A stretch of 33,280 bases of DNA from contig JAGGYC010000152.1 in assembly GCA_021162745.1 (NCBI GenBank), forward strand, positions 1 through 33,280, in the 5' to 3' direction. A program made the translations under genes and the position numbers. Source of the stretch: Desulfuromonas sp. Lineage in GTDB: Bacteria; Desulfobacterota; Desulfuromonadia; Desulfuromonadales; Desulfuromonadaceae. Numbering within the stretch: the first letter of the stretch is position 1; every line of letters begins with the position of its first letter. Below the pieces are notes generated by a model, which was not told where the DNA came from, did no database searches, and saw nothing but the letters and a program-made list of their open reading frames with translations. Below, piece after piece: positions 1 through 33,280 of this stretch.

Positions 1-18
1 GATTGCTATGATGGCGCC

Positions 19-465
19 ATGACTAGCACACAAAAAACTATTGTCGAAATTTTCAGTGATGGCGCCTGCAGCGGCAACCCCGGCCCAGGGGGCTATGGCA
101 CCATTTTACGTTTCGGCCCACACACTAAAGAGCTCAGCGGCTACGATCCAGACACCACAAACAACCGCATGGAGATGATGGGGGCAATTATCGGCCTTGA
201 GGCCCTGAAACAGCCCTGTACCGTCATTATGACCACCGATTCACAATACGTCTGCAAGGGGATGACGGAGTGGCTTGAAGGATGGAAAAAAAGGGGTTGG
301 AAAAACTCGCAGAAGAAAGCCGTACTCAACCGCGACCTGTGGGAACGACTGGATCAGGCTGTTAACGGTCACAAGGTGCGCTGGAAATGGGTCAAGGGGC
401 ATGCCGGACACGAAGAGAATGAACGTTGTGATGAATTGGCCCGTCAGGCCATTATCAATCGCTGA
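19..465 (+). CDS. rnhA: Ribonuclease HI
   Basis: Cleaves the RNA strand of RNA-DNA hybrids, for example at replication primers and R-loops, in the cytoplasm. The 148-aa product has the usual length and every hallmark of the bacterial type I enzyme: [14 protein letters not shown] near the N terminus with catalytic D14, [10 protein letters not shown] with E52, TTDSQYV with D74, and D138 in the C-terminal ERCDELAR. The basic-protrusion region ([14 protein letters not shown]) is present, as in E. coli RNase HI. The ATG at 19 is taken as the start. Only 18 bases lie upstream, so the promoter and any operon partner are outside the window. No terminator was seen directly after the stop codon; the following 500 bp is repeat-rich. 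Confidence 0.96.
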
Positions 466-520
466 TCACATGATGCAACAGACTTAAAACTAACTGTTTG
501 AAACTACATTCAACCGTCAA

Positions 521-793
521 AGTCAAGTTCGCGGGTTTCGTTCCGCAGCCGACACCATTTCTTTGCAAAGCCCCAAAGAAAGGGTGCAAAGAAATGGCTT
601 TAAAACCTTGCCCTCCGGGGGTCGCAAATCCACCTACAATGAGTCGCTTTCCGTCATGCTTCACCTTGGCGGCAAGTCGGACCTTGAGGCCGACTGATTT
701 GATTCTTTTACATGGCTGAGGCGTTGAGTAATTTGGTTGCTTGGTCAGAATCTGCTTTTTTCGTGGCATTGCCCCGCAACACCTTGTCGGTAG
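521..793 (-). repeat. R2 repeat, copy A (three-hairpin element, about 270 bp)
   Basis: Read on the minus strand, this copy aligns with copies at 13403-13672 and 28649-28931. Hairpin 1 is AGTCGG/CCGACT (675-680 with 690-695). Hairpin 2 is CACCATTTCTTT with AAAGAAAGGGTG (553-564 with 575-586, one mismatch). Hairpin 3 is a GCGG/CCGC stem around 531-546. The 5' block on the minus strand runs to about 793 and the element ends at a GTCAAG-like border near 521. Boundaries are approximate, being set by where similarity with the other copies fades. Confidence 0.75.
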
Positions 794-826
794 TTCTTTT
801 TGCCCCTCTACTCTTCATAGAGAGCT

Positions 827-882
827 GTCGGGTTAACAGAGCAGAGCAGAGCAGAGCAGAGCAGAGCAGAGCATAACCCGAC
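827..882. repeat. R3 hairpin with 7x CAGAG pentamer array in its loop
   Basis: The 9-base arms GTCGGGTTA (827-835) and TAACCCGAC (874-882) are perfect inverted repeats. Between them lie seven exact tandem copies of CAGAG (837-871). The same arms, with an 8-base loop, occur at 14847-14872. The array looks like a slippage-type microsatellite. It is intergenic, about 85 bp upstream of the next start codon. Confidence 0.9.
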
Positions 883-966
883 CGCGATTCTTACGACAAT
901 CGGAAGTTACTCTGTGAAAATTCGCCCAATGGGCGTGCATCGCTATTCAAACTAAAAGGAAAAACC

Positions 967-1371
967 ATGGACATTCAAGCCAAAATTGATCAGTTTCTTA
1001 CCGCAAAAACTTTTGCCGTTGCCGGAGCCTCAACCAATCGGGCCAAATATGGCAACAAATGCCTGCGCTGCTTTCAGCAGAACGATCTCAAGGTTATTCC
1101 TATTAATCCACGGGCAAAAGAGATTGAAGGACTGACCTGTGTCAACAGCGTTTCCGAACTTCCGGCTGAAGCAACCAGCTTGTCCGTGATCACTCCACCT
1201 AAGATCACCGAGCAGATTGTCCAGGACGCCCTCAAGGCCGGCATCACGGATATCTGGATGCAACCGGGAGCAGAAAGCCCCGCAGCCGTCTCATTTTGTG
1301 AAAACAACGGCATCAACGTCATCGCCGACGGCAGTTGCCTGCTGGTAGTAATCCACTATCACGAACACTGA
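967..1371 (+). CDS. CoA-binding domain protein (YccU-like)
   Basis: A 134-aa protein made of a single Rossmann-type CoA-binding domain (CoA_binding_2 / YccU family). FAVAGASTNRAKYGNKCLR carries the glycine-rich nucleotide loop near residues 17-35. VIPINPRAKEIEG, LSVITPP and IWMQPGAES are the successive strands and loops typical of the family. The domain is related to the N-terminal part of succinyl-CoA synthetase alpha, but there is no catalytic histidine domain. The cellular role of these small proteins is poorly known and no substrate is proposed here. The start is supported by AAAGGA about 7 nt before the ATG. It converges with sfrA on a shared terminator. Confidence 0.88.
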   Translation: MDIQAKIDQFLTAKTFAVAGASTNRAKYGNKCLRCFQQNDLKVIPINPRAKEIEGLTCVNSVSELPAEATSLSVITPPKITEQIVQDALKAGITDIWMQPGAESPAAVSFCENNGINVIADGSCLLVVIHYHEH

Positions 1372-1407
1372 TTATACCTATCCGGATTTCCCACAAATAT
1401 ACGACGT

Positions 1408-1444
1408 AAAAAAGCCCCGGCTGCTAACAGCCGGGGCTTTTTTA
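1408..1444. terminator. Bidirectional rho-independent terminator
   Basis: A GC-rich stem AGCCCCGGCTG / CAGCCGGGGCT with a short TAA loop is flanked by A5-6 on the left and T7 on the right. It can therefore stop transcription from both the CoA-binding gene (plus) and sfrA (minus), which converge here. Confidence 0.92.
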
Positions 1445-1464
1445 TTCAGCTATGTCAGCTCAGG

Positions 1465-4044
1465 TTATCCCTTGCTGATTTCAACAGCGACGGTGTTCTG
1501 TCCCGTCGGAACAACCTGTTGAATATTCAAGCCGGCAAAGTGGTAAGGGGCAAACAGAATCCCCTGTGGGACATACCCACTGATACGGGCAACCCCGGAA
1601 GCGCTACCAACAGCACTCTTAACCGAAACCTGAGCGCCATCAGCGATACCTGCCTTGTCAGCATCAGCAACACTGATCTCAATATAACCTTCAGGAGCAA
1701 TCTCCAGTGCACCGGCAGCATAAGTGGACGTCACACCGGTGTGAGCATGCATCTTGCCGCTGATCAACTGTAGGCCCTTAGTCGGCGTTGCCGCAGCACA
1801 CGCAGAGAAGGTCAAGGCCGCGGCAGCTGGAGCATAGCCCTGCTTCACACAGGAACTCAGGTAGGTTTCACCGCTGACGCCAACCTCAGTGAACAGGTCG
1901 GTCAGTCCGGCCAACTCTTCGAGAATGGTCTGGTTGCATAGCGACTGAGACTTACCCAACATGCCCTCAAGCAGCTGAGCAAAAATCTGCTTATCGCTCT
2001 GGGCTTCACCCGCCGGGCAAATGGCCTTTTGCAACAGTCCCGAACGGTTATCACAGGAGATATAGGTTCCGGATTTCTCAGAATAAGCCGCTGCCGGTAA
2101 TACAACATCAGCCAGTTCCGTTAATTCAGAACTGAGGATATCTTGAACAACCAGGAACTCCACCTTTTTCAGAGCAGCCTTCCAGCGTCCGCTCTCAGGG
2201 AAGGTGACCAATGGATTGGTTCCAGCAAGATAGAGGAACTTAATGGTACCCGCTTCGATAGCCGCCAGAACCTGTTCGGCATTCATACCACCTTCGGGCA
2301 GTGCAGCGACACCCCATGCCTGAGCAAACTTGGCTGAGCCTTTCGCATAATCCTGATAGCCCGGCAGGCTCTCAGGACAGACACCGACATCGAGCAAGCC
2401 CTGCATGTTCGGCTTTTCATCAGCCGGGAACAAGCCTCCTGCATCACCGCCAAGAGCACCACTGACCATCGCCAGGTTGGCAAGGGCCTGAGTGGTCTCT
2501 ACACACTGAGCCGATTTGGTAACATCGCCACCGAAGACCAGCGCAACAGAAGATGCTTCACCGAGGGCAACAGCGACTTCCTTGAGTAGCTCAACGCTAA
2601 CACCGGCAGCCTTAGCAACCTTTTCAACGTTAACCTTGGCCAGCGACTTCTTAATGTCGGCGGTATTTTTGACATATTTCTTTAAAAATGCGTCGGCGGC
2701 CTGACCATTTTCAACAATCAACTTGGTCAAAGCCCCGGCGAGGGCCGCTTCACTGCCCGGTACATAATTGAGGAAGCAGTTCGATTGCTCGGCAATCCGT
2801 ACCTGACGCATATTGACAACCAGAAGCTGCGCATCATTTTGACGACAGGCCTTCTGGATCTGATAATTAATTTGTGGCTGTTCCGAGGTGATATCGGAGC
2901 CAAACACCAGAACGGCATCAGCCGCTGCGATCTGCTCAATACCAGCACTGGCACCGCGCAAGCCAAGCACTTTGCTCAACTGCTCGGAGCTACGCTGCAT
3001 CCCGAAGCGTGCTTCGCTGTCCAGATTGTTACTCTTGAATCCGGCACGGAACAACTTCTGGAACAGATAATTTTCTTCAACAGTCAGGCGGGCCGAGCTC
3101 AGACCGGCAATCGCCTCACCACCCAGCTCTTTGGCCTTGGCTACGACCGTTTTCAACGCTTCGCTCCACTCAACGGCGCCCTGATTAACCATAGGTGCCA
3201 GCAGACGCTCGGTCGAATTAACAAAGCCGTATCCGAAAGAGGAGTCGAAACTCAGCAGACCGTCATTGATCGTTACATCATCCTGCGATGTAATACGATA
3301 CAGCTTATTATTTTTGACATTCAGATCAACCTGCTCAAGGCTACCACCGGCAAAACCAATGGATGCAACCTTGTCCAGCGTCCAGCTACGTGCACTGTGT
3401 TTGAACGGCTTGGAGATCATGGCACCAACAGGACAAACCGCAACGGCATTACCTTCAATGTAAGGATCAATCTGATTACTGTCTTTACGTCCGATATAGG
3501 CTTTATCACCACGTTCGACAACCCTGAAATCGCCAATACCGGTCAGCTCGTAACCAACCTTTACGCACTTTTCACACAGCACACAGCGTGAAGGAACGTT
3601 CTCAATCAGCGGCCAATCGGTGATTTTAGCAACAGCAACATCCTCCGCCGTAAATGGCTGATCGAGGACATGATAGTCAAAACAGATATCCTGCAGATCA
3701 CACTCGCCGGCAGCATCACACACCGGACAGTCCAGCGGGTGATTGACCAACATCAAGCGAATCATGTCCTTGCGCTGTTTTTCCAGCTCAGGAGTTGAAG
3801 TCGTCACCACAATGCCGTCGGTAGCAACGGTATTACAGGCGGTAACCGGAGTGTCAACACCCTCGACATCGACCAGGCACACCCGGCAGGCACCGGTTGT
3901 GGAAACCTTTTTCAGATAACACATGGTCGGAATCTTGATGCCCAGCTTTTCCGCAGCGACAATAATGGTCGCCCCTGCTTCAATTTGAACATCCTGACCA
4001 TCAATCGTTAGATTGACCATTGCATTTTCACTTTTATTGCTCAT
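1465..4044 (-). CDS. sfrA: SfrA-like NADPH oxidoreductase alpha subunit (NuoG-related)
   Basis: An 859-aa soluble iron-sulfur protein related to NuoG and NAD-linked formate dehydrogenase. The N-terminal [2Fe-2S] ferredoxin domain has C42, C53, C56 and C70. A His-Cys [4Fe-4S] site follows (H102, C106, C109, C115), then a CVLCEKC...CPVGA cluster site (C154, C157, C160, C204). The remainder is a molybdopterin-oxidoreductase fold (for example LVFGSDITSEQPQINYQIQ near 380) and a C-terminal domain near 760-859. No selenocysteine or obvious Mo-ligand Cys is seen, so the large domain may lack a cofactor, as in NuoG. It lies 57 bp downstream of the sfrB-like gene and the two are almost certainly cotranscribed. 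In Geobacter the SfrAB complex is a cytoplasmic NADPH oxidoreductase, first isolated as an Fe(III) reductase and later tied to NADPH balance. ATG 4044 has AGGA about 8 nt upstream. Confidence 0.82.
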   Translation of the reverse strand: MSNKSENAMVNLTIDGQDVQIEAGATIIVAAEKLGIKIPTMCYLKKVSTTGACRVCLVDVEGVDTPVTACNTVATDGIVVTTSTPELEKQRKDMIRLMLVNHPLDCPVCDAAGECDLQDICFDYHVLDQPFTAEDVAVAKITDWPLIENVPSRCVLCEKCVKVGYELTGIGDFRVVERGDKAYIGRKDSNQIDPYIEGNAVAVCPVGAMISKPFKHSARSWTLDKVASIGFAGGSLEQVDLNVKNNKLYRITSQDDVTINDGLLSFDSSFGYGFVNSTERLLAPMVNQGAVEWSEALKTVVAKAKELGGEAIAGLSSARLTVEENYLFQKLFRAGFKSNNLDSEARFGMQRSSEQLSKVLGLRGASAGIEQIAAADAVLVFGSDITSEQPQINYQIQKACRQNDAQLLVVNMRQVRIAEQSNCFLNYVPGSEAALAGALTKLIVENGQAADAFLKKYVKNTADIKKSLAKVNVEKVAKAAGVSVELLKEVAVALGEASSVALVFGGDVTKSAQCVETTQALANLAMVSGALGGDAGGLFPADEKPNMQGLLDVGVCPESLPGYQDYAKGSAKFAQAWGVAALPEGGMNAEQVLAAIEAGTIKFLYLAGTNPLVTFPESGRWKAALKKVEFLVVQDILSSELTELADVVLPAAAYSEKSGTYISCDNRSGLLQKAICPAGEAQSDKQIFAQLLEGMLGKSQSLCNQTILEELAGLTDLFTEVGVSGETYLSSCVKQGYAPAAAALTFSACAAATPTKGLQLISGKMHAHTGVTSTYAAGALEIAPEGYIEISVADADKAGIADGAQVSVKSAVGSASGVARISGYVPQGILFAPYHFAGLNIQQVVPTGQNTVAVEISKG

Positions 4045-4101
4045 ATGAAAAATCCTAAAGCTAGTGTCCGTTTTCAGCCCTACTGCAACTACCGTTATCG
4101 A

Positions 4102-6060
4102 TTACTTATCGATGGCAACCATCGCAACACGATAACAGCGTAAACAACGATCCGCTTCAACCACCGCCTGACTTTCAGGCATAGCTAATTCAATTTCATC
4201 GTTATTCGTTGCCCGTTCAGGACCATCAATCTTGGGCTGATGTTCACGATGCAAACCACCTAGAACTGGAATATTTTCGTCATCATTAAACACACCAAGA
4301 CTATTGACCGCATCTTCCAACGCCTCATCATCATCCAGAATCGCTTTACCATCAGTCAAATAGCGATTCATGACACTGGCAGCGCGCTTACCGTGACCAA
4401 CAGCCACAACAACCGTCATCGCCCCATATTCGCAGTCACCACCGGCAAAGACCCCATCATCATCGGTCATCATGGTTCCACCGTGGGTGACAATACTATT
4501 CCAACGAGTCTGCTTGATACCACTGTCGCTATCGTCAAGATATGAGAGATCAGGATCTTGACCAATGGCCGGGATAACCATATCGCATGGGATCACATAC
4601 TCAGAACCTTTGACAGGCTGCGGACGACGTCGTCCAGAATCATCGGGCTCGCCCAGTTCCATCTTGATCACTTCGACACCGGTAATCTTGTTGTCCTTGG
4701 TTACCAGACGGGTCGGATTGACCAAAAATTCAAATTTGACATTTTCTTCGTCGGCATCATCCACTTCGTACGATTCAGCAGGCATCTCATTACGGGTACG
4801 ACGATAGACCAGAATCGACTCTTCAGCCCCTTCGCGTAACGCAATACGAACACAGTCAATAGCAGTGTTACCACCACCAACAACCACAACCCGCTTGGGA
4901 GTTTTCATCCCCTCGTTCAGGGCAACGGCTCGCAGATAGTTAATTCCACCGCTGGAGAAACCGTCGTATCCGGCATCTTCCCCTTCGACACCCATCGGCT
5001 TTGACTTGAAAGCACCGGTACCAAGGAAGACGGCGTCATACTGCTGCTTCAACTCTTTCAAGGAAACATCACGACCCAGCTTTACCCCGTACTCGATCTC
5101 AACACCCAGCGCGGCAATATTATCGGCTTCACGCTGGAGCAAATGACGCGGCATCCGATAATCGGGAATACCCACAGCAACGGTACCACCGGGCTCGGAA
5201 AGCATTTCAATAATCTTGACCTTATGTCCCTGCAACGCCAAGTTGTAAGCACAGGTTAAACCGGCAGGGCCGGCACCAACCACCATCACCTTTTTCCCAG
5301 TAGGGGGCTTGGTAAGTTTTGGCGCTGGCTTGTGATGCATCCATTCATGATCCGAAGCAACACGCTTAAGCACCATAATACTGATCGGCTCATCAACCAG
5401 CGCACGACGACAAGCGGTTTCACAAGGATGCGGGCATACACGTCCACAGACCGCAGCAATCGGCATCCGCTCACGAATGGTCGCCAGAGAATCATCAAAA
5501 CGATAGTTCTTGATATCTTCGATGTAGGCCGGGATATCAATATGCGCAGGACATTTATCCATGCAGGGCGCGGTCAACTTGTCACGATAGCCACCGGCAT
5601 ACTTAGGCTTACGACCGCCACTGATATACGCCATGTAATCATCACGAAAATGGGTCACGGTATCCATAATTGGAATAACCGATGTCATGCACAGCGTACA
5701 CTTGCAATCTTCCAGCAAGCTGGAGAGATTCTGAATAATTTCCAGATCCTTCTCTTCACCATAACCTTGAAGAATACGCGCCAACGTATCCTGAAGCACA
5801 CGCGTCCCTTTTTTACCCGGTGTACATTTCCCGCAACAGTGTTTCTCCTGCACGCGCTTCATGTACTCCGCGGCCATCGCCACGATGTCGGTGTCCTTAT
5901 CAAGCAGAACAACGCCATCCCAGCCCATAAAAGCACGGACTTTGCTATCCCCCAGATATTCCGTAGGAAGCTTGAGCTTCAACGAAGCCAGATCAGCCTC
6001 ACCGCCTTTACGGTTATCGACGATCTTTCTTCCCCAACTGGAAAAAACTATTTCAGACAA
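4102..6060 (-). CDS. sfrB: SfrB-like NADPH oxidoreductase beta subunit (NuoF C-terminal + GltD-like fusion)
   Basis: A 652-aa protein. The N-terminal 130 residues match the C-terminal Fe-S part of NuoF (CCGKC at 75-79, DCKCTLC at 118-124). The rest resembles the glutamate synthase small subunit: Cys-rich [4Fe-4S] part (CMDKC at 166-170; C205, C209, C213, C217), an FAD loop GAGPAG near 262, an NADPH loop GGGNTA near 395, and the FAD-binding end DDDGVFAGGDCE. It would accept electrons from NADPH and pass them to SfrA. The start is set at TTG 6060 because a perfect AGGAGG (6066-6071) lies 5 nt upstream. The longer in-frame ATG 6117 would place that site inside the coding region. The NuoF-like motif reads CCGKCTPG where NuoF has SCGKCTPC, so one expected cysteine is replaced by Gly and another is added next to the first. 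First gene of the sfrB-sfrA operon. Confidence 0.82.
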   Translation of the reverse strand: MSEIVFSSWGRKIVDNRKGGEADLASLKLKLPTEYLGDSKVRAFMGWDGVVLLDKDTDIVAMAAEYMKRVQEKHCCGKCTPGKKGTRVLQDTLARILQGYGEEKDLEIIQNLSSLLEDCKCTLCMTSVIPIMDTVTHFRDDYMAYISGGRKPKYAGGYRDKLTAPCMDKCPAHIDIPAYIEDIKNYRFDDSLATIRERMPIAAVCGRVCPHPCETACRRALVDEPISIMVLKRVASDHEWMHHKPAPKLTKPPTGKKVMVVGAGPAGLTCAYNLALQGHKVKIIEMLSEPGGTVAVGIPDYRMPRHLLQREADNIAALGVEIEYGVKLGRDVSLKELKQQYDAVFLGTGAFKSKPMGVEGEDAGYDGFSSGGINYLRAVALNEGMKTPKRVVVVGGGNTAIDCVRIALREGAEESILVYRRTRNEMPAESYEVDDADEENVKFEFLVNPTRLVTKDNKITGVEVIKMELGEPDDSGRRRPQPVKGSEYVIPCDMVIPAIGQDPDLSYLDDSDSGIKQTRWNSIVTHGGTMMTDDDGVFAGGDCEYGAMTVVVAVGHGKRAASVMNRYLTDGKAILDDDEALEDAVNSLGVFNDDENIPVLGGLHREHQPKIDGPERATNNDEIELAMPESQAVVEADRCLRCYRVAMVAIDK

Positions 6061-6065
6061 TATGA

Positions 6066-6071
6066 CCTCCT
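6066..6071 (-). promoter_or_regulatory. Shine-Dalgarno AGGAGG deciding the TTG start of sfrB
   Basis: On the minus strand AGGAGG is followed by TCATA and then TTG (6060-6058). It is the only strong ribosome binding site near the 5' end of the ORF and supports a start 19 codons inside the longest frame. Confidence 0.8.
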
Positions 6072-6165
6072 GTAATACCCATGCCCCCATCAAAAAGGGG
6101 ACCTTTATTCTCCACAAGAAAGAGCGACTAGCCGCCCTTTTTGTCGTAATTCACCACTGACATTT

Positions 6166-6194
6166 TGTATACAGTATGCAGCTAAATACCACAA
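6166..6194 (-). promoter_or_regulatory. Candidate sfrBA promoter with overlapping palindrome
   Basis: On the minus strand TTGTGG (6194-6189), a 17-nt spacer and TATACA (6171-6166) resemble a sigma-70 -35/-10 pair, about 100 nt upstream of the proposed TTG start. The odd-length palindrome ATACAGTAT (6169-6177, plus strand) overlaps the -10 element, as expected of a repressor operator. No regulator is assigned. Confidence 0.45.
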
Positions 6195-6311
6195 ATGCCT
6201 GTCTTAAATCAAGGATAAATTTGTTCTGACGATCCCCTCCGAACAGAGGTTTCAGACAGCCCCCAGAGCAAGGAACGGCAACAGCGGGGCAGGAACGGAA
6301 CAGAAGAAAGA

Positions 6312-8165
6312 CTATCTAACCACCGACCTAATAACTTCAATCAGTTGCAGCGCCAGATCAACCTTGCCAAAGGGGGGCATGATATAGTAGCCCTGTGCTT
6401 TCTTAGCGGACGCACGAACAAGCTCCTCAGCAATGGCCATTCCTGCCGCAACACCTGTGGCGCCGCTCGTGCCACGCATCCGCTTGCGGACCGCATCAGG
6501 CAAAGTAATTCCCGGTACTTCGTTATGAAGAAACTCGGCATTGCGTTCGCTTACCAGGGGTAAAAGACCCAACAGCACAGGCGCTTCAACATCAACCAGC
6601 GCTTCAGCCATTCGATTGAGAATCTGCAGAGAATAGACAGGTTGTGTCTGAAAAAACTGGGCCCCGGCAGAGATTTTCTTATGCAGCTTATTCACCTGAC
6701 CCGCAAGGTGAGTGACATTGGGATTAAATGCGGCGCCCAAACAAAATTGCGTTCCCTCGCCGAGAACGGCTCCCAACATGTTACGACCGCTATTCAACGC
6801 ACTCAACAACTCAAGCAAGCCGACAGAGTTGAGATCAAAGACACTGGTCGCCCCTGAGGTCTCACCGACAGAGACCGGATCGCCGGTGACAGCAAGGATA
6901 TGCCGCAAACCAAGCAGATGTGCGCCCATTAAATCGGAGTGTAAACCGATCAGGTTGCGGTCACGACAGGTGACATGAGCAATGACCGGCAGCCCTGTCG
7001 CATCCTGAATCTTTGCCGCCAGGGCCAGGTTACCCATGCGGATACGCGCTAGGGGGTTCTCCGCCAGATTGATGGCATCGACACCGCTTTCCGCCAACAA
7101 CCGGGCCCGCTCAATGATCTCCGTACAGTCGAGTCCGCGCGGTGGATCCAGTTCAACGGTGATCGGCAGCTGCGGCGGCTCACTACTCAACAACGGAGAT
7201 ATGGGACTGCGGACCTCCACTCGGGAAGATTTGTCTGTAACGGCTTGAGCTGACGCAACAGCCAACGGCGTAGCCGTTGCCGGCTTACACGGCTTAGTTC
7301 CCTGCAATGAGCGGGATAACGCCTGAATATGCTGCGGCGTCGTGCCGCAACATCCCCCGACTAATACCGCCCCGGCAACCACCATCTCCTGGCCGCGCCG
7401 GGCAAAGTATTCGGGGGTGGCCAGATAGATATGCCGACCGTTAACATATTGCGGAAAACCGGAATTGGCAAAGGCCGACAGTGGTAAGACCACCACCTCG
7501 GCCATCTGTTTGACCACCTGCAGCATCTCATGGGGTCCGGCACCACAGTTGGCACCGACAACATCAGCCTTGTCCTGCAATGCCGCCACCACCTGATCAC
7601 CACTCAACCCTTCGCGGGTGCGACCTTCGGCAAAGAAAGCCATCTGTGCCACCAGCGGCAAACCGAACTCCCGGCCAACCTCCAGGGCCAGGGTCAACTC
7701 CGCCAACGAGGCAAAGGTCTCCAACAGCAGCAGATCGACGCCACCATCGACAAGACCGGTCATCTGCTCACGAAACAACGCCCGTTGTTCATCGTCATCG
7801 ACCTGTTCACCATGGTCACGACCACCGAGAGGACCGACGGCTCCGGCAACAAAACAGTCACCGCTCGTCCCGGCGGCACGCCGCGCCAAACGCGCCCCCG
7901 CCTCATTGACCTGCCGCACCTGTTCAGCCAAGCCTGTCGACGCCAGATGCAGGGCATTAGCGGTAAAAGTATTGGTCTCCAGCAGCTGAGCACCGGCAGC
8001 GGCATAAGCCTGGTGAGCCGACAACACCAGCTCAGGATGGCTGAGATTCAAGCCTTCAAAGCAACTGTCCACAGCAACGCCCTGACTGTAAAGCAGGGTA
8101 CCCATGCCGCCATCGCCAACCAGAACCGAGTCCTGCAAACGCTCTAAAAATGGGGATTGACTCAT
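6312..8165 (-). CDS. Bifunctional homocysteine S-methyltransferase / methylenetetrahydrofolate reductase
   Basis: A 617-aa fusion like Bacillus YitJ. Residues about 5-285 form a Zn-dependent homocysteine methyltransferase barrel: GDGGMGTLL at the N terminus, GANC with C207, and GGCCGT with C272/C273, the three zinc ligands of the MetH homocysteine domain. Residues about 335-617 form a MetF-type barrel (ITVELDPPRGLDC, VIAHVTCRDRN, HILAVTGDPV, FFQTQPVY). The second half reduces 5,10-methylene-THF to methyl-THF; the first can methylate homocysteine. There is no cobalamin-binding domain, so the methyl donor of the first half is uncertain. ATG 8165 is chosen over TTG 8171 because AGG lies 10 nt before it. 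It starts 11 bp after the rpe stop codon, so the genes form an rsmB-rpe-fusion operon. Confidence 0.9.
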   Translation of the reverse strand: MSQSPFLERLQDSVLVGDGGMGTLLYSQGVAVDSCFEGLNLSHPELVLSAHQAYAAAGAQLLETNTFTANALHLASTGLAEQVRQVNEAGARLARRAAGTSGDCFVAGAVGPLGGRDHGEQVDDDEQRALFREQMTGLVDGGVDLLLLETFASLAELTLALEVGREFGLPLVAQMAFFAEGRTREGLSGDQVVAALQDKADVVGANCGAGPHEMLQVVKQMAEVVVLPLSAFANSGFPQYVNGRHIYLATPEYFARRGQEMVVAGAVLVGGCCGTTPQHIQALSRSLQGTKPCKPATATPLAVASAQAVTDKSSRVEVRSPISPLLSSEPPQLPITVELDPPRGLDCTEIIERARLLAESGVDAINLAENPLARIRMGNLALAAKIQDATGLPVIAHVTCRDRNLIGLHSDLMGAHLLGLRHILAVTGDPVSVGETSGATSVFDLNSVGLLELLSALNSGRNMLGAVLGEGTQFCLGAAFNPNVTHLAGQVNKLHKKISAGAQFFQTQPVYSLQILNRMAEALVDVEAPVLLGLLPLVSERNAEFLHNEVPGITLPDAVRKRMRGTSGATGVAAGMAIAEELVRASAKKAQGYYIMPPFGKVDLALQLIEVIRSVVR

Positions 8166-8176
8166 AGCCAATCTAC

Positions 8177-8830
8177 CTAACCCGCATTCTGGCGCAGGGC
8201 GGCAATGGCTGCCGTATAGTCTGGAGCATTAAACACCGCACTGCCGGCAACAAACACATCGGCACCGGCGGCGGCAATTTCAGCGATATTATCTGCCTTG
8301 ACTCCACCATCGACTTCCAGCTCGATGGCCCGGCCACTGCGATCGATCATCTTACGCAACTGCTTGATCTTGTTCAAGGTTGCCGGGATAAAGCTCTGAC
8401 CGCCGAAACCGGGGTTGACCGTCATCACCAGCACCAGATCCACCTCTTCGAGGATCACCTCCAACGTGCTGACCGGCGTGGCCGGATTGATCGACACCCC
8501 GGCTTTTTTCCCCAGACTGTGGATCAATTGAACCGTGCGATGCATATGCGGCACCGCCTCCTGATGGACAGTGATAATGTCGGAACCCGCTGCGGCAAAA
8601 TCGGGGATATACAGATCGGGATTTTCGATCATCAGATGGACATCCAGCGGCAAATCCGTCACGGAACGCAACGCTTTAACCACCGGCGCACCGATGGTGA
8701 TGTTGGGGACAAAGTGGCCATCCATCACATCAACATGAATATAGTCCGCACCCGCCTGCTCAACAGTACGGATGTCAGCCCCCAAGCGGGCAAAATCGGC
8801 GGAAAGTATCGACGGTGATATCTTAATCAT
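8177..8830 (-). CDS. rpe: Ribulose-phosphate 3-epimerase
   Basis: Interconverts D-ribulose 5-phosphate and D-xylulose 5-phosphate in the pentose-phosphate pathway. The 217-aa protein is full length. It has the family signatures [15 protein letters not shown] at the N terminus, [12 protein letters not shown] (metal-binding His and catalytic Asp), [21 protein letters not shown] and [10 protein letters not shown] with the second catalytic Asp, then a phosphate-binding VAGSAVF. The start ATG has GGAG 6 nt upstream. It sits 29 bp after rsmB and 11 bp before the methyltransferase/MTHFR gene on the same strand, so cotranscription is likely. The tal gene elsewhere in the window acts in the same pathway. 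Confidence 0.97.
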
Positions 8831-8859
8831 ATTCAGCTCCAGCCTTGTTCAAAGAGATA

Positions 8860-10239
8860 TTAATCGGATTTACGGCGAAAACCTGCGGCATAGAAACAAT
8901 CCATGCCACCATGACGCGATGTCAGCGTCAACAGGTGACCCTCATCATCAAACAACTCCTGCCAGGAATCCGGCTGATGCTGACGCAGATCGTAAGTCTC
9001 AAACTGCGGATGTGTAGCCAGAAACTTCGCCACCACCTGACACGATTCCTCATCGGTTGTCGTACACAAGGAATAGATCAGCAGACCTCCCGGTGCAACC
9101 AACAGTACCGCATTGCCGAGAATCTTCTGCTGCTCCACAGCAAGGCGCTTGATATCCTGTTCAGTGCGACGCCAGCGCGTTTCGGGATTGCGTCGCAGCA
9201 CCCCCAAACCAGTACATGGCGCATCGACCAGCACGCGCTGAAACGAGCCGGGGGTAAACACGTCACAGGGGCGGGACATATCCCAGGGTTGTACGGAAAT
9301 TTTTTCACAGCCCAGGCGACGCGCACCTTCCGTCAGCAATTGCAGCCGTTTGGGATGCAGATCCAAGGCGACAATTTCTGCACCATTGGCGGTCAATGCC
9401 GCCATGTGGGTGGTCTTACCGCCCGGTGCAGCACAAACATCGAGGATACGGTCACCGGCTTGGGGACGCAGCAGATGGGCAATCAGCATACTGGCCTCAT
9501 CCTGCACCTGATACCAGCCCTCTTCGCGGCCCGGCAACGCCAGCAAGCTGCCCGCCTCGGGCAGCACCACCCCTTCGGGAGCATAACGGGTTATTCGTGC
9601 TTCAATCCCCGCCTCGGCTAAATATTGCATAAACGTTGGCCGATCAATCTTCAACGTGTTCACCCGTAGCGTTACCGGCGCGGGGCTCAACAGTGTCTCG
9701 GCCAACGCACCGGCTTCAATATCACCATACTGCTTTTGCCACCGCCGCGCCAACCACTCAGGCAACGACAGTTGATGCTGCAACCAACCCAAAGGATCCT
9801 GTTCAGCCTGCGGCCAGACAACCCGTTCAGGCTCACGCAAGCCACTGCGCAAGATGCCATTGATCAATCCCGTCACCCGCTCCAGACCGGTACGGCGAGC
9901 CAGCTCAACCATACTGTGCACCACGGCCCGTGGCGGAATGCGGTCCAGATAGAGCAGCTGATAAAAACCCAACCGCAGCAAACAACGCACCGGCGGCTCC
10001 AGTTTTTCCAGAGATTGGCGACAGTAGCTGCGCAGGGCGTAGTCCAGGTTGCCCTGACGACGCAACACACCGTAAACCAGCTCTGTCGCCAAGCCGCGCT
10101 CGCGGCTATCAAGATCGGGCACAGCATTCAATTCTGCATCCAGAGCCAGATCGGAATAGGCTCCTTCATCAACCCGGCACAACACGGTAAAAGCGATCCC
10201 ACGTGCGTCACTCAGTTGTAATTTCTTATTCTTTGCCAC
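8860..10239 (-). CDS. rsmB: 16S rRNA (cytosine-967 C5)-methyltransferase RsmB
   Basis: Methylates C967 of 16S rRNA with S-adenosylmethionine. The N-terminal 150 residues form a NusB-like RNA-binding domain (ARGIAFTVLCRVDEGAYSDL...ELVYGVLRRQGNLDYAL). The C-terminal catalytic domain has the SAM loop LDVCAAPGGKTTHMA, DAPCTGLG with the PC motif cysteine, and YSLCTTTDEE with the catalytic TC-type cysteine. The start is placed at GTG 10239 (459 aa) because AGGA lies 6 nt upstream and MAKNKKLQ fits the family. The longest frame would add 35 residues reaching toward repeat R1 without family similarity. First gene of an rsmB-rpe-MTHFR run. Confidence 0.93.
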   Translation of the reverse strand: MAKNKKLQLSDARGIAFTVLCRVDEGAYSDLALDAELNAVPDLDSRERGLATELVYGVLRRQGNLDYALRSYCRQSLEKLEPPVRCLLRLGFYQLLYLDRIPPRAVVHSMVELARRTGLERVTGLINGILRSGLREPERVVWPQAEQDPLGWLQHQLSLPEWLARRWQKQYGDIEAGALAETLLSPAPVTLRVNTLKIDRPTFMQYLAEAGIEARITRYAPEGVVLPEAGSLLALPGREEGWYQVQDEASMLIAHLLRPQAGDRILDVCAAPGGKTTHMAALTANGAEIVALDLHPKRLQLLTEGARRLGCEKISVQPWDMSRPCDVFTPGSFQRVLVDAPCTGLGVLRRNPETRWRRTEQDIKRLAVEQQKILGNAVLLVAPGGLLIYSLCTTTDEESCQVVAKFLATHPQFETYDLRQHQPDSWQELFDDEGHLLTLTSRHGGMDCFYAAGFRRKSD

Positions 10240-10267
10240 TGTCCATCCTAAAAAACATGATTCAGAG

Positions 10268-10408
10268 TCACTATTCAGCACATTGACAGAGGGGGTTACA
10301 ATGCCCATTTCAAGGGTGTTTGTCGCCATGGATGGCGACATCAAGCCCCATGGATGGGTTCATGCGTCCCTTGAAATGGGCATTGTGCCCCTTGCAAGTG
10401 AATAGTTA
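10268..10408. repeat. R1 palindromic element, copy 1 (diverged)
   Basis: A 141-bp imperfect palindrome between rsmB and htpX. The outer ends are TCACTATTCAGC and GTGAATAGTTA. An 18-base perfect inverted repeat CAATGCCCATTTCAAGGG pairs 10299-10316 with 10368-10385. A second perfect inner hairpin GTCGCCAT/ATGGCGAC lies at 10322-10339, and a smaller CCCA/TGGG hairpin follows. The order of stems is the same as in copies 2 and 3, with different but still pairing bases. No flanking direct repeat was found. Confidence 0.85.
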
Positions 10409-10440
10409 AATAAAACGGGGACATGCTCGGCATGTCCCCG
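10408..10440 (-). terminator. Rho-independent terminator after htpX
   Basis: On the minus strand the stem CGGGGACATG/CATGTCCCCG (10416-10425 with 10431-10440) has a 5-nt loop and is followed by TTTTATTT. It lies about 35 bp after the htpX stop codon. It directly abuts R1 copy 1 and would separate htpX from the rsmB operon. Confidence 0.85.
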
Positions 10441-10474
10441 CATCAATTTCGTTATTACAAACTCAACAACTAAA

Positions 10475-11314
10475 TTACGCCATCTCTTCCAGACGTCGCA
10501 CCCGCTCATCCATGGGCGGATGGGTGGAAAACAAACTCTGCAACCCTTTGCCGCTGAGGGGATTAACAATAAACATATGAGCCGTAGCGTCATTGACATC
10601 GTGCATCGGTTGTTGATGGTTGGCCGACTCCAGCTTGCGCAGCGCACTGGCCAGATAGTGGGGGTTACCACACATCTTGGCACCACCTTGATCCGCCACA
10701 AATTCACGCGAGCGAGATACCGCCATCTGCACCAGCATTGCCGCCAACGGAGCACAAATCATGGTCACGATCAGCACCAGGATATTGCTGCCACCCTCTT
10801 CATCATCGCCGCCAAAACCGCCAAACAGCATCGCCCACTGCGCCATCGTTGCCATGTAGGAGATGGCGCCGGCAAGGGTCGCCACAATCGAGCTGATGAG
10901 GATATCGCGATGACGAACATGACTCAACTCATGGGCCATAACGCCCATCAACTCCTCACGATTGAGCAGCCGGGTAATCCCTTCGGTAGCCGCGACAACG
11001 GCATGCTGAGGATTGCGACCGGTGGCAAAAGCGTTGGGGGTTGTCTGTGGGATCATATACACTTTGGGCATCACCATCTGGTTACGCTCACACAGCTCGC
11101 GAACCACATCGTACAACATGCCGCTCGTCACTTCCTGCCCCTTGTACATACGGATAACAATCTTATCGGAGAACCAGTAGGAACCGATATTCATCACTGC
11201 CGCCATAATCAGGGCAAAAATCGCACCACCGCGACCACCCAGAGCGCCACCAACGGCCATCAGCAACAAGGTTAACAGGGCCATCAGGCCCGCTGTTTTT
11301 ACATTATTCAACAT
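10475..11314 (-). CDS. htpX: Protease HtpX homolog (membrane zinc metalloprotease)
   Basis: A 279-aa M48-family membrane protease that degrades misfolded membrane proteins. Two N-terminal hydrophobic segments (about residues 8-24 and 28-48) come first, then the zinc site [10 protein letters not shown] (H128, E129, H132). Two more hydrophobic stretches (about 137-160 and 178-198) follow, and REFVADQG supplies the third zinc ligand Glu near 204. NAFATGR and the C-terminal [14 protein letters not shown] are also family features. Length is normal. ATG 11314 has AAGGA about 10 nt upstream. It is downstream of fmt on the same strand with 138 bp between, and has its own terminator. Confidence 0.95.
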
Positions 11315-11452
11315 AATTCGAATCGTCCTTATAATTTTTTTGCGTTGAAAACAATGAAACTCTCACCTACAGCGCCAATCCTATTCAGCCTGCGGATAAA
11401 ATTCAAGGGAGTTGCCACCAGTTTTCAACTGTGCAAATCACCGTTTACATTT

Positions 11453-12403
11453 TCAAACAGTCGCACCGAGCTGTGTTCCAGGCTCAAGAGCTTTGCCACG
11501 CAAGAAATCAGCCGCATCAAGCATCTTTTTGCCCGGCAACTGCAAGGCACCAACACGCAGCGCACCTTCACCACAGGCAATGATTACGCCGTCCTTATCC
11601 GCCTGCAACACACTCCCCGCCGGTCCCTGGCCGGCAACACAGTCGGTCTTGGCTAATTTAAGGGTCTGACCATCCAGTTGCGTATAGGCAGCCGGCCATG
11701 GATTCAACCCCCGCACCAGATTATGGATCTGAGCGGCACTCTGCTGCCAGTCGATACAACCATCCTCTTTTTTCATCATTGAGGCATAGGTGCTCAAACT
11801 GTCATCCTGCTTCTCAGCCACCAGAGTACCGGCACACAGCCGCGCCAGTGTCTCATCCATCGCTTCCTGACCCAGCAACGCTAAACGATCATGGAGCTGA
11901 CCGGCCGTTTCATTCGGGAAAATCGTCAACGAACGCTTAACCAGTATATCTCCGGTATCAAGGCCGATATCCATCATCATGGTGGTCACACCCGTTTTGG
12001 AATCACCATCAATAATCGCTTTATTGATCGGAGCCGCGCCACGATGGCGGGGCAGCAATGACGCGTGAACATTGATGCAGCCATACTTGGGAATATCCAA
12101 TACCGCCTGCGGCAAGATCTGGCCATAGGCCACAACAACAATCAGGTCGGGAGCCAGTTGGCGCAACTGTTTAACAACCTCTTCATTGCGCAACCTCTGC
12201 GGTTGAAACACCGGAATATCATGTTGCAGCGCCAGCTCCTTGACCGGCGGTGCCGCCATTTTCTTCCCCCGCCCTTTCGGACGGTCGGGTTGAGTATAAA
12301 CCCCAACCATATTAACGTCAGAGTCAAGCAAACCCTGTAGCGTTGACAATGCAAAATCAGGGGTTCCCATAAAGACAGTGCGGATGTTCTGTTGTTTAAT
12401 CAC
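11453..12403 (-). CDS. fmt: Methionyl-tRNA formyltransferase
   Basis: Transfers the formyl group from 10-formyl-THF to initiator Met-tRNA. The 316-aa product has normal length. It shows TVFMGTPDFAL at the N terminus, the formyl-donor site region CINVHASLLPRHRGAAPI with catalytic N and H, and MMMDIGLDTGDIL. The C-terminal OB-like domain follows (about 205-310). The start is GTG 12403, overlapping the def stop codon by 4 nt (GTGA), which implies translational coupling. def-fmt order is common in bacteria because the two enzymes add and remove the same formyl group. Confidence 0.97.
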   Translation of the reverse strand: MIKQQNIRTVFMGTPDFALSTLQGLLDSDVNMVGVYTQPDRPKGRGKKMAAPPVKELALQHDIPVFQPQRLRNEEVVKQLRQLAPDLIVVVAYGQILPQAVLDIPKYGCINVHASLLPRHRGAAPINKAIIDGDSKTGVTTMMMDIGLDTGDILVKRSLTIFPNETAGQLHDRLALLGQEAMDETLARLCAGTLVAEKQDDSLSTYASMMKKEDGCIDWQQSAAQIHNLVRGLNPWPAAYTQLDGQTLKLAKTDCVAGQGPAGSVLQADKDGVIIACGEGALRVGALQLPGKKMLDAADFLRGKALEPGTQLGATV

Positions 12404-12915
12404 AACTGCTCCTGCTGTTGTTCCATAATTTTCTTATATTTTTTACGGAAAAGACTCTTTTTCAGCGATGACAACCGATCGACAAACAACTTGCCCTCCA
12501 GATGGTCAATCTCATGCTGAAAACAGACCGCCAGTAAGCCCTCGGCCTCCTGTTCAACCATCTCGCCATGCAGATTCTGATAGCGTACCCGCACCCAGGC
12601 ACTACGCTTAACCTGCGCGTAATAACCTGGCACCGAGAGGCAACCCTCCTCTTCGTAGGACTCACCGTCGCGCTCAAGGATTTCCGGGTTCACCGCCTCA
12701 ATCAACTCGGGCTCCTCCTCACCACCACAATCGATGACAACCAACCGCTTGAGCACACCAATCTGGGGTGCCGCCAGACCAACGCCCGGTGCCGCATACA
12801 TGGTTTCAACCATATCGGTCGCCAGAGTCCGCAATGTATCATCAAATTCGGTCACCGCTTCGGCAACGCTCGACAGTACCGGATCTGGATAATGTCGCAT
12901 TCTTAACAGAGCCAT
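12400..12915 (-). CDS. def: Peptide deformylase
   Basis: Removes the formyl group from nascent polypeptides. All three motifs are present in the 171-aa form: GVGLAAPQ (44-51), EGCLS with metal ligand C92 (90-94) and HEIDH (134-138) with two His ligands and catalytic Glu. Start ATG 12915 (MALLRMRHYPDPVL) is preferred over the upstream in-frame GTG-type start at 12951, because family members begin here and GAAGGG lies about 10 nt upstream. The C terminus is Lys-rich. It is translationally coupled to fmt. Upstream lies a 0.9-kb gene-free region, so the promoter should be close to 12950. Confidence 0.96.
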   Translation of the reverse strand: MALLRMRHYPDPVLSSVAEAVTEFDDTLRTLATDMVETMYAAPGVGLAAPQIGVLKRLVVIDCGGEEEPELIEAVNPEILERDGESYEEEGCLSVPGYYAQVKRSAWVRVRYQNLHGEMVEQEAEGLLAVCFQHEIDHLEGKLFVDRLSSLKKSLFRKKYKKIMEQQQEQL

Positions 12916-13030
12916 TGTTTCTGTTCCCTTCAATATAAGCCCATCGACCAATCAAGGGCCGAAAGATACCAATCGCACCATGATAATACGTGCCTAAAAC
13001 CAAGTCAACTCAAGGGTCATATTGGCAGGC

Positions 13031-13220
13031 GGTTGCATAACGGTGTCACCGGAATTATGAGAATATCACCTATACAATCAATTACTCCTGACCCCTACGC
13101 AGTAAAAAGAACCAACTCAATACCAAACGGCAACATTTGTCGGATGAAGTCCGGGTCTCGCCCCGGCAGGCGACATCCTTTTTGAAAGCCGCCAAAAAGG
13201 AAGCAAAAATCGGCTTCTTT
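13031..13220. repeat. R2 repeat, copy B (rearranged: 5' block plus inverted core)
   Basis: The first part (13031-13119, plus orientation) matches the 5' block of copy C at 13411-13501, sharing for example TACGCAGTAAAAA. The second part is inverted relative to it. It carries hairpin 3 as CCGGG/CCCGG (13151-13155 with 13162-13166) and hairpin 2 as TCCTTTTT/AAAAAGGA (13176-13183 with 13194-13201). Hairpin 1 and the middle block are missing. Copy B therefore looks like a deleted and inverted or compound copy. Confidence 0.6.
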
Positions 13221-13402
13221 ATTTCTGTAGCATTGAGATGGTGAGATGATGTGTCTGTTTTAGACAAGACAACTATCGTACTGCGTAGCAACAAAAAAAC
13301 TTGCAGGCTGCCTTTAGTCGCTTCGCGATTCGCAGCTGTTGTTGCAAATCAGCGGTGTTTTAATTGAACATGTTTATCAAGAACACGTATCCATTTCGCT
13401 AC

Positions 13403-13672
13403 ACCAACAGGGCGTCGCAAAACGGTACTACCAAAACAATGAGAACATCACCCACACATCCAAATATTCCTGACGCCTACGCAGTAAAAAAGAGTCAACT
13501 CAGTCTGTCTCAAGACAGACTGACCGCCAAGCTCACGCATAACGGAAACAGACTCATCGTAAGTTCAAACAGAAATCTCGCGAAGCGGGTTTTAGGCGAT
13601 TTCTTTGCCGACTTTCTTTGGGGCCAATAAAGAAAGTCGGTCGGCTGCGGGCCGAGTCCCGCGACCTTGACC
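13403..13672 (+). repeat. R2 repeat, copy C (full length)
   Basis: A 270-bp copy on the plus strand. Hairpin 1 is CAGTCTGTC/GACAGACTG with a TCAA loop (13501-13522). Hairpin 2 is CCGACTTTCTTT/AAAGAAAGTCGG (13608-13619 with 13629-13640). Hairpin 3 is GCGGG/CCCGC (13647-13651 with 13658-13662). It begins with ACCAACAGGGCGTCGC and ends with CGACCTTGACC. All three stems pair perfectly in this copy. Confidence 0.8.
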
Positions 13673-13763
13673 TTAAAAGGTCTTCAACGGCTCAATGCCA
13701 AACGGTAACAGTATCGAAAAAGCCAATACTCGCGCCAGCAGACACTCCCTTTTAACAAACCAC

Positions 13764-13799
13764 AAAAAAGGGAAGAACGATGTCGCCACCGTTCTCCCC
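13764..13799 (-). terminator. Rho-independent terminator after nifU
   Basis: On the minus strand GGGGAGAACG pairs with CGTTCTTCCC (one G-U pair) across a 10-nt loop and is followed by six T. It lies about 45 bp after the nifU stop codon and would end the nifS-nifU transcript. Confidence 0.85.
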
Positions 13800-13842
13800 T
13801 TTTCACTCTTTATTTTTCAGGATATGCATCTACATTTATTGC

Positions 13843-14811
13843 TTAAGCCACCTGGACACGAATTTTGTCACTCAGCGTGCCCTGCAATGTCTTCTCAACA
13901 AAACTCAGGGTGCCGGCCACGCTGCCGGCACAGCCCTTACAGGCCCCCTGATACTTGACATAAACATGGATATTGCCGTCATCACCCGCTTGAACATCAT
14001 CCAGTTCAATGCCGCCGCCGTCACTGGCCAGAGCCGGACGGATATACTGATCCAGAGCGCCTTCGATGGCCTTGATCTGTTTGACGATGGACAGGGTGAG
14101 GAAATCATCCTCGACAACTCCTTCAGGATTCTTCTCGCGCTCAATCTCACCACGCACCCGCGCCAGGATATCCACCAGATAGATGTCACGCTTCTCATGA
14201 CCACCCGGCTCGATACACGACTTACAGAACGCACCGGCCTTGGTGTAGTCGGCAATCTCTTCAATGGTGGTCAGATCATTAATCCGAATAGCATCTTCGA
14301 CCATCTGCAACGAGACACGTGCGCATTCACAGACAATATCTTTATCCTGCAGGGTGGCAACATCGACATTACGGTAGATGGCTGTCGCCTGCTTGATCAC
14401 CTCGTAGGCCATGACGCTGCAATGCATCTTCTGCGGCGGAACCGCTGCCTGATCCTCAGTGTCGCGCAGGGCATGCTCAACATCCAGATTGGTAATCTTG
14501 GTGGCTTGTTCCACCGTCTTACCGATACACATCTCGGCCATCATATCCGTTGAAGCGATGGCGGTACCGCAACCGAATGATTTAAACTTCGCCGCCTTGA
14601 TCACCTCGTCCTCATCGCCGACAATCCAGAACAAGCGCACGGTATCACCACAGGATTCGGCGCCCTCGTTGGCAACCACCAGCCGCCCACCGAGCTTCGT
14701 GGCATCCTCTTCCGTCAGTTCGCCAAAATGACGAGGATTATTCATACGATCAGCAACTTTTTTCGAGTACTGCTCCCACAATGAGCCACCGATCAGATCA
14801 TTCTTTGCCAT
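13843..14811 (-). CDS. nifU: NifU-type Fe-S cluster scaffold protein
   Basis: A 322-aa three-domain scaffold on which Fe-S clusters are assembled and handed to apoproteins. The IscU-like N-terminal domain has the three scaffold cysteines C54, C81 and C131. The central BFD-like domain holds a permanent [2Fe-2S] cluster (C161, C163, C196, C199). The C-terminal Nfu domain has CKGC (C291, C294). This full-length architecture is typical of NifU in diazotrophs and of the general Fe-S system in Epsilon- and Deltaproteobacteria. No nitrogenase gene is in the window, so a general role is more likely here. GGGAG lies 9 nt before the ATG. It follows nifS on the same strand after a 196-bp repeat-filled gap. 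Confidence 0.95.
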   Translation of the reverse strand: MAKNDLIGGSLWEQYSKKVADRMNNPRHFGELTEEDATKLGGRLVVANEGAESCGDTVRLFWIVGDEDEVIKAAKFKSFGCGTAIASTDMMAEMCIGKTVEQATKITNLDVEHALRDTEDQAAVPPQKMHCSVMAYEVIKQATAIYRNVDVATLQDKDIVCECARVSLQMVEDAIRINDLTTIEEIADYTKAGAFCKSCIEPGGHEKRDIYLVDILARVRGEIEREKNPEGVVEDDFLTLSIVKQIKAIEGALDQYIRPALASDGGGIELDDVQAGDDGNIHVYVKYQGACKGCAGSVAGTLSFVEKTLQGTLSDKIRVQVA

Positions 14812-14846
14812 AACGAGTTACTCCCATCCACCTATATAAAATTGGC

Positions 14847-14872
14847 GTCGGGTTACGCTACGCTAACCCGAC
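14847..14872. repeat. R3 hairpin, copy 2
   Basis: Perfect arms GTCGGGTTA (14847-14855) and TAACCCGAC (14864-14872) enclose the 8-nt loop CGCTACGC. The arms are identical to those at 827-835 and 874-882. The unit sits between nifS and nifU inside the presumed operon and is followed by CTACC. Very similar hairpins are scattered through many proteobacterial genomes (general knowledge, not checked here). Confidence 0.85.
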
Positions 14873-14896
14873 CTACCGTTCTATCGCAACAAATCC

Positions 14897-14913
14897 GGTG
14901 GGCAGTGCCCACC
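14897..14913. repeat. GGTGGGCA/TGCCCACC hairpin
   Basis: An 8-bp perfect inverted repeat with one central base, 24 bp from the R3 hairpin in the nifS-nifU gap. There is no T-tract, so it is not called a terminator. It may be part of the same mosaic of dispersed repeats. Confidence 0.6.
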
Positions 14914-15007
14914 CTTGTATTTCCTAAGAAGACCTTAAACCAAAAAACAAGATTTTGACATTCTTGGCGGCCTTTGCGACTTTGCGCGAAAAACATGTTT
15001 TCAAGGG

Positions 15008-16234
<1,227 letters not shown>

Positions 16235-16305
16235 TCAAGATAAAAGATAAACGAAAAAGAGCAGCACGTTAACATAGTTAATCCTGGTGCTCAAGCATAC
16301 TATCT

Positions 16306-18054
16306 CTACAATGACAGACTGGCTCGCAACCCCTTGGCTGAAGAAAAATCAACAACATGCCCATCCAGCTGCAAGCGTACCAAACTGTCGGCCACCTCCA
16401 GTCCGACAACCGCCTGCGGATGGCGCGATTTCCAGATGTTAGCCAGACAGATCGCCCGCTCAACGCCATCACCGCGCTGGAAATTCCACACTTCGTCGGG
16501 CTGAGCCAGACGAGTGGCGGAATAGATCGATTCATTGGTCATGGCCAGCAGCTGCGCGATAAGTGCCTCGTCATCCAGCCCCCCGGTTGCCGCAATGGAC
16601 ACCGGGTTGCGCTCCAGCGCCGCCTTGACAAATGGTGTCCAATCACAGCGTTGCATATCGCGCAGCACATAAAAACCGAGATCGACCATCGGATTCTCAC
16701 CCCGAAGCCCCTCCAGGATTTCGATGATCTGCTCACGCTCCATGTCGGCAGACAAAACGATCGGCGCAATATGGACCTGCTCCTTGTTGCCCTCGGCATC
16801 GGGCAGCCGCGGCGTAATCTGGATAAAGGCTTGCAGCTTTTCAATCAGATTACAGGCATTCTCATGCTTACAGTTAAATTCGGCAACCAATCGATGCTGC
16901 AGTTCATCGAGATCAACATGTGGATGGCGTTTAAAAAAGTCCTCAAAATAGCCCAGATCTATCCGACCCTCAATCGGTTCAGGATGGCAATCGTAGGCAT
17001 CGATCTCGTCAAGTAACTTCTCGCGGGTGTTATCACTGACCTTGAAGGTACTGCTGTGCTCGTAGTGGTAAACGTTTTCGGCGGCAAGCCAACACGGCTT
17101 GCCATGGCACCGATGGGGGATCTGGAAACATTCCTGAAACGAGCGATGCTCACGCAGAAAATTACACAAGATCTCCTGAGTCAGCTCCACCTGCAAATAG
17201 TCCGTTAATTTATCGGCAAACTTCCGGTAAGCCTGATGATCGATACTGGCCTGCGGATAAACGACATGAATGTTGCCACTACAATGGGCGACCATGGTCA
17301 CCTGCTCATGGCGTAACGCCCGCTGGGCCCGCGCCGACAGCGCGGTACCATTGAACCACATATTCTTGGTGACAATACGCCGGTTGTTGGTGATCAGCCC
17401 ACCCTTGAGATCGACAAAATTTTGCGAATGCAGGGGCGTCGCCATAAGGAAGATATCTTCCAGCGGGATCTTACACACCACAAACAGCGCTGCGGCATAC
17501 AAGGTCGACAACGACACACATTCCCCGGCGCCGTTACGATAGCCTTCACGATGACAAAAAGCGTCCATCGCCTCAACGGTTTCAGTCTTCCAATAGGGGA
17601 TGATATCACCATCGTACTTATCGAGACCAAAATGCTTACGGATATCCATATCGAAGTAATACTGATCGCCGCTATAGCCGAACAGGGCATTACTTTCGGC
17701 AATCATTTCCGGATCCATCACTTCTTTAAAGCGCTCAATCTCGACATCCTTGCTGGTCAAGCCCCAAGAATCGAGGTCAAGGTTGAAATCGTAGTGATCC
17801 ATGATGAACTGCTTCAGGCGTACCACGCGACGATAAGGGCTGAGTTTGTCGATCTTGGCGAACCAGGGATCATCCCGCCACTGCCAGATCACCGGCGACA
17901 TGATGTTGGCCAGCACCAGGCTATACAGCAGATCGGGATAAATGAAGATCTCCATGTCGGAGAGGGTGATAGCCGAAGAGTATTTATCCAGCAAGTCGTC
18001 GGCAACAGGCTGTACCGGCATCACTTTTTTAGTATTTATCATTTCCATGGCCAC
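16306..18054 (-). CDS. Uncharacterised 582-aa protein with possible transglutaminase-like core
   Basis: Not recognised as a named family. There is no signal peptide or clear membrane segment, so it is probably cytoplasmic. The middle of the protein holds GAGECVSLSTLYAAAL with C179 at the start of a helix, then ATPLHSQNFVDLKGG with H209 and D215, and NNRRIVTKNMWFNGT. A Cys in a GEC(V)-type turn followed by His about 30 residues later resembles papain/transglutaminase-like proteins, but the third catalytic residue is unclear. The C-terminal 250 residues are mostly helical, with an acidic and Cys/His-containing stretch (FNCKHENACNLIEKL). The frame opens with GTG 18054 and an ATG follows at 18048; no strong ribosome site is seen for either. 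It is upstream of nifS-nifU on the same strand (137 bp gap) and divergent from rubrerythrin. The function is open. Confidence 0.85.
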   Translation of the reverse strand: MAMEMINTKKVMPVQPVADDLLDKYSSAITLSDMEIFIYPDLLYSLVLANIMSPVIWQWRDDPWFAKIDKLSPYRRVVRLKQFIMDHYDFNLDLDSWGLTSKDVEIERFKEVMDPEMIAESNALFGYSGDQYYFDMDIRKHFGLDKYDGDIIPYWKTETVEAMDAFCHREGYRNGAGECVSLSTLYAAALFVVCKIPLEDIFLMATPLHSQNFVDLKGGLITNNRRIVTKNMWFNGTALSARAQRALRHEQVTMVAHCSGNIHVVYPQASIDHQAYRKFADKLTDYLQVELTQEILCNFLREHRSFQECFQIPHRCHGKPCWLAAENVYHYEHSSTFKVSDNTREKLLDEIDAYDCHPEPIEGRIDLGYFEDFFKRHPHVDLDELQHRLVAEFNCKHENACNLIEKLQAFIQITPRLPDAEGNKEQVHIAPIVLSADMEREQIIEILEGLRGENPMVDLGFYVLRDMQRCDWTPFVKAALERNPVSIAATGGLDDEALIAQLLAMTNESIYSATRLAQPDEVWNFQRGDGVERAICLANIWKSRHPQAVVGLEVADSLVRLQLDGHVVDFSSAKGLRASLSL

Positions 18055-18182
18055 ACTGTAACCATTATCAAGGGGCTTGGCAATTAAAAGATGACGAAAT
18101 TACTCCACTTAAACGGAAGAACATGCCCCCTCTTCTTTATGCGACATCAGCCCAGAGTATCGTGTCCACGACCAGATCTAAC

Positions 18183-18210
18183 TTGACTTAAAGCTGGAGA
18201 ACTCTAAACT
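18183..18210 (+). promoter_or_regulatory. Candidate rubrerythrin promoter
   Basis: TTGACT (18183-18188), a 16-nt spacer and TAAACT (18205-18210) resemble sigma-70 elements 58 nt before the rubrerythrin start codon. The -35 is close to consensus and the -10 is weak. No clear PerR-type box was recognised. Confidence 0.4.
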
Positions 18211-18267
18211 CCATAACAACACAACGTAATCATTCAATGAAAAACACCTGCAAAAGGAGGAACACGC

Positions 18268-18846
18268 ATGAGCAAAAGCGTTAAAGGAACACAGACCGAA
18301 AAAAATCTACTGGCCGCATTTGCCGGTGAATCACAAGCACGTAACCGCTACACCTACTGGGCCTCGGTAGCCAAAAAAGAGGGATTGGTGCAGATCTCGG
18401 TCATTTTCGAAGAGACCGCAGCACAGGAAAAAGAACACGCCAAGCGTTTCTTCAAGTTTCTGGAAGGTGGTGCGGTGGAGATCACCGCCACCTATCCGGC
18501 CGGAGTGATCGGCTCCACCCTGGATAACTTGAGAGCGGCAGCAGCGGGAGAAAAATTTGAGTGGAGCGAGCTCTACCCCGGTTTTGCCGCAACAGCACGC
18601 CAGGAAGGCTTTGTCGATGTCGCCGACTGCTTCGAGGCGATCAGCGTCGCCGAAAAACAGCACGACAAGCGCTACCATGAACTGGCCGACAACCTGGAAG
18701 CCGGTCGCGTCTTCAAGCGCAACGGCAAGGTGACCTGGCGCTGCCGCAACTGCGGTTATCTGCACGAAGCCGAAGAGGCGGTGGAACTCTGCCCGGCCTG
18801 CCTCCATCCCCAGGCGCACTTTGAGCTGCTGGGGGAAAACTGGTAA
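18268..18846 (+). CDS. rbr: Rubrerythrin
   Basis: A 192-aa non-heme diiron peroxidase that reduces H2O2 in anaerobes. The N-terminal ferritin-like four-helix bundle (about residues 1-145) contains the diiron ligands in FAGESQARNRY, EETAAQEKEH, and EAISVAEKQHDKRY. The C-terminal rubredoxin-like domain has WRCRNCGY...ELCPACLHPQ, two CxxC pairs for one iron. Length is typical. The start is supported by AAAGGAGG about 8 nt before the ATG. It is transcribed alone: divergent from the 582-aa gene and ended by a strong terminator. It fits an anaerobe exposed to occasional oxygen. Confidence 0.96.
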   Translation: MSKSVKGTQTEKNLLAAFAGESQARNRYTYWASVAKKEGLVQISVIFEETAAQEKEHAKRFFKFLEGGAVEITATYPAGVIGSTLDNLRAAAAGEKFEWSELYPGFAATARQEGFVDVADCFEAISVAEKQHDKRYHELADNLEAGRVFKRNGKVTWRCRNCGYLHEAEEAVELCPACLHPQAHFELLGENW

Positions 18847-18850
18847 ATAA

Positions 18851-18888
18851 AAAAGGGCGGGTCGCCACAGCGACCCGCCCTTTTTTTA
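18851..18888. terminator. Bidirectional terminator between rubrerythrin and rsgA
   Basis: An 11-bp perfect stem GGGCGGGTCGC/GCGACCCGCCC (18855-18865 with 18870-18880) has a 4-nt loop. T7 follows on the plus strand, and an A-rich tract precedes it that gives a T-tract on the minus strand. It serves both convergent genes. Confidence 0.94.
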
Positions 18889-18895
18889 ATGATTT

Positions 18896-19828
18896 TCAAA
18901 ACGGCTTACGCCGGTCAACACTGGCCTGTTCCAGCGCTTCGATATCATTCAAGGTCTGCAGATAGAGTTCATAGCGCTGAACCGACAACTCCCCGCTATC
19001 CACGGCCTGCTTGATCGAACAGCCCGGCTCCTGGCGATGGCGACAGTTGCGGAATCGACAGGGGGTTTCTTCCAGAATCGACATCAGACCCGGAAACCAC
19101 AAGGCAATTTCCTCGCTACTGACATCCACCAGGGCAAAATCACGGAAACCGGGGGTATCCACCAACTCGCCGCCGTCGGGCAGTTCAATCAGCGTCGAAA
19201 CACTGGTGGTATGGCAACCGTGATTATCGGCATTGAGCTCACCGATTTCCAACTGTGCCTGGGGACACAGGGCATTGAGCAACGAGCTTTTCCCCGCCCC
19301 TGACACACCAACAAACGCCCCCCGGCCCTGAGCCAGATGTTGACGTAGTGCCTCCAGCCCCTCGCCGCTGTGGGCACTGACACTGAACACCCGAGTAATA
19401 GCCGGAAAGTCATCACCGAGCTGCTGGCGCAGACTGTCCACCGAACCGAGATCACATTTATTGACCACCAAAAACGGCTCAATGTGCGCTGCCCGGGCAG
19501 CGACCACCGCCCGCTCTAAAAAACCCGCCGGGGTCTGCGGCCGCGGTGCAACGACAATCCCCAACAGATCGAGATTGGCAGCCAGGGTACGCACCTTGCC
19601 GAACGGATCGCGACGGCGCAGAGCATTGCGCCGCGACAGGGCGGTCAACCGTTCGCCAGCCACCTGCACGCGGTCGCCCACCACATGACCGGAATTGCGT
19701 TTCACCTTAACCCGTTCTTCGCGGCCATCGTCGTAACGGACCAAAACGGCGACACCAAAATGACTGACCAGCAATCCTTCTTCACCGGCAGGTTGTTTTA
19801 CCGGGCGTTGTTTTTTAAGCCGTGCCAT
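18896..19828 (-). CDS. rsgA: Ribosome small subunit-dependent GTPase A
   Basis: A circularly permuted GTPase that assists late 30S ribosome maturation. The 310-aa protein shows an N-terminal OB fold, then the permuted order of G motifs: NKCDLG (G4), GVSGAGKSSLLN (G1/P-loop), DTPGF (G3). A C-terminal zinc knuckle follows (CRFRNCRHRQEPGCSIKQAV, Cys-Cys-His-Cys). ATG 19828 (MARLKKQRPVK) is chosen because AGGA lies 6 nt upstream. The longer frame from 19846 would put that site inside the gene. It is downstream of the two ABC exporter genes with a 51-bp gap, probably the last gene of that transcript. Confidence 0.95.
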   Translation of the reverse strand: MARLKKQRPVKQPAGEEGLLVSHFGVAVLVRYDDGREERVKVKRNSGHVVGDRVQVAGERLTALSRRNALRRRDPFGKVRTLAANLDLLGIVVAPRPQTPAGFLERAVVAARAAHIEPFLVVNKCDLGSVDSLRQQLGDDFPAITRVFSVSAHSGEGLEALRQHLAQGRGAFVGVSGAGKSSLLNALCPQAQLEIGELNADNHGCHTTSVSTLIELPDGGELVDTPGFRDFALVDVSSEEIALWFPGLMSILEETPCRFRNCRHRQEPGCSIKQAVDSGELSVQRYELYLQTLNDIEALEQASVDRRKPF

Positions 19829-19879
19829 CAATATTCCTTTTTCCAAGAGTCTGTCGAACTGCTCAATCCAACGATGTTT

Positions 19880-21637
19880 CTAATGCAGCTCCAATTGCTG
19901 TATCCGCCACAGCCGGGCATAGCGCCCTTCGGCCGCCAGCAGTTGGCGGTGGCTGCCCTGCTCACAGATCCGGCCCTGATGCAGGACAACAATCTGATCG
20001 GCTTCAGCGGCCAGGCGCAGATGATGGACAATCATCAGCGTGGTCCGCCCACCAGCCACAGCGCGCATCCCCTGATAGACCCGCTCCTCACTGTCTCCAT
20101 CGAGATAACTGGTGGCCTCGTCGAGGATAATCACCTGCGGATTCTGGAGCTGGGCGCGACTCAGACACAACAGCTGCCGTTCACCGCTGGACAGGTTTTT
20201 GCCGTGCTCCACCAGTCGGCCGTCAAGTCCGCCCAATCGTTCCACCACCGCCAGCGCTCCGGTATGGCGCAACTGCTCAAGCAACTGCGAATCGTCGAAC
20301 TGTGCTTGCGGGTCGAGATTATCACGTACCGAGCCGGAAAACAGAAACGGTTCCTGCGACACCCATCCCACCTGCTGACGCAATGCCTGCTTGTCGAGGG
20401 CGGTGACGTCAACGTTATTGAGCAGAATCCGGCCACTATCCGCCGCATAAAAACCGAGTAACAGCTGGGTGAGGGTACTCTTGCCGCTGCCGGTATCACC
20501 CACCAGCGCCACACTCTGCCCCGGTTGCAGGGCAAAGCTCACACCGTTGAGTACCGGCTCGTCGGCCTGATAGGCAAACCGGACATCCCTGAACTCCACC
20601 CGCCCCGGCCCCGTCGCCACCGGCAGGGCGCCCGATGGCTCTTCGGGTTGATCGAGCAGATCAAAAATCCGTTCCAGCGAGGCATTACTGCTCTGCAGCA
20701 CCGAAAACTTTGCCGCCAGGTCGGTGAGGGGCATAAAAAATTTACGCGCATATTCGATAAAGGCCACCAGGGTACCAAAGGTCGCCGTCTGCTGCATCAC
20801 CTCGCCGCCACCCTTCCACAGAATAGCCGCTACGGCCAGACTGGCAAAGATATGGACACTGGCATAGAACAGCGCCTCCAAGGTAACCCAATTCAGTGAC
20901 GTACGGCGATAGTCATCCTGCAGTTCCTCAAACGCCTCGCAGCTGCGCTGCTGCTGACTGAAGATCTGCACCTCGGCAATGCCGCTGAGCCGCTCGGAAA
21001 TAAAGGCGTTGAGGCCGGCCTGACGGGCACGCAACTGGCGCATCACCTGCCGCATCGGCCGCCTGATCAAGCCAATCACCACCAGCAATAGCGGCACCAC
21101 GGCAAAGGCCACCAGCGATAACGGCGTATTGATCGACAGCATGATGGCGAAGATCATCACCAAAGTGACAATGTCGCCGATGGCCGAGACAATCCCCGAG
21201 CCGAACAGATCGCCGACCTGTTCAACATCGGTGGTCAAACGGGTGAGCAAGCGCCCCGAAGGCTGCCAGTCGTACCAGCGGCGCGGCAGGCGCATCAGCT
21301 TGGCAAAACTGTCACGGCGCAGATCGGCCATGATATGCTGGCCCACCACCTGCACCAACAGCGACTGGCCAAACACCAACGCCCCCTCGGCGATCAGCAG
21401 TGCCACCAGCAGGGCCGAGATCGGCAACAGATTACGCAGATCACCGGCCAGAATACTGTCGTCAATGGCGATCTTGATCAGCAACGGCGGTACGATACGT
21501 ACCAGCGAGATCAACGGCAACAGCAGCAGGCTAGCCAGCGCCTTTTTCCAATAGGGACGGATAAACGGCAAAAACCGCTGCAAAATGCGCAGGTCAAGAT
21601 GGCGACCACCGACCTCATCACTGGTCATCGGTTTCAT
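19880..21637 (-). CDS. ABC exporter half-transporter, canonical ATPase partner (MdlB-like)
   Basis: A 585-aa half-transporter. Residues about 35-315 form the six-helix ABC exporter membrane domain, and the rest is the ATPase domain. Walker A is GDTGSGKST, the Q-loop lies in GWVSQEPFLF, the signature is LSSGERQ, and Walker B IILDEATSYLD has the catalytic Glu. The switch His is present in MIVHHLRL. It overlaps the upstream partner gene by 4 nt (ATGA), so both are made together and probably form a heterodimer. The substrate is unknown; E. coli MdlAB and related pairs are likely multidrug or lipid-type exporters. All key residues for ATP hydrolysis are intact, unlike in the partner. Start ATG 21637 gives MKPMTSDEV. 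Confidence 0.9.
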   Translation of the reverse strand: MKPMTSDEVGGRHLDLRILQRFLPFIRPYWKKALASLLLLPLISLVRIVPPLLIKIAIDDSILAGDLRNLLPISALLVALLIAEGALVFGQSLLVQVVGQHIMADLRRDSFAKLMRLPRRWYDWQPSGRLLTRLTTDVEQVGDLFGSGIVSAIGDIVTLVMIFAIMLSINTPLSLVAFAVVPLLLVVIGLIRRPMRQVMRQLRARQAGLNAFISERLSGIAEVQIFSQQQRSCEAFEELQDDYRRTSLNWVTLEALFYASVHIFASLAVAAILWKGGGEVMQQTATFGTLVAFIEYARKFFMPLTDLAAKFSVLQSSNASLERIFDLLDQPEEPSGALPVATGPGRVEFRDVRFAYQADEPVLNGVSFALQPGQSVALVGDTGSGKSTLTQLLLGFYAADSGRILLNNVDVTALDKQALRQQVGWVSQEPFLFSGSVRDNLDPQAQFDDSQLLEQLRHTGALAVVERLGGLDGRLVEHGKNLSSGERQLLCLSRAQLQNPQVIILDEATSYLDGDSEERVYQGMRAVAGGRTTLMIVHHLRLAAEADQIVVLHQGRICEQGSHRQLLAAEGRYARLWRIQQLELH

Positions 21638-23436
21638 AGCCCATCCATCTCGCGGTGCAGCTGTTCACGCTTGACCAAGCGGGCATATTCACCATCCTCG
21701 GCCATCAGTTCCGCATGACTGCCCTGTTCACGAATCCGGCCCTGATCGAGAATAATAATCTGATCCGCCCCCTGCAACACCGACACCCGGCTGGAAGCGA
21801 ACAACACCGTACGCCCGCGTAACGCCTGACGCAGATGATCCCACACCCGGCGCGCAGTGACGGTATCGAGATGACTGAACGGATCATCAAGCAGCCACAG
21901 GCCGCGGTTGCGCGCCAGTGCCCGCGCCACACCGACCCGCTGGCGCTGACCGCCCGACAGGGTCAACCCGCCCTCGCCGATCAGGGTAGCAAAACCGTCG
22001 CTGAACTGCCCGATCTCCTCGTCCAACGCCACCTCCTCGGCAAGGCGTTGCAAGTCATCATCACCCAGCTGCGGCGCGGCAAAGCGAAAGTTATCCGCCA
22101 AAGTGCCGCTGAACAATCGCCCCTCCTGCAACACCGCCGACAGACGCCGGCTATGCTGCTGCGGATTGAGGCAACTCAGGTCTTGACCGTCGATCCACAC
22201 CTGTCCTGCTGCCAGAGGATAGCGCCCGGTCAACAGCTGCAACAGGGTACTTTTACCACTGGCCACCGCACCGCTGATTCCCACCATACTCCCGGCGGCA
22301 ATGGTCAACGACAGCTGGCGCAGTACCGGCTGCTGCGGCAGATAAGCAAAGCTCAGATCGCGCAACTCAATCCTCGGTGCTGCTTCTGCTTCATTCCGGC
22401 CATCACCGCCATTATCGAGCAGGGGTCGCGGTGCCGTAAGTTGCAACAGCAGATTGATCCGTTCCATCCCCACCGTTGCCCGCTGCACCAGGGTAAGAAT
22501 CCAGCCCAGCAGTAAGGTCGGCATGGTCAGCTGCACCAGATAGGCGTTAAACGCCACCAGATCACCCAGCTGCAAGGTGCCGGCAACCACCTGCCGACCA
22601 CCGAAGTAGAGCACCAGCAGAATACCGAACGGTGTCACCACGCTCATCACCGGCAAAATCAGCGCCCGCATCCGGGCCAGCGCCACCGAGGCTTCAAGAT
22701 AACGATCATTGATGGCGGTAAAGCGGCTACATCGTGACTGCTGAAAACCGCTACTGCGAATACTCGACTGGCCACGAATGGTCTCTTCGACCACATTGCT
22801 GATCTGCCCCAGGCGCTCTTGCACCTGAGTAGAATAGTGAAGCAGATGGCGACTGATCCATTTAACGGCCAAGAGCAACAACGGAAACGGCAGCAGCGCT
22901 GCCAAGGTCAGGGTCGGCGACATCCACAGCATCGCACTGATTGAGATGCAATAGACCACGACGGCATTGACCATTGATACCACGCCAAACCCAGCTACCA
23001 TGCGCACATTAATCAGATCATTAGTAAAACGGGAGATCAGATCACCGATACGGTGATCGTTAAAGAAGGGCCCCGGCTGATAGAGCAGCCGTTCAAACAT
23101 CGCCTGGCGCAGATCGACCTCGATGCGCCGACCACTGTGTAGAAAATGAAGCCGCGACAAAACGCGGATCGCCCCGCCAAACAGCGTCAACAGCACGATC
23201 ATCGCAGCGTAAAAACCAACATCTTGCCACTGACTGTGCTCAATAGCGCCAATCCCCAACCGCAGCATCAGGGGGATACTCAACACCATGGCATTGGTGA
23301 TGACAATCCACAGCATGCCGATCATCATGGTCCGCCGGTAGGGTCGCAGCCACGGCCACAAACTTCTCAATGGGCTTCGCGGCGGACTCACAGCCGTTCC
23401 TCGCAGCAAACTCTTTTCATCAGGGGGATTAAGCAC
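21634..23436 (-). CDS. ABC exporter half-transporter, degenerate ATPase partner (MdlA-like)
   Basis: A 600-aa half-transporter. Residues about 30-320 form the exporter-type membrane domain (several hydrophobic helices, for example TMMIGMLWIVITNAMVLSI). The C-terminal ATPase domain has Walker A GAVASGKST and signature LSGGQRQR. Walker B reads LWLLDDPFSHLD, with Asp where the catalytic Glu is expected, and the switch region reads FASSR, with Ser (about 549) where His is expected. This pattern marks the degenerate site of heterodimeric exporters. The GTG 23436 start has no strong ribosome site, so the exact N terminus is uncertain. It is transcribed with the MdlB-like partner (4-nt overlap) and probably rsgA. 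Confidence 0.88.
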   Translation of the reverse strand: MLNPPDEKSLLRGTAVSPPRSPLRSLWPWLRPYRRTMMIGMLWIVITNAMVLSIPLMLRLGIGAIEHSQWQDVGFYAAMIVLLTLFGGAIRVLSRLHFLHSGRRIEVDLRQAMFERLLYQPGPFFNDHRIGDLISRFTNDLINVRMVAGFGVVSMVNAVVVYCISISAMLWMSPTLTLAALLPFPLLLLAVKWISRHLLHYSTQVQERLGQISNVVEETIRGQSSIRSSGFQQSRCSRFTAINDRYLEASVALARMRALILPVMSVVTPFGILLVLYFGGRQVVAGTLQLGDLVAFNAYLVQLTMPTLLLGWILTLVQRATVGMERINLLLQLTAPRPLLDNGGDGRNEAEAAPRIELRDLSFAYLPQQPVLRQLSLTIAAGSMVGISGAVASGKSTLLQLLTGRYPLAAGQVWIDGQDLSCLNPQQHSRRLSAVLQEGRLFSGTLADNFRFAAPQLGDDDLQRLAEEVALDEEIGQFSDGFATLIGEGGLTLSGGQRQRVGVARALARNRGLWLLDDPFSHLDTVTARRVWDHLRQALRGRTVLFASSRVSVLQGADQIIILDQGRIREQGSHAELMAEDGEYARLVKREQLHREMDGL

Positions 23437-23474
23437 ATCCGCGTATCACACCGCATTTTACGCCGAATTGCCAG

Positions 23475-23510
23475 CAATAAAATGCGCCGGATCGTTTAGC
23501 GACCCGGCGC
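23475..23510 (-). terminator. Terminator after sucD
   Basis: On the minus strand a stem GCGCCGG/CCGGCGC (23484-23490 with 23504-23510), extended by TCG/CGA, is followed by ATTTTATTG. It lies about 25 bp after the sucD stop codon and before the ABC exporter genes. Confidence 0.75.
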
Positions 23511-23535
23511 AGAAGATCTTATCTGTTGTCTTCAA

Positions 23536-24417
23536 TCAGGCTTCATCGCGACCTAACGCCTTGAGCATCGCCTGCCCCATTCCGGTCGGACTGGTGGAAA
23601 CGGTAATTCCGCATTCGGTGAGGGCGACAATCTTATCCCCGGCGGCACCTTTGCCACCGCTGATGATCGCTCCGGCATGACCCATCCGCTTGCCGGGAGG
23701 CGCGGTGATACCGGCGATAAACGCCGCCACCGGCTTGTTCATGTTCTCCCTGGCCCACTCGCCTGCTTCCTCTTCAGCGCTACCACCGATCTCACCGATC
23801 ATCAACACTCCTTCGGTGTCGGGATCGTTATTGAACATCTCCATCACATCGATAAACTTCATACCGATGATCGGATCGCCGCCGATACCGACACAGGTGG
23901 ACTGGCCGAGGCCGACATCGGTCAACTGCTTGACCGCTTCGTAGGTGAGGGTGCCGCTACGCGACACCACGCCGATCTTGCCAGGCTTGTGAATATAGCC
24001 CGGCATGATGCCGATCTTGCATTCGCCGGGGGTGATCAAACCCGGGCAGTTAGGACCAATGAGCAGGGTGTTACTGTCGGCCACCACCTGACGCGCCAGC
24101 ACCATATCGCGTACCGGAACCCCTTCGGTGATACACACTGCCAGATCCACCCCGGCGGCGCAGGCTTCTAAAATAGCGTCGGCTGCTCCCGGCGGCGGCA
24201 CGAAGATCATCGACACATTGCCGCCGGTAATCCGCACCGCTTCTTCCATGGTATCAAACACCGGAATGCCGTCGACATGGATACCACCTTTGCCCGGTGT
24301 CACCCCGGCGACAATATTGCTGCCATATTCACGACATTCGCGAGTGTGGAATATCCCCGTCTTACCGGTCATCCCCTGAACAATAATTTTGGATTGTGCA
24401 TTGATCAATATGGACAT
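23536..24417 (-). CDS. sucD: Succinate-CoA ligase (ADP-forming), alpha subunit
   Basis: The 293-aa alpha subunit of succinyl-CoA synthetase, which makes ATP or GTP from succinyl-CoA in the TCA cycle. The CoA-binding Rossmann part ([40 protein letters not shown]) is followed by the ligase domain ([32 protein letters not shown]). The phosphohistidine loop is [15 protein letters not shown]. Length is normal. ATG 24417 has GGAG 7 nt upstream. It follows sucC by 22 bp and the two form a complex. A stem-loop terminator lies just after the stop. Confidence 0.97.
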
Positions 24418-24439
24418 GGCTCTTCTCCATTAAGCGTTA

Positions 24440-25606
24440 TCAGGCTTCACTCTGCATCATGGCCACAATGCGCTTGGCACCATCACCGAGAAAATCGCTA
24501 CACTGAACATTCAGCCCCGACTCGGTAAGCAGCTTCTTGCCCTCTTCCACCTGCGAGCCATCCATGCGCACCACAATCGGCAGATGACAATCAACCTCAC
24601 TGGCCGCCTCGATAATCCCCTGGGCAATGACATCACAGCGCATGATACCGCCGAAGATGTTGACAAACACCGCCTCAACATCCTTGTCCTGCAAAATTAT
24701 TTTGAACGCCTCGGCCACTTTTTCGCGGGTTGCTCCGCCCCCGACATCGAGGAAGTTGGCCGGTTCGCCACTGTTTTCCTTCAGCACATCCAGAGTCGCC
24801 ATGGCCAGTCCAGCACCATTGACCATGCAGCCGATATTGCCACCGAGCTTAATATAGGCCAGATCAAACTTGCTGGCACTGATCTCCAGTGGATCCATCT
24901 GCGAATAATCCTGCATTTCATGGTATTCCCAATGACGGAAAATCGCATTATCGTCAAAATTGATCTTGGCATCCAGAGCCAGCAACCAACCCGCCTTGGT
25001 CACCACCAGCGGGTTGATCTCCAACAGGGAACAATCCTTTTCCAGGCAGCAACGATACAGATTGAGAATCAGCTGCACACAATCCTCGGCGATACTACCG
25101 CTCAAGCCAAGCTTCAGAGCAACACCCCGCGCCTGGTAAGAACGCAATCCCGTGTAGGGATCGATGGTCAGGGTGTGAATCTTTTCAGGAGCCGTCTCAG
25201 CCACCTCCTCGATATTGACGCCCCCTTCCGAGGATGCAATCAGACAGTAGCGTGAGGTTTGGCGATCCAGCGTGATGGACAGATAGTACTCACGTCCGAC
25301 CTCGACGGTCTCCTCTATCAAAATCCGCCGCACCTTAAGCCCCTCTGGACCAGTCTGATGCGTCACCAGCCGCTTGCCGAACAGCTCTTTGGCAATTTCA
25401 TGCGCCTGTTCGGGATGATGGGCCACCTTCACCCCTCCCGCCTTGCCGCGGCCACCGGCATAGATCTGCGCCTTGACCACACAGTGGCCGCCAAGCATCT
25501 TGGCTGCCCGCTCCGCCTGATCGGCGGTCACCGTCACCCGACCGCGCGGCACCGGAATGTCGAAAGAACCGAGAATTTCTTTTGCCTGGTACTCGTGAAT
25601 GTTCAT
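24440..25606 (-). CDS. sucC: Succinate-CoA ligase (ADP-forming), beta subunit
   Basis: The 388-aa nucleotide-binding subunit with normal length. The N-terminal ATP-grasp fold carries [37 protein letters not shown] and the metal-ligand region NFDDNAIF. The C-terminal flavodoxin-like part has [16 protein letters not shown] and [18 protein letters not shown]. The start [12 protein letters not shown] is the family N terminus and has GGGGGA a few bases upstream. First gene of sucCD. The upstream 449-bp region contains R1 copy 2, so the promoter lies within about 190 bp of the start if it is not in the repeat. Confidence 0.97.
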
Positions 25607-25801
25607 GAATCCCCCATATTGAAAATGGCTCTACAAAATCATCAAACTACACCACGAAAAAACAATCGTTTTCTTTATTCAAACTAAAAAGCCTTTCAGC
25701 TCCACTGTAAAATACTACAAATCAGACAAGCAACACAACGACCGTATACGAATAAAGAATAAAGCACATCTCCTAATTCTCCACGTTTTCAAAAAAAATT
25801 A

Positions 25802-25944
25802 GTAACTATTCAGCCCGAAACGCTGGCAACGCCCATTCCAAGGGACGTCAAGCCCATCCATGGGTACTTAACTGCCGCCATCCAGGCGGCAGATACCCTT
25901 TTCATGGGCGTTGCCAGCATATCTACAGTGTGCTGAATAGTTAC
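25802..25944. repeat. R1 palindromic element, copy 2
   Basis: A 143-bp element with 13-base perfect terminal inverted repeats GTAACTATTCAGC (25802-25814) and GCTGAATAGTTAC (25932-25944). Inside, GCTGGCAACGCCCAT pairs with its exact complement near the other end. A CTGCCGCC/GGCGGCAG hairpin with a 5-nt loop lies near the centre. The flanks share AAAAATTA on both sides (25794-25801 and 25945-25952), a possible target-site duplication. In inverted orientation it is nearly identical to copy 3. Confidence 0.92.
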
Positions 25945-25968
25945 AAAAATTAAGCACATAAAAAATTA

Positions 25969-25998
25969 TTGCAATCTTGCAAGCATCTGGACTACACT
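25969..25998 (+). promoter_or_regulatory. Candidate deaD promoter
   Basis: TTGCAA (25969-25974), an 18-nt spacer and TACACT (25993-25998) resemble a weak sigma-70 promoter, about 50-60 nt upstream of the helicase start and 25 bp after R1 copy 2. Confidence 0.35.
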
Positions 25999-26055
25999 GA
26001 AAGGCTTGCTCAACAATGAGCACCGTAAACACTTAAGAATACAAGGCTGTACCCC

Positions 26056-27846
26056 ATGACGTTATCCCCCGATTTAAGCACCGACTTTAGTTCCCTGGGC
26101 ATCGAAGACAATCAACTCAAGGCACTGCACGACCTCGGCTATCAGAAACCATCTCCGATCCAGGAGCAAAGCATCCCCATCCTGCTGGCTGGCCACAATC
26201 TGCTCGGCACCGCTCAGACCGGCACCGGCAAGACCGCCGCCTTTGCCCTGCCACTGCTCAGCCGGATCGACGCCAGCCAAAGGCATCCACAGATGCTGGT
26301 ACTGGCGCCAACCCGTGAGCTGGCGATTCAGGTTTCTGAAGCGATCAAGGGCTTTGCCAAGTATATGCCGCGCATCAAAGTGCTGGCCGTCTACGGTGGC
26401 CAGCCCATGTATCAGCAACTCAAGGCGCTACATAACGGGGTACAGGTTATTGTCGGCACACCGGGACGGATCATGGACCACATGAAACGCGGCAGCCTTA
26501 AGCTGGACAAGATCCACGCTGCCGTTCTCGACGAAGCCGACGAGATGCTACGCATGGGTTTCATCGATGATGTCCAAACCATCCTCGGTGCCACACCGCC
26601 GCGCTGCCAGTGCGCCTTGTTCTCCGCCACCATGCCGCCGGCAATCCGCCGGGTGGCTAATAAATATATCGGCGACGCCGAAGAGGTGCAGATCGCCTCG
26701 CGCACATCCACCGTTGATCAGATTGAGCAACACTACCTGATGCTGCGCAGCAACCAGAAGTTTGATATCTTGAGCCGCATCCTCGAAGCCGAGGACTACA
26801 ATGGCATCATCATCTTCGTCCGCACCAAAACCGCCACCACCGAACTGGCCGAGCGCCTCGAAGCCCGTGGTCATTCAGCAGCAGCCCTCAATGGTGACCT
26901 CAGCCAACAACTACGTGAGCGCACCATCGATCGCCTCAAAAAAGGGACCATCGATATCGTTGTCGCCACCGATGTCGCCGCCCGTGGCCTCGACGTCACC
27001 CGAATCAGCCACGTCTTCAACTACGATATCCCTTTCGATACCGAAGCCTATATTCACCGTATCGGCCGCACCGGTCGCGCCGGACGTACCGGCAAGGCGA
27101 TCCTGTTTGTCTGTCCGGCAGAGCGGCGCCTACTCAAAGCGATTGAGCACGCCACCAAGCGGCAAATTCCGGCCATGCCTGTACCCAGCGGTGAGCAAAT
27201 TGGCGCTCGACGCATTGCCGCCTTTAAAGCGAAACTTCAAGACACCTTGGACAACCAAAATCTGGTACCCATGCGTGCGTTGATCCATGAGTTGACCGAC
27301 CAGAACGATATCGACATCGCCGACCTGGCCGCCGCCCTCGCCTACCAGATTCAGGAGAAAAAGACCCTGTTTCCGAAACTGTCCAAGATCCAAACCCCAT
27401 CGCTGGACGACCGCAAACAGCGCGGCAGTGGCAACATCGGTAGCGGCGGCAGCAAACCGGAACGGAAGCATAGCACCGAGCCCATGAACCGTTACCGCTT
27501 GGCCGTCGGTCGTCGGCACAACATCACGCCGCGCGATATTGTCGGCGCCTTCACCAACGAAGGGAAGATCAACATCCGCACCATCGGTCGAATCAGCCTT
27601 TATACCGAGCACTCCACCGTTGAACTGGCTCAAGACCTGCCGCCACAGTCGATCGAAAAATTGCAGGGGATCAAACTGCGCCAACACGACATCAAGCTCC
27701 AACCGATGAGCGACAGTGCGCCTTCACGCGACAAAAAACCTTTTAAAGGGAAGAAAAGTGCTCCGCGCACCGAGCGCGACAAAGGGGCACCAAGCGGTCG
27801 CAAAAAGAGCGGCAGCAAACCCTTTGTTCCAAAGAAACACCGTTGA
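26056..27846 (+). CDS. deaD: DEAD-box ATP-dependent RNA helicase (DeaD/CsdA type)
   Basis: A 596-aa RNA helicase that remodels rRNA or mRNA, often at low temperature. All helicase motifs are present: Q-motif GYQKPSPIQEQ, motif I AQTGTGKTAA, PTRELA, TPGR, DEADEM, SAT, IIFVRTK, TDVAARGLDV and HRIGRTGRAG. After the core (about 1-375) come a linker and dimerisation-like helical part, and then a DbpA-type RNA-binding domain (about 480-555, ITPRDIVGAFTNEGKINIRT). A basic Lys/Ser-rich tail of about 40 residues ends the protein. This order is that of DeaD/CsdA. The gene stands between two inverted R1 copies and is followed by a terminator. The ribosome site before the ATG (AAGG) is modest. Confidence 0.95.
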   Translation: MTLSPDLSTDFSSLGIEDNQLKALHDLGYQKPSPIQEQSIPILLAGHNLLGTAQTGTGKTAAFALPLLSRIDASQRHPQMLVLAPTRELAIQVSEAIKGFAKYMPRIKVLAVYGGQPMYQQLKALHNGVQVIVGTPGRIMDHMKRGSLKLDKIHAAVLDEADEMLRMGFIDDVQTILGATPPRCQCALFSATMPPAIRRVANKYIGDAEEVQIASRTSTVDQIEQHYLMLRSNQKFDILSRILEAEDYNGIIIFVRTKTATTELAERLEARGHSAAALNGDLSQQLRERTIDRLKKGTIDIVVATDVAARGLDVTRISHVFNYDIPFDTEAYIHRIGRTGRAGRTGKAILFVCPAERRLLKAIEHATKRQIPAMPVPSGEQIGARRIAAFKAKLQDTLDNQNLVPMRALIHELTDQNDIDIADLAAALAYQIQEKKTLFPKLSKIQTPSLDDRKQRGSGNIGSGGSKPERKHSTEPMNRYRLAVGRRHNITPRDIVGAFTNEGKINIRTIGRISLYTEHSTVELAQDLPPQSIEKLQGIKLRQHDIKLQPMSDSAPSRDKKPFKGKKSAPRTERDKGAPSGRKKSGSKPFVPKKHR

Positions 27847-27885
27847 TGGCGTCACAAAAATTCATTTTTACAAAAACATCATCGT

Positions 27886-28029
27886 TAACTATTCAGCACA
27901 ACTATAGATACACTGGCAACGCCCATGGAAAGGGTATCTGCCGCCCGGATGGCGGCAGTTAAGTACCCATGGATGGGCTTGACACGTCCCTTGGAATGGG
28001 CGTTGCCAGTGTATCGGGCTGAATAGTTA
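27886..28029. repeat. R1 palindromic element, copy 3
   Basis: A 144-bp element, inverted relative to copy 2 and nearly identical to it (a 2-bp indel and a few substitutions). The ends are TAACTATTCAGC and GCTGAATAGTTA. The exact 9-bp sequence CATCATCGT flanks both sides (27877-27885 and 28030-28038), which is the pattern of a target-site duplication. Outer and inner stems are as in copy 2, with the central hairpin CTGCCGCC/GGCGGCAG. It lies 40 bp after the deaD stop codon. Confidence 0.93.
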
Positions 28030-28048
28030 CATCATCGTTAAATAAAAC

Positions 28049-28085
28049 AGCCCACAGCAACGAATGCTGTGGGCTATTTCTTTTT
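28049..28085 (+). terminator. Rho-independent terminator upstream of the small membrane protein
   Basis: AGCCCACAGCA (28049-28059) and TGCTGTGGGCT (28065-28075) form an 11-bp stem with an ACGAA loop, followed by ATTTCTTTTT. It ends the deaD transcript. The ribosome binding site of the next gene begins only about 5 nt later, so read-through or attenuation would control that gene. Confidence 0.88.
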
Positions 28086-28101
28086 CACCAAGGAGAGATT
28101 C

Positions 28102-28533
28102 ATGGTTCTCGATACCAGCACCGTCGTCCTTATCTGGGGCGCACTTTCCGGTTACGTAATTTTACGCTCACTGGACAGTCTGCTGGCGGCATTATTCTGC
28201 CTGCATGGCTTGCTGATGTGCCGCTGGAAACGACTCGTCAACAAGGAAACGCCGGGCCAGATTGCCTACGATATTATTCTCAACCAACTTTTTAAAGCTG
28301 GCATTTTAGGCCTGGTACTCGTCTACATCCTTGAGCAGGGCAACAATTTCATCTGGAACGAATTCAGATTTAGCTATCAAGGTAGAGACGGCCTGCTCTG
28401 GGTAGCAGCGGCCGGAACGGTTGCCATTATCTTCTTGCTGCCAACATGGCGCAGGCTGGTTGTGGCGTGGAAAATCACCCACGAAGTTGGCTATGCTCAC
28501 AAACGGCAACGGACCTATCTGTTGCGCAAATAG
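28102..28533 (+). CDS. Small multi-pass membrane protein of unknown function
   Basis: A 143-aa protein not recognised as any family. Hydrophobic segments occur at about residues 6-36 (STVVLIWGALSGYVILRSL...), 60-80 (KAGILGLVLVYILEQ) and 98-118 (LLWVAAAGTVAIIFLLP), suggesting three or four membrane passes with basic loops (CRWKRLVNK, WRRL) and a basic tail KRQRTYLLRK. The start is ATG 28102 because AAGGAGAG lies directly upstream. An earlier in-frame ATG at 28069 falls inside the terminator stem and has no ribosome site. No promoter fits between the terminator and the gene. Whether the gene is transcribed by read-through from deaD or from within R1 copy 3 cannot be told. Confidence 0.7.
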   Translation: MVLDTSTVVLIWGALSGYVILRSLDSLLAALFCLHGLLMCRWKRLVNKETPGQIAYDIILNQLFKAGILGLVLVYILEQGNNFIWNEFRFSYQGRDGLLWVAAAGTVAIIFLLPTWRRLVVAWKITHEVGYAHKRQRTYLLRK

Positions 28534-28968
28534 CTAACCCTCATTCCTCACAAACAATCTAGCAAACTTGAATTGCCCGGTAGTGCCCCCCCAGCTTACC
28601 TCTGCCGATGATGACATTCGATGACTGATCAATATTAATCAAACCCAAGGTCAAGTTCGCGGGTTTCGTCCCGCAGCCGACGTACTTTCTTTGAATAGGC
28701 CCCAAAGAAAGTACGCAAAGAAATGGCCTTGAAAACCAAAGTAACCAACGGTGGAGCTAACGGATTCTGTGTGCGGATTGCGTATCTAGCCGAACTGCGG
28801 GGCGGGCCTGATCTCTTGCGGCCCGCACGTATTTGATTGACAATATTTCATCATGAACAGTAGTACATGTTGTTTGTTGGCTTATCGCTCTCTACTTTTT
28901 CCGTGGCACCGCTATGCAGAACCCTGTTGGTGCGACACCATCCAATCAGTCCATATTTCCTGAACCAC
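28534..28968. other. Gene-free spacer with R2 copy D
   Basis: 435 bases without a supported gene between the small membrane protein and the DksA-like gene. Most of it is R2 copy D (28649-28931). The remaining 115 bases on the left show no terminator or promoter that can be marked with confidence. Confidence 0.7.
28649..28931 (-). repeat. R2 repeat, copy D (full length)
   Basis: A 283-bp copy on the minus strand. Hairpin 1 is GCGGGCC/GGCCCGC (28802-28808 with 28820-28826), hairpin 2 GTACTTTCTTT/AAAGAAAGTAC (28682-28692 with 28704-28714), and hairpin 3 GCGGG/CCCGC (28659-28663 with 28670-28674). It shares the 5' border ACCAACAGGGT with copy C and ends at GGTCAAG, read on the plus strand. The right end reaches within 40 bp of the DksA-like gene. 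Confidence 0.8.
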
Positions 28969-29331
28969 TCAGCGCCCCGTCTCGCGTTGCGTCTGACAAC
29001 TGAGACAAAACGGCGCCTCCGGTCGTGCCTTGAGCCTACCACAACCGATCTCCTCTTCACAGGCGACACACCAGCCATACTCATCGCGACCAATCCGTGC
29101 CAGGGCTGCTTCAATCTGCCCAAGGCGCTGTTCGGTCGAACGCCGATTAGCCTGAGCCATACTCTGTTGCTGCATCTCGTCCATGCGCGACAATCGCCCG
29201 ATGGGCTTGTCAAGATCGACAGGTTGCGATTGCTCGGCGCTCTCGGCGAGTAACTGCCGCAGCTCCACACGCAGCTGTAGCAATTGTTGATGCAATTCTG
29301 CCAGCTGGGCGCTGGTCAACTCTTCATCCAT
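28969..29331 (-). CDS. TraR/DksA-family zinc-finger protein
   Basis: A 120-aa protein with an N-terminal helical coiled-coil half (about 1-80, Gln/Leu-rich, ELTSAQLAELHQQLLQL) and a C-terminal four-cysteine zinc finger CVAC...CLSCQ, as in DksA and the shorter DksA/TraR relatives. Such proteins bind in the RNA polymerase secondary channel and alter promoter responses, often with ppGpp. The DksA tip residues DxxDxA are not visible: the region reads RRSTEQRLGQIEAAL, so it may be a paralog with a different function. It starts 5 bp after tal on the same strand, with no strong ribosome site, and is probably the last gene of the folK operon. Confidence 0.88.
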   Translation of the reverse strand: MDEELTSAQLAELHQQLLQLRVELRQLLAESAEQSQPVDLDKPIGRLSRMDEMQQQSMAQANRRSTEQRLGQIEAALARIGRDEYGWCVACEEEIGCGRLKARPEAPFCLSCQTQRETGR

Positions 29332-29336
29332 GGCGG

Positions 29337-29978
29337 CTACTTGGTTTTTTCCCAGTCAGCCATAAATTTAGCGATACCGACATCGGTTAACGGATGCTGA
29401 GCCAGCTGTTTCATGACCGAAAACGGGATGGTGCAGATATCGGCCGCAACCAGCGCTGAATTGAGAATATGCAGCGGATGACGAACGGAGGCGACAATGA
29501 TCTTGGTGGTATAACCGTAATTGTCAAAGATGGTGCGAATCTGCTCAACCCCTTCGAGGCCATCATGACCGACATCATCGAGGCGACCGACAAACGGAGA
29601 CACATAGGTCGCACCGGCTTTCGCCGCCAGCAGCGCCTGCAACGGTGAAAAGATCAGGGTAACGTTGATTTTAATCCCTTCAGCACTGAAGATCCGCGTC
29701 GCTTTAAGGCCCTCTTCGGTCATCGGCACCTTGATGACAATGTTGGGGTGTATCTGCGCCAGCTCGCGACCTTCACTGACCATCCCTTCGGCATCAAGGG
29801 CAATCACTTCCGCCGAGATCGGACCATCGACGATCCCGGTGATTTCGGTGATCACCTCTTTGAAATCGCGCCCGCTTTTAGCGATCAGCGACGGATTGGT
29901 GGTGACGCCATCGACCAGACCGAGTTCATTGGCCTGCTTAATCTCATCAACAAGGGCGGTATCGATAAAGAACTCCAT
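29337..29978 (-). CDS. tal: Transaldolase (small Tal/FSA subfamily)
   Basis: A 213-aa TIM-barrel enzyme of the non-oxidative pentose-phosphate pathway. The start [41 protein letters not shown] with Schiff-base K83 and [12 protein letters not shown] are family motifs. The subfamily includes fructose-6-phosphate aldolases. Here the residue before VGR is Phe (F129). E. coli FSA has Tyr and TalB has Phe at the corresponding position, so transaldolase is the better name (inference from known TalB/FSA variants). AAGGAGGAG lies just upstream of the ATG. Operon with the gene before it (37 bp) and the DksA-like gene after it. Confidence 0.93.
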
Positions 29979-30015
29979 AACTCCTCCTTCGAGATCGGCC
30001 TACAGACCGTCTCTT

Positions 30016-30264
30016 TCATGACTTATGTTTAAAATCCTGTAAACATTCTTTACTACAAAATTGATAGTGCTCACCGCGAATTTTTTTTCGGATCACTTCG
30101 GTTTCGGGAACATAGGTACCACATTGCGAACAGGGTACCATCCGATCAGGATCTGCTGAACGGGACGAAGACGACGAGCCGCCGCCAAGCATCCGCAACA
30201 ACGCAGTAAAAACGGTATAACCGAGAAAAACAAATATAAAAAGCAAGACAAGACGGACAATCAT
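30016..30264 (-). CDS. Small membrane-anchored zinc-ribbon protein (PP0621-like)
   Basis: An 82-aa protein. Residues 1-26 (MIVRLVLLFIFVFLGYTVF...) form one N-terminal membrane segment, followed by a Ser/Gly-rich linker (GGGSSSSSRS). The C-terminal half is a Cys pair CSQC and a second site CSKECLQDF, a treble-clef or MYM-like zinc ribbon. This matches the short conserved hypothetical family known from Pseudomonas PP0621. ATG 30264 is chosen because GAGGAG lies about 10 nt upstream and the N-terminal hydrophobic segment begins there. A longer frame reading back to 30444 is only a shadow of folK. It starts one base after the folK stop codon. Confidence 0.75.
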   Translation of the reverse strand: MIVRLVLLFIFVFLGYTVFTALLRMLGGGSSSSSRSADPDRMVPCSQCGTYVPETEVIRKKIRGEHYQFCSKECLQDFKHKS

Positions 30265-30265
30265 A

Positions 30266-30775
30266 TTACCACTGCTCCTCAATACACTGCACACCACCAT
30301 CCGACGGCAATTGCGCCAAGAGTGTTTTAATCGTTTGATGTAAACGGGGATGAACCAGCTCGGCTGCCAACTGACACAGCGGTTCGAGAACAAAACGACG
30401 CTGATGCAAGCGGGGATGTGGCAGCTGCAGAAACGGGGTATCAATCAAGGTATCGCCGTACAGCAACAGATCGAGATCGAGAGTGCGCGGCCCCCAGCGT
30501 TCCAACCGTTCTCGACCGGCCTGCAGTTCCAGATCCAGACAGAGCCGCAACAGTGCTTCAACATCCAGACGGGTCTCGACCTGAATCACCGCGTTGAGAT
30601 AGTCCGGCTGACCGGGTGGCCCTCCCAGCGGGGCGGTCTGATACAGTGGTGAGCTGGCCAGCACCCGCACCCCATGCTCGGCAAACTGTTGGCGAGCCCG
30701 GACAAAAGTGGGCCGACAATGACCCATATTGGCGCCAAAACCGATATAAGCCTCGACCTTTTTTTCATCTGCCAT
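30266..30775 (-). CDS. folK: 2-amino-4-hydroxy-6-hydroxymethyldihydropteridine diphosphokinase
   Basis: Pyrophosphorylates hydroxymethyl-dihydropterin in folate synthesis. The 169-aa protein has YIGFGANMGHCRPTF at the N terminus, VLASSPLYQTAPLGGPPGQPDYLNAV with the pterin-binding loop, and the family signature RWGPRTLDLDLLLYGD with two metal-binding Asp, then LPHPRLHQRRFVLEPL. Length is normal. AGGGG lies 8 nt before the ATG. First gene of the folK - zinc-ribbon - tal - DksA-like operon and divergent from the VOC gene. It supplies folate used by the MTHFR fusion and fmt elsewhere in the window. Confidence 0.96.
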   Translation of the reverse strand: MADEKKVEAYIGFGANMGHCRPTFVRARQQFAEHGVRVLASSPLYQTAPLGGPPGQPDYLNAVIQVETRLDVEALLRLCLDLELQAGRERLERWGPRTLDLDLLLYGDTLIDTPFLQLPHPRLHQRRFVLEPLCQLAAELVHPRLHQTIKTLLAQLPSDGGVQCIEEQW

Positions 30776-30856
30776 CGATCAATCCCCTATTTTAACTTGG
30801 CAGTATGACAAACTTTCCAGTAGCCTGCGGGACAACTGCTGACAAGGAGACCCCTC

Positions 30857-31261
30857 ATGAGCTTGATCCTCACCCTGGCCATCGACAATTTGGATCGCAG
30901 TGAATTTTTCTACCGCTCACTGCTCGGCTTGTCCGTGGAACGATTCCGCCCCAAGGACAGCAATCACGAACTGCTGCTGCTCAACCAGGGTGATGCCACC
31001 GTGCTGCTGCGCGAAGCCGATCTGCTTGAAGCGCAACATCCCGCAGCATTTCAACATCTGCAACGTCAACCACGCGGTGTTGGTTTTTCTCTCGACTTTC
31101 AGGTCGACAACCTCAAAGCCATCTGTTCCAGCTTGGGAAAACACCAGCTCTGCACGCTGTACGAACTGGATGATCGCCAGCACGGCATCAGCGAACTGTG
31201 GCTATACGATCCCGATAATTACCTGATTATCCTCACCCAGATTGATAAAAAGCCTGGTTAG
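30857..31261 (+). CDS. VOC superfamily (glyoxalase/dioxygenase-like) protein
   Basis: A 134-aa single-domain protein of the vicinal-oxygen-chelate fold. Two beta-alpha-beta-beta-beta modules are visible: LTLAIDNLDRSEFFYRSLLG at residues 4-23 and GFSLDFQVDNLKAICSSLG in the second half. The C-terminal GISELWLYDPDNYLIIL gives the last strands with the usual D-P-D-N-Y turn and a Glu metal ligand. The substrate cannot be guessed; these small proteins include glyoxalases and fosfomycin/bleomycin-type binders. AAGGAG lies 7 nt before the ATG. The group II intron begins 14 bp after the stop codon on the opposite strand, so a terminator may have been displaced. Confidence 0.85.
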   Translation: MSLILTLAIDNLDRSEFFYRSLLGLSVERFRPKDSNHELLLLNQGDATVLLREADLLEAQHPAAFQHLQRQPRGVGFSLDFQVDNLKAICSSLGKHQLCTLYELDDRQHGISELWLYDPDNYLIILTQIDKKPG

Positions 31262-31322
31262 CCACGGACCCACAGTAGAGTAGAGAGCAAACCAGCCACA
31301 GTGCTGACTTGCTCCCCCTCGT

Positions 31323-31356
31323 CAAACCGGACATGCGGTTTTCCCGCATCCGGCTT
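31323..31356 (-). ncRNA. Group II intron domain V
   Basis: On the minus strand the 34-nt hairpin AGCCGGATGCGG / CCGCATGTCCGGTT with a GAAAA-type loop contains the AGC catalytic triad and the two-base bulge of bacterial domain V. It is followed by a second stem (domain VI) with a possible branch-point A. Confidence 0.88.
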
Positions 31357-31394
31357 TCCTATTGCCTTCTCATCATTACTATCAGGAAAGCCCG

Positions 31395-32789
31395 CTATAA
31401 TTGCACCAGCCCTAAGTTTCCATACAGGTGCTGATACCACGTTTCCCCTTTTCGTGGACGATAGGGGCGCTGACTTCGACGTTTCAGGTGTTTGGTAAGC
31501 CGTCGCTGGACAAACCAGTTCATTTCCCGATAACTCTTACGCGGGTACCCTTTACTGAAGTAGCCTGCCCAGCCATTGAGTTGTCGGTTGAGTTGGGCTA
31601 TCAGTTCGGGGATCGGCACGTGCGAGGTTTTGGGTTGTAGCTGTTGTCTAACTTTCTCTCGGCGTCTTGCACAGGCTTCTTTGCTGGGAAATAGGTTGAG
31701 ATATCTCTTGTCCCGCCCTCGAAGGTCTTTATCGTACCGGTAGCTGTACCCCAGAAAGTTGAGGGTGGCTTTGGGTTCGCGTAGATTGACTATCTTGGTT
31801 TTATCGCGGTTTATAGTGAGTCCCATCCAGTCTTCAGCAATGGCTTCTACCCAATCGGTTATTCCTGTGCCTATATACCGTGCCATGATGACGAAGTCAT
31901 CTGCGTAGCGGATGATTCTGGCGTTGGCAAATTGGGCAGGTCCTCCTTTTTGGTGAAAGCGTTTGTCAAACCAGTGCAGGTAGAGATTGGCGAGCAGTGG
32001 TGAGATGACTCCTCCTTGTGGGGTGCCTTCTCCCTTGCGTTGCCGTGGCTTTGTTTTCCCGCCTTTTTCTTCTATTGGGGCTTTGAGCCATTGGCGTATG
32101 AGCTTGAGTACGCTGCGGTCTGTGATTCGCATTTCCACGCATGCCATTAGCTTGTCATGGGGAATGCTGTCAAAGTAGGCTTTTAGATCGGCATCGTAGA
32201 TGGCGGTCCGGCCTTGGTGCAGTTGCTCGGTTATGGCATCCAGTGCTTGGTGGGCACTGCGTTTGGGGCGAAATCCATAGGATGTGTCGAGGAAATCTGC
32301 CTCAAATATCGGCTCCAATATCAGTTTGGTGGCGGTCTGTACGACGCGATCACGTAGAGTCGGGATCCCGAGTGGGCGTTCCCCTCCGTTTGCCTTCTCT
32401 ATCATGACGCGTTGTACGGCTTGCGGGCGATAGCACTTTTCTTTCAGGGATTGGTGTATCTCTTCCAGAAAGGCGTCTTCTCGTTCAGGGTTGGCCTGTA
32501 TCGTTTTGATACTTACGCCGTCCACGCCAGGACTGCCATTGTTAGTGACAACCTGTTCCCATGCCGCTGCAAGCACGTCTTGCCGGTAGATTCGATCATA
32601 CAGGGCGTAAAATCGAAACTTCGGCTCCTGTTTCGCTTTGATGTAAAGTTTCTTCCTCAGCGTGAAGAGAGGTTCAGGCAGGCTTTTATGGTTGACCATA
32701 AATGCCTCGGGTATCTCTACCCGTCCCTTTTCCGTAGTGGGCGTGTTTTCTGCCAAGCGGCTTCTCCTTCTGATTTCAAAACGTGACAA
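31395..32789 (-). CDS. ltrA: Group II intron-encoded reverse transcriptase/maturase
   Basis: A 464-aa intron protein. The RT domain (about residues 60-345) contains [62 protein letters not shown] and the active site YADD (295-298). The maturase X domain follows (about 365-435, [20 protein letters not shown]). The protein ends with [10 protein letters not shown]; there is no HNH endonuclease domain, as in several classes of bacterial introns. The ORF opens with TTG 32789; ATG 32699 with GAGG 5 nt upstream is an alternative start. The RT makes cDNA from the intron and the X domain helps splicing. The frame is uninterrupted, so it is probably functional. Confidence 0.95.
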
Positions 32790-33280
32790 TAGCGAGGTGA
32801 CTTCGCTCCACCCACATTACATGGGCTTCTTCACTACTATTCACCTCTCCGACTCCCGACAGGCAAATCGACAAGGTTATGTCTTCCCTTGCGACCACTG
32901 AAGTACAACTTCCAGCCTGACGGGTCTCCCGAGTTCCCAATCATTCTTTCATGGCACGCCATCCGCTTTGACTCCGATGGATTGGACTGCTGCTTCTGCT
33001 GATTGCTTCACAGTCCATGCTGGTTTCACCAAATCCGAGAGGCTGACCATCCATAAGGAACTTAACGAAGCTCATTTCGGTTCACGCTTGCGCATTACGG
33101 CTTACCATTTTGTTGTCTGACACTTGCATGTCTTTGTTTCGCCTGTCATAGACAAAACCGGTCTCGCTCCCCGTGCTTTGTTATCTCCGCACGACAGACC
33201 GCAACTACCTGTCCAATCAGCAATTGACAGGGCAAGCTCCTTTCAGCTTGCGAGAATGACCGAGCTTGGCTCGGCGCACC

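Follow-up and report, generated by a model that had tools for sequence, protein, structure and literature searches.

Features at the locus

The window (the whole stretch of Desulfuromonas sp. DNA analysed here, 33,280 nucleotides) contains three copies of one repeat, referred to below as copies 1, 2 and 3. Copies 2 and 3 lie upstream and downstream, respectively, of a gene for a DEAD-box RNA helicase, the top NCBIfam match of which is PRK11634 (631 bits, under the cut-off of 989). A reading made from the sequence alone, without database searches (hereafter the sequence-only reading), had described these two copies as almost identical. They share 93% identity in opposite orientation, with the end of copy 3 at 28030. 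The features of the three copies are as follows, the strand given for each copy being that of the predicted RNA with GGA loops (plus in copies 1 and 3, minus in copy 2):

10267..10408, plus: MITE copy 1, divergent and decayed at the ends
10292-10392, plus: copy 1 covariance-model match, 94.8 bits
25794..25801: copy 2 left target duplication, AAAAATTA
25802..25944, minus: MITE copy 2, 143 bp
25802..25814, plus: copy 2 left terminal inverted repeat, GTAACTATTCAGC
25820-25920, minus: copy 2 covariance-model match, 102.6 bits
25857..25859, minus: GGA of hairpin loop 2, copy 2
25881..25883, minus: GGA of hairpin loop 1, copy 2
25932..25944, minus: copy 2 right terminal inverted repeat
25945..25952: copy 2 right target duplication, AAAAATTA, an exact 8-bp repeat
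26056..27846, plus: gene for a DeaD/CsdA-like DEAD-box RNA helicase, outside the element, with copies 2 and 3 on either side
27878..27885: copy 3 left target duplication, ATCATCGT
27886..28030, plus: MITE copy 3, 145 bp, left end lacking its first G
27886..27897, plus: copy 3 left terminal inverted repeat, TAACTATTCAGC
27910-28012, plus: copy 3 covariance-model match, 104.6 bits
27947..27949, plus: GGA of hairpin loop 1, copy 3
27971..27973, plus: GGA of hairpin loop 2, copy 3
28018..28030, minus: copy 3 right terminal inverted repeat, GTAACTATTCAGC on the minus strand
28031..28038: copy 3 right target duplication, ATCATCGT

The search for further copies that had been suggested was productive: a blast search of the draft genome to which the window belongs (G000, 163 contigs) gives 37 rows, 30 of which were made into loci and read. 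These copies measure approximately 143-158 bp at full length and range down to 77-bp core-only matches, several of which sit within a different outer stem.

Terminal repeats and target duplications

The element ends in a 13-bp sequence, GTAACTATTCAGC, and its target duplication is 8 bp. As the sequence-only reading had held, the ends are inverted repeats: the window contains four exact matches to the 12-mer TAACTATTCAGC, arranged in two inverted pairs. When up to two mismatches are allowed there are 6 sites in the window versus 1.45 expected, a count reached in 0 of 100 shuffles. The direct repeat previously noted around copy 2 is present as the exact 8-bp AAAAATTA. For copy 3, an exact 9-bp flanking repeat had been claimed. 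This repeat, CATCATCGT, is real, but the flanks are better read as an 8-bp duplication, ATCATCGT, with loss of the element's first G, because the right end keeps the matching C and the other copies show 8 bp; the ninth base matches because the C ahead of the left repeat is the same as the element's last base. A flanking duplication was looked for at copy 1 and none was seen.

Two recognisable ends are found in 23 of the 30 copies read in this genome. Eight of these 23 have 8-bp repeats that are exact and in register, three have one mismatch and three, copy 3 included, match at an offset of one base; the other nine show no such 8-bp flanking match. Flanking repeats are thus present in 14/23 two-ended copies, or 14/30 of all copies. 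As a control, left and right flanks of different copies from this genome were compared, and 0/506 comparisons match at one mismatch or fewer. The regions fetched from relatives contain 21 end pairs, one of them without a readable left flank; among the other 20 there are 11 exact duplications and two with one mismatch.

The repeat is short, multicopy and without coding capacity, and has 13-bp terminal inverted repeats, as is the rule for MITEs. That the repeats are small mobile DNA elements of this type, ordinary in kind, is well supported and in our view almost certain: the other copies, the ends, the duplications and a partner IS66 element in relatives (described below) all agree with the MITE-like, non-autonomous element first proposed.

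A partner insertion sequence of the IS66 family

No transposase with these ends had been seen in the window, and the same is true of the draft genome, which has no match to PF03050 and none to the partner IS transposase. A PF03050 search of 12 genomes returns seven matches, in four genomes other than G000, and at three of these seven loci (L116, L117 and L118) the exact 13-mer flanks both sides of an open frame of 477-483 aa. With the partner protein as query, some match is obtained in 8/136 genomes of the order, and a near-full-length, stop-free IS in 5/136: G057 (two copies), G112, G051, G039 and G012. The insertion sequence with the same ends that the sequence-only reading proposed to look for is therefore found in related genomes: all six copies are bounded by the MITE's ends, either identical or with one base changed. 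The IS is approximately 1.70-1.73 kb in length (L239 is the same IS as L118, and its right end is taken as found at L118 rather than at an internal near-match), and exact 8-bp duplications, AATAAAAG and CTTGTTTT, surround two of the six copies. The partner protein belongs to the IS66 family, with scores of 150 bits for PF03050 (cut-off 23.1) and 276 bits for NF033517 (cut-off 180).

The IS and MITE ends also vary together in G012, where the IS ends are GTAACTATTCACC. Of the first three MITEs read in this genome, two match the left end of the IS, and the third carries the G-to-C change of the IS together with an additional one; the change common to the IS and the three MITE left ends is at position 12. 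A fourth G012 MITE (L190) has two further changes instead. Among the five genomes that have an intact IS, only G057 lacks the MITE core.

Taken together, the ends, the duplications and the partner IS strongly support movement of the MITE in trans by an IS66-family transposase, which would recognise the GTAACTATTCAGC ends and produce the 8-bp duplications. Because G000 has no match to the IS protein, its copies are probably stranded, at least as judged from a draft assembly. The MITE interior does not appear to be an internal-deletion derivative of the IS: by eye only the ends are common to both, and the RNA model has no match in the IS loci L116-L118.

The same ends also enclose other sequences. 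Among 41 distinct short elements found via these ends, the core is present in 31; of the 10 that lack it, six have other cargo and four are remnants of 33-55 bp.

A structured RNA-like interior

Going beyond the sequence-only reading, the interior of the element looks like a strand-specific structured RNA that is shared across the order. The GGA strand is predicted to fold into an outer stem, an internal loop, an AAGGG/CCCTT helix and two GGA-loop hairpins, together making a three-way junction. The copy 3 fold has an energy of -84.4 kcal/mol (z -10.4), but folding energy names no strand, since the complement of copy 3 folds well too (-81.6 kcal/mol, z -10.9). In copy 1 the lowest-energy fold differs from the three-way-junction structure.

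A search for the core gave 158 rows with 108 distinct stretches. Stretches starting after position 6 or ending before position 75 of the model, or running off the locus, were dropped, and after extension and filtering the set consisted of 110 distinct core sequences. Of 43 cores picked below 90% similarity across many genomes, 42 were aligned, each with 12-nt arms (alignment A1); L048, in which part of hairpin 1 is missing, was left out, so that the covariation figures are slightly favourable. Under the named structure 92.7% of cells in A1 pair, compared with 37-48% for slid versions. Both sides change in 26 of 34 pairs (shuffles 17.8, sd 1.5), and covariation is 0.461 versus 0.186 when shuffled and at most 0.106 when slid. 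Entire outer-stem sequences are replaced among the cores, with pairing retained.

Covariance model R1 finds the core in 45/136 genomes of the order, representing 16/53 genera, and in 7/395 genomes of a phylum sample, of which six are in the order and one, matched weakly, is in another class (up to 29 candidates per genome were scored for the order and up to 10 for the phylum, under strict filters). A pattern scan of named genomes, which may leave out records near the window's genome, gives 25 stretches, assigned to Desulfuromonadales, Desulfuromonadaceae, Geobacteraceae, Pelovirga, Geoalkalibacter or Deltaproteobacteria. Sequence identity equates KA08 with G049 and Pelovirga terrestris with G040, and the order is accordingly taken to be Desulfuromonadales.

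Insertion sites and orientation

The comparison of empty sites proposed by the sequence-only reading was made at the helicase locus: the RNA model has no match near the helicase gene in eight same-genus genomes (loci L173-L180; L181 of G004 was left out of this comparison). The seven of these loci with downstream DNA that were inspected have ordinary intergenic sequence after the helicase stop codon, in several cases with a terminator-like hairpin, and this intergenic DNA is too diverged among the genomes to define an exact empty site. In the window, inspection by eye places copy 3 after the stop codon of the helicase gene and before a terminator-like hairpin. A composite transposon around the helicase gene was rejected, as each copy has its own duplication and the same-genus genomes carry the gene without the copies. 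A plasmid or phage vehicle was likewise rejected: copy 3 is unmatched in plasmid and phage collections, and viral contigs have no exact two-ended match.

One insertion of this genome, L041, is common to G006 (L106), in which approximately half of the core is lost. Only this site is shared among the relatives' loci compared, which are a subset of all copies, and this speaks against a conserved host RNA locus behind the MITE.

Of the 110 cores, 94 were counted for orientation relative to neighbouring genes, as set by a longest-ORF rule (13 lie at locus edges, one is inside an ORF and two have flanks already counted). The predicted RNA is in sense orientation in 28 cases and in antisense orientation in 40, and lies between convergent genes in 16 and between divergent genes in 10. 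Orientation relative to genes looks random, and because these arrangements are mixed the element is not a fixed leader; the counts do not support a cis-regulatory RNA of fixed orientation.

Strand preference and constraint

The strand of the RNA is indicated by the outer stem. Over 17 outer pairs in the 110 distinct cores, the GGA strand has 195 G-U versus 33 A-C appositions, and G-U exceeds A-C in 11/11 informative genomes (12/12 before merging G039 and Zod, which are two labels of one genome); five further genome labels have zero of each. Loci L147-L171 and L130-L146 were picked by core pattern or Rfam model, and the other 75 cores were tallied separately: these give 132 G-U versus 31 A-C, with the same direction in 8/8 genomes, and both GGAs are intact in 68 of the 75.

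The main alternative is that the repeat is an ordinary hairpin MITE without RNA function, its palindromes being by-products of transposition and template-switch repair. Repair of inverted repeats copies one arm onto the other and would generate compensatory changes without selection, and the random orientation, the good folding of both strands, the decay of the shared copy (L041/L106) and the other cargo found under the same ends all fit such an element. So do the single-copy private changes, which are near-symmetric in the 75 unselected cores (40 G-U versus 27 A-C, p 0.14). Strand-neutral processes, arm-templated repair included, do not predict the G-U excess, which stands at approximately 6 to 1 and recurs in every informative genome; nor is it expected that the two GGA loops, which are unpaired, should be nearly invariant across genera. 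We therefore consider a MITE devoid of RNA function unlikely.

A strand-specific RNA as the cargo of the MITE is, by comparison, likely, the structure and the strand being supported by the covariation and by the G-U/A-C asymmetry. In the 75 unselected cores, GGA positions are changed in 6/355 cases versus 187/5069 elsewhere (p 0.05, marginal; p 0.22 versus other unpaired positions), and the outer arms are approximately four times more changed than the inner helices (103/1563 versus 31/1778). With all cores, GGA-selected loci included, the figures are stronger (64 G-U versus 30 A-C private changes; 7/554 versus 336/7971 for GGA positions). We read the constraint as acting mainly on propagating lineages and weakly on each copy. 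Given the decay of copies and their apparently random orientation, the importance of the RNA probably lies with lineages that propagate or with effects in trans, rather than with individual sites.

Such an RNA could also serve as a structure for mRNA stability or processing, such as an anti-exonuclease hairpin or an RNase III site, with no involvement of CsrA. The great stability of the stem in copy 3 and the placement of that copy ahead of a terminator-like hairpin suit this role, as does the precedent of MITE-like repeats of Bacillus cereus, which often lie in untranslated regions and of which bcr3 correlates with mRNA decay in the part of PMC3446304 cited here. It leaves unexplained why two unpaired GGA loops stay while stems are replaced, and why one strand is preferred when the complement folds well too; this role is less probable again than a MITE without RNA function.

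Resemblance to TwoAYGGAY and a candidate link to CsrA

At E ≤0.001, 4/58 genomes contain a total of 17 full-length matches to the Rfam family TwoAYGGAY (RF01731, clan CL00106), with scores of 35.0-42.2 bits. None of the 17 reaches the gathering score of 43 bits in the 58 genomes and none is in the window's own genome; within the window, copy 1 scores 30.9 bits, below 43, and copies 2 and 3 are unmatched at E 10. Most cores have an AYGGAY loop 2; an AYGGAY loop 1 is seen only outside a CGGAT subfamily, to which most copies of this genome belong (their loop 1 is CGGAT, not AYGGAY). Since all scores are under the family threshold, the predicted RNA is best termed TwoAYGGAY-like rather than a family member. 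An Rfam trpB match at copy 3 (30.6 versus 59 bits) was taken as chance, because it spans the element end and the flanking terminator.

The window's own genome encodes csrA followed by an overlapping fliW (PF02599, 89.7 bits; PF02623, 122 bits). In the portion of PMC11934962 used here, this arrangement is described for Geobacter, where biofilm and extracellular electron transfer are under CsrA control and CsrB-like RNAs are predicted and left for future work. By analogy with TwoAYGGAY and the CsrB/Rsm RNAs, we infer that the element's RNA may bind CsrA; action through CsrA is our best guess, held at even odds.

Proposed mechanism

The explanation that we favour, with a probability of approximately 0.55, is a MITE moved by an IS66-family transposase and carrying a strand-specific, candidate CsrA-binding RNA. 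An IS66-family transposase made elsewhere would move the MITE by its 13-bp ends, leaving 8-bp target duplications, and the cargo would be a strand-specific structured RNA and not a shrunken transposase gene. A copy could be transcribed from the GGA strand, within an untranslated region or by read-through; the transcript would then fold and offer two GGA loops to CsrA, in the manner of the proposed TwoAYGGAY function and the known CsrB/Rsm function. The element would in this way scatter putative CsrA-binding sites over the genome.

A selfish variant, in which transcribed copies titrate CsrA, thereby derepressing translation of the IS66 transposase so that the element spreads, would account for the retention of structure in spreading lineages at any orientation and is in line with the AYGGAY just before the start codon in three of the six IS copies (L231, L232 and L234) and the hairpin pairing predicted for the pre-start stretch in these and in L239, but the other three IS copies have no GGA just before the start codon and a benefit in trans also reaches copies without the RNA, making the variant very improbable.

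The IS66-moved, RNA-carrying MITE that we favour has a wider, more tentative extension. An RNA that binds CsrA may have been taken up by a transposon and multiplied into tens of copies in each genome throughout an order of bacteria, with titration of CsrA and the spread of CsrA-responsive untranslated regions by transposition as possible consequences; the orphan TwoAYGGAY could itself be transposon-borne. MITEs are usually viewed as passive hitch-hikers. If the favoured explanation is true, a MITE with such an RNA would be one way to multiply the binding sites of a global regulator.

Comparison with known systems

REP/RAYT palindromes are not known to make target duplications. They are 20-40 bp in length with a GTAG or CGTC tag (PMC3733652, in the excerpt used), and were rejected as the identity of the present element, which is approximately 143 bp with GTAAC ends and 8-bp duplications. 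Closer to the host, Geobacter and Pelobacter genomes contain multicopy nucleotide sequence families that are often intergenic and partly palindromic (PMC2700814, PMC3543383) and that may overlap with the present repeat. These come from the same bacterial group as the element, the comparison being one of descriptions, and the parts of the two papers used here name neither a transposase nor a CsrA link for them. Among the papers listed by the literature searches, no passage retrieved joins a MITE with CsrA or TwoAYGGAY, and "miniature inverted-repeat transposable" and CsrA co-occur in one paper, in unrelated passages.

In Bacillus cereus, MITE-like repeats (bcr1-bcr3) and structured-RNA repeats (bcr10, bcr18) are often found in transcripts (PMC3446304). 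The element resembles these in combining what are there MITE-like repeats and conserved RNA structure. The host group is different, however, and in the sections of PMC3446304 used the structured and the MITE-like families are separate and CsrA-type loops are unmentioned.

The ends of IS66 elements typically begin with GTAA, as the ends here do. The 8-bp duplications of the MITE are also those listed for ISPpa5a and ISPpa7 (PMC3281130). The IS66 elements in the part of that paper used are 2.7-2.8 kb and multi-frame, whereas the partner IS here is 1.7 kb with a single frame; the MITE and the IS have only the ends in common, the core of the MITE being RNA-like.

CsrB and RsmX/Y/Z are CsrA-sequestering RNAs encoded by host sRNA genes. 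They share with the element's predicted RNA hairpin loops with GGA that come in pairs, and differ in that the predicted RNA is multicopy and mobile.

Human gut, gamma-Proteobacteria and Clostridiales are the reported sources of the orphan TwoAYGGAY, which Weinberg et al. considered to be probably an RNA and probably not cis-regulatory (PMC2864571); its binding to CsrA was proposed by Gardner and Eldai as a testable hypothesis (PMC4333381). The element's predicted RNA resembles this family in its two adjacent hairpins within an outer stem, with loops of the (A)YGGAY type at loop 2 in most cores and at loop 1 only outside the CGGAT subfamily. Mobile ends are not mentioned for the family in the portions of PMC2864571 and PMC4333381 used, and the element described here has them.

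Short elements with the ends of the MITE

The inverted ends of the MITE also bound short elements with other cargo (six, 134-202 bp in size) and remnants that have kept both ends and lost the core (four, 33-55 bp in length).

Elements and remnants with the ends of the MITE (positions are those within each fetched locus)
L014 1500-1664, short element, other cargo
L070 1330-1513, short element, other cargo
L076 1312-1513, short element, other cargo
L079 1377-1513, short element, other cargo
L084 1380-1513, short element, other cargo
L125 1818-1951, short element, other cargo
L085 1466-1513, remnant without core
L082 1459-1513, remnant without core
L060 1501-1533, remnant without core
L003 1500-1539, remnant without core

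The L084 and L125 elements form a single family, and the former has an exact 8-bp duplication. Exact 8-bp duplications also persist at the remnants in L085 and L082, and core loss can therefore occur after insertion.

In three of the six IS66 IS copies read (L231, L232, and L234), AYGGAY lies directly before the transposase start codon, in a stretch predicted to pair as a hairpin; GGA is absent from the same stretch in the three other copies.

Tandemly repeated cores, spaced about 125-130 bp apart, were seen at four loci of a single genome, G004 (L091, L101, L166, and L171), and MITE ends were not recognised at them within the stretches seen of these loci.

Other repeats in the window

A second dispersed repeat family occupies three sites in the window (518-607, 13587-13674, and 28646-28734). 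Its copies there are 82-89% alike and contain palindromic parts of the AAAGAAAG and CAGCCGAC type; similar sequence adjoins fetched locus L022. Separately, 83 nt are locally duplicated in direct orientation (13026-13108 and 13408-13490; 77% identity, spacing 382 nt).

Similar designs elsewhere

The covariance model built on the core gave three weak matches (L216, L222, and L228, around 1501-1602; E 9e-5 to 3e-4) in G457, a genome from another class of the phylum. Each has two hairpins on a very long outer stem, with GGA in most loops, and ends that differ from those of the MITE; they may represent an independent element with a comparable layout. One of them matches RsmW (CsrB clan) below threshold. 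A pair of GGA-loop hairpins is found in a viral-collection contig from IMG/VR (L230 1019-1083), which aligns to positions 45-113 of TwoAYGGAY, the proposed CsrA-binding RNA, with 39.2 bits, under the cut-off of 43 bits.
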